Shown here piece after piece: positions 1-64,000 of a DNA stretch of 64,000 nt. Position numbers and translations under genes: made by a program. Source of the stretch: Blastococcus saxobsidens (GTDB lineage Bacteria; Actinomycetota; Actinomycetes; Mycobacteriales; Geodermatophilaceae); contig NZ_JAAGWG010000001.1 in NCBI RefSeq assembly GCF_010682065.1, positions 124,001-188,000 on the forward strand. Reading direction: 5' to 3'. The notes below the pieces were generated by a model. That model did no database searches and was not told the origin of the DNA. It saw only the letters and a list, made by a program, of their open reading frames with translations. The number at the start of each line of letters is the position of its first letter. Positions within the stretch are counted from its first letter, which is position 1.

Positions 1-2285
<2,285 letters not shown>

Positions 2286-2347
2286 CGGCCGGCCGTCCCG
2301 CCCGCACGTCGACCGGCCAGCCCTGACCACCGGCCGAACTCGCGCCG

Positions 2348-2629
2348 GTGCCGACCGACGGGTTCGCGATGCCGTCGTCGATCGCGGCCCTCACCGCGGA
2401 AGCGGCGGTTCCGCTGATCCTCTACGGGGTCCGGCGGGCCGACGCCGTGGGAGGACTGGTCGTCGTCGTGCTCGGCACGGGCACCGCGATGGTCGGCGCG
2501 GCGATGGTCTACCTGGGCGCGCACTGGGTGAGCGACGTGTTCGTCGGCTGGGCGCTCGGCGCCGCCTTCGGCCTGGCGGCGTCCGCGCTGGTGCACGCCA
2601 TCCGGCTGCCCCGCCGGCAGCCCGGCTGA
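2348..2629 (+). pseudogene. PAP2-family phosphatase remnant
   Basis: A 93-residue frame from a GTG, with stop codons just upstream (TGA at 2324). It resembles only the C-terminal half of a PAP2 phosphatase: MPSSIAALTAEAA corresponds to the PSGHS-containing segment with its histidine lost, and GAHWVSDVFVGWALG matches the final GxHxxxD motif. The N-terminal membrane part and the KxxxxxxRP motif are missing, and no ribosome binding site is obvious. This looks like a decayed gene rather than a working enzyme. It could be a short membrane protein, but catalysis is unlikely. Confidence 0.5.
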
Positions 2630-2654
2630 GGCGGCTGCGCGCTGCCCTGCGGCG

Positions 2655-3059
2655 CTAGGGGTGCCGGTAGAGCGGGGTGCGGTTCCGGGCGCCGACCGGG
2701 GTCGACGGCGTCGGCCGGGCCGGGCCCCGGGACGACGCCTCGGCGGGCGGCGCCGCCGACTGCGGGCCACCGGGGCCGGCACCGGGAGCCCGCTGCCCGG
2801 AGTGCCGCCCGTGCGGGCACGTGCGGGGCGCGGCCGCCATCACGACGGCCTTCGGCAGCCGCGACCGGACGGTGCGTGCGTTGGAGGGTTCTGCGGTGGG
2901 GGCCTCCACCTCCACCTCGACCTCGACGGCCGCGGCGGGCAGGGCGTCCACGACGTGCGCCTCGCGCTCGTCGGACCGGCGGAGCCACCGGCCGGCCGCC
3001 AGCGCCACCGGCAGGACGAGCGCCACCCAGAGGAGAGCTGCCGTCGACAACCAGTCCAT
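2655..3059 (-). CDS. Hypothetical single-pass membrane protein
   Basis: A 134-residue frame starting MDWLSTAALLWVALVLPVAL, which gives one membrane helix at residues 5-23. A charged segment, a run of Val-Glu repeats and a Pro/Ala/Arg-rich tail follow. It lies downstream of the truncated sugar transferase on the same strand, so the two may be cotranscribed. No clear Shine-Dalgarno precedes the ATG, and the tail is of low complexity. I do not recognise a family; the N-terminal helix is the only convincing part. Confidence 0.4.
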   Translation of the reverse strand: MDWLSTAALLWVALVLPVALAAGRWLRRSDEREAHVVDALPAAAVEVEVEVEAPTAEPSNARTVRSRLPKAVVMAAAPRTCPHGRHSGQRAPGAGPGGPQSAAPPAEASSRGPARPTPSTPVGARNRTPLYRHP

Positions 3060-3224
3060 TGGTCGCTCGCTTCGAGGAGGGAGTGCGCTCGGCTCCGTGC
3101 GGTCCAGTCTGGGACGGGGCCGGCTCATCCGCACCTCGGTCCGGCTGTTCGGAAGGCGCCCTCGGCGCGACTCGCGAGTGCCGGACGCCCACCGTCGCGG
3201 CGCAGTGGCCCTCTGCTGCCGAAC

Positions 3225-3863
3225 TCAGCGGCGGCTGACCCGGAGGAACGGGGTCCGACCCATCGCCGCGTCGACCAGTCGGGGCAGTTCGTCGAGGGAG
3301 AACCGGCGCAGCACCTGCCCGACCGGGGTGTCCGGGGACGCCTCCCGCGCGGGCCCCGCGGTGGTGCTCGACGTGCGGAAGCGCAGGGGCGCCACTCGAC
3401 CGCCGTCCGCGTCCGTGCGGGGGTGGCGGACGAGCGCCGGGCCACGGCTGGTGAGCCTGACGGCCACGCCGATCAGCAGCAGCAGCGGAAGCAGCAGCAC
3501 GGCGACGAATGCGGCCAGCGCACGGTCGGCCGCCCGGGGGTGGTCGACCAGCGAGGCGCCGACGGTCAGGACGAGACCGGCCGCGAGGACGGGCACGGCC
3601 GCGGGAGAGCGGGTCACCGCGGCGACGGCGGCCACGGCGAGGCAGCAGTGGGCGGCGACCCGCAGAGCCGGCGCCGGACGCCGACCCAGGCCGTCGCGGA
3701 GTGCGCGGGGGCTGCCGGATCGGGCGGCGTCGGGCTGCGGGGAGAGCCGGTGGTGGGCCGAGGCGGGGCTCTGCGGTCGAGGCGGGGCCGTCGTCGCGGT
3801 ACGGGGCCCCGTGCGGGGCCGGGCGTCGGGCGCGTGACCGAGCGCCCGGTGGAGTGACCTCAT
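3225..3863 (-). CDS. Truncated polyprenyl-phosphate sugar transferase paralogue
   Basis: A 212-residue protein related to the C-terminal domain of bacterial sugar transferases. A hydrophobic hairpin (about residues 85-150) is followed by RLTSRGPALVRH and LRRFSLDELPRL, which match the same segments of the full-length enzyme at 7933-9513 (LRATSLDELPQL). The protein ends where the family has DMSLVGPRP and the last 60-70 conserved residues, and the KFRSx region is degenerate. Catalysis is therefore doubtful. The ATG at 3863 has GAGGA about 8 bases upstream; a longer frame reaches 3983. It follows the Pro-rich secreted protein at 4008-5498, the same arrangement as 9671-10837 with 7933-9513. Confidence 0.6.
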   Translation of the reverse strand: MRSLHRALGHAPDARPRTGPRTATTAPPRPQSPASAHHRLSPQPDAARSGSPRALRDGLGRRPAPALRVAAHCCLAVAAVAAVTRSPAAVPVLAAGLVLTVGASLVDHPRAADRALAAFVAVLLLPLLLLIGVAVRLTSRGPALVRHPRTDADGGRVAPLRFRTSSTTAGPAREASPDTPVGQVLRRFSLDELPRLVDAAMGRTPFLRVSRR

Positions 3864-4007
3864 CGGGGACGTCCTCACGGGAGTACGCGATGTGCACGAA
3901 GGGGAGCGGGCCCGGACGTGGAGTACGTCCCGGGAGATGGAGCCGGCGTCTGGACGACCGGCGGCGGAGGGAGTGGCGGGCACAGCCCAGCCGGGAGCTC
4001 CCGCGGT

Positions 4008-5498
4008 CTAGTCGGGGCGGGCGCCAGGTGCGTGGGCGCCGCCCAGTGCGTGGTCGTCGATGAGCGCGCACATGCGAGCCGAGATCGAGCTCAACGCTGC
4101 GGTCAGCGAATGGTTGAGGACGGCGAGATCGGCGGCGTTCCCCCCGCCGTGGCCGGTGCTGCCGCCCGCCGACGTCTGGCAGCCGAGGCCGGCCGAGGTC
4201 GACGCCGGGGCCGGCGGCGGCACAGCGGGGGGCGCCGGCGGCGCCTGCTCGGCCGGCGGTGGCGACACGGGACGAGGGGGCGCGGCTGCCGGAACGGACT
4301 CCGCGACGATGCCCGGCGTGGTGCTCGTGGTGGCCGCGGCCACCACCGGACCACCGCTCCTGCCGTCCCACGAGGTGGTCTGCACACGGCGCACGGTGAC
4401 GGGCTGGGGGCACTCCGGACCCGTGCCGGCTGACGTCCGGCGGTCGGTCGTCGAGTCCTGCGCCGCCCTCGCCGCCTTCGGCGCCGCGGTGGACGAGGAG
4501 AGGGGGGCGTCCGCCGCCACCGCGGAGGCCGCCGGCACCTCGGCGGCGGCCGGCGTGCCGGCCGGCGGCGCCGGAACGGCGGCGGCCGGCGCCAGGGGTT
4601 CGGCGACGGTGAGCCCTGCGGGTGCCGGGGCGGGCGCCGGCGCGCTGCCGGTCGCCGGATCGGCCGGGAGGCCGGTCGCGGGATCCACGGCCGGAGCGGC
4701 CGGAGCGGCCGGAGCGGCCGGAGCGGCCGGAGCGGCCGGAGCGGCCGGAGCGGCAGGAGCGGCAGGAGCGGCCGGATCGCCCGCGGTCCCGGTGACCGGC
4801 GGGATGTCCTCGACCGTGCCGGGGTCGGTGGACGTCGATCCGGCCGTCGCCGGCGGGACGTGGCCCGAGGGTGCGGCCGGCTCGGCGCCCTCATCCGGAG
4901 CCCGAGGGGCTGCGTGCGCACCGCCGGAGGACGCCGTTGGCCGGCCCGCGGCGTTGCCGTCGGCGGCCGGGCCCGTCGTGGGCTCGGGCTCGGGCTCGGG
5001 CTCGGGCGCGGGCGCGGGCGCGGGCTCGGGCGTGGGCTCCGGCGCAGGCTGCGGCGCAGGCTGCGGCGCAGGCTGCGGCGTGGGCCCCGAGTCGTCGTCG
5101 TCACCGGTCGGGGGCGGAGCGGCCTTCGGAGCGGGGGATGCCGCCCGGTCGTCTCTCGCCGGCGGGGGCTGGTCTCCGGTGTCGGCAGCGGTCGCAGGCG
5201 CCTGAGCAGCGGGGGGCGGCTCGGTCGCCGGTGTCGCCCGGGGCCGGCCGCCACCGGGTCCGTCCTGGTCCGGTCCGCCGCGATCCGTGTGCGGCGGCGC
5301 GGACGCCGACGCCGACCGGTTCGACGGCCCGTTCCCGTCCGCGCGCGCGGACGGAGCCGTCGCGATCAGGAGCACGGCCGCCCCGAGGGCGAGCAGCAGG
5401 ATCACGAAGGCGGTGCGGATCACCGGGGCGGCGAGGTGGCGGTTCCCGTCCGGGGTCAGCGCGCGGTCGGCCGACCACGTACCGCTGCCGCCGATCAC
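4008..5498 (-). CDS. Pro/Ala-rich secreted protein, copy 1
   Basis: A 496-residue protein of unknown function. An N-terminal hydrophobic helix (about residues 29-48, ending in a plausible ARA-D signal cleavage site) is followed by some 350 residues of Pro/Ala/Glu/Gln-rich sequence, including APA and PEPE repeats. Isolated cysteines come late, and a compact C-terminal segment of about 45 residues begins GHGGG and ends GARPD. Its paralogue at 9671-10837 has the same layout and ends GSRPD. The GTG at 5498 is preceded by AAGGGGGG at good spacing. It sits upstream of a truncated sugar transferase. A role in exporting or anchoring the polysaccharide is inference only. Confidence 0.7.
   Translation of the reverse strand: MIGGSGTWSADRALTPDGNRHLAAPVIRTAFVILLLALGAAVLLIATAPSARADGNGPSNRSASASAPPHTDRGGPDQDGPGGGRPRATPATEPPPAAQAPATAADTGDQPPPARDDRAASPAPKAAPPPTGDDDDSGPTPQPAPQPAPQPAPEPTPEPAPAPAPEPEPEPEPTTGPAADGNAAGRPTASSGGAHAAPRAPDEGAEPAAPSGHVPPATAGSTSTDPGTVEDIPPVTGTAGDPAAPAAPAAPAAPAAPAAPAAPAAPAAPAVDPATGLPADPATGSAPAPAPAPAGLTVAEPLAPAAAVPAPPAGTPAAAEVPAASAVAADAPLSSSTAAPKAARAAQDSTTDRRTSAGTGPECPQPVTVRRVQTTSWDGRSGGPVVAAATTSTTPGIVAESVPAAAPPRPVSPPPAEQAPPAPPAVPPPAPASTSAGLGCQTSAGGSTGHGGGNAADLAVLNHSLTAALSSISARMCALIDDHALGGAHAPGARPD
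4691..4771. repeat. 9-bp tandem repeat inside the Pro/Ala-rich gene
   Basis: Nine consecutive copies of CCGGAGCGG (the last two with A for the second C), read on the minus strand as an Ala-Ala-Pro run. Shorter runs coding Pro-Glu (about 4980-5035) and Gln-Pro-Ala-Pro (about 5040-5080) follow. Such runs are prone to slippage, so copy number may vary between strains. Confidence 0.85.
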
Positions 5499-5727
5499 GG
5501 GCACCCCCCTTCGAAGGCGCGATGCTTCCGTCACCCCGAGTCGCATCGGGAACCCTCCGCTCGACGCGCCCGGTGGGCAACAGCAGCGCGCGCGGCGCGG
5601 TCCGGTTCCGGCACGCTGTCACCATGGGTGAGCGGATCGCCTACGGTCGGTCGTGAGTGGCGGTCCTGATCGGCCCACCGCGCAGTGCCGCCCAAAACTC
5701 CGGGCACACCATCGGAGGAGAACGGTC

Positions 5728-6630
5728 ATGTTCCCGGCCGGACCTGCCGATGACTTCTCCGTGTGGTGGCTCTGGGTCGTGGGTGGACTGGTCGTGTGGT
5801 TCGTCCTCGCCTTCGCAGTGGCGGTCGTCATCGGCCGGGGCATCCGCACCGCTGACCTCCGCACCCCCGACTCGACGGGCCTGCTGACCACCGAGGACCT
5901 CGCCCGGCAGCCCGCCGCCGCGCGCGTCCGACGTCGGGCCGTGCCGCTGCCCCCGATCGGCATCGCGCTCGCCGCCCTCGCCGTCGGCCTCATGACCGTC
6001 GGCTACGGCTTCCGGCTCTCCGGCACCACCGGGCCGCTGGCCCAGGCGCTGTCCATGGACGCCCCCTACTCGCTGCCCCGCCTCTACGTGGCCGCCCTCT
6101 TCGGCGCCGCGGCCCTCACCGCCGTCGCCGGTGCCGGTACCACCCGCCGCACCTGGTGGCTGGCCGTCGGCGTCGTGGCCGCGGGCATCGCTCTGGTGAA
6201 GGCCGGCAGCACCGTGCACGTCGACGGCATGACCGCGCTCAGCTCGGCGGTCGGCTCGCAGGGTGCGGTGCTGGTCAGCGCCGCCGCGGCGTCCGTCGTC
6301 GTCGCCGCCCTCTTCTTCCTGAGCCGCACCGAGCGCCGTGACCGGCGGCGCGTGCTCGGTGCCCTCACCGGCTACGCCGTGGCCTCCGTCGGGCTCTCCG
6401 CGCTCAGCACCGTCGCCCCCGGCAGCTGGGCGGTGACCGCCACCTACCTCGAGGAGTCGGGCGAGGCGCTGGCCGGCGTCGCGTTCCTCGTGGCCGTGCT
6501 GGTCGGTGTCGCCCCGCGGCTGGTGCTCCCGGCCGATTGGGCGCTGCGGCGGACCGCCGACGCCGAGACCCTCGACGTCCGCGAGGTCCTGCCGGGCCGA
6601 CCGACCACCGGGGACGCGTTCCGCGGCTGA
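5728..6630 (+). CDS. Multi-pass membrane protein, unknown function
   Basis: A 300-residue protein with about seven predicted hydrophobic helices. The first (residues 11-33) is rich in Trp and Val, then a soluble loop (about 34-68) precedes six more helices, and a short charged C-terminal tail ends the protein. The ATG at 5728 has a strong GGAGGAG upstream, which rejects the longer frame from 5653. No catalytic motif or known family is recognised. It is monocistronic between genes on the other strand, and being inside the polysaccharide locus does not prove a role there. Confidence 0.8.
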   Translation: MFPAGPADDFSVWWLWVVGGLVVWFVLAFAVAVVIGRGIRTADLRTPDSTGLLTTEDLARQPAAARVRRRAVPLPPIGIALAALAVGLMTVGYGFRLSGTTGPLAQALSMDAPYSLPRLYVAALFGAAALTAVAGAGTTRRTWWLAVGVVAAGIALVKAGSTVHVDGMTALSSAVGSQGAVLVSAAAASVVVAALFFLSRTERRDRRRVLGALTGYAVASVGLSALSTVAPGSWAVTATYLEESGEALAGVAFLVAVLVGVAPRLVLPADWALRRTADAETLDVREVLPGRPTTGDAFRG

Positions 6631-6687
6631 CCGTCGCCGGGGCCTGCGGCCTCCCGGAGGCGGCCGACCGGGCCGCGCCCGGACCAG

Positions 6688-7551
6688 TCAGTCCCGGCCG
6701 CTCATCCGGTAGTACTTGTGCGGATCGCGACGGCGGAGGACGCCCGCGACGCCGGGGAGCAGGCTCAACCGGGAGGGGACCTCCACCACGGGGATCCCGT
6801 TGAGCTCCTTGCTGCGGCTCAGGCCCTGGTTCTCCCGGGCGTGCAGCCCGTCGACGATCTCGGTGATCGTCCCGGTCCGCCGGCAGGCATGGACGAACTC
6901 GTAGAACAACCCCGCGCTGATGTTGCTCTGCAGGGCCCACGTCGCCACGACGCCCTCAGCCGCGTAGGCGGTGCCGTCCACGGCGTACCCGGTGAGGTAG
7001 CCACCGAGCCGTCCGTCGACGATCCCGGCCAGGACGATGCCGCCCGGCCGGTCGAAGCTGCCCAGTCCGGCGATGTACTCCTCGCGGCTTCCCGGCAGCC
7101 TGCCGTAGCCGGTGCGCTCGTGGGCCGACAGCGCGACGTCGTAACCCTGCTCCCGCAGCAGCGCCGGCCCCGTGAGCTGCACCATCCGGGCACGTTGCCG
7201 GGCCCGCCGCAGGGTGTTCCGGCGCCCCTTGGGCAGCCGCTCCTCGTCGAAGCTGCTGAGGTCGGTGACCAGGTGCACCGGCATCCTCGCGTCGGCGCGG
7301 TGCGCGTCCGTCTCGTCGAGCCGGGCCTGGAAGCCCCAGCAGGCGAGGGCCGGACGGGTCGCCTCCCGGGCGGACAGCCGCGCCATGAGGTGCACGGGCC
7401 GGTAGTAACCGGGAAGGACCTGGTACCAGAAGCGCCCTCGGTGCTGGACCACTCGCCGGCCCTGGGATGCCAGGTGCTGGGCCGTCTGGGCCTCGCTCGC
7501 CACCGGCACCGTCGCCTCGGCGACGTCGCGCACCTCCGCCGGGTCGCCCAC
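6688..7551 (-). CDS. GNAT/FemAB-like acyltransferase
   Basis: A 287-residue protein with the layout of GNAT-fold acyltransferases found in polysaccharide clusters. A central region with LPKGRRNTLRRARQRA is followed by beta-strand-rich GIVLAGIVDGRLGGYLTGY and a helix segment binding near LFYEFVHACRR. The GTG start at 7551 is preceded by GGAGGGAG. Family members transfer acyl or aminoacyl groups; the substrate here is unknown. It lies downstream of the initiating sugar transferase on the same strand, separated by a 55-residue gene. It is one of three such proteins in this locus. The fold assignment is moderately sure, the function is inferred. Confidence 0.65.
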   Translation of the reverse strand: MGDPAEVRDVAEATVPVASEAQTAQHLASQGRRVVQHRGRFWYQVLPGYYRPVHLMARLSAREATRPALACWGFQARLDETDAHRADARMPVHLVTDLSSFDEERLPKGRRNTLRRARQRARMVQLTGPALLREQGYDVALSAHERTGYGRLPGSREEYIAGLGSFDRPGGIVLAGIVDGRLGGYLTGYAVDGTAYAAEGVVATWALQSNISAGLFYEFVHACRRTGTITEIVDGLHARENQGLSRSKELNGIPVVEVPSRLSLLPGVAGVLRRRDPHKYYRMSGRD

Positions 7552-7701
7552 GCGCCACTCCCTCCAGCCGGAACCCCCGCCACGATGGCATCCCGGTGGC
7601 CCGCGCGGGGCGGTCGGCGTCGCGCCGACGACGGGTGTGCCGGGCGCCGGCCGCCGTGCGGGGTGATCCGCAGGCCCGGCCCGGCTGACCTCCGGCAGGG
7701 G

Positions 7702-7869
7702 TCAGATGCTGGGGCGCACCACGCCGCACCGGCAGGAGTACATGCTCGACCCGCTGAACGGGTCGGCCCCGCTGTAGCGGAACCAGTGCACGTGCCGGAC
7801 GGCGGTGGAGCGGAGCCGCTGCTGGCGGTCCGCTGTCGTGGCCGGAGCTACCCCCGAGGGCGTGTGCAT
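7702..7869 (-). CDS. Small 55-residue protein with CxCG motif
   Basis: A short frame on the minus strand starting at ATG 7869. The N-terminal 20 residues are polar, and the C-terminal half reads WFRYSGADPFSGSSMYSC then RCGVVRPSI, a composition unlike random high-GC frames (Trp, Tyr, Phe, Met and a CRC-G pair). The CxCG could bind a metal or form a disulfide. No strong ribosome binding site is seen. The gene fills the space between the acyltransferase and the sugar transferase on the same strand. I do not know a characterised family. Confidence 0.5.
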   Translation of the reverse strand: MHTPSGVAPATTADRQQRLRSTAVRHVHWFRYSGADPFSGSSMYSCRCGVVRPSI

Positions 7870-7932
7870 GCCCGGCAGTGTGCCATCGCCGATGGGTGGT
7901 GCGGCAGGGGATACCTGATGTTCTGCCGACGT

Positions 7933-9513
7933 TCAGCGTCCGGCGCCGCGCAGCACCGAGCTGAACGTGCGCAGGATGATCTTGACGTCCAGCCAGAGCG
8001 ACCAGTTCTCGATGTAGTAGTTGTCGAAGCGGGCCCGGTCGGGGATGGACGTGTCGCCGCGCAGGCCGTGGATCTGCGCCCAGCCGGTGAGGCCCGAGGG
8101 CACCCGGTGACGGGCCTCGTAGCTCGGGTAGAGGCTGCGGAACTGGCTCACGAAGTGCGGCCGCTCCGGGCGCGGGCCCACCAGGCTCATGTCCCCGCGC
8201 AGGATGTTGAACAGCTGCGGCAGCTCGTCCAGCGACGTCGCCCGCAGGAACCTGCCCACGCGGGTGAGCCGGGGGTCGTCGCCGATGTTCCACGTCGTGG
8301 CCGACTCCGCCGCGGTGGCCGGCCGCAGTGAGCGAAACTTCAGCACGCGGAACCGGTGCCCGTCCACGCCCACCCGCTCCTGGCCGAACAGGATGCCGGG
8401 GCCGCTGTCCAGGCGGACGGCGAGCGCGATGACCAGCAGCACCGGCAGGATCGCCACGACCGCCAGACCCGAGAACAGCACGTCCACCAGCCGCTTCACC
8501 CGCCAGGCGCGCGTCCGGTACGTGGCCCGGCGCAGCCGCACGAGGGGGAAGCCCCACGCGGTGTCCATCGAGGCCTCGACCTGGTGCAGCTCGAACAGCC
8601 GGGGGACGACGAAGAGCTCGCAGCTGAAGCGGTCGCAGGTGCGGATCAGGCTGACCATCTCCGACTCCTTCATCGAGGAGAAGGCCACCACCACCGTGCT
8701 CACCCCGCCCCGCTCAAGCATGCGCGGGAGCACGTCGGGGCCGCCCAGCACCGGCAGCTCCCGGGGGCCGTCGAGGTCCGGCGGGTCGTCGTCGAGGAAG
8801 CCGATCGGGCGCAGGCCGTACTCCGGGTGCGCACGCAGGACGTCGGCCACCTGGACCCCCACCCGGCCGGCGCCGATCACCAGCGTCCGGTATGCCACCA
8901 GTCCGCCCGCCCGCAGGCGCCGGACGACGGCGTAGCCGATGCCGCGCAGCACCACGAGCGCGACCCAGGTGGCGAGGGCGCCCCACAGGAACCGCCACTC
9001 CACCGGCGAGGAGAGGTCGGACACCGACGACCACGACATGTGGACGACGACGGCGAGCGCGGCCGCGACGAGGGAGCGGGCGGTCAGGGACGGGAGGTCG
9101 TCGAGCACCGAGGGTGACAGGCGGGACCGGTAGAGACCACCGAGGAGGAGCAGCACGAGGAGGGTGCCGGCGAACACGAGGCCCGACCGCGCCGGGACCG
9201 GCTGGCCGAGCTGTGCGCTGGCCACGGCTGCGGCGCCGAGGCCGAGTGCGAGGGCGGCGAGGTCCAGGGAGAGGCAGAAGGTGCGCAGGCCGAGTCGGGC
9301 CAACCGACGCCAGCCCGCTCGGGCGCGGACGGCCTCGAGCGGTGGGAGCGCGACCAGCGTCCGCGGTCGTCGACCGGCGTCGGGCGAGGGCGGGACGGCG
9401 CGATCCGGGCCGCCCTCGGGAGTGCCCGACGGCGCATCGCGCCGTGGGGCGGGGCCGAGGACGGGCCTGCCCGTGTCGGGGGCCGCTCGATCGAGGTGGG
9501 TGTGCTGCCGCAT
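7933..9513 (-). CDS. Initiating polyprenyl-phosphate sugar-1-phosphate transferase
   Basis: Starts assembly of the polysaccharide repeat by moving a sugar-1-phosphate from a nucleotide sugar to undecaprenyl phosphate at the inner face of the membrane. The 526-residue protein has four N-terminal membrane helices (about residues 85-215), a Rossmann-like middle domain (about 225-310, VIGAGRVGVQVADVL) and the C-terminal bacterial sugar transferase domain. That domain contains a membrane hairpin, GQERVGVDGHRFRVLKFRS, LRATSLDELPQL and DMSLVGPRPE. This is the WbaP/WcaJ architecture. AAGGA lies 9 bases before the ATG at 9513. It probably forms a transcription unit with the secreted protein at 9671-10837. 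Sugar specificity cannot be read from the sequence. Confidence 0.93.
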   Translation of the reverse strand: MRQHTHLDRAAPDTGRPVLGPAPRRDAPSGTPEGGPDRAVPPSPDAGRRPRTLVALPPLEAVRARAGWRRLARLGLRTFCLSLDLAALALGLGAAAVASAQLGQPVPARSGLVFAGTLLVLLLLGGLYRSRLSPSVLDDLPSLTARSLVAAALAVVVHMSWSSVSDLSSPVEWRFLWGALATWVALVVLRGIGYAVVRRLRAGGLVAYRTLVIGAGRVGVQVADVLRAHPEYGLRPIGFLDDDPPDLDGPRELPVLGGPDVLPRMLERGGVSTVVVAFSSMKESEMVSLIRTCDRFSCELFVVPRLFELHQVEASMDTAWGFPLVRLRRATYRTRAWRVKRLVDVLFSGLAVVAILPVLLVIALAVRLDSGPGILFGQERVGVDGHRFRVLKFRSLRPATAAESATTWNIGDDPRLTRVGRFLRATSLDELPQLFNILRGDMSLVGPRPERPHFVSQFRSLYPSYEARHRVPSGLTGWAQIHGLRGDTSIPDRARFDNYYIENWSLWLDVKIILRTFSSVLRGAGR

Positions 9514-9670
9514 GGTGACCAGTCCTTGGGCATGCGCGCCGCTGGGCGCTCGGTGCGAGATGCGGAGCCGGACGGAACAGGTCCGGCGGTGGGGACGGCG
9601 GAGCCGTGCCCGTGCGTGCTGACGGGACGTGGCGGCGACGGGGCGGCCACGGTGGATTCGGTCCGCCGGA

Positions 9671-10837
9671 TCAGTCGGGGCGGCTGCCCGGCTGGGAGGT
9701 GCCGTCGAGGACCAGGGCGCCGCAGTGCAAGGCGAAGCTCGTCGGGGACTGCGCCACCGCGGTGCTCAGCGCCTCGCTGAGGACGGCGAACTGCAGGTCG
9801 TGACCTTCGCCGTGCCCGCCGGAGCCGGACGAGGTGGGCCCGGCGGCGGTCGCAGCGCTGCCCCCGCCGGTCGGCACCGTCGGGGCCGGCGCCAGGGGCG
9901 GGGGTGGTGCTTCGACGGGCGCCAGCGGTTCGGGGGCCCGGACCTGCGGCGTCGGCTGGGCGGTCGTGGGGGCGACCGCCGGGACGGGCGCGCTCGCCGT
10001 GACGTGGGCCGGGGCGGCGACCGGCGGCTCGGGGGCCGCGGTGGCCGCGGGGGCCTCGGTCCCTCTGGCCACGGGGACGATCGGCTTCGTGGCACCGGAA
10101 TGGGTGATGGCCGGGGTGTCGGGGCCGGTCACGTCAACCGGCGTGGCCGGGCAGTACTCGGCCGACGCGGCCGTGGTGGGAGCGGCCGGCCCCGTGGCCG
10201 TCCCTGGCTGCTCGGCGGGGAGCGTCGCGCCCGTCGGCGCGTTCGTCCCGCTGCCGGGGAGCCCGTCGACCGGCGCGCCCGTGCCGGGTGGGGATCCGGG
10301 CTCCGGCGTGCCCCTGGGGCCCGACGTGCCGGGTCCGCCTGGTCCGCCGGCGCCGCCCGGCTGGCCGGCCAGGTCCGGCGCTGCGGGTGTGCCCGACGGC
10401 GGGGACGGGTCCGCGGGAGGTGTGACGCCGGCAGGAGGACCCGCGGGATGGGGCGTGCTCGGGACGTCGATGGGCTGCGTGACCGGCGGGGGCGGGTCGT
10501 CGGCGGGCGGCGCAGCCGGAGGAGCCTGCGGCGCCGTGTCGGCCCGGGAACCCTGGGGCGGCGCGTCGGAAGGCGGGCCGGAAGCCGCCGGGGCGGGTCC
10601 GCGACTCTGCGACGCGGTCGCGGGGGCCCGGTCGGCAGCCGCGGCGGGCGCACCACGCGAGTCGCCGGCAGGCGCGGCTGCTTGCGCGCCACTGGGGATG
10701 GCCGTGAGCAGAAGGAGGAAGCCGCCCAGCAGCAGCCCGCCGATCAGCAGTCGGAGGCGCCAGGACGCTCCGGCAGCCGGAGGGGGCATCGACCGTGCGA
10801 CGGCGTCGGCCACCGGTGTGACTACGTCACCGGTCAC
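9671..10837 (-). CDS. Pro/Ala-rich secreted protein, copy 2
   Basis: A 388-residue paralogue of the protein at 4008-5498. A hydrophobic helix at about residues 32-50 ends in a possible AQA-A cleavage site. A Pro/Ala/Gly/Thr-rich linker of about 290 residues leads to a C-terminal segment with GHGEG, an amphipathic stretch AVLSEALSTAV, one cysteine and the ending PGSRPD. The GTG at 10837 (VTGDVV) matches the start of the first copy (VIGGSG) and has GAGGGGG upstream. It lies directly upstream of the intact sugar transferase. The function is unknown; secretion is likely, and a part in export or wall association of the polysaccharide is a guess from context. Confidence 0.7.
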   Translation of the reverse strand: MTGDVVTPVADAVARSMPPPAAGASWRLRLLIGGLLLGGFLLLLTAIPSGAQAAAPAGDSRGAPAAAADRAPATASQSRGPAPAASGPPSDAPPQGSRADTAPQAPPAAPPADDPPPPVTQPIDVPSTPHPAGPPAGVTPPADPSPPSGTPAAPDLAGQPGGAGGPGGPGTSGPRGTPEPGSPPGTGAPVDGLPGSGTNAPTGATLPAEQPGTATGPAAPTTAASAEYCPATPVDVTGPDTPAITHSGATKPIVPVARGTEAPAATAAPEPPVAAPAHVTASAPVPAVAPTTAQPTPQVRAPEPLAPVEAPPPPLAPAPTVPTGGGSAATAAGPTSSGSGGHGEGHDLQFAVLSEALSTAVAQSPTSFALHCGALVLDGTSQPGSRPD

Positions 10838-11181
10838 CGCGCGCCCCCTCTGCTCCGACTGCCCTGCTTCTTCTGCCCTGCTTCTTCTGCCCTGCCCCCC
10901 GGTCCCGTGGACCGCATCCGCAGCGCTCCCGTGGTTCGCACGGTGCTGCTCTGCCGGATGTGTCGGCAGGGCCGATCCGCTCCTTCTGTCACGACACACG
11001 GGCCGCCGTCACGTTCCGTAGTGCTCGCGCACGCGGAGCGGTCCGCCAGCTGGTGCCGCTGCTGTCGTCCGATCCCACCGTACGACGGCGGAGGTGCAGG
11101 TCGTGGCGGCGATGAGGGTCACGCCACCCGGTCGAGGGGTGCCGGTGCCCCGTGGGGTCCCTCCTCCGGGCGTCCCGTTGG
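10838..11181. other. Divergent intergenic region
   Basis: About 340 bases between the minus-strand secreted-protein gene and the plus-strand glycosyltransferase. Apart from the 14-bp tandem repeat described separately I see no gene. It should hold promoters in both directions. Confidence 0.5.
10861..10896. repeat. 14-bp tandem repeat upstream of secreted-protein gene
   Basis: GCCCTGCTTCTTCT occurs twice in full and a third time in part (GCCCTGC). On the minus strand it reads as purine-rich AGAAGAAGCAGGGC units 25-60 bases upstream of the GTG start at 10837, so it lies in the leader or promoter of that gene. Confidence 0.75.
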
Positions 11182-12276
11182 ATGATGCGGTCCGTGACGA
11201 TCACCCGGGGGGCCGGTCCCGCCGCGCGCGGCGCCGGTCGGCGCGTGCTGCACGTCGTCGAGAAGTACAGCAGTGGCGTCGGCTCCGCGATCGCCCAGTA
11301 CACCCGGTCCCTGCCCGCCGCGGAGCACTTCCTGCTGTCCACCACGGCGGTGGACGCCGAGGGCGACCTGGCCGAGCAGGCCGCGTTCGCCGGTACCTAC
11401 CGCATGGGCGGCGCGGTGCCGGCCAAAATCCGCCGGATCCGGGTTGTCGTGGCCCAGCTCCGCCCCGACGTGGTGCACGCGCACAGCAGCCACGGCGGCG
11501 CCTTCACCCGCCTGGCCCTGCGGCGCGGCCGGCACCGCATCGTCTACACCCCGCACTGCTACGGCTTCGAGCGCCGCGACGTGTCCTGGCCGGTCCGGGC
11601 GGCGTTCTGGACCGCCGAGGCGCTGCTCGCGCCGAACACATCGGTCTTCGCCGCCTGCTCGCCACGGGAGCTGGCGCTCTCGCGGTGGCCGCTCGGCCGC
11701 ACCGACCGCCTCCTCCTCCCGAACGTCGCCCCGCCCATGGCCGGCCCCACCGAGCGGCCGCGGAACGAGGTCCCTGTCGTGGCCGGTGGTGGGCGCATCT
11801 CGCCGCAGAAGGATCCCGAGTTCTTCGCCGCTGCGGTCCGTGCACTGCGCCAGGAACTGCCCGGGCTCCGCGCGGTCTGGTTCGGCGACGGCGACCAGGC
11901 CGGTCGCGGCCTCCTCGACGACGCGGGGGTCGAGGTGACCGGTTGGCTCCCGCGGTCCGCCGTCCTGGACGAGTTGCGTGCAGCGGACCTGTACCTGCAC
12001 TCCGCACGATGGGAGGGATTTCCGCTCATGGTGGCCGAGGCCACCGCACTCGGTGTGCCCACCCTCGTCCGCCCGGTGCCGAGCTTCGGGGACGTGCCTG
12101 GGGCACTGCGCATGGGCGGCGCCGAGGACCTGGCACCGGCACTGGGCTGCCTGCGCGATCCGGAAGCCGCCAGGTCGAACACCCTGGGATGGCAGGAACA
12201 CCTGGCGGGCAACACCGTGCCCGTCCAGGCGGAGGCGCTCGCGCGGGTCTACCGCGCCACGGCCACCCGCGGCTGA
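11182..12276 (+). CDS. Glycosyltransferase family 4
   Basis: A retaining GT-B glycosyltransferase of about 364 residues. The N-terminal domain opens VLHVVEKYSSGVGSAIAQYT and has DVVHAHSSHGGAF, typical of the acceptor domain. The C-terminal domain has VVAGGGRISPQKDPEFFAAA (donor site), then SARWEGFPLMVAEATALGVP, the EX7E-type motif. It probably adds one sugar to the lipid-linked repeat. The start is uncertain: ATG codons at 11182 and 11185, GTG at 11152 and GTG at 11194 are all in frame and none has a strong ribosome binding site. It is followed by an acyltransferase on the same strand. Confidence 0.88.
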   Translation: MMRSVTITRGAGPAARGAGRRVLHVVEKYSSGVGSAIAQYTRSLPAAEHFLLSTTAVDAEGDLAEQAAFAGTYRMGGAVPAKIRRIRVVVAQLRPDVVHAHSSHGGAFTRLALRRGRHRIVYTPHCYGFERRDVSWPVRAAFWTAEALLAPNTSVFAACSPRELALSRWPLGRTDRLLLPNVAPPMAGPTERPRNEVPVVAGGGRISPQKDPEFFAAAVRALRQELPGLRAVWFGDGDQAGRGLLDDAGVEVTGWLPRSAVLDELRAADLYLHSARWEGFPLMVAEATALGVPTLVRPVPSFGDVPGALRMGGAEDLAPALGCLRDPEAARSNTLGWQEHLAGNTVPVQAEALARVYRATATRG

Positions 12277-12344
12277 ACCTGAGGAGCTCACCAGTTGGGG
12301 CAGCACGAGCATCGGGACACCGCCCTGCCGGTCGGTGGATTCCT

Positions 12345-13586
12345 ATGGTTCAGGACGTGAACGTCGAGCCGAGCCGCCGAATCGCACCGCAGGGCGCGCG
12401 GAGCCCAGGCGGGAGGACCCGTACCGCTGCCCGTCGCGCGAGAACCGCGGCATCCCCGACCGTCCCCGTGGTCGACCTCATCCCCCTCCAGGAGGTCGAC
12501 GAGGAACTGCTGCGCGCCTGGCGGGGGCTCGCGGCGGAGGCTGTCGAGCCCAACCCGTTCTTCGAGCCGGAGTTCCTCCTCCCGGCGGGCCGCCATCTGC
12601 CGGGAGGCGCGGACGTCCGGCTGCTGACCGTTCGCCGCGGCCCGGATCTCCTCCTGGCCATGCCGGTCTCCCGGACGCGCTACCGGCGCGTGCCGGCTCT
12701 CACCACGTGGAAGCACCCCTACTGCTATCTCGGAACGCCGCTGGTCCGGGCGGGCGCCCTGAACACCGCTCCGGCTGCCGCTCTCCGGGCCCTCCGCAGC
12801 GAGCAACCCGGCTGGCTCGCCCTCGAGCAGGTCGGGACCGAAGGTCCCGTCACGACGGCGTTCCGCCGGGCCGCCAACGACGTCTCCGCCACCTGGCACG
12901 AGCAGCGAGTCTGGTCACGACCGGTCGTGTCCGCGGGCGACGACGGCGCCACGGGGACGGACAACATGTCCGCCCGCTCGGCCCGCTCGTTACGCCGCCT
13001 GCGGCGGAACCTGGAGCGCGACGTCGGAACCGTCGCGAGCCAGGACGTCGCCGCAGCCGCTGATCCCGTGGCGGTGGAAGCGGAGGTGGAGGCGTTCCTC
13101 GCGATGGAGATGGCCGGCTGGAAGGGGCGTGCCGGAACGGCCATGGCCAACACCGCCGACCACGCGGCGTTCTTCCGCGAGGCCTGCGCCGGTTTCGCCG
13201 CCGCGGGTCGGCTGCGTCTCTGGCGGCTGGAGGCCGGAGACGTCGCGGCCGCACGGGAGTGCCACCTCCACGCCGGCGAGACCATCTTCACGTGGAAGAC
13301 CGCCTTCAACGAGGAACTCGGCCGGTTCTCGCCCGGGGTGCAGCTCGAGCTCGACGTGCTGGGCGCCTTCCACGACGATGCCCGGGCTCGGTGGCTCGAC
13401 AACTGCACCGCGGACGTCCCGAGCACCTCGGCACGGCTGACCGCTGATCGTCGGTTGATGGGCGACGTACTGATCGGGGTCTCCCGCCTGGGGAGAACCA
13501 TGGCGTGGGCAGTCCCGCTCGTCGCCGCGGCGTGGAGCCGGACAGCGGCGCTCCGTCGTCGCGGTCGCACCGCTGACCAGGACTGA
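12345..13586 (+). CDS. GNAT/BioF2-like acyltransferase
   Basis: A 413-residue protein of the CelD/BcsL-type acyltransferase group. After a basic, disordered N-terminus (about residues 1-45), FFEPEFLLPAGRHLPGG and LLTVRRGPDLLLAMPV mark the first GNAT half. SARSARSLRRLRRNLERD and the FLAMEMAGWKGRAGTAM to HAAFFREACAGFAAAGRLRL stretch mark the second. Members acylate sugars or peptides of envelope polymers; the substrate here is unknown. ATG 12345 has GGTGGA just upstream, with GTG 12357 as an alternative. It lies 68 bases after the glycosyltransferase and probably shares its transcript. Confidence 0.75.
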   Translation: MVQDVNVEPSRRIAPQGARSPGGRTRTAARRARTAASPTVPVVDLIPLQEVDEELLRAWRGLAAEAVEPNPFFEPEFLLPAGRHLPGGADVRLLTVRRGPDLLLAMPVSRTRYRRVPALTTWKHPYCYLGTPLVRAGALNTAPAAALRALRSEQPGWLALEQVGTEGPVTTAFRRAANDVSATWHEQRVWSRPVVSAGDDGATGTDNMSARSARSLRRLRRNLERDVGTVASQDVAAAADPVAVEAEVEAFLAMEMAGWKGRAGTAMANTADHAAFFREACAGFAAAGRLRLWRLEAGDVAAARECHLHAGETIFTWKTAFNEELGRFSPGVQLELDVLGAFHDDARARWLDNCTADVPSTSARLTADRRLMGDVLIGVSRLGRTMAWAVPLVAAAWSRTAALRRRGRTADQD

Positions 13587-13772
13587 GGAAGCGGACAGCC
13601 TCCACTCCATGGGGCGATGTCCTGTCCAGGGAGCAGTCCGCCCACTCGGTCGGCAGGTAGCGTCGACGGCGGCCGGGCGACCCACGTCGCTGACCACGGG
13701 GAACCCAGAACGGGAGGACGGACGCGTGCGCCACAGTGGTGTGCCGCCAGCCGCCGGCGGAGAGCACGCGCC

Positions 13773-15014
13773 GTGCTGAGTGCCCTGCGGCGCCACTGGA
13801 TGCTTGCGCTGTTGTCGGCGTTGGCCACCTTCGCCGGGTGCGTCGTCGCTCTGGCCGCGGTACCCAGCAGCTTCACCGCCACCAGCGTCGCCGCCATGAC
13901 CCCGCGGCCCGGGTCCGAGGCCAGGGCCGACCTGCTGCTGCTCACCATCCCGAACTACGCCGCACTGGCGACCTCGCAGGCCACCGCCACCGAGCTGGCG
14001 GCCGAGTACGGTAGGGCGCCCGCCGACATCCAGGACGCGATCCGGGTGGACAACCCGCCCTCGTCCAACACCCTGCTGGTCTCGGTGAGCTGGCAGGATC
14101 CCGACACCGCAGCGCAGCTGGCCAACAGCGTCACCGACGTCATCGTCCGGTCCGCCCGCACCGACCCGGTCCTGCGCGCCGAGGTCATCGCTGACGCAAC
14201 CGCGCCGAGTGAGGCCAGCTGGCCGCCGTGGCGGGGCGGCCTCATCCTGGGTGCCCTGCTGGCGTTGACCGTCGGCCTGCTCGCCGCCAGGCTGGCCGAA
14301 CTCCGCCGGCAGCGGCTGGCAACCCCCGAGCAGGTGGCGCGCGTCTTCGCGGAGCGAGGGGTCAGGGCCCCGCTGCTGCTGGCCGCCTCGGACATCGCAG
14401 ACACCGTTCCGCGGTTCCTCGCAGGGGTCGTAGACGAGGCCGTGTCGAGCCGCCGCAACGCCGGGTCGACGGTCGTCGGCGTGCTGGTCGTCGGGACCGT
14501 CGACGCCCAGCAGCTGGCGTCCGTCAGCGCCCTCGCCGCCACCCTCCGGGAGCGCGGCCGCCGGGTCGTGGTGGCGTTGGACGAGCACGATCCCGAGTCG
14601 ATCCGGCGCAGTCACCTGCGGGAGCGCCGACTCACCGCGGACCGGGCAGCGGCGACGGGTGTGATGTCGCTCGAGGAGCTCGACGGCGGGCCGGGCCGGC
14701 GGAAGCGCGCCGGCCTGGTGCTGATCGTCAGCGACCGGCCGGACCGCCTGGCCGACGCCCTGGACGAGACGTCCGTCGGCGTCGTCACCATGGTCATGGA
14801 GGAGGCTCCCGTCCTGCTCCTGCGGGCAGGCATCCGGGTGTTGCGGCGGCAGCAGGTGGACCACCTGGCCGCCGTCCACTGGCAGCGCCCCGTCCGTTCC
14901 ACCGACCAGGCGGTCAGCGACGCGCCTTCCCGGCCAGGGAGTGCCCGAGCCGGCGCAGCGCCGGTGCTCGATCGAGCACCGACTTCAGCCTCGGATACCA
15001 GCCACTCGTCTTGA
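13773..15014 (+). CDS. Wzz-like chain-length regulator with degenerate BY-kinase-like domain
   Basis: A polysaccharide co-polymerase of about 413 residues that should control chain length with Wzy. It has helix 1 at about residues 8-31, an extracytoplasmic domain with PSSNTLLVSVSWQDPDTAAQ and a second helix at about 155-175. Its cytoplasmic C-terminus reads VVGVLVVGTVDAQQLASVSA and then RGRRVVVALDEHDPES, matching the shape of a CpsD/BY-kinase fold but without a Walker A lysine or a tyrosine tail. The GTG at 13773 is chosen for GGAGAG about 10 bases upstream and because helix 1 then starts near residue 8. The 3' end overlaps the convergent deacetylase gene by 101 bases. Confidence 0.82.
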   Translation: MLSALRRHWMLALLSALATFAGCVVALAAVPSSFTATSVAAMTPRPGSEARADLLLLTIPNYAALATSQATATELAAEYGRAPADIQDAIRVDNPPSSNTLLVSVSWQDPDTAAQLANSVTDVIVRSARTDPVLRAEVIADATAPSEASWPPWRGGLILGALLALTVGLLAARLAELRRQRLATPEQVARVFAERGVRAPLLLAASDIADTVPRFLAGVVDEAVSSRRNAGSTVVGVLVVGTVDAQQLASVSALAATLRERGRRVVVALDEHDPESIRRSHLRERRLTADRAAATGVMSLEELDGGPGRRKRAGLVLIVSDRPDRLADALDETSVGVVTMVMEEAPVLLLRAGIRVLRRQQVDHLAAVHWQRPVRSTDQAVSDAPSRPGSARAGAAPVLDRAPTSASDTSHSS

Positions 15015-15678
15015 GCGCGAAGGTCCTGGGAGTGTCCAGGGCGTTGATGTCGACCCGCGGAAGCGCGAACGGGCCGGTGCTGTCGTAGATCGCGAAGGCG
15101 GCGCTCATCCCCGCATCCGCCACCGCCTTGCGCGCCGCGGCGTCGTGGCTGCCGAACGGGTAGGCGAAGAGTGCTGCCTCCTCACCGGTCACCTCCGCCA
15201 GCGCGGCCCGTGCCACTGTCGTCTGGCGGTGCAACTCCGCCGTGGCCAGAGCTGCCATCGAGCGGTGGTCCCAGCCGTGCAGGCCGATGCTCACGCCCAT
15301 ACCGGGCAGCCGGGCCAGCCCCTCGGCGTCGAGCAGGCGCTCGTGCGGCATCTCCGGCATCCACGACGACGTCGCCCCGAGCATCCCCGGCAGGGCGAAC
15401 AGCACCGCAGGGACGTCCAAGCGGCCCAGCACCGGGGCGGCCACCTCGAGCGTGGAGACGTACCCGTCATCGATGGTGACCAGGAACGACCGCGCAGGCC
15501 AGCGGCCCGACCTTAGCCCCGCGAGGAACGACGGCCCGTCCAGCGGGCGGAATCCGCGACCCAGCAGAGCGCGCAGCTGCTGGTCGAACGCCGCCTCGGG
15601 AACGAAGAGGTTGTGCGGGTCCTCCGACGCTGGTCGAGTGCCGAAGCCGTGGTACATCAGTACCAAGGGGACGGACAT
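14914..15678 (-). CDS. Polysaccharide deacetylase (NodB-like, CE4)
   Basis: Predicted to remove N- or O-acetyl groups from the surface polysaccharide or its precursor. In the 254-residue protein VLMYHGFG begins the domain, TIDDGYVST carries the catalytic Asp and metal-binding Asp of motif 1, HGWDH gives the two motif-2 histidines, and AYPFG is motif 3. No signal peptide is seen, so it is either cytoplasmic or needs another route. ATG 15678 has GGAGG 4 bases upstream; the longer frame to 15810 is rejected. The gene converges on the Wzz gene and overlaps its last 101 bases on the opposite strand. Confidence 0.88.
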   Translation of the reverse strand: MSVPLVLMYHGFGTRPASEDPHNLFVPEAAFDQQLRALLGRGFRPLDGPSFLAGLRSGRWPARSFLVTIDDGYVSTLEVAAPVLGRLDVPAVLFALPGMLGATSSWMPEMPHERLLDAEGLARLPGMGVSIGLHGWDHRSMAALATAELHRQTTVARAALAEVTGEEAALFAYPFGSHDAAARKAVADAGMSAAFAIYDSTGPFALPRVDINALDTPRTFALKTSGWYPRLKSVLDRAPALRRLGHSLAGKARR

Positions 15679-15843
15679 GGGGCCTCCGAGGACTCCGCGG
15701 ACGATGGCTGAGCGGGGCGCACGGCACCCGCCCCCTCCGGGCGAGACCTCCGCGCCGCAGGGGCCCTTTCCGGTCGGCCGCCACCTATCGTGAGGCCGGA
15801 TGCACGGCACTCGCGCCTTCGCCCGGTGCCGGAGAGGAGCGTA

Positions 15844-17292
15844 GTGCCCGTACGGCTGCCGGCCCGGACGTGGAGCGCGCGCGGCGTGTGGCTCGCCGTG
15901 GCGACGTTGGCGGGGATGGGCACCACTCTTCTGGTGCTGGTCGCAGGACCGCTGACCGCGGTGCTGCCGGTTGTTCTCGGGCTTCTACCCCTCGCCATCG
16001 GCAGCCCGTTCTGGGCCGTGGCCACGTTCGTGCTCGCGCTTCCCCTCGGTCTTGTCGACGGACTGGTGCCGGCCGGGCCGGTCGACCTCGTGCAGTTGGT
16101 GGCCGTCTTCGTCGTGGCAGCCGTCGTGCTGCAGAGGGTCGTGGCCGGTCGCCCGCCGCTGCGCTGGCATGCCAGCGCCGGCTGGGCGGTCGTGATGGCG
16201 GTGGTGGCCGTGGTGGCCATGGTGACCGCTCGCAACGTGCCGCCTGCCGTGCCACCTGCCGTCGCCCTGGTGGTGGCCGTCGCCTTCGGGCTGGCCGTGT
16301 ACTCCGCCTGCGAAGGGTGGACGATGCTGCGCCGGCTGATCACTCTGCTCGCGGTCGTGAGCGCCGCGGTGTGCCTCTACAGCCTCGGCGCTGCCGGCGA
16401 CATCCAGGCCACGCTGCCCGGTGCCGGCGCAGTCGGCGGCCGCGCGGCCGGCATCTTCCAGAGCCCCAACCAGCTCGGCACGTTCAGCGGGCTGATGCTG
16501 TTCGTCGGTCTCGGGCTGGCCCTCGGCGGACAGCGGCGGCTGGAGCGGCTCGCCGGCAGCGCATGCGCTCTCCTCTCGGCCGCAGCTCTGCTGGTCACCC
16601 TCTCCCGAGGCGCCTGGGTCGGCGCCCTGGCCGCTTCGATCCTGCTGCTGGCACTCTCGCCCCGCGCCCGGCGGATCGTCCCGCTCGTCGTGGCATCGAC
16701 GGCCGGGGTGCTGCTCACCGTCCTCGCCCTGGCCGCGCCACAGCTGCTGCAGGTGCTGGTCTCCCGTGCTGCGGCGCTGGTCGATCTCGACGCCAACCCC
16801 GAGGACGCCCGCCCCCTCATCTACCAGGAAGCAGTGCGGCAGATCGTCGAACGGCCGTGGACGGGGCAGGGGCCCGGCAACTACACGGTGGTGATGGAGT
16901 CGGCCGACTCGGCCGCCCCCACGGTCGCTGTGCTGCATGCGCACAATGTGCTGCTCCACGTCGCTGCCGAGGCCGGCCTACCGGCGGCGGTCGTCCTGGT
17001 GGCGTTCACGCTGAGTGTCGCGCGAGCGGTTCTGCTGGCTCGTCGCTGGCTCCCGGAGCCCGACCGCGACGTGCTCACGGGCCTCGCGGCCGGCCTGGTC
17101 GCCGTGATGAGCCAAGGAGTCATGGACTTCACCCTCGGCAACCCCACGCTGCTGTTCCTCGTCTGGATGGTCGTGGGGTTCGTCCTGGCGGCCACCGTGC
17201 GCCCGCAGGCCACGTGGGTGCCGAGCTCCGCGGATCGGCTTCGGTCGGCCGGCGTGACTGTGCCGTCCCCCGCCCTGCGGAGCAGCACGTAG
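15844..17292 (+). CDS. O-antigen ligase/polymerase family protein (Wzy-like)
   Basis: A 482-residue membrane protein with 11-12 hydrophobic helices and the large periplasmic loop of the Wzy_C family. The loop contains AGIFQSPNQLGTFSG, then RPLIYQEAVRQIVERPWTGQ and VLHAHNVLLHVAAEAGLP; the HxHN and Arg-Trp residues are the usual conserved ones. It would polymerise lipid-linked repeat units outside the membrane. A ligase function is the alternative, but in a Gram-positive context with Wzx and Wzz a polymerase is more likely. The GTG at 15844 follows GAGAGGAG, rejecting the frame from 15790. Confidence 0.9.
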   Translation: MPVRLPARTWSARGVWLAVATLAGMGTTLLVLVAGPLTAVLPVVLGLLPLAIGSPFWAVATFVLALPLGLVDGLVPAGPVDLVQLVAVFVVAAVVLQRVVAGRPPLRWHASAGWAVVMAVVAVVAMVTARNVPPAVPPAVALVVAVAFGLAVYSACEGWTMLRRLITLLAVVSAAVCLYSLGAAGDIQATLPGAGAVGGRAAGIFQSPNQLGTFSGLMLFVGLGLALGGQRRLERLAGSACALLSAAALLVTLSRGAWVGALAASILLLALSPRARRIVPLVVASTAGVLLTVLALAAPQLLQVLVSRAAALVDLDANPEDARPLIYQEAVRQIVERPWTGQGPGNYTVVMESADSAAPTVAVLHAHNVLLHVAAEAGLPAAVVLVAFTLSVARAVLLARRWLPEPDRDVLTGLAAGLVAVMSQGVMDFTLGNPTLLFLVWMVVGFVLAATVRPQATWVPSSADRLRSAGVTVPSPALRSST

Positions 17293-17360
17293 GACATGGC
17301 TCTCGGCGATGCGGACCGCTCCAGCACCGGCGACCCGACCAAGGCCCGCTGGACCAGGGG

Positions 17361-18308
17361 TCACCGCTGCGCCGGGGTGGCTCCCGCCCCTGCCCCGTTC
17401 TCCCCGTAGGGCCGGGCCGGGCGCGGGCGCCGCCATGCCTCCTCCGCCAGGCCACGGGCGCCTGCGACGTCCCGGTTGAGCAGCCGGTGGATCACGAGGA
17501 CCACGAGCATCAGGGCGAACCGTGCTCGCGCCGACCGGCTCTGCGGGAAGTTCTTCTCGAACAGGTAACTTCGATTGCGCACCACCTGGTGGCCGAAGGC
17601 ACGGCGGTCCTTGGCGTGGAATCCGGCGTTGTCGTGTTCGACCGGCACGTCCCCGAGATAGCGGATGCGTCCCCGACGGGACAGCCGGCAGGAGAAGTCC
17701 TCGTCCTCGGCCAGGCCGTAGCCGGTGATCCGCTCATCGAAGCGGACCTGCCGGGCCACCGAGGTGCGCGCGGACATGAAGGCCCCCTGCATGAACTCGA
17801 TGTCGGTGGTCACCGACTCGTCGACCAGCCGCCGCGGGAAACCGGCGCGGGTGAACGTGCCATCGCGACCGCGGCCGCGCAGCAGGATGCGCACGCGTGA
17901 GCCCTTCCCCCCGATCCGGTTGCTCGCCGGCTCCACGACACACCCGGTGGCGCCGACCACGTCGTGCTCGCGATAGGCCGTGAGCAGGCGCTCGAGGGTG
18001 TCAGGCCGCACGCGGACGTCGTCGTCCAGGAAAAGCACGACGTCGCCCCGGGCCTCGTCCAGCCCGACGTTGCGCTGTCGGGTCAGGCCACGCGGCGCCG
18101 GCACGTGCCGAAGCGACACCAGGCGCCCGCGGTGAGCGGCGACGACGGACCTGGCGCCGCGGTTCTCGTCCCCGTCGACGACGAGGACCTCGAGGGGCGC
18201 CAGCGTCGAGGCGGCCAGTGCATCGAGTGCTCGCGTCAACGGCTCCGGCCGCCCCAGTGTCGCGATGACGACGGTCAGGCTGGGCCGGGTCGCCGGCTCC
18301 TGGGTCAT
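17361..18308 (-). CDS. Glycosyltransferase family 2
   Basis: An inverting GT-A glycosyltransferase of 315 residues. It begins SLTVVIATLGRPEPLTRALD, has the LVVDGDEN nucleotide-binding segment, and FLDDDVRVRPDTL holds the DxD metal site. GYGLAEDEDFSCRLSRRG holds the ED catalytic-base region. A hydrophobic stretch near residue 270 may bind the membrane. The start ATG overlaps the stop of the upstream glycosyltransferase (ATGA at 18305-18308), so the two are translationally coupled. It is the last gene of the Wzx-GT4-GT2 operon. Confidence 0.92.
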   Translation of the reverse strand: MTQEPATRPSLTVVIATLGRPEPLTRALDALAASTLAPLEVLVVDGDENRGARSVVAAHRGRLVSLRHVPAPRGLTRQRNVGLDEARGDVVLFLDDDVRVRPDTLERLLTAYREHDVVGATGCVVEPASNRIGGKGSRVRILLRGRGRDGTFTRAGFPRRLVDESVTTDIEFMQGAFMSARTSVARQVRFDERITGYGLAEDEDFSCRLSRRGRIRYLGDVPVEHDNAGFHAKDRRAFGHQVVRNRSYLFEKNFPQSRSARARFALMLVVLVIHRLLNRDVAGARGLAEEAWRRPRPARPYGENGAGAGATPAQR

Positions 18309-19414
18309 CGGGCCACCTCCGTGTACAGGTCGAGCAGTTGCTGGGCGGTGCGCTCCACGGTCATCCCGCTCGCGCGCTCGCGGCCCCGTGCGCCCACCGC
18401 AGCCCGGGTGGCCGGGTCGGCGAGCAGTCCCCGGATCTCGCGGGCCAGGCCCGCTCGATCCCCACCGGGAACCAGGGCACCGCATCCGCCAAGCACCTCG
18501 CCGGTCGCACCGACGTCGTAGCCGACCACGGGTACGCCGAGCACGAGCGCCTCGGCGGCCACGAGGCCGAAGCCTTCCCGGCCAGACCCGTCGGGGCGCG
18601 GCATCGTGGGCACGCAGACGACGTCCGAGGCGCCGATCACGGTCGCCGAGGGCCGGTGACCGAGCAACCGCACCCGACCAGTCACCCCCAGCTCCGCGGC
18701 TCGCGCAGAAAGCTGCGCGCGGACGCCGGGGTGCTGCGGATCGTCCGGTCCGACGAGCAGGGCCGTTGCCGATGGTGCACCGCTCAGCACGTCCGGCAGC
18801 ACCTCGAGCAGCTCGCCGTGCCCCTTCGCCGGGTCCAGCCGACCGATGACCGTCACCACGGGCCCCGGGACGTCCAGCTCGGAGCGGAACCGGCCGGCCG
18901 CGGCGGCGTCGACGGCATCGATGCGAACTCCGGGATGTACGACCAGCTGACGACCGGCATCGCCCAGGCCGTCCAGCACCTCACGGCTGACCCCGGCCAC
19001 GGCCCCGCAGCGACGGGCGAGCGCCCGCCCCAGCACACCGTCCAGCGAGACGTCGTGCTTCATCCAGACAACCGGCACCGGCCGTCGGGGCGCTGCCAAA
19101 CGCGCCGCCACGGCGGAGACCAGTGCTGCCTTCACGCCGTTGGCGTGCACCAGGTCCGGCCGGGCGCACCGTAGCCGGACGGCCAACCGGACGGCCCCGC
19201 GGGCGAGGCCCGCCGGGGACCCCGTGGTCTCGACGACCGTGACGGGAAGCGACCGGGTGCGCAGCCGGTCGACGAGAGGACCGGCCTGCAGGGCGACCAC
19301 GCCGGCCGCCGTTGCGCTGGGCATGGCGTCGAGGAGGTCGGCGAGCACGTTCTCCGAGCCGCCGGGCTGGCTGTGCGAGGACACGAACAGCACCCGGGGC
19401 GGCCTCCCGCTCAC
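18305..19414 (-). CDS. Glycosyltransferase family 4
   Basis: A GT-B glycosyltransferase of 369 residues. PPRVLFVSSHSQPGGSENVL gives the N-terminal glycine-rich loop, and PDLVHANGVKAALVSAVAA follows. VTVIGRLDPAKGHGELLEVL starts the donor domain and GREGFGLVAAEALVLGVPVV is the EX7E motif. The GTG at 19414 overlaps the Wzx stop (GTGA) and its own stop overlaps the next start, so all three genes are coupled. It presumably adds a sugar to the repeat unit; sugar and linkage are unknown. Confidence 0.92.
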   Translation of the reverse strand: MSGRPPRVLFVSSHSQPGGSENVLADLLDAMPSATAAGVVALQAGPLVDRLRTRSLPVTVVETTGSPAGLARGAVRLAVRLRCARPDLVHANGVKAALVSAVAARLAAPRRPVPVVWMKHDVSLDGVLGRALARRCGAVAGVSREVLDGLGDAGRQLVVHPGVRIDAVDAAAAGRFRSELDVPGPVVTVIGRLDPAKGHGELLEVLPDVLSGAPSATALLVGPDDPQHPGVRAQLSARAAELGVTGRVRLLGHRPSATVIGASDVVCVPTMPRPDGSGREGFGLVAAEALVLGVPVVGYDVGATGEVLGGCGALVPGGDRAGLAREIRGLLADPATRAAVGARGRERASGMTVERTAQQLLDLYTEVAR

Positions 19415-20919
19415 CGCCCCGCTCGCCGGCGGAGCGCGGAGCGCACCACCGCTGCCCGCTCCGGCTGCCAACGCCGGGCGGCGGGCCACCAGAGGCCGAG
19501 GTATGCGACGCCGGCGAACAGCAGCGCCGGCACGACCGGCACCGGGAGCAGCGCGATCCCGAGTGCTGGCAGCAGGGCCAGCAGCGGTAGGGCGAGAGGA
19601 GAGAGGGCTGCGACCCCGCCCAGATGTCGCCGGGCCATGACGACGAGGTGCACCGTGTTGACCAGGAAGGCGGCGGTCGTGGTGATGGCCGCACCCAGCG
19701 AGGCGAGCGGCGGTAGCAGCGCGAGGTTGGCGACGATGTTCACGGTGGCCGCGATGAGGGTGCTGACCATCGGGACACCGCTCCGGCCGGCCGCGACGAA
19801 AGCGTTGCCCAACAGGTAGGCGTAGGCGAACAAGAGCGGCGTGGGCGCCAGCCACCACAGCGTGGACGTCCCGCTCTCGGCGTAGTAGTCACCGAAGAGC
19901 AGTGCAAGTATGTCGTGGCCGCGAACGATGGCCAGGCCGGCGAAGGGTATGAAGACGAACCCGGCGACGGCGAGCCCGTGCTCCAGGGCGCGGCGCAGCG
20001 CCGGCGGATCGGCTGCCGCGGCCATCGCCGGGTAGACGACCCGGGAGACCGCCCAGGTGAAGAACAGCACCGTCTCGACGACCCGGAACGGTGCGGCGTA
20101 CTCGGCGACCGTGTCGTCTCCGTGGAACCAGCCGAGCAGCACGGAGTCCGCTCGGAACAGCAGCATCGCCAGCAGCGCGTCGATGCCCACCGGCACCGAC
20201 CGGCGGGCGGTGAGGGCCAGGTCGGACCTGCCCACCCCTCCCCATCCCGGCCTCACTCCCATCCGGGCGACGGTGCCGAAAAGGGCGACCGTGCCCACCA
20301 GGGTGACCGTCAGGTAGACGGCAGCCAGGCCGGCCAGCCCCATACCGGCGGCCAGAGCGAGGACGCCGGCGATAGCCGTGAGCAGACGCTGTCCCACCAG
20401 CACGAGAGCTGCGGCCGACTGTCGCCGCAGCACGCCGGCGACGGCTCGTGGGGCGTGGGCGTAGCTCTCCAGGACTGCGGCGGCCAGGAGTGCCACCAGG
20501 GTGAACCGGTCGGCCGGCGACGGACGGGTGGCCAGGCCGAACCCGGCACCGACGAGGAGGACCGGCAACGCCAGCGCGGTGCGCAGCATCAGCAGCTGGG
20601 CGTACTGGCCAGGAAGCCGGCTGGTGTCGGAGCCGGTCTGCTGGACCAGCAGCGCGTCCAGCCCCCACGTGGGCAGTGCGGCCAGGAGCATGCCGAAGGC
20701 CAGCGCGTAGGAGAAAGAGCCGAACTCGCCGGGGCTGAGCTCGCGGACGGCGTACATCAGCAGGACGAGGGTGAAGACCTTGCCGCCGACCTCCGCCAGG
20801 GCGAGCACCGCGACCGTCCGAGCCCCGCGGGCGGCGCCGGCTGGGGCCTCCGGCGCAGCGGCGCCGGCCGGAGAGTTCACCTGGGCCCGGGCCGAGACGG
20901 CGTCGTCCTGGCCGGACAC
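19411..20919 (-). CDS. Polysaccharide flippase, Wzx/MATE-like
   Basis: Moves lipid-linked repeat units across the membrane. The 502-residue protein has 13-14 hydrophobic helices and family features: VRELSPGEFGSFSYALAFG near residue 65, SVPVGIDALLAMLLFRADSV in the middle, and a helix-rich C-terminus ending in Arg-rich residues. The GTG at 20919 follows GGGGGGAGG; an upstream ATG at 20997 gives an unlikely cytoplasmic extension. It is the first gene of a coupled Wzx-GT4-GT2 operon and is divergent from the second Wzz gene. Confidence 0.92.
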   Translation of the reverse strand: MSGQDDAVSARAQVNSPAGAAAPEAPAGAARGARTVAVLALAEVGGKVFTLVLLMYAVRELSPGEFGSFSYALAFGMLLAALPTWGLDALLVQQTGSDTSRLPGQYAQLLMLRTALALPVLLVGAGFGLATRPSPADRFTLVALLAAAVLESYAHAPRAVAGVLRRQSAAALVLVGQRLLTAIAGVLALAAGMGLAGLAAVYLTVTLVGTVALFGTVARMGVRPGWGGVGRSDLALTARRSVPVGIDALLAMLLFRADSVLLGWFHGDDTVAEYAAPFRVVETVLFFTWAVSRVVYPAMAAAADPPALRRALEHGLAVAGFVFIPFAGLAIVRGHDILALLFGDYYAESGTSTLWWLAPTPLLFAYAYLLGNAFVAAGRSGVPMVSTLIAATVNIVANLALLPPLASLGAAITTTAAFLVNTVHLVVMARRHLGGVAALSPLALPLLALLPALGIALLPVPVVPALLFAGVAYLGLWWPAARRWQPERAAVVRSALRRRAGR

Positions 20920-21108
20920 GGTCCTCCCCCCTTGGTGCACGATCCCCAACTCTAGGCAGCGGGAGACGCGGGAGGGGCTCAGCGGCGGCTTTCGCACCCC
21001 GCGCGAGTGAGAGTCGACCAGGGGGAAGGATCCACTGGTGTCAGCTTGGCCGAGAATGGCGCCGATGGGACTGGCACAGCGCCAGCGGGTTCTCAGAGAG
21101 GCGCACGC

Positions 21109-22104
21109 GTGCCGGAGTCGTCACTGCCGAGGATCCTGGCCGTTCTCCGGGCCCGTGCCCTCCTGATCGCCGTCCTCGCTGTCCCCGTGGTGGCGGCCGG
21201 GTTCGGGTACGCGGCGACGCGGGAACCGGTGTACCGCTCGGACGTCGTCGTCACGTTCACACCCGCCTATGCGCCGGCGGCCGACAACTCGTTCCTGCGT
21301 CTGGTGCGCTCCTACCAGCTGGTGGCGACCAGCTCCGATGCCCTGCGAGAGGCCGAGGGCGAGGCCGGACTCGAGCGCGGGAGTCTCAGCGACGCCGTCA
21401 CGGTCGAGAGCCCCGGGGACACACTCCAGCTGGGTCTGTCGGTGGTCACGGACGACGCCGGCGACAGCGCGCGGGCCGCCGAGGCCATCGCCGACGTCGT
21501 CGTCCGGATCGCCGGCCAGGACCCACTGGTCTCGGCGGACCTGCTGATCGGTCCGACGGAGGGGGAGAACTTGACGCCGCTCCGGCAGAGGCTCGCCGTC
21601 GTCGCCGGGCTCGCGCTCGCGGCCGTGCCCGGCGTCCCAGTTGCGCTGCTCCTGGAGGGTGCCCGCCCGCGCGTGCGGGTGCGCGAGGACGTGGCGGAAC
21701 TGGGAGTGCCGCTGCTGCTCTCGCTCCGCGGGCGGGAACTGCGCCGGTGGGCCGCCGACCCCGCCTCGGCGGAGGTCCCTTCCGGTGTGATCGCGCTGCG
21801 CGCCGAGCTGGCCGAGGTGCTGGTCCAGAGGGGTTCGGACACGGTCCTCCTGACCTCGCCGGACAGGACCGCGGAGGCGGTCGTGATCGAGCTCGCCGAC
21901 GCGCTCACTGCACGGGGTGAAGGGCCAGCGGTGCTCGCTCGACCCGGACTGCTGGTCGAGGAAGACGCCCTCACCGCCACACGCGGGCACCACGTCACCG
22001 TCCTGGTGCTGCCGGCCGGCACCTCGCGTGAGCGGGCGGCGGACTGCGTCGAGCTGCTCGGGCGCCGCGGCGCCGAGTGCGCCGGAGCGGTGCTGGTCCG
22101 CTGA
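21109..22104 (+). CDS. Second Wzz-like protein with degenerate BY-kinase-like domain
   Basis: A 331-residue relative of the protein at 13773-15014. It has helix 1 at about residues 12-30, an extracytoplasmic domain with YRSDVVVTFTPAYAPAADNS, helix 2 near residues 165-185, and a cytoplasmic tail. In that tail VIALRAELAEVLVQRGSDTV and LLTSPDRTAEAVVIELADAL occupy the place of the EAFRTLRTN and P-loop segments of BY-kinases. No GxxxxGK(S/T) is present. The GTG at 21109 has AGAGAGG upstream and is preferred to the one at 21007. It ends 4 bases from a convergent acyltransferase gene. Confidence 0.8.
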   Translation: MPESSLPRILAVLRARALLIAVLAVPVVAAGFGYAATREPVYRSDVVVTFTPAYAPAADNSFLRLVRSYQLVATSSDALREAEGEAGLERGSLSDAVTVESPGDTLQLGLSVVTDDAGDSARAAEAIADVVVRIAGQDPLVSADLLIGPTEGENLTPLRQRLAVVAGLALAAVPGVPVALLLEGARPRVRVREDVAELGVPLLLSLRGRELRRWAADPASAEVPSGVIALRAELAEVLVQRGSDTVLLTSPDRTAEAVVIELADALTARGEGPAVLARPGLLVEEDALTATRGHHVTVLVLPAGTSRERAADCVELLGRRGAECAGAVLVR

Positions 22105-22108
22105 CCGG

Positions 22109-23125
22109 CTACGCGCGGCGCCGCGCCGCGGCCGTCACGGCCAGCCGACCGCGGGCAGTGAGCGGCACGGCGACGGTGCAGACGTCGGCCTGCGCGTCGG
22201 CGAAGCGGGCCTTGTAGGGCTCGCCCCCACGCAACAGGCGGTACTCGCCCATCCCGTCCTCGAGCGCGGCTCGGATCGCGTGGGCCAGCAGCAGGAAGCC
22301 GACGGAGTGGGCGTCGAAGGCCGGGTTCCGTCCGCCCTGGTGGAAGTACTCGGCTCCGGCGAACCGGAAGCCGTGCAGGGATGCCACCGGCTCTCCGTCG
22401 AGCTCGAGCACCCACAGACGCAGGCGACCGGCGGCCAGGGCCACCGCGGCGAACTCGATCTGGAAGCGTCGCTCGCGGCCGCTGGCGAACCCGGCATCCG
22501 TGCCCCAGCGCTGCTGGTGCAACGTGAAGAGCGTGGCCATGTCCCGGTCGAAGGTTTCTTCGTCGGCCAGCCGGAGAACCACCCGGAAGTCCCGGTGCAG
22601 TCGCCGCTCCTTGCGCCGGGCCTGCTCGCGGAAGTTCCGGCTGCGGGCAGCCAGGAACTCGTCCCAGGTGTCGTACGAGAGCGTCACGACGGGGCTGGGC
22701 TCGAAGCGCAGGACCGTGCCGCCGAGCTGCTCGGCCCACGCCTCGGAGACGGGTACGTCGTTGGCGACGAACAGGTCGTGCCGCGGTCGGCCGCCGAGGA
22801 ACGTGCGTAGCTCCCGGAGTGCGGAGGGCACCTGCGACGCCGACCCCAGGATGCCCAGCTGGTCGGCGGGGCCGGCTCCGAGCAGGCGGGCCTGGCGGAG
22901 CATCCGACCGGTGGAGGAGAGGGCCATGAAGGCGCCGGACCCCGGTACCGGGACGACGTGCGGTCGGGCGTTCTGGCCGTAGTGCCGCCACCAGCACTGC
23001 GCCCAGGCGTGCGTCAGAAAGATGTTGCCCGCCTCCGCGGCCAGTGCGTCCCAGTCCTCCGCGGAGGGCCCCGGTAGTTCCGCCACCGGCGGGACGCCCA
23101 CCACGTCCTGCTCACGCCCGGACAT
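22109..23125 (-). CDS. GNAT/BioF2-like acyltransferase
   Basis: A 338-residue member of the FemAB/BioF2-type GNAT group. NIFLTHAWAQCWWRHYGQNA marks the N-terminus, then RSRNFREQARRKERRLHRDF forms the basic helix. ALAAGRLRLWVLELDGEPVA and YFHQGGRNPAFDAHSVGFLL form the acyl-CoA-binding half, and LLRGGEPYKARFAD closes it. It probably transfers an acyl or amino-acid group to the polysaccharide or a precursor. ATG 23125 lies inside the 3' end of the upstream phosphotransferase gene (14-nt overlap), which supports coupling and rejects the longer frame. Confidence 0.8.
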   Translation of the reverse strand: MSGREQDVVGVPPVAELPGPSAEDWDALAAEAGNIFLTHAWAQCWWRHYGQNARPHVVPVPGSGAFMALSSTGRMLRQARLLGAGPADQLGILGSASQVPSALRELRTFLGGRPRHDLFVANDVPVSEAWAEQLGGTVLRFEPSPVVTLSYDTWDEFLAARSRNFREQARRKERRLHRDFRVVLRLADEETFDRDMATLFTLHQQRWGTDAGFASGRERRFQIEFAAVALAAGRLRLWVLELDGEPVASLHGFRFAGAEYFHQGGRNPAFDAHSVGFLLLAHAIRAALEDGMGEYRLLRGGEPYKARFADAQADVCTVAVPLTARGRLAVTAAARRRA

Positions 23126-24359
23126 GGAGGCCCTCGGTGGAGTGGGCCCGGACCAGCGACTCCAGCTGCCGGGCGACGAGCGCCGCAGACGTGGGGTGAC
23201 TCCCGGGTCGCTGCATCCGGTGGCCGAGGTGGCGGGCGAACCACACGAGCTCGAGGTCGGGGACCAGCTGGGCGGGCGTGCCCGACCGAGCGACCACCTC
23301 GGTGGCGGCGGCTCGGAGAGCGGCCCCGTAGGGCCCGTAGCACCAGGCAGCGGTGAAGGCGTCACCCAGGATCTCCTCGCTCCAGCGCACGAGCCCGATG
23401 CCCTGCTCCAGCCAGGCCAGACCGGCGTTCCACAGATCCCCGCCGGGCAGTCCGCGATCCTCCCCTCCCTCCCAGTCCACGAGACCGGACAGCCGACCTT
23501 CGTGCATGAGCACGTTCTGCGGCGATACGTCGTTGTGGCCGAGGACCACGGAGGAGCGGGCCCGCACCCGCGCCACCGCGCCGGCCACGGCGTCTCTCGT
23601 GTCCTCGGACAGCAGTGAGCCGGCGAGAGCGGCATCGATCACGCCGTCCGTCACCGCGTCAGGAACACCGGGCGCGGCCGTGGCGGCGGCCAGGTCGCCG
23701 AGTCCTGCCGCAAGGGTGGCGAGCTCAGCCGGCCAGGTCAGGGCGGCGGATCGTCCGACCCGGATGGGAGCCACCCGTAGCGCACGACCGGGCAGCCCTC
23801 GCTGGAGGCTGTCGACGCCGGGCAAGGAGCCGAGCGCCCGCGGCGCCACTCCTGCCGGAGCCGCCCGGCTCAGCGCTGCGGCCTCGTGGTGAACCCCCGG
23901 ATCGGCCCCGTGGGCCGTTTTCGCGACGACGAGCGGGGTGGCATCACCCGGCGCGAAGAAGAACGCGGTGCGGGCTGCGGCCCGCTCCAGCTCGAGTACC
24001 GAGAGCGACCGTCCCGGGGGCAGCGAGGGGTCGCGGGCCACCAGCTCGTCCCATCGGGCGAGCACGGTCTCGACCTGGGCGGACGGACCGGGCGCGGGAC
24101 GGAGCCGGCCGGCTCGGCGGAGTGCCGCGGCCGTGGCCCGCTGCGGAATCCCCAGCCGGCCCACGGTCGTCCAGAGGAGTCGGGGCCTGCGGACGGCGGG
24201 AAGCCCGTACCGGAGTGCCTCCCGGGTCAACGAGACGTAGAAGCGGGCCGGTTCGGGCGCTCCGACCTCGACGATCGCAGCCCAGGGGCGGCTGACGTGG
24301 GTCCATGTGCGGGTACGCGCAGTCACGCGGGCGGTGCCGCGCGGCGCCCGGCAGCGCAC
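23112..24359 (-). CDS. Phosphotransferase-fold protein (APH/choline-kinase-like)
   Basis: A 415-residue kinase-like protein. The N-terminal 110 residues are of unclear origin. ATPLVVAKTAHGADPGVHHE carries the ATP-binding lysine region, VVLGHNDVSPQNVLMHEGRL is the Brenner catalytic loop (HND replacing the usual HGD, with Asp and Asn kept), and GLVDWEGGEDRGLPGGDLWN holds the metal-binding Asp. The family phosphorylates small molecules such as choline or sugars. In this locus a sugar or polyol substrate is likely, but this is inference. The GTG at 24359 follows GGAGGG; 24326 is an alternative. Confidence 0.8.
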   Translation of the reverse strand: MRCRAPRGTARVTARTRTWTHVSRPWAAIVEVGAPEPARFYVSLTREALRYGLPAVRRPRLLWTTVGRLGIPQRATAAALRRAGRLRPAPGPSAQVETVLARWDELVARDPSLPPGRSLSVLELERAAARTAFFFAPGDATPLVVAKTAHGADPGVHHEAAALSRAAPAGVAPRALGSLPGVDSLQRGLPGRALRVAPIRVGRSAALTWPAELATLAAGLGDLAAATAAPGVPDAVTDGVIDAALAGSLLSEDTRDAVAGAVARVRARSSVVLGHNDVSPQNVLMHEGRLSGLVDWEGGEDRGLPGGDLWNAGLAWLEQGIGLVRWSEEILGDAFTAAWCYGPYGAALRAAATEVVARSGTPAQLVPDLELVWFARHLGHRMQRPGSHPTSAALVARQLESLVRAHSTEGLHVRA

Positions 24360-24570
24360 GACCCTCCGGGCGCGGCACCAGCGTCAGCCATCTCGAACCC
24401 CCACATCCCGTGGCGACCCCGACCGGGTCCGGCACGGCCCTGGCCGCCACATCCGGGCTCATTCTCTCCTAGGCCCGCGCCCCGTGCGCGGCCCGAGGGA
24501 GTCGCACACCTCACCGGTCCCCTCGTGCAGGGACGGGCGCAGCCGTCATTGTTCGTGCACCCTGGGGGAC

Positions 24571-25773
24571 GTGGACCTGGCGGTGGGGAGGAGACGGAGC
24601 CCCGTCGCGACCCACCGCGGCCGGTCGGGGCCGGCGTGTCGCTTCCCCCTGGTGGGCGTCCTGCTCCTCGCGCTGGTGCTCGCCACCGGCTGCCTTCCCG
24701 CCGACCGAGGCGGCAGCACCTCCTGGTGGGAGGGGACGACGTGCGGGAGCGCCGCTGCGTCTCCCGCGGCCCTGCCCTCTGCGGACGCCGTCCGGGACGA
24801 CGGCGCGGACCCCTTGGCGGTGGGTGTCCAGTTCCACGGGCTGTGGCAGGAGTACACGGATTCCGAGCGTGCCCGCGTTCTGGACCAGTTCGTGGCAGCC
24901 GGTGTGGAGACGGTCCGGATCGACGTGTCCTGGGCCATGCTGCAGCCCGACGGACCGGACAGCTACAGCGAGTGGGGCGTGGGCTTCGTCGACGACGTGC
25001 TGACCATGGCTCATGAGCGGGGACTCGAGCCGCTCGTCACGCTGTGGCTGTCCCCGGAATGGGCGAGCGAGGACGGGGACGAGCGGGCCCTGCCCACGGA
25101 TCCCGTGGACTACGGTCGCGTCGCTCGATGGGCGGCGCAGCGGTGGCAGGGGAAGGTCGCTGCCTGGGAAGTCTGGAACGAACCCAACGACGACGACTTC
25201 GCACGGAACGCCGACCCGGCCGCCTATGCCGATCTGCTCGAGGCGGCCTACTGCGGGTTCAAGACCGGGGCCCCCGAGACCCCGGTCGTCTTCGGCGGCA
25301 CGTCGTACGTCGACCTGGACTGGATCGCCGCGGCCTACGAGGCCGGTGCCGGTGACCGGTTCGACGTGATGGGCATCCACCCCTACATGGGCGTCGCCGA
25401 CAGCCCGCCGGAGACGCCGGACGGCGGTTCCGGTCGCACACTGGCCGCCGTCGGTGACCTGCACGAGCTGATGGCCGCCAAGGGCGATGCCGACAAGCCC
25501 ATCTGGGTCACCGAGATGGGCTGGAGCGCACATCCCGACACCGGTGACACACCGGACTGGGCGCGCGGCGTGGCCGCCTCCGTCCAGGGTGACTACCTCG
25601 TGCGGGCACTCGATCTGCTGCGGGCGGAGCACCCGTACGTCGAGCGGTTCTACTGGTACACCGACCGCGATCGGCAGACGGGTGACACCCACTACGACAA
25701 CTACGGGCTCCTCACCCAGGACCTTCAACCGAAGCCGGCGTACCGAGCACTGGCCGCGTACCTCCTGCGCTGA
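24571..25773 (+). CDS. Glycoside hydrolase lipoprotein (cellulase/GH39-like clan A)
   Basis: A 400-residue exported lipoprotein. The hydrophobic signal ends in LATGC (Cys41), a lipobox. The mature part is a TIM-barrel hydrolase: VGVQFHGLWQEYTDSERARV opens it, WEVWNEPND carries the acid/base Glu204, and WVTEMGWSAHP carries the nucleophile Glu315, the clan GH-A pattern. It may trim or depolymerise the locus's own polysaccharide, as hydrolases in such loci often do; this is inference. The GTG at 24571 is the likely start, with GTG 24583 also possible. It is divergent from the phosphotransferase and convergent with aat. Confidence 0.85.
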   Translation: MDLAVGRRRSPVATHRGRSGPACRFPLVGVLLLALVLATGCLPADRGGSTSWWEGTTCGSAAASPAALPSADAVRDDGADPLAVGVQFHGLWQEYTDSERARVLDQFVAAGVETVRIDVSWAMLQPDGPDSYSEWGVGFVDDVLTMAHERGLEPLVTLWLSPEWASEDGDERALPTDPVDYGRVARWAAQRWQGKVAAWEVWNEPNDDDFARNADPAAYADLLEAAYCGFKTGAPETPVVFGGTSYVDLDWIAAAYEAGAGDRFDVMGIHPYMGVADSPPETPDGGSGRTLAAVGDLHELMAAKGDADKPIWVTEMGWSAHPDTGDTPDWARGVAASVQGDYLVRALDLLRAEHPYVERFYWYTDRDRQTGDTHYDNYGLLTQDLQPKPAYRALAAYLLR

Positions 25774-25782
25774 CCTCGCCGG

Positions 25783-26502
25783 TCAGCGGGCCGGCGGCTC
25801 CCCGCGCGCCACGTCGAGCAGGCGTGCGGCGGGCAGTCGCTCCGTGGGGAGCCGGGCGGGGAGGCCGCGCGCCCGGCCCAGCAGCTGCAGGAACGTCGCG
25901 CGGTCGACGACCTGGGTGCCCAAAGCCTTGGTGTGCGGGGTGATGTACTGGCAGTCGATTCCGACGCCACCGCCGCTCCGGACACGGTCCGCGAGGTCGA
26001 CGAGGGCGACCTTGGACGCGTGGTCCTCGGTGTGGAAGAGCGATTCGGCGCTGAAGAGGCCGCCGGTCTGCACGCCGAACGTGCCGCCGATCAGCCGGCC
26101 GTCGGGGCTCCATACCTCGATGCTGTGGGCCAGTCCCCGGCGGTGCAGCTCCGCGTAGGTGACGCGCATGTCGCCGGTGATCCACGTGTCGGGCCGGTCG
26201 GCGCAGTGGCCGACGACCTCGTCGAACGCTTCGTCGGCGCTGGTCGCCCAGCCCTTGCTCTTCAGCCGGCGCTCCAGCGTCCGGCCGAGGTGCACGGTTC
26301 CCGCCGTCAGGACGGCCCGTTCCCGTGGGCAGTACCAGGGGATGAGTCGAGAGTCCTCGGACCGAGGAAAGGGGAACCGTCCTGCTGCCGCGCCGCGGAG
26401 AAGGGCTTGCGGCCCGACTCCTGTGGTGACGCGGACGAGATCGCCGCGAGCGACCTCGCGCAGGGTGCGGGCCATGGCAGGGAGCCGCAGGAAGTGCAAC
26501 AC
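25783..26502 (-). CDS. aat: Leucyl/phenylalanyl-tRNA--protein transferase (Aat)
   Basis: Attaches Leu or Phe from aminoacyl-tRNA to N-terminal Lys or Arg of proteins, tagging them for Clp degradation (N-end rule). The 239-residue length fits the family (about 230). Visible motifs are AGRFPFP then PWYCPRERAVL, DTWITGDMRVTYAELHRRG, AHSIEVWS, LIGGTFGVQTGGLFSAESLF, HASKVALVDLADR and DCQYITPH. The GTG at 26502 has GAGGGGG 9 bases upstream; ATG 26475 is an alternative. Its position at the end of a polysaccharide locus is unusual. It lies downstream of, and could be cotranscribed with, the PHP gene at 26536. Confidence 0.88.
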   Translation of the reverse strand: MLHFLRLPAMARTLREVARGDLVRVTTGVGPQALLRGAAAGRFPFPRSEDSRLIPWYCPRERAVLTAGTVHLGRTLERRLKSKGWATSADEAFDEVVGHCADRPDTWITGDMRVTYAELHRRGLAHSIEVWSPDGRLIGGTFGVQTGGLFSAESLFHTEDHASKVALVDLADRVRSGGGVGIDCQYITPHTKALGTQVVDRATFLQLLGRARGLPARLPTERLPAARLLDVARGEPPAR

Positions 26503-26535
26503 GCTCGGTATCCCCCTCTGATCGGGAACCCGAGC

Positions 26536-27594
26536 CTACGGACGCCGGTGGGCCAACCACTCCAGGAGCCGGTCCATCTGCCACGTGTTGATGACCCGGT
26601 CGGGCTCCACGCCGCACTCGATCGCGCGCTCCACGCCGTTGTACTGCCAGTCCAGCTGACCGGGGGCGTGCGCGTCGGTGTCGATGGCGAACTCGCAGCC
26701 GAGCTCGACGGCGAGGGTGAGCAACCGCCGGGGCGGGTCGAGCCGCTCGGGGCGCGAGTTGATCTCCACGGCGGTGCCGAACTCGACGCAGGCGCCGAAC
26801 ACGGCCTCGGCGTCGAACTGGCTCTCCGGGCGGGGCTTCTGCGTGCCGTTGCGCTGCTTGCGGCCGATGACCAGCCGGCCGGTGCAGTGACCGAGGACGT
26901 CGGTGTGCGGATTCGCGACGGCGGTGAGCATGCGGGCCGTCATGGACCTCGCGTCGGCGCGCAGGTCGGAGTGCACGCTGGCGACGACGACGTCGAGCCG
27001 GCCCAGCAGCTCGTCGGTCTGGTCCAGGGAGCCGTCGACGTTGATGTCGCACTCGATGCCGGTGAGGATCCGGAACGGCGCCAGCTCCTCGTTGAGCGCG
27101 GCGACGACGTCCAGCTGCTGCTCCAGCCGCGCGGGGGAGAGGCCGTTGGCGACGGTCAGCCGGGGGGAGTGGTCGGTCAGCGCCATGTACTCGTGGCCCA
27201 GCGCGATCGCGGCCTCGGCCATCTCGCGGATCGGGCTGCCGCCGTCGGACCAGTCGGAGTGCAGGTGCAGGTCACCCCGGAGCGCGGCGCGGAACTCGGC
27301 GACGTCGTCGGCCAGGGGGACCAGCTCGGCGAGGTCCTGCTCGAGCTTCGCCAGGTACTCCGGCACCTGCCCCTTGTGCGCCTGGACGACGACCGCGGCG
27401 GTCTTGGGGCCCACGCCCTTGAGGTCCTTGAGCGTGTTGGTGCGGATCTTGAGGTCCAGCTGCTCGTCGGTCAGCCCGTCGACCACGGCGGCCGCCGTCC
27501 GGAACGCCTGCACCCGGTAGCTGGGCTCGCGGGCGCGCTCCAGGAGAAAGGCGATCCTCCGGAGCGCGGCCGCGGGCGGGAGCGCAGTGCTCAG
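26536..27594 (-). CDS. PHP-domain protein with N-terminal helix-hairpin-helix
   Basis: A 352-residue protein like the C-terminal part of bacterial PolX. Residues 1-100 form a PolX-like helical and HhH segment (RIAFLLERAREPSYRVQAFR, TLKDLKGVGPKTAAVVVQAH). A PHP metal-dependent phosphoesterase domain follows with DLHLHSDWSDG, LTDHSP, ECDIN, VASVHSD, EINSRPERLDPP and DTDAH. The polymerase palm is absent. No ATG, GTG or TTG precedes the conserved start region. The best start is CTG at 27594: it overlaps the upstream stop as CTGA and has GAAGAAGG 7 bases before it. The next GTG would remove conserved residues. Confidence 0.85.
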   Translation of the reverse strand: MSTALPPAAALRRIAFLLERAREPSYRVQAFRTAAAVVDGLTDEQLDLKIRTNTLKDLKGVGPKTAAVVVQAHKGQVPEYLAKLEQDLAELVPLADDVAEFRAALRGDLHLHSDWSDGGSPIREMAEAAIALGHEYMALTDHSPRLTVANGLSPARLEQQLDVVAALNEELAPFRILTGIECDINVDGSLDQTDELLGRLDVVVASVHSDLRADARSMTARMLTAVANPHTDVLGHCTGRLVIGRKQRNGTQKPRPESQFDAEAVFGACVEFGTAVEINSRPERLDPPRRLLTLAVELGCEFAIDTDAHAPGQLDWQYNGVERAIECGVEPDRVINTWQMDRLLEWLAHRRP

Positions 27595-28139
27595 CGGGAG
27601 GCCTTCTTCAGGCGCTTCTCGGTCTGCTTCTGGGCCTTCGCGGCACGCTTCTGCGCCTTCGCGAAGTTCTTCTCCGTGCTGTCGGCGGCCTTCTGGGCGG
27701 CGCGGCGGGCCCGGTAGCCCACCGACGGCTTGCCCTCGGTGTCGACGGCGGCCAGCAGCAGCCCGCCGAGCATGCCCAGGTTTTTCACGAAGTGGGCGAT
27801 CTTCTCGAAGGAGACCTTCGGGTCGCTCTCCTCCCAGAACCGGTGGCCGGCGAGCGTCGTCGGCACGGTGGAACCGGCCAACGCCAGCGACGTCAGGCGC
27901 GGGAACCGGCCGAGGGCCAGCAGCACACCCGCGCCGACCTGCAGCGCGGCGTTGGCCTTGACGTACTGCTCCACGTCGCGGGGCACCTCGACGGGGAGCT
28001 GCTTGTCGGCGGTCTCGGCGAGCTTCTCCACCACGGGGCGGGCGCCCGGCACGCGGTCCTGCGGCTTCCGCAGCGTGCTGATGCCGCCGTAGATGAAGGG
28101 CGTGGCGAGCAGGGGCCGAGCGATCCGGCGAACGAGCAT
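27591..28139 (-). CDS. DoxX-family membrane protein
   Basis: A 182-residue protein with the DoxX-like four-helix core: RIARPLLATPFIYGGISTLR at the N-terminus, AALQVGAGVLLALGRFPRLT, a helix around STVPTTLAGHRFWEESDP, and KNLGMLGGLLLAAVDTEG. The C-terminal 45 residues are Lys/Ala-rich and probably cytoplasmic. Family members are implicated in redox or envelope functions but remain poorly defined. ATG 28139 has GAGGAAAGAGG upstream. Its stop overlaps the presumed CTG start of the PHP gene, so the two are likely coupled. Confidence 0.88.
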   Translation of the reverse strand: MLVRRIARPLLATPFIYGGISTLRKPQDRVPGARPVVEKLAETADKQLPVEVPRDVEQYVKANAALQVGAGVLLALGRFPRLTSLALAGSTVPTTLAGHRFWEESDPKVSFEKIAHFVKNLGMLGGLLLAAVDTEGKPSVGYRARRAAQKAADSTEKNFAKAQKRAAKAQKQTEKRLKKASR

Positions 28140-28249
28140 GGTGACCTCTTTCCTCGATGTCACTGGGGAGTCCCGGGTGCACTGCCCGGAAGATCCACCC
28201 CGCAATCGTTCGCCCGGCGTGCGCCGTCGTCCGCCGATCCCGCGGCCGG

Positions 28250-28501
28250 TCAGCAGTCCTGCGGCGGGAGATCCGGGAAGGGCACCCACGCGCGCACGAG
28301 CGACCACCGGTGCCCGTCGCGGCGCTCGACCCGGAAGTCGCCGCGCACGACCGGCTCGACGGGCTGACCGCTGTCGAGCGCGGGCGGCTGCGGGTGGTCG
28401 GCGGCGAGCTCGCGCCCGCGGGCCACGGCGCCCCGGTCGTCGTCGGCGTCGAAGCACGTCAGCTTCTCGCCGAGGCCGCTGAGCAGCCGGTAGGTGGGCA
28501 C
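28250..28501 (-). CDS. Small hypothetical protein
   Basis: An 83-residue frame from GTG 28501 (VPTYRLLSGLGEKLTCFDAD), or up to 23 residues longer from 28570. The sequence is well mixed in composition (PVVRGDFRVERRDGHRWSLV), which favours a real gene. I do not recognise a family; there is no membrane helix or signal peptide. It lies between a DoxX-like gene and a small membrane protein on the same strand. Confidence 0.6.
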   Translation of the reverse strand: MPTYRLLSGLGEKLTCFDADDDRGAVARGRELAADHPQPPALDSGQPVEPVVRGDFRVERRDGHRWSLVRAWVPFPDLPPQDC

Positions 28502-28566
28502 GCTTACACCGTAAAGCACCGCGGAACCCCCACGGATCTGCGACGACGCCTTCCGTCGTCGCGGGC

Positions 28567-28800
28567 TCACGTCGCCGGCTGCTCCCCGTCGTCGTCCGTG
28601 TCGTCGCCGCGCCGCTGTTCCTTGACGTAGGCGTCGAGCGCCACGCCGAGGGCGAGCCCCAGGCCCATGCCGACGGCGAGGTTCTCGAACAGCAGCTGGC
28701 CCAACCCGGCGCCGAGCGCGAGCCCGATGGCCAGGCCCGAGCCCTCCTGCCAGGAGGCGATCCAGGCCGGCCGGTCAGGAGAACTGGACGGTTCCACCAC
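28567..28800 (-). CDS. Small glycine-rich membrane protein
   Basis: A 77-residue protein with one or two hydrophobic segments (about residues 20-56) rich in small residues (GLAIGLALGAGLGQLLFENL and GMGLGLALGVALDAY), a glycine-zipper-like pattern. An acidic tail follows. The start is GTG 28800. Such proteins are common in actinobacteria and have no assigned role. Confidence 0.65.
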   Translation of the reverse strand: MVEPSSSPDRPAWIASWQEGSGLAIGLALGAGLGQLLFENLAVGMGLGLALGVALDAYVKEQRRGDDTDDDGEQPAT

Positions 28801-28836
28801 GCACGGACCCTAGCGGGGCGAGCCGGGACGGCGCCG

Positions 28837-29595
28837 TCAGGCGGCCGTCTCTTCGAAGGTGAACGGGTCCACCGTGTCACTGGCGTCGAGGTCGAACGAC
28901 ATCCCGTCGATCAGCCAGCGGTGCCCGCTGCCCTCCGGCGCGGGGATCAGCGCATAGGTCAGCTCCCGCACCATCAGCATGCCCATCGGCGCACCGGCGT
29001 CCATGACACGGGCCTTGGCCGTGTGGGTGAACCGGACGACCAGCCGCGGCTCGGCGCCGTCCTCGATCCAGGCATCGGGGTCCGAGACCGACTGCTCCAC
29101 CACGAACGACCCGTCCGGCATGAAGGTGTACGGCGTCGCGCTCGTCCCGACGTCGAACCAGGCCAGCGCCCACGTCGACAGGCAGTCCTCGCGCACCGCG
29201 TCCAGGCAGCCCTGGGCGGCGGCGCGGAGTTCCCCGACCGTCTCCGGCGAGACGCGGGCGAGGACGGGGGCCAGGTCGTCGACGGTGTTGTTCCCGTCGG
29301 CGATGAAGGTGTCCGGGTCGAAGTTCTGCGTGGCGACGGCCACCATCTCGTCGTACCCGGCCCGCACGGCGTCGTCGCCGAGCTCCGCGATCGCGTCGGC
29401 GACGGTCCCGCCGGAAGGCAGGACGGGCACGGAGGCCTCGGCGACGACGGGGCCGGCGGGCTCCGGCGCGGCCGACGTGGTCGCCGCCCGCTCCTCGGCG
29501 GTCGCCGTCGGCTCGGCGCTCCCGCAGGCGGTGACGGTCAGGGTGAGCACGGCGAGGGCGGCGGAAGCGGTGAGCCGGGAGGTGCGTCGGGACAT
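28837..29595 (-). CDS. Predicted lipoprotein, unknown function
   Basis: A 252-residue lipoprotein. MSRRTSRLTASAALAVLTLT leads to a VTAC lipobox with the lipidated Cys at residue 24. A Thr/Ala/Pro-rich spacer (25-50) precedes a soluble domain. The C-terminal half (RLVVRFTHTAKARVMDAG, WLIDGMSFDLD) resembles the cystatin-like or NTF2-like folds seen in actinobacterial lipoproteins, but I cannot name the family. ATG 29595 is clear from the signal peptide; a longer open frame continuing to 30042 is spurious. Confidence 0.8.
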   Translation of the reverse strand: MSRRTSRLTASAALAVLTLTVTACGSAEPTATAEERAATTSAAPEPAGPVVAEASVPVLPSGGTVADAIAELGDDAVRAGYDEMVAVATQNFDPDTFIADGNNTVDDLAPVLARVSPETVGELRAAAQGCLDAVREDCLSTWALAWFDVGTSATPYTFMPDGSFVVEQSVSDPDAWIEDGAEPRLVVRFTHTAKARVMDAGAPMGMLMVRELTYALIPAPEGSGHRWLIDGMSFDLDASDTVDPFTFEETAA

Positions 29596-29732
29596 GGGGC
29601 GGCCATCGACACGGCGCCGGCGGGACTCCAGCGCATCCCGGTGCCGGTTCACCCCGTCGGGGCAGCGGCGGTCACCCGCGCTGCCGGGTGCCGCTGCCCG
29701 CCCGCACCGACGGACCGCTAGCGTCGCCCTCC

Positions 29733-30137
29733 ATGAGCCGCCGGCTGGCCGTCGCAGGGCTGGTCGCCTACCTGGTGGCGCTGGCCGCCGTGACCCTGGG
29801 CGCCTCGCCTGGCGGCCTCTTCGTCCGTGGCGCCCGTGTCGCCCGGCGGATCGACGGCTTCGGGTGGGTGTCCAGCGGCGACGTCGAGCGGGCGGCCAAC
29901 GTGCTGCTGTTCGTGCCGTTCGGGCTGCTGCTCTGCTTCGCCCTGCCCACCGTCGACCGGTTCGTCGTCTGGCTGCTCTGCGTCGCCGTGTCGGTCGCGG
30001 TGGAGGCGGCCCAGTTCGTGCTGCCCGGGCGGGACTCGACACCGGTCGACGTCGTCACCAACGCGACCGGCGCGGCGCTCGGGGTGCTGGCCGCCGTCGT
30101 CTGGACCCGGGCCCGTCAGCGGGTGCGGCAGCAGTAG
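29733..30137 (+). CDS. VanZ-like membrane protein
   Basis: A 134-residue protein with four hydrophobic helices. VERAANVLLFVPFGLLLCFA matches the conserved N-x-x-x-F-x-P-x-G motif of the VanZ family, and VEAAQFVLPGRDSTPVDVVT with NATGAALG matches its second half. Such proteins are linked to teicoplanin resistance in enterococci, but most homologues have no known role. Its last 22 bases overlap the 3' end of the convergent PAP2-DAGK gene. Confidence 0.87.
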   Translation: MSRRLAVAGLVAYLVALAAVTLGASPGGLFVRGARVARRIDGFGWVSSGDVERAANVLLFVPFGLLLCFALPTVDRFVVWLLCVAVSVAVEAAQFVLPGRDSTPVDVVTNATGAALGVLAAVVWTRARQRVRQQ

Positions 30138-31552
30138 ACGGTGAGCGCCTCGCGCTTGCGGAAGCGGAACTCCGTGGCCGCCGCGCCCATCTCGCCGTCG
30201 TAGGCCACCCGCTGCGGCCCGGAGCGCGACACCACGGTCACCTCCTCGGCGGCGAAGTGCCCGTAGCTGCGCGCGTGCTCGCTCACCCCGAGCAGCGTGG
30301 CCAGCACCGCACGGGTGCGGCCGAAGCGCAGGTCGGCCCGCAGGTACTGGACGTCGAGCAGCCCGTCCTCCAGCCGCGGCCGGTACGCCGGCGCCAGCCC
30401 GCGCGGGGTGTAGGTGCAGTTGCCGATGAACAGGATCCAGGTGCGCAGCGGCCGGCCGTTCACCACGAGCTCCACCGGCGACCCGGTGCGCAGCACCTGC
30501 GCCGCGGCCACGGTCAGCGCCAGCCACTTGCCCAGCCGGGCGGCGAGCCGGTCCCGGCGGCGGACCATCTCCGGATAGGCGCCGATGCTGGAGGTGTTGA
30601 GGAACGGCGTGCCGTTGACCTCGGCGACGTCGACCTTCACCGCCTGCCCGGCCAGCACCGCGTCGACGGCGTCCTGCGGGGTGTGCACCCCGACGTCCCG
30701 GGCGAAGTGGTTGAGCGTGCCGGCCGGGATGACCGCCAGTGGCAGGCCGTGCTCCAGCGCCACCGCGGCGGCTGCGGCCACGCTGCCGTCACCGCCGGCC
30801 ACGCCGAGCGCCGTCGCCCGGCCGGAGGCGGCCGCCTCGCCCAGCAGGTCGGCGACGCCGGCCTCCTCGCTGAGCTCCAGCACCTCGGCGCGGGGCAGCA
30901 GCCGGCGGATGTCCTCGGCCGGGTCGTAGTCGTCGGGCCCCGAGCGCGGGTTGACCGCCACCACCAGCCCGGCGCCCTGGTCCAGTGCCGGCGCGGCGAA
31001 GGAGGTGCGCACCCGAGCCGGCACGGTGGGCTGCCGGAGCCACCAGTGCTGGCTGGCCGCGGCCACCGCGGTGCCCACGGCCAGGCCCGCCAGCACGTCA
31101 CCGGGGTAGTGGACGCCGACGTGCACGCGTGAGTAGCCGACGCCCAGGGCGAGCGGCGCCAGGGCGGCTCCCGCGGCGGGGCTCTCCATCGCCAGGCCGG
31201 TGACGAAGGCGGCCGCCGAGCTCGAGTGCCCGCTCGGGAAGGACAGGCTGCCCGGCTCGCGGCGCAGCCGGCGCTCGGTCCGCAGGTTGGCCAGGTCGGG
31301 GCGCACCCGGCCGAAGATCCGCTTGAGGACGACGTTGACCACGCCGCTGGACACCAGCATCGAGCCCAGGCCCCGGATCGCGCCGCGGCGGAGGCTGCCG
31401 CGGCGGGCGCCCAGCACGAGCGCGATCAGCATCCAGAGCCGGCCGTGGTCGGCGAGCGTGGACAGCCGGCGCAGCCAGCGGTCGGCCGGCGTCGTGGGGA
31501 GGTCCCCGATGAACGCGTGCAGCCTTCGGTCGAGCTGCCGGGGGGAGGCCAT
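30116..31552 (-). CDS. PAP2 phosphatase fused to diacylglycerol/lipid kinase
   Basis: A 478-residue two-domain protein. The N-terminal PAP2 membrane phosphatase has KRIFGRVRP (residues 77-85), FPSGHS (105-110) and SRVHVGVHYPGD (141-152), all with their catalytic residues. From about residue 190 a DAGK-type catalytic domain follows, with the nucleotide loop GVAGGDGS (250-257), PAGTLNHFARDVG, and YDGEMG near the end. The two activities would dephosphorylate and phosphorylate lipids, for example undecaprenyl pyrophosphate, phosphatidate or diacylglycerol; the real substrate is unknown. This fusion is known in actinobacteria. It overlaps the VanZ-like gene tail to tail. Confidence 0.92.
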   Translation of the reverse strand: MASPRQLDRRLHAFIGDLPTTPADRWLRRLSTLADHGRLWMLIALVLGARRGSLRRGAIRGLGSMLVSSGVVNVVLKRIFGRVRPDLANLRTERRLRREPGSLSFPSGHSSSAAAFVTGLAMESPAAGAALAPLALGVGYSRVHVGVHYPGDVLAGLAVGTAVAAASQHWWLRQPTVPARVRTSFAAPALDQGAGLVVAVNPRSGPDDYDPAEDIRRLLPRAEVLELSEEAGVADLLGEAAASGRATALGVAGGDGSVAAAAAVALEHGLPLAVIPAGTLNHFARDVGVHTPQDAVDAVLAGQAVKVDVAEVNGTPFLNTSSIGAYPEMVRRRDRLAARLGKWLALTVAAAQVLRTGSPVELVVNGRPLRTWILFIGNCTYTPRGLAPAYRPRLEDGLLDVQYLRADLRFGRTRAVLATLLGVSEHARSYGHFAAEEVTVVSRSGPQRVAYDGEMGAAATEFRFRKREALTVYCCRTR

Positions 31553-31828
31553 GGGTCGGACGCTAGCCCCGCCACCCGCCGTCCGCGGCCCGTCGATCAG
31601 GTCTCCTGATCATTTCGGGTCCTGGCTCATCACTCGGGGCGTCGCAGGCATGGCGGGAGCCGGCTCCCGGCCGGCCCGCTCGCCACGCCGAGGGGGCCGG
31701 CCGGTGTGCGATCTGGCGACGGTCGCGCTGGGTGTCGGCCGCGCCGGGTAGCAGCGAGGCGCGCCGTCGACCGCGGGGTCGACTGCCATACCGCGAGGGC
31801 GAGGTGGCGGGGGCGTGCCGGAGGGGCG

Positions 31829-32359
31829 TCAGGACTTCTGGCGGGCCCGGTAGGCGGCGACCGTGGAGCGGCTCGCGCACGTGTTGGAGCAGTAGCGCCG
31901 GCTGGCGTTGCGCGAGGTGTCGACGTAGACGTCGTCGCACCCCTCCGCCGAGCAGACGCCCAGCCGCTGCCAGCCGTGCTGCACCATGACCTGCGACAGG
32001 CCCATCGCGACCGTCGTCGTCAGCTGCTCCAGCACCGGGGCGTCGGGGCGTGCGTAGTGCAGGTGCAGCTCGCCGTCGTGGTCGGTGGCGTAGGGGCGCG
32101 GCCGGGCCAGCGCGAGGAGCTCGTTGAGCCGGGTCAGGACGTCGTCCTGCGACTCGGCCAGCGCCACGGCGCGCACCAGCAGCGCGGTGTCCGCGGCCTT
32201 GCGGGCGTCGGACGGCGCCAGGTCCTGCGAGGTCCCGGGCGTGAACCACTCGTCGTGGGCGGCCAGGAAGCGCGACACGGCGCCGTCGGGCTCCAGGTCG
32301 GCGTTGGCCAGCGCGATGGCCAGCTCGACCGCGGTCGACCCGTAGGTGTCGTAGTCCAA
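31829..32359 (-). CDS. CGNR zinc-finger (ABATE-domain) regulator
   Basis: A 176-residue protein. An N-terminal ABATE-type stress-sensing region (VELAIALANADLEP) leads to the C-terminal CGNR-type zinc finger CSAEGCDDVYVDTSRNASRR then YCSNTCASR. The second Cys pair and Arg-rich spacing fit; here the usual CGNR is CSNT. Members are presumed DNA-binding stress regulators. The start is a TTG at 32359 with GGAAGG about 10 bases upstream. It is divergent from an MFS exporter across an inverted repeat, which suggests local control of that gene and of itself. Confidence 0.82.
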   Translation of the reverse strand: MDYDTYGSTAVELAIALANADLEPDGAVSRFLAAHDEWFTPGTSQDLAPSDARKAADTALLVRAVALAESQDDVLTRLNELLALARPRPYATDHDGELHLHYARPDAPVLEQLTTTVAMGLSQVMVQHGWQRLGVCSAEGCDDVYVDTSRNASRRYCSNTCASRSTVAAYRARQKS

Positions 32360-32397
32360 TTGACTCGCTACCTTCCAATCCCTACTGTGGGGGCGTC

Positions 32398-32427
32398 GTA
32401 GGGGGTCAACACTCTTTGACCGCCTAC
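32398..32427. promoter_or_regulatory. 12-bp inverted repeat in divergent promoter (possible operator)
   Basis: GTAGGGGGTCAA and TTGACCGCCTAC are reverse complements at 11 of 12 positions and are separated by CACTCT. The element is centred between the divergent CGNR regulator (start 32359) and MFS transporter (start 32463). Each arm contains TTGACC, which also resembles a -35 box pointing toward the adjacent gene, so it may be an operator, overlapping promoters, or both. Confidence 0.55.
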
Positions 32428-32462
32428 CGTTCCCTTCCCTGCAGTGCGAAACGAGTTCCCGC

Positions 32463-33662
32463 GTGCGTGCCTACCTCACCGTCTGGCGGCTTCCCTCCGC
32501 CCCGGTGCTCCTCCTCGCCGGTTTCGCCGGTCGCCTTCCGTCGTCCATGGTGCCGCTCGCGCTGCTGCTCATGGTGCAGCAGCAGACCGGGTCCTACGCC
32601 GTCGCGGGGCTCGCCGCGGCCACGCTCGGCATCGCGTCGGCCGCCATGGCGCCGGTCCTGGGACGGCTGGCCGACCGCAGGGGTCCCCGCCGGCTGCTGC
32701 TGACGCAGGCCGCGCTCTACCCGCTGCTGCTCGCCGTGCTCGTGGCCGTCGTCCTCGGGAACGCGCCGGACGCCCTCGTCGTCGCCGCCTCCGGTCTGGC
32801 CGGCGCCAGCACGCCGCTGGTCTCCGGGACCGTCCGCGCGCTCTGGTCGCGCACCGATCCGCGCACCCGCCCGACCGCGTACGCCCTGGACGCCACCGCC
32901 ACCGAGCTGGTCTTCGTCGTCGGCCCCGCCATGGTCGCCGCGCTCGCCGTCCTCGCCACCCCGGCCTGGGGCCTGGCCGTGGCCGGCACGCTGGGCGCCG
33001 TCGGGGCGCTCGGCGTCGCCCGCGCCGCCCGCTCGTGGGTGCCGCAGGTCGCGCCCCGGACGAGCCTGTTCTCCACCGTCAGGGCCCCTGGCATGCCGCG
33101 GGTGCTGGTCAGCGGCTCGGCCCTGATGCTCGGCTTCGGGGCCCTGGAGGTGGCCATCCCCGCGTTCGCCGACTCGACGGGACGGCCCGGCATCTCCGGG
33201 CTGCTGCTCGCGGTCTGGGCGCTCGGCTCGGTGGCCGGTGGCCTCTGGTTCGGCGCGAGGGTGCTCAGCGCCTCCCTGCCCCGGCAGTACCGCTGGCTGC
33301 TGTTCGGCGTCACCATCGGCCTCGCGCCGCTGGCCTGGGTCTCCAGCCCGTGGGCGCTGGGCGTGCTGCTCTTCCTGGGCGGGACGGCGATCGCGCCGAC
33401 CCTGACCGTGCAGAACTCGCTGGTCGGCTCCATCGCGCCGGTGCACGCCACCACCGAGGCCTTCACCTGGCTCTCGACCATGACCGTCGGCGCCTCCGCC
33501 GTCGGTGCGGCGCTCGGTGGCGCGCTGATCGAGAGCCGGTTCGGGGTCCCCGGTTCGCTCGTCCTGGCCTGCCTCGGCGCGGCCGGCGCGGTCGTCATCA
33601 CGCTGCTGCCGGGGCGCGGTCCGCTGTCCGCCGCGCCGGCCCGCGAGGCCGTCCCCGCCTGA
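32463..33662 (+). CDS. MFS transporter
   Basis: A 399-residue membrane protein with 12 hydrophobic helices in two halves of six. Loop 2-3 has GRLADRRGPRRLL, the MFS motif A. A related but weaker pattern appears in the second half. It is probably a drug or metabolite exporter; the substrate cannot be read. The GTG start at 32463 gives a short cytoplasmic N-terminus before helix 1. The divergent CGNR regulator at 31829-32359 may control it. Confidence 0.9.
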   Translation: MRAYLTVWRLPSAPVLLLAGFAGRLPSSMVPLALLLMVQQQTGSYAVAGLAAATLGIASAAMAPVLGRLADRRGPRRLLLTQAALYPLLLAVLVAVVLGNAPDALVVAASGLAGASTPLVSGTVRALWSRTDPRTRPTAYALDATATELVFVVGPAMVAALAVLATPAWGLAVAGTLGAVGALGVARAARSWVPQVAPRTSLFSTVRAPGMPRVLVSGSALMLGFGALEVAIPAFADSTGRPGISGLLLAVWALGSVAGGLWFGARVLSASLPRQYRWLLFGVTIGLAPLAWVSSPWALGVLLFLGGTAIAPTLTVQNSLVGSIAPVHATTEAFTWLSTMTVGASAVGAALGGALIESRFGVPGSLVLACLGAAGAVVITLLPGRGPLSAAPAREAVPA

Positions 33663-33669
33663 CCTCGCG

Positions 33670-33730
33670 GCCGAGCCCTGCGAACTCGTGGTCATCAGCG
33701 GCTGATCACCAGGAGTTCGCAGGGCTCGGC
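33670..33730. repeat. 61-bp near-perfect palindrome
   Basis: Two 30-bp arms match at 28 of 30 positions around a single central base (33700). The left arm begins GCCGAGCCCTGCGAACTC and the right arm ends GAGTTCGCAGGGCTCGGC. It lies just after the MFS stop and before tRNA-Ser. It could act as a transcription terminator without a T tract or be an extragenic repetitive palindrome. Confidence 0.9.
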
Positions 33731-33814
33731 GCCGGGCACGAGACCCCCGCTGGGAGGCCTCCGGAGGCGCTGGTAGTCTCTCTTCTCGGCGGTTACGAGG
33801 TGACTCGGACCCCG

Positions 33815-33903
33815 GGAGGCTTCGCCTAGTCCGGTCTATGGCGCCGCACTGCTAATGCGGTTTGGGTTAATCCCCATCCCGGGTTCAAATCCCGGAGCCT
33901 CCG
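33815..33903 (+). tRNA. tRNA-Ser (GCT)
   Basis: An 89-nt gene. The acceptor stem GGAGGCT pairs with AGCCTCC, followed by discriminator G; CCA is not encoded. The anticodon stem CCGCA/TGCGG encloses CTGCTAA, giving anticodon GCT (serine AGC/AGT codons). A long variable arm and a GGTTCAAATCC T loop are present, as expected for serine. Confidence 0.96.
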
Positions 33904-33923
33904 CGCACGACAACTGAACACAC

Positions 33924-33996
33924 GCACCCGTAGCTCAACGGATAGAGCATCTGACTACGGATCAGAAGGTTAGGGGTTCGAATCCCTTCGGGTGCA
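33924..33996 (+). tRNA. tRNA-Arg (ACG)
   Basis: A 73-nt gene 20 bases after tRNA-Ser. The acceptor GCACCCG pairs with CGGGTGC, then discriminator A, with no encoded CCA. The anticodon stem TCTGA/TCAGA encloses CTACGGA, anticodon ACG. The A34 is expected to be edited to inosine by TadA, whose gene is at 62368-62832. Confidence 0.96.
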
Positions 33997-34014
33997 CGTC
34001 TGGTTGAGACACCG

Positions 34015-34050
34015 AGCGGCCCCGCACTTCGACGGAAGTGCGGGGCCGCT
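34015..34050 (+). terminator. Strong hairpin terminator after the tRNA pair
   Basis: AGCGGCCCCGCACTTC, loop GACG, then GAAGTGCGGGGCCGCT form a perfect 16-bp stem, 18 bases after tRNA-Arg. Only a weak T-rich stretch follows, as is common for actinobacterial terminators. Confidence 0.85.
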
Positions 34051-34272
34051 TCGTGTCCGCGTCGCGCCCTCGCTCCGGGGGTGCTGTGCCCGCTCTCGGG
34101 CGCCTGCACGACAGCCCCAGCAGCGGTTGCACCCCAGAGGGACGCCGCGGAGAACTTTGCGATCGCGTGACAGACCGGCCGCAGGGGTGCCCCTCCCGGC
34201 TGCATCGGGCACAACGGGAGGCGGCCCCGTCGCGCGCGGGCGCCACCGTTGCCGCCTGCGCCGAGGAGTTCC

Positions 34273-37005
34273 GTGTCGCCCCGCCCCACCATCGACGGCC
34301 TGCCGCTGCCCGGCATCGAGCAGGCCACGGGGCCGATCCCGCGGCGCGCTCGGCACGGGCTGCTGGCCCGGCTGGCGCTGGCGGTCGTGCTGGCGGGTGC
34401 CCTGGTCGCGGCGTTCGTCGCCCCGGTCGTGGGCGGCGCCTCGTTCCTCACCCAGGCCGGCGCCGGCCTGCTGCGGCCGGTCGAGGCCGACCTGCTCGAC
34501 CGCACCCCGCCCGGCAACACCCGGATCCTCGCCGCGGACGGCTCGCTGATCGCCGAGCTCTTCCAGCGCAACCGCACCGTGGTGCCCGGGGAGGCGATCG
34601 CCCCGGTGATGAAGGACACCATCGTCGCCATCGAGGACAGCCGGTTCTTCACCCACAGCGGCGTGGACGGCAAGGGCCTGCTCCGGGCGCTGGTCCGCAA
34701 CGCCGCCGCCGGCGAGGTCGTCCAGGGCGGCTCGACGCTGACCCAGCAGCTGGTCAAGCAGATCCGCCTCCAATCGGCCGACGACGCCGCGTCCCGGCAG
34801 GCGGCCACCGAGCAGAACGTCGGCCGCAAGCTGCGCGAGGCGCAGCTCGCCCTGGCGCTGGAGGAGCGCTACGGCAAGGAGGAAATCCTCACCCGCTACC
34901 TGAACCGGGTGTACTTCGGCGCCGGTGCCTACGGGGTCGCGGCCGCCGCCGAGACCTACTTCGGCGTGACACCCGACGCGCTCACCCTCGCCCAGGCTGC
35001 CACCCTCGCCGGCCTGGTGCAGAGCCCCACTGCGTACGACCCCTTCGTCGCCCCCGAGCGGGCCACCGAGCGGCGCGACGTCGTCCTCGCCCGGATGGCC
35101 GAGCTCGGCATGGCCGACCCGGCCGCCGTCGAGGAGGCCCGCAGCGCTCCCGTCGTCCTCACGCCCGGCGAGGGCCCGCCGCGCGGCTGCCGCGAGGCGC
35201 GGATCGGCGGGTTCTTCTGCGACTACGTGCTGGACCACCTGACCGGCACCCTCGGCCTGGACCGCGAGCTGCTCGACACCGGTGGGCTCACCATCGAGAC
35301 CACGCTGGACCCGGCTGTGCAGCAGGCCGGCGACGCCGCCGTGCTGAACACGCTGGGCATGGGCGACCCGCGCGCCGGCATCTACACGGCGGTCGAGCCG
35401 GGCACCGGTCGGGTGCTCGCCATGTCGGTCAACCGGATCTTCGGTGCCGCCGAGGGCGACCCGGCGCGGACGACGGTGAACCTCAACGTGGTGGCCGGTC
35501 AGGGCGCCGGGTCCACGTACAAGGTGTTCACCGCGGCCGCCGCGCTCGAGCAGGGCATCGGCCTGGACCACCGCCTCACCACGTCGGACCCCTACGTGTC
35601 GGACATCTACCGCGACGGCGCCGGTCCCTACGACGTCGAGAACGCCGGCGGCTACCCGCGCACCCTGGACATGGAGGAGGCCCTCTACCGGTCCTCCAAC
35701 ACCTACTTCCTCGCCCTGGAGGACCAGCTCGGCAGCGTCGAGGGGCCGGTGCGGATGGCCCAGCGCCTCGGGCTGCGCTCCCTGGACCCCGTGGCCGACC
35801 AGGTGGTCGCCGAGAACCGGGGCTCCTTCACCTTCGGCGCCGAGGCCACCAGCCCTCTGCACCTGGCCAACGCCTACGCCACGCTCGCCGCGAGCGGCAC
35901 GCGCTGCGACCCCTCGCCGATCCACCGGGTCCTCGACCGGTCCGGTGAGCCGCTGCTCGCCGACGACGGCCGGCCGCTGGGTGAGCCGCGGTGCGAGGCC
36001 GACGTCGTCGCGCCCGGTCTGGCGCACACGCTCACCCAGGCGCTGCGCAAGGACGTCGAGCGGGGCTTCTCGGGGCAGACCGGCCGCCGCGCCTTCGTCC
36101 CCGGCCACCAGATCGCCGGGAAGACCGGGACCACCCAGAACAACTACTCGGTCACCTTCGTCGGGTACACACCGCAGGTGGCGGCGAGCGTGATGGTCTA
36201 CGACCCGGTGCGGAACCAGGACGTCGGCGGCTTCGGCGGCCTCATGCCCGCCCAGATCTGGCACGACGCCCTGCAGCCGGTGCTCGGCGCCCGGCCCGCG
36301 GTGCCGTTCCCGCCGGCCGACCCGCAGTACGTCGAGGGCACCCGCGAGACGATCCCGGCCGGCTGTGCCCGCCGGTCGGTCGACCGGTGCCGCACCCTGC
36401 TCGGCGCCCGCAACCTGGCCGCGTCCGTGGTGCCGGTCGACAGCGGCCTGGCGCCGGGGACGGTCGTCTCCGTGGACCCGCGGCCGGGCACCCTCGTGCA
36501 GAGCGGCCGCGCCGTGACGATGCTGGTCAGCAACGGCGCGCGCTGGACGCCGCCGCGGCCCGAGCCCGCCCCGGCACCTGCTCCTGCGCCGGCCCCCGCT
36601 CCTGCGCCGGCACCCACCCCGACGCCCACTCCCGAGCCGACGCCCACGCCGGAGCCCACGCCGACTCCTGAGCCGACGCCCACACCGGAGCCCACGCCGA
36701 CTCCCGAGCCGACCCCGACGCCGACTCCCGAGCCGACCCCGACGCCGACTCCCGAGCCGACGCCGACGCCGACTCCCGAGCCGACGCCGACTCCCGAGCC
36801 GACGCCCACGCCCGAGCCGACGCCCACGCCCGAGCCCACGCCCGAGCCCGCGCCGACGCCGGAGCCCACGCCTGAGCCGACGCCGCCCGCGCCCGCCCGA
36901 ACGCCGGAACCCACGCCCGAACCGGAGCCCACGCCCGAGCCCGGTCCGCAGCCGACGGAGCCCGCCCCGGAGACGGCGGAACCCACGGCCCCCGCGGGGG
37001 AGTAG
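34273..37005 (+). CDS. Class A penicillin-binding protein with PASTA domain and Pro/Thr/Glu tail
   Basis: A bifunctional peptidoglycan synthase of 910 residues. It has a membrane helix at about 30-55, then a GT51 glycosyltransferase with catalytic [16 protein letters not shown] (Glu121) and [12 protein letters not shown]. The transpeptidase follows with nucleophile motif STYK (near residue 414), SSN (near 474) and KTGTT (near 617). One PASTA domain lies at about 715-755 ([20 protein letters not shown]). A 155-residue tail of PEPTPT repeats ends the protein and probably spans the wall. The GTG at 34273 follows GAGGAG by 4 bases. The gene is preceded by tRNAs and is monocistronic. Confidence 0.95.
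36550..36990. repeat. Pro/Glu/Thr-coding repeats at the 3' end of the PBP gene
   Basis: First a short Pro-Ala run (GCCCCGGCACCTGCTCCTGC type), then many 6- to 24-base units such as CCGACGCCGACTCCCGAG that encode PEPTPT. Units are imperfect but clearly tandem, so length variation between strains is likely. Confidence 0.85.
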
Positions 37006-37053
37006 CTGTGGGGGCGGGGGGCCGGTTCTGACGGTCTGGCCGCGTTGGTCGGT

Positions 37054-37071
37054 CTACCCAGCGATGGGTAG
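37054..37071. terminator. Short hairpin between convergent genes
   Basis: CTACCCA, loop GCGA, TGGGTAG: a 7-bp stem in the 173-base gap between the PBP gene and the convergent reductase gene. It could serve either strand; it is weak. Confidence 0.35.
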
Positions 37072-37178
37072 CCACTCGGTCCCGGCTACCCCCGCCCCGC
37101 ACCTACTGTGACCCAGGCCACATGGCGGCGTCAAGACGGCGTCGGAGTGTCGTGCCGCAGGGGCCGGCGCCGCCGCGG

Positions 37179-38621
37179 TCAGCCCGCGCGGCGCAGGGCG
37201 GCGGAGGCGCGGCGGGCCACGAGCAGCGCCCCGATCACCACGCGCGCGGCCGGCCGCGCCAGCCGCCCGCGGGCGTCGCCGATCGCGGCGTTCCACTGCG
37301 GGTCCGCGTACGTGGGGTACGGGTGGATCGAGGACGTGAGGTCCGACGTCGTCAGGCCCTTCGTGACCGCCAGGGTGAGCTCGGCCAGCGCCTCGCCGGC
37401 CCGGGGACCGACCACCGTCGCACCGCGGACCCGGTGCCGGCCGTCGACGACGAGCCGGCTGAACCCGTCGGGGTTCTGCTCGGCGATCGCCCGGTCGGCC
37501 GAGCGCAGCCGGCGGGTCAGGACCGTGCGGTCGGGGCCTGCGGCCGAGGTGGGCTCACCGACGGAGGCCACCTCGGGCTGGGTGTAGGTCACGCGGGGGA
37601 CGGCGGACAGGTCGACCGTGCGCCGCAGCCCCAGGACGGCGTTGCCGGCGGCCAGGCTCCCGTGCACCCCGGCGAGGTGGGTGAGCTGCGGATGCCCCGT
37701 CACGTCCCCGGCGGCCCAGATGTGCGCGTTCGTGGTGCGCAGCGCCGCGTCGACGACCACGGCACCGCGCTCGTCGACGTCCACGCCGGCGACATCGAGG
37801 CCGAGCCCGGCGGTGCGCGGCGCCCGTCCGGTGGCGACCAGCAGGCGGTCGAAGTCCACGGTGGCACCGTCGTCGAGCACCAGGCGCCCGGCGTCGACCC
37901 GCGTCACCGATGCGCCGGTGCGCACCTGGACGCCGTCCCGGACCAGGGCGTCGGTGACCGCCGCCGAGGCATCGGGGTCCTCGCCGGCGAGCAGCCGGTC
38001 CGCGGCCTCCACGACGGTCACCCGCACGCCGAGCCGGGCCACCGCCTGGGCCAGCTCGCAGCCGCTGGTGCCGCCGCCGAGCACGGCCATGCGCTCGGGC
38101 AGGTCGGGCTGGTCCCAGAAGCTGTCGGTCGTCAGCGGCCCGGCGTCGGCCAGTCCCGCCAGTTCGGGGAGCGCGGGTGCCGATCCGGTGGCGACCAGGG
38201 CCTGGCGGAAGCGCACGGGCCGCCCGTCGATCTCCGCCGAGGCGGGGCCGGTGAACCGGACCGACCCCGACGTCACCCGCGCCCCCGACCGGCGGACGGC
38301 GTCCGGCGAGTCGACCGGCTCGATCGTGGTGATCGCCCGGCGGACGTGCGCCAGCACGGCGGGCACGTCGACGGTGACGCCGTCCGCGTGCACGCCGTAC
38401 CGCGCGGCAGCCCGGGCGTCGGCCGCCGCGTGCGCCGCGGCGAGGAGGGCCTTGGACGGCACGCAGCCGGTCCACAGGCAGTCCCCGCCGAACCGGGCGC
38501 GTTCCACCAGCAGGACGCGGGCGCCGAGCGCCGCGGCGGTCTGCGCCCCGATCAAGCCGGCGGTGCCGGCCCCCACCACCAGCAGGTCCCAGCGGCGGCG
38601 GCCGATCGCGTCGTCAGGCAT
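37179..38621 (-). CDS. FAD-dependent pyridine nucleotide-disulfide oxidoreductase
   Basis: A 480-residue flavoprotein of the mercuric reductase/dihydrolipoamide dehydrogenase group. DLLVVGAGTAGLIGAQTAAA binds FAD, and GGDCLWTGCVPSKALL holds the redox-active Cys pair (Cx4C). MAVLGGGTSGCELAQAVARL binds NAD(P)H, and IWAAGDVTG is the second FAD motif. The dimerisation domain ends in SSIHPYPTYAD, where the HPxxxE/D region carries the catalytic His. It is not a clear Lpd or MerA: no heavy-metal domain is present, so the substrate is unknown. ATG 38621 has AGGA upstream. Confidence 0.9.
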   Translation of the reverse strand: MPDDAIGRRRWDLLVVGAGTAGLIGAQTAAALGARVLLVERARFGGDCLWTGCVPSKALLAAAHAAADARAAARYGVHADGVTVDVPAVLAHVRRAITTIEPVDSPDAVRRSGARVTSGSVRFTGPASAEIDGRPVRFRQALVATGSAPALPELAGLADAGPLTTDSFWDQPDLPERMAVLGGGTSGCELAQAVARLGVRVTVVEAADRLLAGEDPDASAAVTDALVRDGVQVRTGASVTRVDAGRLVLDDGATVDFDRLLVATGRAPRTAGLGLDVAGVDVDERGAVVVDAALRTTNAHIWAAGDVTGHPQLTHLAGVHGSLAAGNAVLGLRRTVDLSAVPRVTYTQPEVASVGEPTSAAGPDRTVLTRRLRSADRAIAEQNPDGFSRLVVDGRHRVRGATVVGPRAGEALAELTLAVTKGLTTSDLTSSIHPYPTYADPQWNAAIGDARGRLARPAARVVIGALLVARRASAALRRAG

Positions 38622-38695
38622 CTCCCGATCCTGGCCCCGGCGGAGCGGTCCCGCCGTCCCACCGGTCCGGCAGCACCAGGGGCGCGACCGGGGCG

Positions 38696-39976
38696 TCAGC
38701 CGACGCGGCGGAGGATGTCCGGGCTCAGCTGGTCGACGGCGGTGTGCCCGGTGAGACCGAGGGTGAGGTCGAACTCGCCCACGACGTCCTCGATCACCTG
38801 GCGCACCCCCTGCTCGCCGGCCAGCGCCAGACCCCAGGCGAACGGGCGGCCGAGCAGCACCGCCGTCGCGCCGAGTGCCACCGCGGTGAACACGTCCGCG
38901 CCGCTGCGGATGCCGCTGTCGAACAGCACCGGAGCGCGGCCGGCGACGGCGCCGAGCACCTCCGGCAGCGCGTCCAGCGCGGCGATCGAGCGGTCCACCT
39001 GGCGGCCGCCGTGGGTGCTGACGACGATGCCGTCCATGCCCTCCTCGAGCGCGCGGCGGGCGTCGTCGGGGTGCAGCACGCCCTTGACCAGGATCGGCAG
39101 CTTCGTCCGCGACCGCAGCCAGGCCAGGTCGTCCCAGCTGATCGACGGGCGCGAGTAGATCGACAGGAAGGTCTCGACGGCGGCCCGCGGCAGCGGTGAG
39201 CGCAGGTTGTCCCGGAAGTTGCCGGGCCAGGCCTTCGCCATCGTGACGAGGGCCTTCACCGCGGCGGGGGTGGGGCGCGGCTGGGCCTGCTTCGGGCCGG
39301 GGGCGGCGGCGCGCTCCTCGACGAGCCGGCGGAACACCGGGTCGGAGGTGTACTGCGCGATCCCCTTGCCGAGAGCGAACGGCAGGTGGCCCAGGTCCAG
39401 GTCGCGCGGGCGCCAGCCGAGCATCGTGGTGTCGAGGGTGACCACCAGGGCGTCGCAGCCGGCGGCCTCCGCGCGGCCGATCAGGCTCTCGACCAGCTCG
39501 TCGGAGGTCGACCAGTACAGCTGGAACCACCGCGGCGAGTCGCCCATCGCGGTCGCGCAGTCCTCCATGGACGCCGAGCCCTGGTTGGAGAACACCATCG
39601 GGACGCCGGTGGCCGCGGCCGCCCGGGCGACGGCGAGGTCTGCCTCCGGGTGGACCAGTTCCAGGGCGCCCACCGGCCCGAGCAGCAGGGGTGCGGGCAG
39701 CCGGCGGCCGAAGAGCTCCACCGAGGTGTCCCGGGCGCTGGCGTCACGCAGGACGCGGGGGACCACTGCCCACTTGTCGAACGCCGCCCGGTTGGCGCGC
39801 TGCGTGACCTCGTCGCCGGCGCCTCCGGCCACGTAGGCGTAGGCGCGGGCGTCCAGGACCCGCTTCGCGCGCTCCTGCAGCCGGCGGATGCCGACCGGGA
39901 CCGAGGGGGAGTGGCCGAACACCCCCGCCCGGTAGACCTCGTTCTGCCGACGCCGTCCCGCACCCGCTTCGTCCAC
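38696..39976 (-). CDS. FMN-dependent alpha-hydroxy-acid dehydrogenase (lactate-oxidising family)
   Basis: A 426-residue TIM-barrel flavoenzyme that oxidises L-2-hydroxy acids such as lactate, glycolate or mandelate. Family features are AYAYVAGGAGDEVTQRANRA at the N-terminus, PLLLGPVGALELVHPEADLA, PILVKGVLHPDDARRALEEG (FMN-binding Lys) and STHGGRQVDRS with the catalytic His and Arg. DSGIRSGADVFTAVALGATA and LLGRPFAWGLALAGEQGV bind the FMN phosphate. The family also includes lactate 2-monooxygenase, which this protein may resemble most. The start is GTG 39976. It is upstream of the reductase on the same strand; a redox link is possible. Confidence 0.92.
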   Translation of the reverse strand: MDEAGAGRRRQNEVYRAGVFGHSPSVPVGIRRLQERAKRVLDARAYAYVAGGAGDEVTQRANRAAFDKWAVVPRVLRDASARDTSVELFGRRLPAPLLLGPVGALELVHPEADLAVARAAAATGVPMVFSNQGSASMEDCATAMGDSPRWFQLYWSTSDELVESLIGRAEAAGCDALVVTLDTTMLGWRPRDLDLGHLPFALGKGIAQYTSDPVFRRLVEERAAAPGPKQAQPRPTPAAVKALVTMAKAWPGNFRDNLRSPLPRAAVETFLSIYSRPSISWDDLAWLRSRTKLPILVKGVLHPDDARRALEEGMDGIVVSTHGGRQVDRSIAALDALPEVLGAVAGRAPVLFDSGIRSGADVFTAVALGATAVLLGRPFAWGLALAGEQGVRQVIEDVVGEFDLTLGLTGHTAVDQLSPDILRRVG

Positions 39977-40163
39977 GCGGCCACCGTAGTGATCGCGATC
40001 TCACCGGGGGCACCGGGTGGCGCACTCGTGACGTCCGGATGAGTGGAATGCGGCCGGAGCGGGAACGAATCGGCGACACGCCGCACGACACGCACGACAC
40101 GCGCGTAACGGGCTAGCAACGAAGCGTCACATCCGTCATCATCTGAAACTCCAGTGCATCGGT

Positions 40164-41288
40164 TTGGGGGCAGCGCTGACGAGCAGGTTCGAGCGGAACG
40201 CCGCATCGACGTGGACCACGTCGGCGCGGCCGGCCCGCGGCGCGCTCTCCGCCGGTGTCGTGACCGGCCTCCTCGCCGTGCTGATGGCCGGCGCCCTGGC
40301 CACGGCCGGCCCGGCCGCCGCCATCGAGGACCCCACCCGCCCGGACTCCCAGGTCACCCACGGGCCGAGCTGCCGCCCCGGCGGCATCGTCGTGGAGGTC
40401 GTCGCCGGCACGGCGTCCTACACGGTGCGGCTGGCGACGTCCCGCACACCCGCGGGCGAGGACGAGGTGACCCTGGCCCCTGGTGCGTCCGCGGTCCTGC
40501 AGACCGGCGACGTCGCCCCCGGCGAGACGATCGACCCGCGCCTGGAGTTCGCCGCGCTCGACGGCTCGGGCACCACCTACGTCGACGAGCTCGAGGACTA
40601 CACCCTCACCCGGCCGACGACCGAGGACTGCGAGGCGGCGACCTCCCCGCCGACGGTGCCCGCGCCGCCGCCCCCCACGGCCACCGTGCAGCCCGGCAGC
40701 CCGAGCCCCTCGCAGACCAGCCCCAAGCCCTCCACCACGTCGCGGCCCAGCGGCACCACCACGACGACCGCCGGCACCCCGACCACGGGCACCACGACGT
40801 CGCGGACGACGTACGGGCCCACCACCGGCACGCCGTCGCGCACGTCGGCCACGGTCGTGCCCTCCGTCGACGGGCCGGCCCGCGGGGACGGCCAGGAGGT
40901 CCTCGCCGGGGGCACGGTCTCCCTCCGGGGTGCGGGGTTCCTCCCGGGCGAGAAGGTCAACGTCCTGCTGCACGGCACCGACACGGTGCTGGCCACCGCC
41001 ACCGCCGGGACCGACGGTCAGGTGCACGTGGACGTGCTGATCCCCACCGGGGCGACGGCCGGCCCGGCCACCCTGGACCTCGTCGGGGTGGACTCCGCGC
41101 AGTCCACCGGGGTGCGGCTGCAGGTCGCCGCCGCCGAGCACGCGGTCGACCTGGCGCCGAGGGGAGCGGTGTCGCTGGCCTCGCTCATCGCGGCGGCGAC
41201 GGCGCTGGTCCTGACCGCGGCCGCGCTCGTCTCGGTCGCCGGGACGCGGCACGCCGAGCGACGTGAGCGCTCCACCGCCTCTTCCTGA
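40164..41288 (+). CDS. Secreted Thr/Pro-rich protein with C-terminal membrane helix
   Basis: About 374 residues. A signal-like helix (about residues 30-50) ends in PAAA-I. A beta-rich segment with one Cys pair follows (SCRPGG and EDCEAA, about 68-155), then a Thr/Pro/Ser-rich linker (about 155-235). An Ig- or IPT-like domain (GGTVSLRGAGFLPGEKVNVL) leads to a C-terminal helix and a basic tail. This is a surface protein anchored by its last helix; no LPxTG motif is seen. The start is uncertain: TTG 40164 is the longest, and GTG 40257 would leave a minimal signal. The 3' end may overlap the MarR gene. Confidence 0.75.
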   Translation: MGAALTSRFERNAASTWTTSARPARGALSAGVVTGLLAVLMAGALATAGPAAAIEDPTRPDSQVTHGPSCRPGGIVVEVVAGTASYTVRLATSRTPAGEDEVTLAPGASAVLQTGDVAPGETIDPRLEFAALDGSGTTYVDELEDYTLTRPTTEDCEAATSPPTVPAPPPPTATVQPGSPSPSQTSPKPSTTSRPSGTTTTTAGTPTTGTTTSRTTYGPTTGTPSRTSATVVPSVDGPARGDGQEVLAGGTVSLRGAGFLPGEKVNVLLHGTDTVLATATAGTDGQVHVDVLIPTGATAGPATLDLVGVDSAQSTGVRLQVAAAEHAVDLAPRGAVSLASLIAAATALVLTAAALVSVAGTRHAERRERSTASS

Positions 41289-41328
41289 CGGCGGTTTCGC
41301 CGTCCCCCGATCAGGGGACCCAGGGGCC

Positions 41329-41829
41329 GTGCAACGGTCCGAGGACGCGCTCGCGCGTGGAGTCCCGCGGGACGCCACCACTCTTCCCGGAGTCGCTCCC
41401 CGCCCCGCCGAGACGTGGCTGCGCATCGTGCAGGTGCACGACCGCATCACCCGGCGGGTCGACTCGGCGCTCCACCGCCACCACGACCTCTCGCTGACCG
41501 GGTTCGAGGCGCTGCGGCGCATCGCCGAGTCGCCGGACGGGCGCGCCTCGATGGGAGACGTCGCCGACGCCGTCGGGCTCTCCCGACCGGGGGTGACCAG
41601 CACCATCAGCCGGCTGGTCGAGCAAGGCCTGGTCGTCCGCGAGCGAGGGGGCGCCGACCGGCGGCTGCTGCACGCCCGCCTCACCGAGGCCGGGCGGAAC
41701 CGCGTCGAGGCCGCCGCCGGCACGCACGACGAGATGGTCGCCTCCCTGCTGGGTCTGCTCGGCGACGACGCCGCGCTGGTCACCGATGCGCTGGCGCGGG
41801 TCTCCGCGGCCACCCGCGACCGTCGCTGA
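41329..41829 (+). CDS. MarR-family transcriptional regulator
   Basis: A 166-residue winged-helix repressor. ETWLRIVQVHDRITRRVDSA begins the dimerisation helices, MGDVADAVGLSRPGVTSTIS is the recognition HTH, RLVEQGLVVRERGGADRRLL is the wing, and helices to the end complete the fold. Family members respond to small aromatic ligands. GTG 41329 follows AGGGG; GTG 41263, inside the previous gene, would add 22 residues. The gene directly precedes the heptose operon, so it might regulate it; that is inference. Confidence 0.85.
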   Translation: MQRSEDALARGVPRDATTLPGVAPRPAETWLRIVQVHDRITRRVDSALHRHHDLSLTGFEALRRIAESPDGRASMGDVADAVGLSRPGVTSTISRLVEQGLVVRERGGADRRLLHARLTEAGRNRVEAAAGTHDEMVASLLGLLGDDAALVTDALARVSAATRDRR

Positions 41830-41899
41830 CCGCTCGCGGAGCGCCCAGACGCTTCAAGCCCGTAGTTTTCGCCGTCCGGAGAACGGGCAGGACGCGATC

Positions 41900-43390
41900 A
41901 TGCTCGCGCAGGTGACCGTGGTCGTGCCGACGATCGGGCGTGCCTCGCTCGACGTCCTGCTCGACGCGCTCGCCGCTGCTCCCGGGCCGCGCCCGGCCGA
42001 GCTGATCCTGGTCGACGACCGGCCCACCGGCGAGCCGCTGCAGCCGGACCGTCCCGGGCTCCCGCCGGTCCGCGTCGTGCGCACCGGCGGCGGCGGGCCG
42101 GCCCGCGCCCGCAACCTGGGCTGGCGCAGTGCCCGCACCGAGTGGATCGCCTTCCTCGACGACGACGTCGTGACCGACCGCGACTGGTACTCCCGGCTGG
42201 AGAGCGACCTGGCCGACCTGCCGGCCGACGTCGCCGGCAGCCAGGGCCGGGTGCGGGTCCCGCTGCCCGGGCACCGTCGCCCCACCGACTGGGAGCGCGG
42301 CACCGCCGGGCTGGCCACCTCCAGCTGGATCACCGCCGACCTCGCCTACCGCCGCGCCGCCCTGGCCGCCGTCGGGGGCTTCGACGAACGCTTCCCGCGC
42401 GCCTTCCGCGAGGACTCCGACCTCGCCCTGCGCGTTCTGGACACCGGCTCCCGGCTGGTCCGCGGCGAGCGGTGGATCACCCACCCGGTCCGGCCCACCG
42501 ACCGCTGGGTCAGCGTGCGCGTGCAGGCCGGCAACGCCGACGACGTCCTGATGCGCCGGCTGCACGGCCGCGACTGGCGGGACCGGGCCGACGCCGCGCT
42601 CGGCCGCCGTCCGCAGCACATGGCGGTCACGGCCGCGGCGCTCGCCACGGTCGGTCTCGCCGCGGCCCGCCGGCCCCGCGCCGCGCTGGCCGCCGCGGCC
42701 GCCTGGGCCGCCGGCACCGGGGAGTTCGCCTGGCGGCGGATCGCCCCCGGCCCGAGGACGAGGGCCGAAATCGCCACTATGGCCCTGACGAGCGCCGCGA
42801 TCCCGCCGCTGGCCACCTGGCACTGGCTGCGCGGCGTCGTGCAGCACGTCGGCGTCCGTCGCTGGCGGGGCCTGCCCGACCTGGTGCTCTTCGACCGCGA
42901 CGGCACCCTGGTGCACGACTACCCCTACAACGGCGATCCGGAGTGGGTCCGCCCGGTGGACGGCGCCCGCGAGGCGCTGGACGCGCTGCGCGCCCGCGGC
43001 GTGAAGGTCGGCGTGGTCAGCAACCAGTCCGGCGTGGCCCGCGGGCTCATCACTCCCGACCAGGTGGACGCCTGCATGAAGCGGCTGGACGAGCTGATCG
43101 GCCCGTTCGACACCGTCCAGTACTGCCCGCACGGCCCCGACGACGGCTGCGACTGCCGCAAGCCAGCTCCCGGGATGGTCACCGCCGCCTGCGCCGAACT
43201 GGGCGTCGACCCCGCCCGATGCGTGGTGATCGGTGACATCGGTGCCGACGTCGAGGCGGCCGCCGCGGCCGGGTCGGCCGGGATCATGGTGCCCACCCCC
43301 GTCACCCGCCGCGAGGAGGTCGAGGCCGCGCCGCAGCGCGCGGAGACGCTGACGGAGGCGGTCGGGCGCGTCCTGGGCGGGCACTGGTGA
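41900..43390 (+). CDS. Glycosyltransferase family 2 fused to GmhB heptose-bisphosphate phosphatase
   Basis: A 496-residue fusion. Residues 1-230 are a GT2 domain: VTVVVPTIGRASLDVLLDAL, LVDDRP, FLDDDVVTDRDW and FREDSDLALRVL. A hydrophobic stretch lies at about 232-295. Residues 327-496 are GmhB: FDRDGTLVHDYPY (Asp nucleophile), SNQSGVARG, the zinc loop CPHGPDDGCDCRKPAPGM, and IGDIGADVEAAAAAG. GmhB dephosphorylates D-glycero-beta-D-manno-heptose 1,7-bisphosphate to the 1-phosphate. ATG 41900 has CAGGA 8 bases upstream. It is the first of seven genes joined by 4-nt overlaps. Confidence 0.93.
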   Translation: MLAQVTVVVPTIGRASLDVLLDALAAAPGPRPAELILVDDRPTGEPLQPDRPGLPPVRVVRTGGGGPARARNLGWRSARTEWIAFLDDDVVTDRDWYSRLESDLADLPADVAGSQGRVRVPLPGHRRPTDWERGTAGLATSSWITADLAYRRAALAAVGGFDERFPRAFREDSDLALRVLDTGSRLVRGERWITHPVRPTDRWVSVRVQAGNADDVLMRRLHGRDWRDRADAALGRRPQHMAVTAAALATVGLAAARRPRAALAAAAAWAAGTGEFAWRRIAPGPRTRAEIATMALTSAAIPPLATWHWLRGVVQHVGVRRWRGLPDLVLFDRDGTLVHDYPYNGDPEWVRPVDGAREALDALRARGVKVGVVSNQSGVARGLITPDQVDACMKRLDELIGPFDTVQYCPHGPDDGCDCRKPAPGMVTAACAELGVDPARCVVIGDIGADVEAAAAAGSAGIMVPTPVTRREEVEAAPQRAETLTEAVGRVLGGHW

Positions 43391-44388
43391 GCCGCACCGT
43401 GCTCGTCGCGCGGCTGGACAACGCCGGCGACGTGCTCCTCCAGGGCCCGCTGGTCCGCGCCGTCGCCGCCGGGGCCGACCGCGTGGTCGTGCTCGCCGGG
43501 CCCGCCGGCGCCGCCGCGGCGGAGCTGCTGCCCGGCGTGGACGAGGTCTGGACCTGGGCCTGCCCCTGGATCCTCGGCGACCCGCCGCCCGTGGACCCCG
43601 CCGACCTGGCCGCGCTCACCGCGCGGATCCGGGACCTGGCGCCCGACGAGGCGCTGATCTCCACGTCCTTCCACCAGTCGCCCCTGCCCCTGGCCCTGGT
43701 GCTCCGCGCGGGCGGCGTGCCCCGCATCTCGGCGATCAGCGTCGACTACCCGGGCTCGCTGCTCGACGTCCGGCACCGGGTCGAGGACGACCTGCCCGAG
43801 CCCGAGCGCGCGCTCTCCCTCGCCCGCGCGGCGGGGTTCGAGCTGCCCGACGGCGACGACGGGCGGCTCGCCGTCCGCCGCCCGTTGCCGGCGGTGGCGC
43901 ACGAGCCGGGCTACGTCGTGCTGCACCCCGGCGCCTCGGTGTCGGCCCGGGCCTGGCCGGCGCAGCGCTGCGCCGAGGCCGTCGAGGCGCTGGCCGACGC
44001 CGGGTACCGCGTGCTGGTCACCGGCGGGCCGGGCGAACGGGAGCTCACCGCCGCCGTCGCCGGCACCCGGGGCACCGACCTGGGTGGGGAGACCACGCTG
44101 GCCGAGATGGCGGCGCTGCTGGACGGCGCGGCCGCGGTCGTCGTCGGCAACACCGGACCGGCGCACCTGGCGGCCGCCGTCGGCACCCCGGTCGTCTCGC
44201 TCTTCGCGCCCGTCGTCCCCGCGGCCCGGTGGGCGCCCTACGGCGTGCCCACCGTGCTCCTCGGCGACCAGTTCGCCGCCTGCCGCGACACCCGGGCCCG
44301 CGAGTGCCCGGTGCCCGGCCACCCCTGCCTGACCTCGGTGACGGCGCAGGACGTCGTCGCCGCCGTGGAGAAGCTGGTGAGCGCGTGA
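43387..44388 (+). CDS. Glycosyltransferase family 9 (heptosyltransferase-like)
   Basis: A 333-residue GT-B protein of the ADP-heptose transferase family. SRTVLVARLDNAGDVLLQGP is the typical start with the catalytic Asp (N-A-G-D), and YVVLHPGASVSARAWPAQRC is the donor domain entry. LVTGGPGERELT and VVVGNTGPAHLAAAVGTPVV follow, where family members bind ADP-heptose. The start GTG overlaps the GmhB-fusion stop (GTGA) and the stop overlaps the next start. It probably transfers heptose onto a glycan or other acceptor. Confidence 0.92.
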   Translation: MSRTVLVARLDNAGDVLLQGPLVRAVAAGADRVVVLAGPAGAAAAELLPGVDEVWTWACPWILGDPPPVDPADLAALTARIRDLAPDEALISTSFHQSPLPLALVLRAGGVPRISAISVDYPGSLLDVRHRVEDDLPEPERALSLARAAGFELPDGDDGRLAVRRPLPAVAHEPGYVVLHPGASVSARAWPAQRCAEAVEALADAGYRVLVTGGPGERELTAAVAGTRGTDLGGETTLAEMAALLDGAAAVVVGNTGPAHLAAAVGTPVVSLFAPVVPAARWAPYGVPTVLLGDQFAACRDTRARECPVPGHPCLTSVTAQDVVAAVEKLVSA

Positions 44389-45365
44389 AGGTCCTGGTCT
44401 GGCACGTGCACGGCTCCTGGACGACGTCCTTCGTCCAGGGCGACCACGAGTACCTGATCCCGGTCACCCCCGGCCGCGACGCCGACGGTCTCGGCCGCGC
44501 CCGCACCTGGGACTGGCCGGCGTCGGCCCGCGAGGTGACCCCCGAGCAGCTGCGCGACGAGCACGTCGACGTCGTGGTGCTGCAGCGCCGACGCGACCTG
44601 GACCTGGTGCGCGAATGGCTGGGCCGCGAGCCCGGCCGGGACCTGCCAGCGGTCTTCCTCGAGCACAACGCGCCGGGGCTGGAGCCGGGCGACGGGCCGG
44701 TGCCGCACACCCGGCACCCGATGGCCGACCAGTCCGGCATCCCGATCGCGCACGTCACCTCCTTCAACGAGCTGTTCTACGACAACGGCCGCGCGCCGAC
44801 GACGGTCATCGAGCACGGCATCGTCGACCCGGGGGAGCGCTACACCGGGGAGCTGGCGCGGGCCGCCGTCGTCACCAACGAGCCGGTGCGCCGGGGCCGG
44901 ACCGTGGGCGCGGACCTGCTGCCCGGGCTGGCCGCCGCCGCGCCGGTCGACGTCTTCGGCATGGGGCTGGCCGGGCTGCACGAGAAGTACGGCCTGGACC
45001 CCGAGCGGGTCGCGCTGCACGACGACCCGCCGCAGGCGGCCATGCACACCGAGCTGGCCCGCCGCCGGGTCTACGTGCACCCGGTCCGCTGGACCTCCCT
45101 GGGGCTGTCGCTGCTGGAGGCCATGCACCTCGGCATGCCGGTGGTCGGCCTGGCCACCACCGAGGCGGTGGAGGCGGTCCCGGCCGAGGCCGGCGTCCTC
45201 TCCACCAGGCCGGACCGGCTGTGGGAGGCCGTGCGGCACTTCGTGGACGACGAGGACGCCGCCCGGCTGGCCGGCAAGGCCGCCCGCGCCGCCGCGCTGG
45301 AGCGCTACGGCCTGGCCCGATTCCTGCAGGACTGGGATCGCCTGCTCGGAGAGGTGACGCGATGA
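44385..45365 (+). CDS. GT-B glycosyltransferase
   Basis: A 326-residue transferase. VKVLVWHVHGSWTTSFVQGD starts a GT-B fold, FLEHNAPGL follows, and the donor domain has GMGLAGLHEKYG and then WTSLGLSLLEAMHLGMPVVG, an EX7E-like element. It lacks much of the usual N-terminal domain detail, so the family (GT4 or near it) is only probable. It is coupled at both ends by GTGA and ATGA overlaps. Sugar unknown. Confidence 0.85.
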   Translation: MKVLVWHVHGSWTTSFVQGDHEYLIPVTPGRDADGLGRARTWDWPASAREVTPEQLRDEHVDVVVLQRRRDLDLVREWLGREPGRDLPAVFLEHNAPGLEPGDGPVPHTRHPMADQSGIPIAHVTSFNELFYDNGRAPTTVIEHGIVDPGERYTGELARAAVVTNEPVRRGRTVGADLLPGLAAAAPVDVFGMGLAGLHEKYGLDPERVALHDDPPQAAMHTELARRRVYVHPVRWTSLGLSLLEAMHLGMPVVGLATTEAVEAVPAEAGVLSTRPDRLWEAVRHFVDDEDAARLAGKAARAAALERYGLARFLQDWDRLLGEVTR

Positions 45366-46576
45366 GGATCGACCTGGTCAGCGAGCACGCCAGCCCGCTC
45401 GCCGCGATCGGCGGCGTCGACGCCGGCGGGCAGAACGTGCACGTCGCCGCACTGGCCGCCGGGCTCGCGCAGCGCGGGCACGAGGTCACCGTGCACACCC
45501 GCCGGGACGACGCCGCGCTGCCCGAGCGGGTCGTGGTGCAGGACGGCTACAACGTCGTCCACGTGACCGCCGGCCCGCCCGAGCCGCTGCCCAAGGACGA
45601 GCTCCTGCAGCACATGCCGGCGTTCGCGCGGGTGCTGCGGCACGGCTGGGCCGCGGCCCGGCCCGACGTCGTGCACGCCCACTTCTGGATGAGCGGTCTG
45701 GCCTCGGTCGAGGCCTCGGCCAGCCTGCTCTCCCCGGTGCCGGTGCTGCAGACCTTCCATGCGCTCGGCTCGGTCAAGCGGCGCCACCAGGGCGACGCCG
45801 ACACCTCGCCCGCCGAGCGCATCGACCTCGAGCGCGGGCTGTGCCGCGACGTCAGCCACGTCGTGGCCACCTGCTCCGACGAGGTGTTCGAGCTGCGCCG
45901 CCTCGGGCTGACCACCGACCGCGTCTCGATCGTGCCCTGCGGCGTGGACACCGCGGTGTTCACCCCGCGCGGCCCGGTCGCCCCGCGCGGGGACCGCAAG
46001 CGCCTGCTGGTGCTCGGCCGGCTGGTCGAGCGCAAGGGGCAGGACGACGCCGTCCGCGCCCTGCGGGCCGTGCCCGACGCCGAGCTCGTGGTCGTCGGCG
46101 GGCCTGCGCCCGACGCCGTCGACGCCGATCCCGAGGTGCGGCGGCTGCGCGGCATCGCCGCCGAGGCGGGGGTGGCCGACCGGCTGGTGTTCGCCGGCTC
46201 GGTGGCGCGCGCCGACGTCCCCGCCTGGGTGCGCTCGGCCGACGTCGTCCTCGCCGTGCCCTGGTACGAGCCGTTCGGCATCACCCCGCTGGAGGCCATG
46301 GCCTGCGGGCGGCCCGTCGTCGCCACGGCGGTCGGCGGGCTGCAGGACTCCGTCGCCGACGGCGTCACCGGCGACCTCGTCCCCCCGCGGGACCCCGCGC
46401 GCCTGGGTGAGGTGCTCGCCGCGCTGCTGGCCGACGACGAGCGCCGGGCCGCCTACGGCTCGGCCGGCGTGCGGCGGGTGCGTGCCCGCTACCGCTGGGA
46501 CCGCGTCGTGGCCGACACCGAAACCGTCTACCGGCAGGTCCTCGCCCGCCGCCGTCCCGTGGAGGTCGCCCGATGA
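45362..46576 (+). CDS. Glycosyltransferase family 4
   Basis: A 404-residue GT4 enzyme. IDLVSEHASPLAAIGGVDAG and GQNVHVAALAAGLAQRGHEV form the sucrose-synthase-like GGxxxxV start, and DVVHAHFWMSGLAS follows. KRLLVLGRLVERKGQDDAVR opens the donor domain, and PWYEPFGITPLEAMACGRPV is the EX7E motif. It resembles actinobacterial GT4 proteins near heptose or mannose loci; the donor is uncertain. The start overlaps the previous stop (ATGA) and its stop overlaps gmhA. Confidence 0.92.
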   Translation: MRIDLVSEHASPLAAIGGVDAGGQNVHVAALAAGLAQRGHEVTVHTRRDDAALPERVVVQDGYNVVHVTAGPPEPLPKDELLQHMPAFARVLRHGWAAARPDVVHAHFWMSGLASVEASASLLSPVPVLQTFHALGSVKRRHQGDADTSPAERIDLERGLCRDVSHVVATCSDEVFELRRLGLTTDRVSIVPCGVDTAVFTPRGPVAPRGDRKRLLVLGRLVERKGQDDAVRALRAVPDAELVVVGGPAPDAVDADPEVRRLRGIAAEAGVADRLVFAGSVARADVPAWVRSADVVLAVPWYEPFGITPLEAMACGRPVVATAVGGLQDSVADGVTGDLVPPRDPARLGEVLAALLADDERRAAYGSAGVRRVRARYRWDRVVADTETVYRQVLARRRPVEVAR

Positions 46577-47271
46577 GCATCCCCCCGCACTCCTTCCGCG
46601 AGAACGTGGTCGCTCAGGGGACGGCCGCGGCCTTCCCCCAGCCCGACACCTGCACCCACCTCACCGGTGCCGACCACGTCGCGTCGCTGACCGCGGCGCT
46701 GGGCTCGCTGAACGCCCAGCTGCCGGCGCTGGACCGTTGGGGCCGGCTGGTCGCCGAGGTGCTGTGCGGTCCCGGGCGCGGCCGCCTGCTGGCCGCGGGC
46801 AACGGCGGCAGCGCCGCGCAGGCCCAGCACCTCACCGCCGAGCTGGTCGGCCGCTACCGGGCCGACCGGCCGCCGTTCTCGGCGATCTGCCTGACCGCCG
46901 AGACGTCGTCGCTGACCGCGATCGCCAACGACTACCCGGCCGACGAGCTGTTCGCCCGCCAGGTGGAGGCACACGGCCGCCCCGGTGACGTGCTGGTGCT
47001 GCTGTCCACGTCCGGACGCTCGCCGAACGCCGTCGCCGCGGCCCGCCGGGCGCAGGAGTGCGGCATCACGGTGCTGGCCATGACCGGGCCGGCACCCAAC
47101 CCGCTGGCCGCCGTGGCCGACGACGCCGTCGCCATCGACTCGCCGTGGACCGCCACCGTGCAGGAGTGCCACCTGGTCGCCCTGCACCTGCTCTGCGCCG
47201 CGTTCGACGAGGCGGTGCTCGCCGAGCCGGCGCGGGTGCCGACCGGCCCGTCCTTCGAGGCGGCGAAGTGA
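46573..47271 (+). CDS. gmhA: Sedoheptulose-7-phosphate isomerase (GmhA-like SIS protein)
   Basis: Converts sedoheptulose 7-phosphate to D-glycero-D-manno-heptose 7-phosphate. In the 232-residue protein the SIS fold has LLAAGNGGSAAQAQHLTAEL (phosphate loop), CLTAETSSLTAIANDYPADE and VLLSTSGRSPNAVAAARRAQ. A conserved HLVALHLLCAAFDEA helix near the end carries the catalytic His. Placement between GT4 and hldE supports the assignment against other SIS proteins. It is coupled to its neighbours by 4-nt overlaps. Confidence 0.92.
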   Translation: MSIPPHSFRENVVAQGTAAAFPQPDTCTHLTGADHVASLTAALGSLNAQLPALDRWGRLVAEVLCGPGRGRLLAAGNGGSAAQAQHLTAELVGRYRADRPPFSAICLTAETSSLTAIANDYPADELFARQVEAHGRPGDVLVLLSTSGRSPNAVAAARRAQECGITVLAMTGPAPNPLAAVADDAVAIDSPWTATVQECHLVALHLLCAAFDEAVLAEPARVPTGPSFEAAK

Positions 47272-48644
47272 CCGAGCGGCCGCTTGTCGTCGTCGGCGAC
47301 GCGCTGCTCGACGTCGACCTGGTCGGCAGCGCGTCCCGGCTCACCCCCGACGCGCCGGTGCCGGTGGTCGAGGGCATCGAGCGCCGGGAGCGCCCCGGCG
47401 GCGCGGCGCTGGCCGCGGTGATCGCGGCGGCGGCCGGCACCCGCGAGGTCGTGCTGATCGCCCCGATCGACTCCGACGAGGGCGCCGTCCGGCTGCGGGA
47501 GCTGCTCGCCGGCCGGGTGCGGCTGATCGAGATCCCGGCGACCGGGGGCACCTCGGTGAAGCAGCGGCTGCGCGTGGGGGACCACTCCGTCGCACGCCTG
47601 GACAGCGGCGCGCCCGTCGCGACCCTCGGCCCACTGCCCGCCGAGGCGGCCGCGGCGATCCGGGACGCCGCCGCGGTGCTCGTCGCCGACTACGGCCGCG
47701 GGACGACGGCGGCGGCCGACGTCCGGGACGCACTGGGCGCCGCCCGCGGGCCGGTCGTGTGGGATCCGCACCCCCGCGGCGCGGACCCGGTGCCGAACGC
47801 CCGGCTCGTCACGCCCAACGGCGCCGAGGCCGCCCGCGTGGCCGCCGACGCGACCGGCACCGGGCTGGCCGTCGTCGGGGCCCGGGCGGAGGCGCTCATC
47901 CGGCAGTGGGAGGTCGGCGCCGTCGCCGTCACCCTCGGTGCCCGCGGCGCGCTGCTCTCCTACGGCTCCGGGGCGCCCATGGTCGTGCCGGCCGTCGCGG
48001 TCACCGGCGGCGACCCGTGCGGCGCCGGCGACTCCTTCGCCGCCGCCGCCGCGCTGGCCCTGGCCGACGGCGCGGTGACCGGCGAGGCGGTGGCCGCGGC
48101 GGTCGCCTTCGCCTCGGCCTTCGTCGCCCGCGGTGGAGCGACGTCCTGGGACGCCGCCGGGCCCGCCGGGCCCGCCGCACCGGAGGGCGCGGCCGAGCCC
48201 GGCGCCGAGGCCGTCCTCGCCCGGGTGCGGGCCGCTGGCGGCACGGTCGTCGCCACCGGGGGCTGCTTCGACCTGCTGCACGCCGGCCACGTCGCCACGC
48301 TGCGCGCCGCCCGCGGGCTGGGGGACTGCCTGGTGGTCTGCATCAACTCCGACGACTCGGTGCGCCGGCTCAAGGGCCCCTCGCGTCCGCTGGTGACCGC
48401 GCCGGACCGGGCGCGCGTGCTCGAGGCGCTGGAGTTCGTCGACGCCGTCGTGGTCTTCGACGAGGACACCCCCGCCGAGGTGCTCGACCGGCTGCGGCCC
48501 GACGTGTGGGCCAAGGGCGGCGACTACGCCGGCGCGGACCTGCCCGAGGCCGCGGTGCTGCGCACCTGGGGCGGGCAGGCCGTCGTGCTGCCCTACCTCG
48601 ACGGGCACTCGACGACCGCACTGGTCGAGCGCTCCCGCGTGTGA
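47268..48644 (+). CDS. hldE: Bifunctional heptose-7-phosphate kinase / heptose-1-phosphate adenylyltransferase (HldE)
   Basis: Phosphorylates heptose 7-phosphate at C1 and later adds AMP to give ADP-heptose. Of 458 residues, the N-terminal PfkB-type kinase (about 1-300) has RPGGAALAAVIAAAAGTREV and the catalytic GGDPCGAGDSFAAAAALALA (Asp near 254). The C-terminal nucleotidyltransferase (about 325-458) has GCFDLLHAGHVATLRAARGL and WAKGGDYAGADLPEA. This matches E. coli HldE (RfaE) domain order and length (477). The GTG start overlaps the gmhA stop and the stop overlaps the GT9 start. Confidence 0.94.
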   Translation: MTERPLVVVGDALLDVDLVGSASRLTPDAPVPVVEGIERRERPGGAALAAVIAAAAGTREVVLIAPIDSDEGAVRLRELLAGRVRLIEIPATGGTSVKQRLRVGDHSVARLDSGAPVATLGPLPAEAAAAIRDAAAVLVADYGRGTTAAADVRDALGAARGPVVWDPHPRGADPVPNARLVTPNGAEAARVAADATGTGLAVVGARAEALIRQWEVGAVAVTLGARGALLSYGSGAPMVVPAVAVTGGDPCGAGDSFAAAAALALADGAVTGEAVAAAVAFASAFVARGGATSWDAAGPAGPAAPEGAAEPGAEAVLARVRAAGGTVVATGGCFDLLHAGHVATLRAARGLGDCLVVCINSDDSVRRLKGPSRPLVTAPDRARVLEALEFVDAVVVFDEDTPAEVLDRLRPDVWAKGGDYAGADLPEAAVLRTWGGQAVVLPYLDGHSTTALVERSRV

Positions 48645-49633
48645 ACCACGACCACCCCGAGCTTTTCCGCGGAAAAGCCGACGTGAGTTTCCGCGGAAAA
48701 GCTCGGCCGACTGCGGTCGTGCTGCGGCCGCTCGGGCTGGGCGATCTCCTCACCGGCGTCCCTGCCATCCGCGCGGTCCGGGCCGCCGTGCCCGACCACC
48801 GGCTGGTGCTCGCGACCACCGAGCCGTTGCGCCCGCTGGCCGAGCTGATCGACGCGGTGGACGAGGTGCTGCCCGCCCGCGAGCTGGAACCGCTGGACTG
48901 GTCCGGTCCGCCGCCGGAGCTCGCCGTCGACCTGCACGGCAAGGGTCCGGCATCGCACGTCGTCGTCGCCGACCTGGCGCCCGCCCGGCTGCTCACGTTC
49001 GACAGCCCCGGCTACCCCGGGCCCACCTGGTACGCCGACGAGCACGAGGTCCGGCGCTGGTGCCGGCTGGTCGCCGAGGGGCTCGGCGTCGAGGCCGACC
49101 CCGACGCGCTCGACCTCGCCGTCCCGGCCGTGCCGCCGCCGGTGCGCGACGCCGCCGTCGTCCACCCCGGCGCCGCACATCCCGGCCGGCGGTGGCCACC
49201 GGACCGGTTCGCCGCCGTCGCCCGGCACCTCGCCGACGCCGGGCACGACGTGCGGATCACCGGCGGCCCGGCCGAGGTGGAGCTCGCCCGCTCCGTCGCC
49301 GCGGCGGCCGGGCTGGGCGAGGACGCGGTGCTGGCCGGCCGGACGACCTCCGTGGAGCTCGCCGCGGTGGTGGCGGCCGCACGCGTGGTGGTGTGCGGCG
49401 ACACCGGCGTCGCCCACCTGGCCACCGCCTACCGGCGACCGTCGGTGGTGCTGTTCGGGCCGGTGTCCCCGGCGCTGTGGGGCCCGCCGGCGCGAGCCGG
49501 GGAGCGCGGACCGCTGCACGTCGTCCTCTGGCACGGGGACGGCACCGGCGACCCCTGGGGCACCGAGCTCGACCCCGCCCTGGCGCGCATCACCGTCGAC
49601 GAGGTCACCGCCGCCCTGGACCGCCTCCCCTGA
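48641..49633 (+). CDS. Glycosyltransferase family 9 (heptosyltransferase-like), second copy
   Basis: About 330 residues, same family as 43387-44388. VVLRPLGLGDLLTGVPAIRA is the N-terminal motif, DLHGKGPASHVV follows, VVHPGAAHPGRRWPPDRFAA opens the donor domain, and VVCGDTGVAHLATAYRRPSV is the nucleotide-sugar region. GTG 48641 overlaps the hldE stop. It would put ELFRGKADVSFRGKAR, encoded by a 46-bp palindromic element, at the N-terminus. A GTG at 48719 would skip that element but break the overlap pattern. It is the last gene of the operon; a second copy of the element covers its stop. Confidence 0.9.
   Translation: MNHDHPELFRGKADVSFRGKARPTAVVLRPLGLGDLLTGVPAIRAVRAAVPDHRLVLATTEPLRPLAELIDAVDEVLPARELEPLDWSGPPPELAVDLHGKGPASHVVVADLAPARLLTFDSPGYPGPTWYADEHEVRRWCRLVAEGLGVEADPDALDLAVPAVPPPVRDAAVVHPGAAHPGRRWPPDRFAAVARHLADAGHDVRITGGPAEVELARSVAAAAGLGEDAVLAGRTTSVELAAVVAAARVVVCGDTGVAHLATAYRRPSVVLFGPVSPALWGPPARAGERGPLHVVLWHGDGTGDPWGTELDPALARITVDEVTAALDRLP
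48659..48704. repeat. 46-bp palindromic element, copy 1
   Basis: Contains TTTTCCGCGGAAAA and TTTCCGCGGAAAA in inverted and direct relation, framed by GAGCTTTT and AAAAGCTC, so the whole element and each half are palindromic. It lies in frame within the first codons of the GT9 gene. The same element recurs at 49632-49677. Confidence 0.9.
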
Positions 49634-49677
49634 GCTCTTCCGCGGAAACTCTCACGAGGGTTTCCGCGGAAAAGCTC
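49632..49677. repeat. 46-bp palindromic element, copy 2
   Basis: Aligns without gaps to 48659-48704 over 46 bases; the right 17 bases (TTTCCGCGGAAAAGCTC) are identical and most differences are in the spacer. It starts at the GT9 stop codon and runs into the stop of the convergent VWA gene, so it may also work as a bidirectional terminator. Confidence 0.9.
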
Positions 49678-51307
49678 AGTCGCGCTGGCGGAGGGCGTCG
49701 AAGAGCACGGTCTGCAGGTCGTTCTCGTCCACCGCCGAGTAGGCAGCGCCGCCGGTGGCCTCGGCGATCTGCTCCAGTGCCGACAGGTCGGCGTCCGGGC
49801 CGAGCGCCACACCGATGACCTTGATCGGCCGGTCGGGATCGGCCCCGGCGGCCAGCTCGATGAGCAGGTTCTCCAGGGAGAGGCCGGCCTCGTCGTCCTC
49901 GTTCGTGCCGTCGGTGAGGACCAGCACGCTGTTGACCGCGGTCGGGTCGTAGTCGTCCCGCGCCGCCTGCACGGCGGCCAGCGTGGTGTCGTACAGGCCG
50001 GTGCCGCCGGGGGTGAGCCGGTCGGGGATGGTGTCCAGCTGGTCGTCGAGGATGTCGCGCTGGCTGGTGCCGTCGACGTCGGCGTCCAGCTCGCGGGTGG
50101 GCACCAGCGCCTCCCAGTCCTGGTCGCCGGCCAGCTCGTAGGCGAACACCCACAGGCCGAGCGCGAAGTCGCCCGGCACCAGGGTGAGGGTGCTCTTGGC
50201 GGCGTCCCGGGCGAGGGTGGCGCGGGTGCCGTCGCCCACCGGGGCCTTCATGGAGGTGGAGACGTCGAACACCGCCAGCAGTCGCGAGGGCGCGGCGAGG
50301 CTGGACAGCCGGGTCAGCAGCGCCTGGACCTGCTCCACGTCCATCGGCAGCGAGGCGGGCATCGCCTCGGCGATCCCGGAGTCACCGCCGGCCCGTGGCG
50401 GGGCGCCGCCCTCCGGGCCGCGGAACCCGGCCTCCCGCACGGCGACCGCCGCGTCGTCGGACTGCAGCCGGCGCACCACGGCCTCCACGGCCGTCTGCTC
50501 CGCGCCGGACGCCGACCCGACCCGCAGCACCGGGTAGTCCAGCGCCGGGGTGCCCTCGGCCGGGTAGACGGCGACCAGGTTCGCCTGGGTCACGGTCTCG
50601 TTCGCCGCGTACACCTCCTGCTCGCTCACCGGCACCAGCGGAGCGTCCGCGCCGCCCTCGGTGCCGGTCGCGAGTGCGTCGGCCGGGGAGGGGGCGGTGT
50701 TCCGGGCGGCGGAGAGCACGGCCTGCACGACGGCGTTGTCGGCGTCCTCGTCGCCGCCCAGCGAGCCGCGGACGGCGGCCAGCGCGGACAGCCCCTCTGC
50801 GCTCGCGGCCAGGTCCGGCACGGCCAGCGGGCGGCCGGTGCTCAGCGCCTGGCCCCACGTCGGAACCTCGCCGGCCCAGCCGAGCTCCTCGACCGCGGCC
50901 CGGCTGGTGGCCAGGACGACGGGGGAGGTCGCCATGGACCCCATCGGCTGCAGCTCGCCGTACCCGGAGCGGGCGGCCCACAGCGAGGAGTCGGGCACCC
51001 AGACGTCGGGCAGCGCCTCGGCCTCGAGGGCGCCCAGCGAGCCGGCGGTCTGCAGCGGCTCCTGCGCGGTGACCGCGGCGTCGACGCACACGTCGTCGTC
51101 GGTCGTGGGCACCTCGGCCAGCAGCTCCTCGGTGAGCCCACCGAGCTCCGGGGCGACCGTGACGTCGACCGTCACGCGGTCGCCGCAGCCACGGGTGGTC
51201 AGCCACCAGGTGAGCCCGCCCGCGAGCAGCAGCACGACGAGGCCTGCGGCGATCAGGACGGGGGGCACCGTACGGCGCTGGGCGGTGGGATCGGCGTGGC
51301 GGCCCAT
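49676..51307 (-). CDS. Membrane-anchored substrate-binding/VWA-domain protein
   Basis: A 543-residue protein. One N-terminal helix (about residues 16-36) is followed by a periplasmic-binding-protein-like segment (about 45-330, VWVPDSSLWAARSGYGELQP). A von Willebrand factor A domain with the MIDAS motif DVSTSM (near residue 347), a conserved Thr in GGTGLYDTTL and DGTNEDD closes it. Similar two-domain proteins are widespread in actinobacteria with no firm role; metal-dependent adhesion is assumed from the fold. ATG 51307 starts the protein. Its 3' end is shared with the palindromic element. Confidence 0.88.
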   Translation of the reverse strand: MGRHADPTAQRRTVPPVLIAAGLVVLLLAGGLTWWLTTRGCGDRVTVDVTVAPELGGLTEELLAEVPTTDDDVCVDAAVTAQEPLQTAGSLGALEAEALPDVWVPDSSLWAARSGYGELQPMGSMATSPVVLATSRAAVEELGWAGEVPTWGQALSTGRPLAVPDLAASAEGLSALAAVRGSLGGDEDADNAVVQAVLSAARNTAPSPADALATGTEGGADAPLVPVSEQEVYAANETVTQANLVAVYPAEGTPALDYPVLRVGSASGAEQTAVEAVVRRLQSDDAAVAVREAGFRGPEGGAPPRAGGDSGIAEAMPASLPMDVEQVQALLTRLSSLAAPSRLLAVFDVSTSMKAPVGDGTRATLARDAAKSTLTLVPGDFALGLWVFAYELAGDQDWEALVPTRELDADVDGTSQRDILDDQLDTIPDRLTPGGTGLYDTTLAAVQAARDDYDPTAVNSVLVLTDGTNEDDEAGLSLENLLIELAAGADPDRPIKVIGVALGPDADLSALEQIAEATGGAAYSAVDENDLQTVLFDALRQRD

Positions 51308-51374
51308 GCTCGCTCTCTGATCGACTCGGGGTGGGTGCGGCTCCCCCCGGGCCCGCCCCGTCAGAGTAGAGGGA

Positions 51375-51393
51375 ACGCCGGCCCGTCCGGCGT
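51375..51393 (-). terminator. Short hairpin downstream of the UDP-glucuronate decarboxylase gene
   Basis: ACGCCGG, loop CCCGT, CCGGCGT: a perfect 7-bp stem 56 bases past the stop of the minus-strand gene at 51449. No T tract follows. Confidence 0.35.
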
Positions 51394-51448
51394 GACGCCG
51401 ATCACCATCCGTGCCCGGCCCTGGTCACACCGTCAGCGCGAGCGGCCG

Positions 51449-52435
51449 TCAGACAGCCTGGGCCCGGGTCGCGGCCAGGTGCCCGGCGAACCACTCGACG
51501 GTGCGGCGCAGCCCGTCCTCGGAGGGAACCCCCGGCTGCCAGCCCAGCAGCTCCCGCGCGCGGGTGGTGTCGGGGCGCCGGACCTTCGGGTCGTCGACCG
51601 GCAGGTCGATGAAGTCGATCGGCGACGACGAGCCGGTGAGCTCGACGATCCACTCGGCGAGGCGGAGCATCGACAGCTCGTCGGGGTTGCCGATGTTGAT
51701 CGGGCCGGGCTGGTCGGAGAACGCCATCGCGAGGATGCCGGCCACGGTGTCGTCGACGTAGCAGATCGAGCGGGTCTGCGATCCGTCCCCGGCGACGGTC
51801 AGCGGGCGGCCGTCGAGGGCCTGGCTGACGAACGCGGGGATGGCGCGGCCGTCGTCGGCCCGCATCCGCGGACCGTAGGTGTTGAAGATCCGGACGATGC
51901 CGGTGTCGGTGCCCTTGGAGGTCCGGTACGCGGTCGTCATGGCCTCGCCGAACCGCTTGGCCTCGTCGTAGACGCCGCGCGGGCCCACCGGGTTGACGTT
52001 GCCCCAGTACTCCTCGGTCTGCGGGTGCTGGAGGGGGTCGCCGTAGACCTCGGAGGTGGAGGCGAGGACGTACCGGGCCTGCTTCTCGTGCGCGAGGCCG
52101 AGGGTGTGCAGGGTGCCGAGGCTGCCGACCTTGAGCGTCTCGATCGGCATCCTGAGGTAGTCGATCGGGCTGGCGGGGGAGGCGAAGTGCAGGACCAGGT
52201 CCACCTCGCCGGGTACGTGCACGAACTCGCTGACGTCACAGCGGACGAGCCGGAACCCGGGGTGCTCCATCAGGTGCAGCACGTTGTCCGGTGAGCCGGT
52301 GAGGAAGTTGTCCAGGCAGACGACCTCGACGCCGCGTTCGAGCAGCTGCTCGCACAGGTGGGAGCCCAGGAAGCCCGCTCCTCCGGTGACGACCGCCCGG
52401 CGGATCGTGCGTGGCTCGCGTGCCGGTCCGGTCAC
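51449..52435 (-). CDS. UDP-glucuronate decarboxylase (UDP-xylose synthase type)
   Basis: Oxidises and decarboxylates UDP-glucuronate to UDP-xylose (or the 4-keto product). The 328-residue SDR has [20 protein letters not shown] (NAD site), [20 protein letters not shown], and [16 protein letters not shown] with the YxxxK catalytic pair and the family-typical Arg. [10 protein letters not shown] and RSICYVDD follow. These motifs place it with UXS rather than with GalE or HldD. The GTG at 52435 has GAGGAGG 6 bases upstream. The product could feed the nearby glycosyltransferases. Confidence 0.9.
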
Positions 52436-52549
52436 CTACTGCCTCCTCGTCCTGCGGGCGCGCTCGCCGCGCGATCGCGGGCCTCCTACCCGGCGATCAC
52501 CGCCACACACTTCGGCGTCGAAGTGGTCGTCCCGGGGTCGCACAACGGC

Positions 52550-52593
52550 GACGGGCCGCCGGTCTCCCGGAGGAGAACCGGCGGCCCGCCGTC
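52550..52593 (-). terminator. Hairpin terminator after the ABC transporter operon
   Basis: CGGGCCGCCGGT and ACCGGCGGCCCG form a perfect 12-bp stem around a 13-base loop, about 30 bases past the stop of the last (livJ-like) gene on the minus strand. It also separates that operon from the gene at 51449. Confidence 0.8.
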
Positions 52594-52624
52594 GTGCCGG
52601 GTACCGCTAGGAGGGGCTGACTGC

Positions 52625-53974
52625 TCAGCCCTCGTAGGCCTCCTCGTCGGGGATGGCGTTCGCCGGCGGCGTGGCGGCCTCGCCGCCGAACTCCTCGATC
52701 TCGGCGTCACCGATGTCGGTGATGCGCACCGGCTGCACCTCCTCGGAGCCGTTGCCGACGACGCGCTCGATCGTCATGCCGCTGGTGCCCATGTGGCTGT
52801 CCTCGGAGTAGCGGAACGGCGCGAACACCGGGCCCTCCCACTCGCTGCCGACGGCCTCGACGGCCTCGACGAGACCCTCGCGGGTCGGGTTCTGACCGGC
52901 GGCCTGCAGGGCCTGCGTCATCGTGTAGGCCTGCGACATGCCGTAGACGCGGTAGTTGGTGAGCTCACCCTCGCCACCGCACTCGTCCCAGATGCGCGAG
53001 AACTCGGTGATCCACGGGTTGTCGGTCATGTCGACCGTGGGCAGGTAGCCGGTGGTCAGCGCGCCGTCCAGCAGGGCGGCGTCGGTGACCTTGCCCTCGC
53101 TGAAGCGGTTCAGCAGGCCGCCGACGAGGTTCGGGTCCGAACCCACGTTGGAGTAGAACCACTGCGGGTCGTAGCCGAGCTGCAGGGCCGTCAGCTGCGA
53201 CAGGGCCGTGTAGCTGGGCACGTTGAACCCGACGACGAAGTCGGCGCCGGCCGCCTTCAGCGCCGCGATCTGCGGACCGACGTTGGTGTTGCCCGGCGTG
53301 TACCGCTCGGCCGCGACGATCTGGTCGTCGATGTACTGGCGGATGCCGGACTCGCCGTCCTCGCCGAAGTCGTCGTCCTGGAGGAAGAGACCGACCTTGG
53401 CGTCGGGGAACTCATTGGCGATGTACTCGCCGATGATCTTGCCTTCGCTCTCGTAGTCGGTCTGCCACCCGAACGACATCGGGTAGGTCTCCGGGTCGTC
53501 ACCCCACATCAGGGAGCCGGAGGAGACGAAGAGGTCCGGGACGCCCTCGTCGTTGAGGAAGTCGACGACGGCGCTGTGGGTGGGGGTGCCCAGGCCGCTC
53601 ATCATCGCGAAGATCTCTTCTTCGAGGACGAGCTCGTTGGTGACCTGGCTGGTCTGGCTCGGGTTGTAGGCGTCGTCCTTGAAGATGAACTCGATGTCAC
53701 GCCCGTAGACCCCGCCCTCCTGGTTCAGGCAGTCGAAGTACGCCTTGACGCCGGTCGGGATCTCGCTGTAGCCGGGGGCGGCCACACCGGTCAGCGGGTA
53801 GTGCGCGCCGAGCTTGATCGAGTCCGCGGTGACGCCGGTGTCGGAGGCCTCGTTCTCGCCACCCTCGGCGGAGGACGAGCCGCCGCCGTCGTCACCGCCG
53901 CCACAGGCGGCGAGGGTGGAGGCGACGGTGGCCGCGGCGATGGCGGTCATCAGACGACGGGAGGATCTGGACAA
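52625..53974 (-). CDS. Branched-chain-amino-acid-type ABC transporter substrate-binding lipoprotein
   Basis: Captures the substrate for the permease genes upstream in the operon. The 449-residue lipoprotein has signal TAIAAATVASTLAAC with lipidated Cys24, a Gly/Ser/Glu linker, then a Peripla_BP_6 domain: IKLGAHYPLTGVAAPGYSEI, FIFKDDAYNPSQTSQVTNEL, VPDLFVSSGSLMWG and YRVYGMSQAYTMTQALQAAG. Ligands of this family include amino acids, amides and aromatic acids. The start is probably TTG 53974 (GAGGAG 7 bases upstream); ATG 53950 has none. It is the fifth and last operon gene. Confidence 0.92.
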   Translation of the reverse strand: MSRSSRRLMTAIAAATVASTLAACGGGDDGGGSSSAEGGENEASDTGVTADSIKLGAHYPLTGVAAPGYSEIPTGVKAYFDCLNQEGGVYGRDIEFIFKDDAYNPSQTSQVTNELVLEEEIFAMMSGLGTPTHSAVVDFLNDEGVPDLFVSSGSLMWGDDPETYPMSFGWQTDYESEGKIIGEYIANEFPDAKVGLFLQDDDFGEDGESGIRQYIDDQIVAAERYTPGNTNVGPQIAALKAAGADFVVGFNVPSYTALSQLTALQLGYDPQWFYSNVGSDPNLVGGLLNRFSEGKVTDAALLDGALTTGYLPTVDMTDNPWITEFSRIWDECGGEGELTNYRVYGMSQAYTMTQALQAAGQNPTREGLVEAVEAVGSEWEGPVFAPFRYSEDSHMGTSGMTIERVVGNGSEEVQPVRITDIGDAEIEEFGGEAATPPANAIPDEEAYEG

Positions 53975-54063
53975 CAGTTCTCCTCTGGTGCGGCCCGGGC
54001 ATCGGTGCCCGGGAGTCGGGGTGGGGTGGAGCGGTCTGGAGCAGCGGAACGGATGGGTCGTGC

Positions 54064-55248
54064 TCACCCCCCGTTCGAGCCGGCGGCCTTCGCCTGCGCC
54101 GCCGACGCACGCTTGGCCTTGGCGGTCATCCGACGGAGGCGGATGGTGCCCACGAAGCCGGCGGGGGCGAAGATCATCGCCACGATCAGCACGACGCCGT
54201 AGACGAACGGGGCGAGCTGCGCGGCCTCGGTGCCGTTGAGCCCGAAGTCGGCGCCCAGGTTGGTCACGAACGGCGGCAGGAAGACCAGCAGCGCCGAGCC
54301 GAGGAGCGCGCCGAGCAGGCTCCCCAGGCCACCGATCACGATCGCGGTGAGCAGCGCCAGCGAGAGCACCAGGGTGAAGCCGCTGGGCGCCGCCAGCCGG
54401 ACCACGATGGCCAGCACGCCGCCGGCGAGCCCGGCCGCAGCCGCGCTGACGACGAACGCCAGCACCCGCCAGGCCCCGAGGTTGATGCCGGCGAGCTCCG
54501 CGGCGACCTCCTGGTCACGCACCGCCCGCCAGGTGCGGCCGATCCGGCTGCGCACCAGGTTGGCGAGGAAGAAGTACGTGATCAGCAGGCAGATCACGCC
54601 GACGTAGGCCAGCCACTTGGTGCTGGACGCCGCGTTCCCCGACACCGTCTCGATGAAGCTCTCGAAGGCGTCCGGCGCCTGCGGGGCGCGCACCCGCATG
54701 CCCTGCTCGCCGCCGAAGATGTCGTGGAAGTAGATCGCCAGACCGGGCAGGCCGACGGCCAGGGCGAGCGTCGCGCCGGCGAGGTACGGGCCGTGCAGGC
54801 GGGCCGCGGCGACGCCCACGAGCGCGCCGACCGCGGTGGCCACCACGACGGAGGCCAGCAGGATGAGCGGCAGCGGGAGCGGCTCGTCGGCGTCCAGGAA
54901 CAGCGCCGTCGTGTACGCGCCGGCGGCCATGAGGGCGCCGTGCCCGAGCGAGATCTGGCCGTTCATGCCGGTGAGGACGGTGAGACCGCCGGCCGCGATC
55001 GCGTAGTAGCTGAGCGTCGCGATCTGCGAGTTCTGGTACGGGCTGCTCACCTCCAGCAGCACGACGGCGAACACCGCGGAGAGGGCCAGCACCAGCAGGT
55101 GGCGCGGCAGGGTCGACTGCGGCAGGAAGGACCGGCCGGCCTTGGCGGTGGCCGAGGGGGCGTTGGCGCCGGCGGTCGACTCGGTGGGGGCCTCGTCGGT
55201 GGCCTTGCCGGCGGCGGACGCGGGGCTCTGCAGGTCGCTCATGGTCAT
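54064..55248 (-). CDS. ABC transporter permease, LivM type
   Basis: A 394-residue membrane protein with about ten helices. The N-terminal 45 residues are polar. YYAIAAGGLTVLTGMNGQIS and LGHGALMAAGAYTTALFL are the LivM signature, RDQEVAAELAGINLGAWRVL is the cytoplasmic coupling loop, and AIVIGGLGSLLGALLGSALL follows. Works with LivH-type permease and two ATPases. ATG 55248 overlaps the LivH stop by 4 nt. Confidence 0.93.
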   Translation of the reverse strand: MTMSDLQSPASAAGKATDEAPTESTAGANAPSATAKAGRSFLPQSTLPRHLLVLALSAVFAVVLLEVSSPYQNSQIATLSYYAIAAGGLTVLTGMNGQISLGHGALMAAGAYTTALFLDADEPLPLPLILLASVVVATAVGALVGVAAARLHGPYLAGATLALAVGLPGLAIYFHDIFGGEQGMRVRAPQAPDAFESFIETVSGNAASSTKWLAYVGVICLLITYFFLANLVRSRIGRTWRAVRDQEVAAELAGINLGAWRVLAFVVSAAAAGLAGGVLAIVVRLAAPSGFTLVLSLALLTAIVIGGLGSLLGALLGSALLVFLPPFVTNLGADFGLNGTEAAQLAPFVYGVVLIVAMIFAPAGFVGTIRLRRMTAKAKRASAAQAKAAGSNGG

Positions 55249-56129
55249 GCCCTCCGAGCCGTGGTGCTGCTGAACAGGCCGCCGGGACGCACCAGCAGCA
55301 CGACGATGAGGATCACCAGGGCGGCGACGCTGACCAGCGCGCTGCCGCGCTCCACGTAGCCGTTCACGTAGCTGAGCGCGAGGCCGAGGATCAGCCCGCC
55401 GACGATCGCGCCGACCGGCGAGTCGAGCCCGCCGATGATCGCGGCGACGAAGCCGAACACGATCAGCGAGTCCATGTACGCCGGGTAGACGAACCCGCCA
55501 CCGGCGATCAGCAGACCCGACAGGGAGCCCACGACGGCGGCCAGACCCCAGCCGAGGGTCAGCATCCCGCCCACCTTGACGCCCAGCAGCCGGGCGACCT
55601 CCTGGCTGAAGGCCGAGGCGCGCATGGCCAGGCCGATGCGGGTGAACCGGAAGAGCGCCACCAGCAGCGCCATCGTGATCAGCACGGAGCCGATGACGTA
55701 GAGGCTGGTCGGGGTCAGCGGGATGGTGGAGCCGCCGACCTCGAAGCCGCGGACACCGAACGGCGTCGGGAAGGACTGGAACGACGAGCCGAAGACGATG
55801 GCGATCAGCGCCTGGATGGCCACGAAGAGGCCCAGGGTGACGATGACCGCGTTCAGCTCCGGCCCGCCCTCGACCGGGCGGATGATGACCCGCTCCACGA
55901 CGGCGCCGAGCAGGAAGCCCGAGAGCAGGGCGACGATCAGCGCCACCCAGTAGGACTGGCCGGCCTGGATGAGCGCCAGGGCGATGAACGTGGTGGCCGC
56001 GGCCATGGAGCCCTGGGCGAAGTTCACGATGCGGGTGGAGCGCCAGATGAGCACCAGGGCGAGGGCGAAGGCCGAATAGATCATGCCCTGGGTCAACCCG
56101 GTGAGGGTCACGTTGACGAAGTAGTCCAC
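55245..56129 (-). CDS. ABC transporter permease, LivH type
   Basis: A 294-residue membrane protein with about eight helices. LTGLTQGMIYSAFALALVLI and VNFAQGSMAAATTFIAL are typical of LivH; MRASAFSQEVARLLGVKVGG is the EAA-like coupling loop, and AAIIGGLDSPVGAIVGGLIL follows. The GTG start is at 56129. The stop overlaps LivM by 4 nt, and an intergenic gap of 34 bases separates it from LivF. Confidence 0.93.
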   Translation of the reverse strand: MDYFVNVTLTGLTQGMIYSAFALALVLIWRSTRIVNFAQGSMAAATTFIALALIQAGQSYWVALIVALLSGFLLGAVVERVIIRPVEGGPELNAVIVTLGLFVAIQALIAIVFGSSFQSFPTPFGVRGFEVGGSTIPLTPTSLYVIGSVLITMALLVALFRFTRIGLAMRASAFSQEVARLLGVKVGGMLTLGWGLAAVVGSLSGLLIAGGGFVYPAYMDSLIVFGFVAAIIGGLDSPVGAIVGGLILGLALSYVNGYVERGSALVSVAALVILIVVLLVRPGGLFSSTTARRA

Positions 56130-56163
56130 GACAGTGGGAAGCCTTCCTGGCAGTGCGGGAGGG

Positions 56164-56937
56164 TCAGAAACCGAGGTAGGCGTGCCGGAGGTCCTCGTCG
56201 CCCATCAGCGTGCGGGCGGAGTCGGTGACGACCACCCGGCCGAGGTTGAGGACGACGCCGACATCGGCGACCGACAGGGCGCTGCGAGCGTTCTGCTCGA
56301 CGAGCAGGACCGACAGGCCCTCGGCGTCGACCAGCTGGCGGAGCAGACCGAAGATCTGCGCCACGATGCGCGGGGCGAGCCCCAGCGACGGCTCGTCGAG
56401 GAGCAGCACGCGCGGCTTGGCCAGCAGGGCCCGGCCGATGACCAGCATCTGCCGCTCGCCGCCGGAGAGGGTGTGCGCGGCGTTGTTCTTGCGCTCGGCG
56501 ATGCGCGGGAACAGGTCGTAGACCCGGTCGAACTCGTCCTTGCCGACCTTGCCGCGGAACAGCGCGCCGACGCGCAGGTTCTCGTCCACGGTGAGCTCGG
56601 CGATGACGCCGCGGCCCTCGGGGACGTGCGCCATGCCGCGCCCGACCATGGACTCGACCGAGGCCTTGGTGATGTCCTCGCCGTCGAGCACGACCCGGCC
56701 GGAGACCGGGCGGACCAGACCGCTGATCGTGCGCAGCAGGGTGGTCTTCCCGGCGCCGTTGGCGCCCAGGACGGCGGTGATCTTCCCGGCCTCCGCGGAC
56801 AGCGAGACGCCGTCGAGGGCGCGCACCGGCCCGTAGGCGGAGCTCAGGTTCTCCACCTCGAGCAGGCGGCTGGTGGTGGCGGTGCCGCCGGTGGTCCCGG
56901 TGGCCGACACCGCGGTGCTGCCGTGGGCCTCAGCCAT
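56164..56937 (-). CDS. ABC transporter ATP-binding protein, LivF type
   Basis: A 257-residue ATPase. LGANGAGKTTLLRTISGLVR is Walker A, HVPEGRGVIAELTVDENLRV is the LivF-type Q-loop region, LSGGERQMLVIGRALLAKPR is the ABC signature, LLLDEPSLGLAP is Walker B, and LLVEQNAR holds the switch His position (here Gln-Asn as in LivF). About 23 residues precede the conserved domain. It overlaps the LivG gene by 8 nt. Confidence 0.94.
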   Translation of the reverse strand: MAEAHGSTAVSATGTTGGTATTSRLLEVENLSSAYGPVRALDGVSLSAEAGKITAVLGANGAGKTTLLRTISGLVRPVSGRVVLDGEDITKASVESMVGRGMAHVPEGRGVIAELTVDENLRVGALFRGKVGKDEFDRVYDLFPRIAERKNNAAHTLSGGERQMLVIGRALLAKPRVLLLDEPSLGLAPRIVAQIFGLLRQLVDAEGLSVLLVEQNARSALSVADVGVVLNLGRVVVTDSARTLMGDEDLRHAYLGF

Positions 56938-57799
56938 GGGTGCGTCCTCCTTCGGCGTGGGTCAGCTCGGCCGCGTCGGCCTCGGCGTCGACGGCGTCGC
57001 CCAGGTAGGCCTCGGTGACCGCGGGGTCGTTCTGCACCTGCTCGGGGGTGCCGGCGGCGATCTGCTTTCCGGAGTCGAGCACGGTGATCTGGTCGCAGAC
57101 CCGCATGACCAGGTCCATGTGGTGCTCGACCAGCAGGACGCTCATCCGGCTCACGACCGAGCGGATCAGCTCGCCCAGCTCGTGCATCTCGTCCTCGGCC
57201 AGACCACTGGCCGGCTCGTCGAGCAGCAGCAGGTCCGGCTCGGCGACCAGGGCGCGGGCCAGGGCGACCCGCTTCTGCACGGGGTAGGGGAGCGAGCCGG
57301 GGTAGCGGCCGGCGAACTTCTCGGCGTTGAGCTCGGTCAGGGCCCGCATGGCCCGCTCGCGCAGCAGCCGCTCGTCCTTGTCGGAGGTGGGCAGCGCGAG
57401 GAGCGCGGAGAGGAAACCGGCCCGGCCGTGGCGGTGGGCGCCGACCATGACGTTCTCCAGCACGGTCATGCCGGGGAAGAGGCCGACGCCCTGCAGCGTG
57501 CGCGAGATGCCGAGCTTGGTGAGCTGGCTCGGGCGCAGCCGGCGCATCTCCTCCCCCCGCCACACGATGCGGCCGGAGGTCGGGCGCACCAGGCCGCAGG
57601 CGACGTTGAACAACGTCGTCTTGCCTGCGCCGTTGGGACCGATGAGGCCGTGCACCTGACCCGGCTCGACGACGAGCGAGACGTCGGTGAGAGCCAGGAC
57701 GCCGCCGAAGGCGACGTTGATCCCGGTCAGCTCGAGCCGGGAGGTGGGCGCTGAGTCGTGCGTTCGCTGGCTGCCGGTCGGCTGCGCCAAGGGGCCCAC
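56930..57799 (-). CDS. ABC transporter ATP-binding protein, LivG type
   Basis: A 289-residue ATPase. INVAFGGVLALTDVSLVVEP, Walker A GPNGAGKTTLFNVACGLVRP, GISRTLQGVGLFPGMTVLEN, Walker B LLLDEPASGLAEDE and VEHHMDLVMRVCDQITVLDS mark LivG. The signature LSGGQ is replaced by LPYPVQKRVALARAL, a departure seen in some LivG proteins. The GTG 57799 start follows AGAGGAG closely. It is the first gene of the operon, divergent from the PucR-type regulator. Confidence 0.92.
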   Translation of the reverse strand: MGPLAQPTGSQRTHDSAPTSRLELTGINVAFGGVLALTDVSLVVEPGQVHGLIGPNGAGKTTLFNVACGLVRPTSGRIVWRGEEMRRLRPSQLTKLGISRTLQGVGLFPGMTVLENVMVGAHRHGRAGFLSALLALPTSDKDERLLRERAMRALTELNAEKFAGRYPGSLPYPVQKRVALARALVAEPDLLLLDEPASGLAEDEMHELGELIRSVVSRMSVLLVEHHMDLVMRVCDQITVLDSGKQIAAGTPEQVQNDPAVTEAYLGDAVDAEADAAELTHAEGGRTHG

Positions 57800-57915
57800 T
57801 GCTCCTCTGCGTCGGGGAGATGGCCGCTCCGGAGGTGTCCGGACGGCGACGATTGGGTCACGAGTACGTCCCGCTGAGACTGCCCGCCGGTGTCACCGGT
57901 CACAATGGGCGCACT

Positions 57916-57948
57916 GCACAGCGATGAGGCGGACGCGTTGTGCTGTGC
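57916..57948. promoter_or_regulatory. Inverted repeat in the divergent livG-pucR promoter region
   Basis: GCACAGC and GCTGTGC, perfect 7-bp inverted arms 19 bases apart, lie just upstream of the regulator start at 57971 and about 120 bases upstream of the transporter operon. A site for the PucR-type protein is possible but unproven. Confidence 0.3.
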
Positions 57949-57970
57949 GTCACGTACGGGAGGTGAGCGG

Positions 57971-59188
57971 ATGCAGCGGTTCCGGCCGGAGATCTCCGAT
58001 CGCCTGTCCGAGCTCGCGCCACTGCTGGTGGCCGAGCTCGAGGACATGACCGACCGGATGCTCGAGGTGCTGCTGCGCAGCGAGCCCTCCTACCGCGACC
58101 TGCTGGTCACGGAGGAGGAGCTGCGTTCGTCGGTCCGCCGGGGCCTCGAACAGGGGCTGCGCACGCTCATCGAGGGATGGGCCGACGACGGCGACGCCGA
58201 CCGCAGCGGTGCCCGTGCCGTGGGCCGCCGCCGGGCCGCACAGGGGGTGCCGCTCGAGGCGGTGCTGCGGGCCTGGCGCCTCGGTGGCCAGGTCACCTGG
58301 GAGGCGCTGCTGTCGGTGTCCCAGCGCAGCAGTCACCGCCACGACGTGCTGCTCCTGGAGGTCGCCGGCTCGGTCTGGCGCACCAACGACGCCGACTGCG
58401 CCGCCGTCGCCGAGGGCTACCGCGAGGAGCAGCGACGGCTGGCCGGCGTCGACGAGCACGCCCGCCAACAGGTGCTCGACGGCCTGATCGACGGCCGCGG
58501 CAGCGACCCGGCGTTCGTGCGGACGGCGTCGGACCTGCTGGCCATGCCGCTGGACGGCCGGCTGATGGCCGTGGTCGCGCTGCCCGCGCCCGACGGGTCC
58601 CCCGGGCTCGACGGGCCCGCCGAGGGGCTGCTCAAGCGCGGGGTCCGCTCGGTGTGGGGCACCCGCGGTGGCGCGCAGGTAGGCGTGGTGGGGCTGGGCG
58701 CCGTGCGCCCGGCCGACCTGGTGGCCCTGCTGACCGCCGTCGCCCGCGGGCCGGTGGGGGTGTCCGACGTCGTGGAGGGCGCCGCCGCCGCGGGGGTGGC
58801 CTACCGGCTGGCACAGACCGCGGCCCGGACGCTGCCGGCCGGCTACAGCCGGGTGGTGAGCATCGACGAGCGGTTGCCCGAGGCGCTGCTGAGCAACTCG
58901 CCGGAGATCAGCTCGCGGCTGGTGGGGCAGTCCCTGGGCGGGCTGCTGGAGCTGCCCGAGGACGAGCGGGACGTGCTGCTGGACACGCTCGCGGCCTTCC
59001 TGGCCGCCGACGGCTCACCGACCCGCGCCGCCGACGCCCTCTACTGCCACCGGAACACGGTGATGCACCGGCTCCGCCGGATCGAGTCGGTCACCGGCCG
59101 CAAGCTCACCGACCCGCGGTCCCGGCTGCTCTGGCAGCTGGCCCTGCTCGGCGCCGGCGGCCGCCAGCCCACCACCCGCTCGGCCTGA
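57971..59188 (+). CDS. PucR-family transcriptional regulator
   Basis: A 405-residue regulator. The N-terminal 160 residues (ISDRLSELAPLLVAELEDMT) are a RsbR/PucR-type sensing region. A GGDEF-like CdaR middle domain follows (about 165-290), and a C-terminal PucR HTH_30 domain: LLDTLAAFLAADGSPTRAAD, ALYCHRNTVMHRLRRIESVT, GRKLTDPRSRLLWQLALL. ATG 57971 follows GGGAGGTG and rejects the frame starting at 57890. The divergent ABC operon is the obvious target. Confidence 0.9.
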   Translation: MQRFRPEISDRLSELAPLLVAELEDMTDRMLEVLLRSEPSYRDLLVTEEELRSSVRRGLEQGLRTLIEGWADDGDADRSGARAVGRRRAAQGVPLEAVLRAWRLGGQVTWEALLSVSQRSSHRHDVLLLEVAGSVWRTNDADCAAVAEGYREEQRRLAGVDEHARQQVLDGLIDGRGSDPAFVRTASDLLAMPLDGRLMAVVALPAPDGSPGLDGPAEGLLKRGVRSVWGTRGGAQVGVVGLGAVRPADLVALLTAVARGPVGVSDVVEGAAAAGVAYRLAQTAARTLPAGYSRVVSIDERLPEALLSNSPEISSRLVGQSLGGLLELPEDERDVLLDTLAAFLAADGSPTRAADALYCHRNTVMHRLRRIESVTGRKLTDPRSRLLWQLALLGAGGRQPTTRSA

Positions 59189-59227
59189 GCGACGGGCCGG
59201 TCGACCGCTGACCCGCGACCGGGGCCG

Positions 59228-59461
59228 CTACTGGAGGTAGCTCTCCACCTGCGGCTCCGGGCGGGCGTCGGCGTCGTCGGGGTCCTCGCCGTACTGGCGC
59301 TTGGCGCGGCGCTGCCGCAGCAGGTCCCAGCACTGGTCGAGGTCGGCCTCGAGCTTCTTCATGCGGGCGCGGGTCTCGTCGGTGTGCTCCTCGCCGTCGC
59401 GCAGCGAGTGCTCCTCCTCGACCAGCGAGTGGATGCGGCTGAGGATGTCGGTCTCGTCCAT
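59228..59461 (-). CDS. DUF2630-family small protein
   Basis: A 77-residue acidic, helical protein: ILSRIHSLVEEEHSLRDGEE then RMKKLEADLDQCWDLLRQRR and a short C-terminal tail ending VESYLQ. This matches DUF2630, a small actinobacterial family of unknown function. It follows tyrA on the minus strand, beyond a hairpin. Confidence 0.85.
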   Translation of the reverse strand: MDETDILSRIHSLVEEEHSLRDGEEHTDETRARMKKLEADLDQCWDLLRQRRAKRQYGEDPDDADARPEPQVESYLQ

Positions 59462-59497
59462 GCCCTGCTCCCTGCCCGCCGGCGCGGGCGTGAAACG

Positions 59498-59524
59498 GCG
59501 CCGGGCCGTGCCGGGGCCCGGCGC
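59498..59524 (-). terminator. Hairpin directly after tyrA
   Basis: GCGCCGGGCC, loop GTGCCGG, GGCCCGGCGC: a perfect 10-bp stem that begins at the tyrA stop codon on the minus strand. It should terminate tyrA or separate it from the DUF2630 gene. Confidence 0.75.
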
Positions 59525-60454
59525 TCAGGCGGAGCCGTCGGGCAGCCAGCCCTCGACGAACGCGGCCAGCCGCCGGTGCACCGCCCCACCGGCGCGGCCC
59601 AGCGCCAGCAGCGCCGCGCGCTCGAGCGGGACCCGCACCGTGCGCCGGTCCGCGGCCCGCCGCGCCACGGCGTTCCCGGTGGCGACCAGCTCGGGCCAGG
59701 GGCGGTCGAGCTCGGCGCGCACGCGGGCCAGCGCGGCGGCGGTCGGGGCCGCGTTGCCCTCGACCATCGCCGTCACGAAGGCCGGGTCGCTGCCGATCAC
59801 CCGGGTGCCGTCGCGGAAGCTCCCGGCGGCCAGCGCCAGGGCGAGCGGACCGGCGTCGGCGGCCGCGGCGGCCAGCGCGGCGGCCAGCAGGTGCGGGACG
59901 TGGCTGATCGCGGCGACGGCGTCGTCGTGCTCCGCGGCGGTCACCGGCACCACCTCCGCGCCCACCGCCAGGGCGATCTCGGCGACGCGCAGCCAGCGCG
60001 GCAGCTCCGTGCCCGGCTCCAGGCACAGCGCCCACCGGGCGCCGGCGAACAGCGCGGGATCGGTGGCGGCGTGGCCCGAGCGCTCGGTGCCGCACATGGG
60101 GTGCCCGCCGACGAAGCGCCCGCCGAACGCCGCGCCGAGGGTCTCCAGCACCGGCACCTTGACCGAGCCGAGGTCGGTGACGGTCGCGGCCGGGTCGATG
60201 GCCAGCCCCTCGAGCGCCGTCGTCATGGCCGGCAGCGGCACGGCGAGGACGACGACGCCGGTGAACTCCTGGGTGATCCGCACCCCGCGCGCGGCAGCGG
60301 CCTCGCGCGCCGCCGGATCGACGTCCCAGCCGCCGACCTCCCGGCCGGCGGCGACGAGCGCGGCGGCCAGCGAGCCCCCCAGCTGCCCGAGCCCGACGAC
60401 GCCGACCGGCGGGGCGGGCATGGTCGGCACCGGGAACGCGGGGACATCGGCCAT
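59525..60454 (-). CDS. tyrA: Prephenate dehydrogenase (TyrA)
   Basis: Oxidatively decarboxylates prephenate (or arogenate) on the tyrosine path. The 309-residue protein has VGVVGLGQLGGSLAAALVAA (NAD site), TDLGSVKVPVLE, GGHPMCGTERSGHAATDPAL with the conserved His, VTAAEHDDAVAAISHVPHLL, and GSFRDGTRVIGSDPAF. No ACT domain is present. ATG 60454 is 12 bases from the start of the divergent O-methyltransferase gene, so promoters overlap coding sequence. Confidence 0.92.
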   Translation of the reverse strand: MADVPAFPVPTMPAPPVGVVGLGQLGGSLAAALVAAGREVGGWDVDPAAREAAAARGVRITQEFTGVVVLAVPLPAMTTALEGLAIDPAATVTDLGSVKVPVLETLGAAFGGRFVGGHPMCGTERSGHAATDPALFAGARWALCLEPGTELPRWLRVAEIALAVGAEVVPVTAAEHDDAVAAISHVPHLLAAALAAAAADAGPLALALAAGSFRDGTRVIGSDPAFVTAMVEGNAAPTAAALARVRAELDRPWPELVATGNAVARRAADRRTVRVPLERAALLALGRAGGAVHRRLAAFVEGWLPDGSA

Positions 60455-60466
60455 GATCTACAGGCT

Positions 60467-61129
60467 ATGACGCCCCGCTCGTTCCTCCTCACCCCGGAGC
60501 TGGCCGACTACGTGCAGGCCGCCTCCGATCCGGTCGACGCGGTGATGGCCGACCTGATCCGGGAGACGGCCGACATGGCGGCGCGTGGCGAGGCGCCGTC
60601 CACCATGCAGATCGCCCCGGAGCAGGGGGTGCTGATGCGCCTGCTGACCCGCGCGCTGGGTGCGCGGCGGGCGATCGAGATCGGCACGTTCACCGGGTTC
60701 TCCGCCCTCTGCATCGCCCAGGGCCTGCCCGAGGACGGCTCGCTGCTCTGCCTCGACCGGAGCGAGGAGTGGACCGACGTCGCCCGCCGGCACTGGGCGC
60801 GCGCGGGCGTGGCCGACCGGATCGAGCTGCGGCTGGGCGACGCGCTGGCCACGCTCCGGGAGCTGCCTGCCGAGGAGACCTTCGACCTGGCCTTCGTCGA
60901 CGCCGACAAGACCGGGTACCCGGCCTACGTCGAGGAGCTGCACCCGCGGATGAGCCGCAACGGCGTGGTGCTGCTGGACAACACGCTGCGCGGCGGTCAG
61001 GTGGTCGCCCCGGTGAGCGAGGCCGACCGCACGCTCGCCGAGCTCAACGCCGCGCTCGCCGCCGACCCGCGCTGGGAGGCCGTGCTGCTGCCTCTGGCCG
61101 ACGGCCTGACCGTGCTCCGCAAGCGATGA
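60467..61129 (+). CDS. O-methyltransferase (Methyltransf_3, CCoAMT-like)
   Basis: A 220-residue SAM-dependent enzyme. MQIAPEQGVLMRLLTRALGA, AIEIGTFTGFSALCIAQGLP (SAM motif I), LDRSEEWTDVARRHWARAGV, and FVDADKTGYPAYVEELHPRM with metal-binding Asp, then LLDNTLRGGQVV. The family methylates catechol-like substrates with Mg2+; the true substrate is unknown. ATG 60467 is 12 bases from the tyrA start, so the leader is at most very short. The stop overlaps the next start (ATGA). Confidence 0.9.
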   Translation: MTPRSFLLTPELADYVQAASDPVDAVMADLIRETADMAARGEAPSTMQIAPEQGVLMRLLTRALGARRAIEIGTFTGFSALCIAQGLPEDGSLLCLDRSEEWTDVARRHWARAGVADRIELRLGDALATLRELPAEETFDLAFVDADKTGYPAYVEELHPRMSRNGVVLLDNTLRGGQVVAPVSEADRTLAELNAALAADPRWEAVLLPLADGLTVLRKR

Positions 61130-61623
61130 TCGAGCGCGAGGGGCCGTCCAGCTTCGCCGTCCGCGTGGCCCGGGACGGCGCGGGCTGGCGGGTGGACCTG
61201 CTGGCCGACGACGCCGGTGACGAGCTGCCGGTGCTGGAGCGGGCGCTGGGCGAGCCGGGCGCCGGCGGGTGGCCGCCGCCGCTGGTGATCGTCGTCGACT
61301 CGCGGCTGTACTTCGTCGCGCTGCGGCACGGCCCGGGCGGCATGGTGCGGGCGCTGATCTCCGACGCGACGATGCTGGAGTGGGTGCTCGCCGCCGAGGT
61401 GGTCGAGCGCTACGGCATCGGCGTGGACACCGAGGGCGCCTTCGACGACGACGAGACGGGCTGGCCCGGCGGCGACCTCGATCTCTTCTCCGACGACGGC
61501 CTGCCCGCCGAGGAGCTGCGCCCGATCGTCACCGCCGACGACCTGTGGGCCGACGAGATGGTGCAGCGGATCGCGACCCGGCTCGGGTTCGCCGACGAGC
61601 TGGCCGCGGCGGTGGGACCGTGA
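61126..61623 (+). CDS. tRNA adenosine deaminase-associated protein
   Basis: A 165-residue acidic protein matching the actinobacterial family named for its position beside tadA: FAVRVARDGAGWRVDLLADD, VIVVDSRLYFVALRHGPGGM, RALISDATMLEWVLAAEVVE and VTADDLWADEMVQRIATRLG. Its biochemical role is not known; the family name rests on genomic context, which holds here because tadA lies 745 bases downstream. Start ATG and stop GTGA both overlap neighbours, giving a coupled three-gene unit. Confidence 0.88.
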   Translation: MIEREGPSSFAVRVARDGAGWRVDLLADDAGDELPVLERALGEPGAGGWPPPLVIVVDSRLYFVALRHGPGGMVRALISDATMLEWVLAAEVVERYGIGVDTEGAFDDDETGWPGGDLDLFSDDGLPAEELRPIVTADDLWADEMVQRIATRLGFADELAAAVGP

Positions 61624-62285
61624 GCGGCCCGGCGGCCGGCGCCGTCTCCGCGGTGGTGTTCGACCTCGGCGGGGTGATCACCGAGAGCCCGATGACCGCC
61701 TTCGCCGCCTACGAGCGGGAGGCCGGGCTGCCCGACGGGCTGATCCGCCGGCTGAACTCGACCGATCCGGACGCCAATGCCTGGGCTCGCTTCGAGCGCA
61801 ACGAGCTCGACGTCGCCGGGTTCTCGGCGGCGTTCGAGGCGGAGGCCGCGGCGCTGGGGCACCGGCTCTCGGCGGCCCGCGTGCTCGCCGCCCTGCACGG
61901 CGAGGTGCGCCAGGCGATGGTCGCCGCGGTGCGCCGGCTGCGCGAGGCCGGGCTGCCGCTGGCGATCCTGTCGAACAACGTGGCGCCGATGGAGCGGACC
62001 GGGCGGCTCGGGGACCTGCTGGGGCTCTTCGACGCCGTCGTGGAGTCCTCGGTCGAGGGGGTGCGCAAGCCGGAGCCGGAGATCTACCGGCGGGCGCTGG
62101 ACCGGCTGTCGGAGGCGGTGGGCCGGCGGATCGAGGCCACCGACTGCGCCTACCTGGACGACCTGGGCATCAACCTGAAGCCCGCCCGCGCACTGGGCTT
62201 CTCGACGATCAAGGTGGTCGACCCGTCGGTGGCGCTGGCCGAGCTGTCCGGGCTGGTCGGCTTCCCGCTGGACCACGCGGCATGA
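61620..62285 (+). CDS. HAD-superfamily hydrolase (subfamily IA)
   Basis: A 221-residue phosphatase-like protein. AVVFDLGGVITESPMTAFAA carries the nucleophile Asp in DxG form (second Asp position is Gly, so the usual DxD is changed), LAILSNNVAP is motif II, SVEGVRKPEPEIYRRAL has the motif III Lys, and CAYLDDLGINLKPARALGF has the acidic pair. This DxGG form is common in HAD proteins of the epoxide-hydrolase-N-terminal/acyl-CoA-dehydrogenase-associated type, so phosphatase activity is uncertain. The GTG start overlaps the previous stop. Confidence 0.88.
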   Translation: MSGPAAGAVSAVVFDLGGVITESPMTAFAAYEREAGLPDGLIRRLNSTDPDANAWARFERNELDVAGFSAAFEAEAAALGHRLSAARVLAALHGEVRQAMVAAVRRLREAGLPLAILSNNVAPMERTGRLGDLLGLFDAVVESSVEGVRKPEPEIYRRALDRLSEAVGRRIEATDCAYLDDLGINLKPARALGFSTIKVVDPSVALAELSGLVGFPLDHAA

Positions 62286-62312
62286 CCGCGGACGGCACCT
62301 CCGTCCACAGGT

Positions 62313-62350
62313 GCTCTCCCTCTGCTCGCAGTGGGGAGCAGAGGGAGAGC
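62313..62350. repeat. 15-bp inverted repeat upstream of tadA
   Basis: GCTCTCCCTCTGCTC and GAGCAGAGGGAGAGC are perfect arms around an 8-base loop, between the HAD gene and tadA. It may terminate the HAD operon; no T tract follows. Confidence 0.8.
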
Positions 62351-62367
62351 CTCGACGGAGCACCCCG

Positions 62368-62832
62368 GTGACGCCGGACCTGGCAGCGGTGATGGGGCGG
62401 GCGCTGGAGCTGGCGGCCGCGGCGGAGGAGTGGGGCGACACCCCGATCGGCGCCGTCGTCCTCGGGCCGGACGGCGCCGTGCTCGCCGAGGCGGCCAACG
62501 AGCGGGAGAAGCTGGGCGACCCGACCGCGCACGCGGAGGTGCTCGCGCTGCGGGCCGCCGCCGCGGTGCACGGGGACGGCTGGCGGCTGTCCGGCTGCAC
62601 GCTGGTCGTCACGCTCGAGCCCTGCACGATGTGCGCCGGGGCCAGCGTGCTGTCCCGCGTGGACCACGTCGTCTACGGCGCCGAGGACCCCAAGGCGGGT
62701 GCGGCCGGATCGCTGTGGGACGTGGTCCGCGACCGGCGGCTCAACCACCGGCCGCAGGTCACCGGCGGGATCCGGGCGGAGGAGTGCGGCGCGCTGCTAC
62801 GTGCCTTCTTCCGCCGTCAGCGGGGCCTGTAG
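62368..62832 (+). CDS. tadA: tRNA-specific adenosine deaminase (TadA)
   Basis: Deaminates A34 to inosine in tRNA-Arg(ACG), the tRNA found at 33924. In the 154-residue protein the zinc site is HAEVLALRAA (His-Ala-Glu) with TLEPCTMCAGASVLSRVDHV (PCxxC), and VYGAEDPKAGAAGSLWDVVR is the RNA-binding segment. The GTG at 62368 follows GGAG; ATG 62392 would be short. The tRNA-Ser gene begins 10 bases after its stop. Confidence 0.92.
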   Translation: MTPDLAAVMGRALELAAAAEEWGDTPIGAVVLGPDGAVLAEAANEREKLGDPTAHAEVLALRAAAAVHGDGWRLSGCTLVVTLEPCTMCAGASVLSRVDHVVYGAEDPKAGAAGSLWDVVRDRRLNHRPQVTGGIRAEECGALLRAFFRRQRGL

Positions 62833-62842
62833 TCTCTCCGGC

Positions 62843-62930
62843 GGTGGCGTGTCCGAGCGGCCGAAGGAGCACGCCTCGAAAGCGTGTGAGGTGCAAGCCT
62901 CCGTGGGTTCAAATCCCACCGCCACCGCCA
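62843..62930 (+). tRNA. tRNA-Ser (CGA)
   Basis: An 88-nt gene with encoded CCA. The acceptor GGTGGCG pairs with CGCCACC, then discriminator G. The anticodon stem CACGC/GCGTG encloses CTCGAAA, anticodon CGA (serine TCG). A long variable arm follows and GGGTTCAAATCCC forms the T arm. Confidence 0.96.
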
Positions 62931-62938
62931 GCTGAATC

Positions 62939-62970
62939 ACGGCGGCGTCCCCTGCGGGGGGCGCCGCCGT
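62939..62970 (+). terminator. Hairpin after tRNA-Ser
   Basis: ACGGCGGCGTCCCC, loop TGC, then GGGGG and GCGCCGCCGT pair over about 14 bp with one T-G pair, followed by TTCTGC. It lies between the tRNA and the convergent kinase gene and could serve both strands. Confidence 0.8.
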
Positions 62971-62976
62971 TCTGCA

Positions 62977-64000
62977 TCAGGGGTCGAGTTCGCTGTCCAG
63001 GATCAGCTGCCCGTCGCGCACCAGCAGGGTGAAGGCGCGGACCGCCGACTCCCGCGTGCCGTTGGGGTACACCCACTCCAGCCGGCCGGTGACCCGGGAC
63101 GGATCGTCGGTGGCCTGGACGTCGCTGACGTTCACGTCGGAGAACTGGTTCCAGTAGCCGATGTAGTTGCCCCGGCTGATGTTGGCGCGCAGCGTCGGGC
63201 CGGTCCGCTCCCAGGCCGCGGCCGGGTCGTCGACGACCTGCTGGTGGTACCCGTCCAGGAAGGTCCGCACGTTCTCCGCGCTGAGCGGGTCCGCCGGGGG
63301 ATCGGGGGTCTCCGGCTCCGGCGGGTCGACGACCTCGGGCGTGGGCTCGGGCGTGGGCTCCGGCTCGGGCTCCGGCGTCGGCTCCGGTTCCTCGCTGCTG
63401 GAGGGCGCCGCCTCCGAGGTGCTCGGTGACGGGTCGGCCGACGCCCGGTCCGGATCGTCGTCGGGGAGGGCCAGCCAGAGCGCCAGCAGCCCGGCGACGA
63501 CCACGAGGGCGACGGCGATGATCCAGACGCCCCGCCGCCGACGACGTGGTGCGGGCGTCCCCGTGGCGGCCGAGGTCCCGGTGGCGGACGAGGCCGCCGC
63601 GGACGCCGACGTCGCGGCCGGAGTTGTGGGAGGCGCGGCGGGAGCAGGCGTCGTCGCCGGTGGGGAGCTCGGCGCGGCGGGCGGCGTCGGCGGAGGTACG
63701 AGGGGCGGCACGGGAGTGCGGGCAGCGGCCGGGATGGGCGTCGGCGCGTCGACCCCGGCGGGGGACGAGCCGGTCGAGGTGGCCGAGGCGGCGCCCGCGG
63801 CGAACACCGCGGTGCCCGAGTGCCCCCGTGACTCCGCGAGGTCGGTGCGGGCGAGCAGCACGGTGGTGGTGTCGCCGTCGCGCCCGGCGGCGAGCGTCGC
63901 CAGCTCGTCGCGCACCTCGGTCATCGGAGGACGGTCACCGGGGTCGGCGGCGAGCATCCGCAGCAGCGGCTCGCTGAGGGAACCGGCGCGACGCGGGGGA
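62977..64000 (-). CDS. Serine/threonine protein kinase, C-terminal part (cut by right edge)
   Basis: The visible part is the end of a kinase domain (SEPLLRMLAADPGDRPPMTE, the helix after the substrate lobe with the DPxxRP motif). A Pro/Ala/Thr-rich juxtamembrane linker follows, then one membrane helix (GVWIIAVALVVVAGLLALWL), a Pro/Glu linker and an extracytoplasmic domain of about 100 residues (SAENVRTFLDGYHQQVVDDP to LILDSELDP). No PASTA repeat is seen; the sensor domain resembles NTF2-like folds. The catalytic loop lies outside the window. Confidence 0.85.
   Translation of the reverse strand, partial: PPRRAGSLSEPLLRMLAADPGDRPPMTEVRDELATLAAGRDGDTTTVLLARTDLAESRGHSGTAVFAAGAASATSTGSSPAGVDAPTPIPAAARTPVPPLVPPPTPPAAPSSPPATTPAPAAPPTTPAATSASAAASSATGTSAATGTPAPRRRRRGVWIIAVALVVVAGLLALWLALPDDDPDRASADPSPSTSEAAPSSSEEPEPTPEPEPEPTPEPTPEVVDPPEPETPDPPADPLSAENVRTFLDGYHQQVVDDPAAAWERTGPTLRANISRGNYIGYWNQFSDVNVSDVQATDDPSRVTGRLEWVYPNGTRESAVRAFTLLVRDGQLILDSELDP

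Follow-up and report, generated by a model that had tools for sequence, protein, structure and literature searches.

In Streptomyces coelicolor, the cwg operon (cwgA-L, sco6179-6190) is a sigma-E target induced by vancomycin, and a cell-wall glycan was predicted in 2002 as its product (Hong et al., 2002; accessible parts of Tran et al., 2019). As a label, "cell wall glycan" has the status of a prediction. In the published gene names accessible to us, cwgD is a "dehydratase", cwgE a putative heptosyl transferase, cwgH (sco6186) a putative phosphoheptose isomerase and cwgI (sco6187) a putative bifunctional synthase/transferase, and a hint of heptose is thus already present in them. No name for the product was found in the accessible literature, and Hong et al. 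(2002) may say more. Three further systems invite comparison, namely the Gram-negative ADP-heptose/LPS inner-core pathway (GmhA, HldE, GmhB, HldD, WaaC/WaaF/WaaQ), the Aah/TibC autotransporter heptosyltransferases, which use ADP-D,D-heptose and a GT9-related fold, and the NDP-heptose enzymes of actinobacteria, which have been the subject of published work (Tang et al., 2022; Tang et al., 2024). According to commentaries on the latter, actinobacterial NDP-heptose synthetases and the septacidin pathway make NDP-beta-D-manno-heptose, as the locus described here is predicted to do.

The window, a 64-kb stretch of DNA, had Blastococcus and Geodermatophilus as its nearest named relatives among the best 80 of at least 586 confirmed places, in agreement with its preliminary description as actinobacterial. 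Lipopolysaccharide synthesis is not known in actinobacteria. Seven genes on the + strand, with successive overlaps of 4 bases, extend exactly from a GT2 start codon at 41900 to the end of the final stop codon at 49633. They encode a CwgC-CwgD fusion (41900..43390), in which a GT2 glycosyltransferase (41900-42871) is followed by a GmhB-type heptose bisphosphate 7-phosphatase domain (42872-43387; Pfam/NCBIfam), the heptosyltransferase-like GT9 protein CwgE (GT9a; 43387..44388), the GT-B glycosyltransferase of GT4 type CwgF (GT4a; 44385..45365), which served as marker of the cluster, a second GT4 protein, CwgG (GT4b; 45362..46576), the sedoheptulose 7-phosphate isomerase GmhA (CwgH; 46573..47271), the two-domain heptose 7-phosphate kinase/heptose 1-phosphate nucleotidyltransferase HldE (CwgI; 47268..48644) and a second heptosyltransferase-like GT9 protein, CwgJ (GT9b; 48641..49633). 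The earlier inventory of GmhA, a GmhB domain, HldE and two GT9 proteins was correct, but it had mentioned neither the fusion of GmhB behind GT2 nor the two GT4 genes. Among loci holding both domains, GT2 and GmhB were fused in 24 of 25 from Geodermatophilaceae and in 29 of 64 others.

Gene families and gene order identify the operon as orthologous to sco6179-6190, so that the label of an under-described system cannot be kept. The comparison was made through the gene names and through S. coelicoflavus (locus L128), where UXS, carbamoyltransferase, GT2, GmhB, GT9a, GT4a, GT4b, GmhA, HldE, GT9b, GT2 and GT2 follow each other in one direction. Counted as twelve genes, these matches appear to fit the order of the published cwg names; the CwgB assignment rests on the 71-72% identical protein of the window's own genome, and about 670 bases between the HldE and GT9b matches hold no identified gene. 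The published cwg promoter was present upstream of the first gene of L128 with 3 mismatches in 27 (0 in 100 shuffles), and a divergent deacetylase lies beside the operon, as at sco6178. Homologs of all 12 cwg families exist in the window's genome, split among three sites: the window itself has cwgA and cwgC-J; cwgB, the carbamoyltransferase (72% identity), is at G000:C22:26611-28239; and the cwgK/L pair (CwgL 67%, CwgK about 46% identity) is at G000:C75:76306-78056. The window thus resembles S. coelicolor in its twelve families, in the order of C-J and in having heptose enzymes at D, H and I and GT9 proteins at E and J, but the genes do not form a single collinear operon: C-J are collinear, with cwgC and cwgD joined in a fusion, cwgA follows a VWA gene in inverted orientation, and cwgB and cwgK/L are on other contigs. 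Collectively, these results make it close to certain that the operon belongs to the actinobacterial cwg family, in the version typical of Geodermatophilaceae.

An ADP-D,D-heptose pathway had been claimed in the preliminary description, and isomerase, kinase, phosphatase and nucleotidyltransferase are indeed all present with intact catalytic motifs, as judged by profiles, structure matches and motif counts. Among solved structures, GmhA matched phosphoheptose isomerase (1.1e-37), the HldE kinase domain heptose 7-phosphate kinase (1.3e-16), the HldE transferase domain an entry named putative cytidylyltransferase (1.1e-35), and the GmhB domain heptose bisphosphate phosphatase (1e-22). Against most heptose-specific models the operon proteins scored under the curated cut-offs, with 148 bits for GmhA (TIGR00441 gmhA, cut-off 209), 124 bits for HldE against rfaE_dom_I (cut-off 345) and 121 bits for the GmhB domain against PRK08942 GmhB (cut-off 178), although this domain passed broader HAD-IIIA models; the sole one passed was rfaE_dom_II, by HldE (184.1 bits, cut-off 181.5). 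Motifs were counted in relatives passing a coverage filter, with locus L083 left out. HxGH and GAGD were kept in 106 of 106 HldE relatives, QExH....H in 113 and the GNGGSA...H...E pattern in 107 of 114 GmhA relatives, and the metal loop CxH..CxC in 109 and DxDG(T/V) in 102 of 110 GmhB relatives. GmhA and the two-domain HldE are encoded by separate overlapping genes within a glycan operon, unlike the tridomain NDP-heptose synthetase, in which, by the published accounts accessible to us, isomerase, kinase and transferase share one chain.

Commentaries on Tang et al. (2024) describe the Arg of (F/L)XXGRSTT as the promiscuity residue of STTR5 heptose nucleotidyltransferases. The window HldE carries YLDGHSTT, with His in place of this Arg, and hence lacks the STTR5-type mark of promiscuity; from this His, ADP-heptose is predicted as its main product. 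His was found at this position in 26 of 26 other Geodermatophilaceae loci and Arg in 64 of 80 loci beyond the family; this substitution in Geodermatophilaceae HldE is a new detail.

The whole genome was searched for hldD, as proposed earlier, and its best match to TIGR02197, an SDR at C2:14333 that was rejected as HldD, reached 111 bits of the 274.6 needed, in a genome that is 91% complete, so that absence is no proof. HldD epimerase, by which ADP-L,D-heptose would be made, likewise scored above the cut-off in none of the 39 genomes with the cluster (control, 2 of 14). Since no HldD was recognised, the sugar should stay D,D, in line with the donor expected in the preliminary description, ADP-D-glycero-beta-D-manno-heptose. 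The SDR at 51449..52435 on the - strand (CwgA) matched UDP-glucuronate decarboxylase 1 (2b69) at 1.7e-100; it is therefore of the UDP-glucuronate decarboxylase (UDP-xylose synthase, UXS) type, as read previously, and was rejected as the epimerase. It lay downstream of GT9b on the opposite strand in 25 of 25 Geodermatophilaceae loci reaching so far.

Both GT9 proteins passed Pfam GT9, which agrees with the earlier account of two heptosyltransferase-like proteins, but they differ at the position of WaaC Asp261, a residue that, like Lys192, has a role in WaaC. GT9b has Asp there in 87 of 91 sequences (3 unread by the pattern, 1 Trp), whereas GT9a has Asn in 114 of 114. This split is a new detail, and given the Asn, the donor of GT9a may be other than ADP-heptose, so that "heptosyltransferase-like" applies less securely to it. 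In a profile comparison GT9a matched WaaC at 7e-18, and its AlphaFold model (pLDDT 92.5) had WaaF as first and WaaC as fourth fold match. The equivalog cut-offs of LPS heptosyltransferases I/II/III were reached by neither protein (GT9a at best 76.3 of 170.2, GT9b 74.2 of 185.3), and membership in these families was dropped. With the Gram-negative LPS pathway the operon therefore shares the four synthesis steps and the GT9 fold, but it differs in these low scores, in the Asn of one GT9 protein and in the lack of an HldD over cut-off in its genome. GT4a gave a mean column identity of 66% in alignment A1 and a model (pLDDT 91.6) with PimB' and BshA among its fold matches. GT4b is MshA/sucrose-phosphate-synthase-like, with Tll1590 (6e-61) and 3c4q (MshA, 1e-49) as best PDB matches and 216 bits against TIGR03449, under its cut-off of 462. 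By hydropathy alone, the glycosyltransferases look soluble: GT2, GT4a and GT4b stayed at or below 1.55, and the highest 19-residue windows of GT9a (1.77) and GT9b (1.73), over the usual 1.6 mark, lie inside the core domain.

A conserved promoter-like element at 41852..41889 (+), with the block CTTCAAGCCCGTAGT at 41852-41866 and GGGCA at 41885-41889, ends 10 nt before the start codon. It was near-invariant across 54 Geodermatophilaceae loci, which gave 43 distinct leaders because some are duplicates (L044 and L086 share a contig, and some named loci recur under G handles). A 21-bp form occurred exactly once in each of 36 genomes among the 57 of the family, with 0 in the reversed control, and it preceded the heptose operon at 30 of 30 sites examined; a promoter-like element of this kind before the Geodermatophilaceae operon is a new detail. 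The window copy has lost one G and shows 4 differences, so that with up to 3 mismatches nothing was matched in the window's own genome, which stands outside the 36 counted. With one copy per genome the element was discarded as a regulon motif, and it was likewise discarded as a known Rfam RNA, its two matches both being under gathering scores. Transcription is predicted to start a few bases ahead of the start codon. A putative hairpin, GCCCG...CGGGC, was noticed by eye in the leader. The SigB/SigF promoter consensus served as background. Between 41430 and 41920 of the window, neither the published cwg sigma-E promoter (up to 11 mismatches) nor an AAC-N15-18-(C/G)GTC site was found, and elsewhere the published promoter (up to 9 mismatches tried) lay upstream of just 6 of 31 usable non-Geodermatophilaceae loci. 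Regulation may therefore differ from that in S. coelicolor, the window having another promoter-like element where the sigma-E site is missing.

Within Actinomycetota, 39 of 396 genomes and 26 of 237 sampled genera carried the GT4a marker, 44 of 57 Geodermatophilaceae have retained the cluster, and GT4a and GT9a were about 52-76% identical across families. CwgB at 66% identity or more accompanied the cluster in 30 of 39 cluster-bearing genomes (missing in 9) against 1 of 37 cluster-free ones, picked among those without HldE or without GT4a; at a looser E of 1e-20, CwgB-like proteins were found in 32 of 39 against 4 of 37. K/L-like proteins occurred in 24 of 39 (missing in 15) against 1 of 37. 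Neighbourhoods were compared at 40 loci hand-chosen from HldE matches for best scores and family spread, a non-random set in which L083 has a different HldE and no cluster and L065 represents a genome's second copy; among the 36 counted for GT9b are L083 and also L071, where the GT9a gene matched again. CwgA lay inside 20 kb at 26 of the 40, against a count of 18 from crude GC3 gene calling, which lost genes to shadow frames, so that presence was otherwise counted from tblastn or searches of whole genomes.

We propose, with a probability of about 0.6 for its chemical and cellular role together, that the product is an envelope glycan that contains D,D-heptose and probably also a carbamoyl group and xylose. 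GT9b, and possibly GT9a, would transfer heptose, the two GT4 proteins, GT2 and the distant CwgK/L would add further sugars, CwgA would make UDP-xylose as one sugar donor, and CwgB, encoded at another locus, would carbamoylate a sugar. The envelope location is suggested by the published sigma-E and vancomycin regulation in S. coelicolor. The operon shows no recognisable protein for export, polymerisation or ligation, and membrane-lipid assembly and export would therefore use genes elsewhere.

The same lack of a flippase, polymerase or wall ligase, together with the soluble look of the glycosyltransferases, would also suit a soluble or secreted natural product, such as a septacidin- or aminoglycoside-like carbamoylated heptoside. 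Carbamoyltransferases and UDP-xylose synthases are frequent in natural-product clusters as well. Commentaries further place heptose in septacidin from Streptomyces. We consider this reading unlikely, since it fits poorly with the conservation of the operon within the family and across the phylum and with the cell-envelope-stress regulation described in the accessible S. coelicolor literature, and no PKS/NRPS was seen by eye among recurrent neighbours at the 40 loci, a minority of these neighbours having been searched with profiles.

Protein O-heptosylation, in which GT9a and/or GT9b would act on surface proteins like E. coli Aah/TibC, is improbable. TibC, crystallised with ADP-D-beta-D-heptose, does appear when the GT9a model is compared with known structures, but WaaF and WaaC are closer folds, the match of GT9a to TIGR04414 is weak (20 bits, cut-off 200), and, unlike in Aah/TibC, several other glycosyltransferases and a UDP-xylose synthase accompany the cluster, an indication that an oligosaccharide is made. 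In favour of a recent acquisition of an LPS-core operon from Gram-negatives, the characterised relatives of the heptose enzymes act in LPS synthesis, yet such a transfer is hardly credible and was rejected on the phylum-wide spread of the marker (not on a tree), its high mutual identity, the LPS heptosyltransferase scores far below cut-off and the lack of an hldD over cut-off.

For the envelope glycan, the NDP-D,D-heptose pathway, carbamoyltransferase and UDP-xylose synthase together provide a concrete chemical prediction, in a system that reaches over much of Actinomycetota. Literature search listings contained no chemical report of heptose in actinobacterial walls; a salt-induced heptosyltransferase is mentioned for Frankia in the accessible part of PMC5563000. 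Tentatively, and at somewhat under even odds, the cwg product might represent a class of Gram-positive envelope glycan that spans the phylum and has so far escaped notice, a carbamoylated, xylose-bearing D,D-heptose oligosaccharide that would correspond, in actinobacteria, to the LPS inner core and would help the wall to withstand glycopeptides and other stress. If this is true, a heptose-bearing envelope glycan would be relevant to antibiotic stress, to the adsorption of phages and to the sensing of heptose metabolites by innate immunity.

By sequence comparison, the window cluster is the counterpart of the cwg ('cell wall glycan') operon of Streptomyces coelicolor (cwgA-L, sco6179-6190), a species compared here via Streptomyces coelicoflavus and published gene names. 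The window genome comprises 4.09 Mb in 77 contigs (91% complete) and its contig C14 holds the window at 124001-188000; the nearest named relatives at the locus, among the best 80 of 586 confirmed places, were Blastococcus, Geodermatophilus and Modestobacter. Seven + strand genes (41900-49633), each overlapping the next by 4 bases, encode in this order a fusion protein (GT2 glycosyltransferase plus GmhB-type phosphatase), GT9a, GT4a, GT4b, GmhA, HldE and GT9b. All seven names were backed by profile matches and by sequence matches to structures, the HldE transferase domain model being the sole heptose-specific model passed. Catalytic motifs were kept across relatives, with HxGH and GAGD in 106/106 HldE proteins, the metal loop in 109 and DxDG(T/V) in 102 of the 110 GmhB relatives, and QExH....H in 113 and GNGGSA...H...E in 107 of the 114 GmhA relatives. 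The heptose genes recognized in the preliminary description are confirmed.

Tran et al. describe cwg as a vancomycin-induced sigma-E target and print its promoter. This promoter was matched in S. coelicoflavus (locus L128) with 3 mismatches in 27 (0 in 100 shuffles), 5' of the UDP-glucuronate decarboxylase-type gene UXS (CwgA). A polysaccharide deacetylase gene points away from it, matching the arrangement at sco6178, and the crudely called start of this gene overlaps the promoter match. Downstream follow matches to UXS, carbamoyltransferase, GT2, GmhB, GT9a, GT4a, GT4b, GmhA, HldE, GT9b, GT2 and GT2, which we count as twelve genes; some 670 bases separating HldE from the GT9b match have no gene assigned. 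The published S. coelicolor names agree with this order at positions 4, 5, 8 and 9: a table in PMC5839063 lists cwgD as dehydratase, cwgH as phosphoheptose isomerase and cwgI as bifunctional synthase/transferase, and PMC5882110 names cwgE a putative heptosyl transferase. Matches of the window GmhB domain extend to HisB phosphatase/dehydratase models, which fits the name given to cwgD. The sigma-E cwg promoter was not found at the window operon, and among the 31 usable loci from other families just 6 had an upstream match to it.

Of 394 genomes sampled from the class, 94 had HldE homologs. When 20 kb were fetched around 40 of these HldE matches and window proteins mapped at >75% coverage, HldE was counted in 40 loci, GT4a, GT9a and GT4b in 38 each, GmhB in 37, GmhA in 33, GT2 in 27, UXS in 26 and GT9b in 36, two of these doubtful (L083, which holds another HldE and lacks the cluster, and L071, where the GT9a gene was matched again). 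With GT4a as marker, a profile search found the cluster in 39/396 genomes and 26/237 genera of the phylum, and the window GT4a matched in 44 of 57 Geodermatophilaceae genomes. A single order of the eight modules was seen in 25/27 loci of this family (GT2 truncated by a contig end in two), the other two, L102 and L106, being truncated by contig ends. UXS (51449-52435, - strand in the window) lay downstream on the opposite strand in 25/25 loci, and in 23/25 it was separated from GT9b by a gene like that at 49676-51307 (-), whose product looks membrane-anchored and matches VWA weakly, below threshold.

The gene at 34249-37005 (+), for a class A penicillin-binding protein whose PASTA match is below threshold, ends about 5 kb before the operon, and similar genes were seen upstream in some relatives, e.g. 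L088-L090. The protein encoded at 40164-41288 (+) is rich in proline and threonine, looks secreted, has a hydrophobic stretch near its C-terminus and gave no match in a Pfam search; similar genes (34-73% identity) precede the operon in many Geodermatophilaceae loci. A MarR-family regulator gene (41263-41829, +) lies directly upstream.

A nearly invariant block, CTT(C/A)(A/G)AGCCCGTAGTGTTT, was shared by 54 Geodermatophilaceae loci (43 distinct leaders), 51-62 bases (one 95) upstream of the GT2 start, with GGGCA following 14-15 bases after it in 37/43 leaders; it was present in 24/24 named loci holding upstream sequence (27 named in all). The arrangement GTTT-N15-GGG(C)A resembles SigB/SigF-type promoters. 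At up to 3 mismatches, the element occurred as a single copy in 36/57 family genomes (reversed control 0); 30 of the 36 sites became loci, all 30 upstream of GT2. These 36 genomes all fall within the 37 whose GT4a is at least 83% identical to that of the window, the 37th being the window's own, where the copy lacks one G; at this threshold the element was absent both from the 7 genomes whose GT4a is 61-72% identical and from the 13 that lack GT4a. Since L086 and L087 keep the 21-bp element amid otherwise unrelated upstream sequence, MarR need not regulate the operon.

The GT9a model (pLDDT 92.5), whose fold matched WaaF first and WaaC fourth, points to a heptosyltransferase fold. In alignment to WaaC, the position of Asp261, presumably in the donor site, was Asn in 114/114 GT9a and Asp in 87/91 GT9b proteins, so GT9b would be the safer heptosyltransferase assignment. 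The GT4a model (pLDDT 91.6) shows a GT-B fold and lies close to GT4 enzymes, PimB' and BshA among them, and GT4b is similar to sucrose-phosphate synthase and MshA. Hydropathy analysis of the five glycosyltransferases found no clear transmembrane segment (top windows 1.77 in GT9a and 1.73 in GT9b, both inside the core domain; at most 1.55 in the others), and export would need genes outside the operon.

The lack of HldD, claimed for the window, held for the whole 91% complete genome, where the best match, at 111 bits, stayed below the 274.6-bit cut-off. This cut-off was likewise passed in 0/39 cluster-bearing genomes (control: 2/14 well-known genomes), so the D,D form of the heptose is expected. 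A short-chain dehydrogenase was called, crudely, near HldE in 18/40 loci and was absent near the window HldE. According to the commentaries PMC11461863 and PMC11573728, (F/L)XXGRSTT marks HldE proteins accepting several NTPs, its Arg being no strict requirement for promiscuity. The window HldE reads YLDGHSTT; His takes the Arg place in 26/26 other loci of Geodermatophilaceae, two of which come from a single strain, while 64/80 loci of other families keep Arg. Because of this replacement ADP-heptose appears the likelier donor, with the caution that promiscuity does not strictly need Arg. Several genomes (L059, L068, L077, L078 and others) hold a second HldE, about 40% identical. In some of them it lies 5-10 kb away from the cwg-type cluster and close to GT9-like genes, so that these genomes may have an additional heptose pathway.

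The remaining cwg genes were found dispersed: a CwgB-like carbamoyltransferase, 72% identical to that of S. coelicoflavus, at 26611-28239 of contig C22, and a CwgK/L-like tandem pair at 76306-78056 of contig C75. Next to the pair lie genes for a GT4, for a methyltransferase and for a protein whose similarity to squalene cyclase is below threshold, which may also belong to the glycan pathway; in the fetched C75 locus (L211, 9107-14083) these genes and the pair lie on one strand. Across 76 genomes, a CwgB of at least 66% identity was found in 30/39 with the cluster vs 1/37 without (32/39 vs 4/37 for any match at E 1e-20), and K/L-like GT2 proteins in 24/39 vs 1/37. The cwg genes thus tend to co-occur as one pathway even if unlinked, with exceptions.

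The preliminary description had proposed an under-described system; it is real, well conserved and only partly described, and its identity with cwg, by promoter, gene order and names via S. coelicoflavus, makes it no new kind. Besides this identification, the analysis adds that cwgB and cwgK/L lie dispersed, that the two GT9 proteins differ by Asn and Asp, that HldE is of the His type and that the promoter-like element occurs as a single copy. The heptose synthesis steps are assigned by homology, and acceptor, linkage and export can at most be inferred. Among titles and abstracts of the open-licence literature we found none in which an actinobacterial wall was analysed for heptose. The chief rivals place the heptose in a secreted heptoside or on protein. 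The most likely product would be a carbamoylated glycan of the envelope, containing xylose and other sugars along with D,D-heptose.
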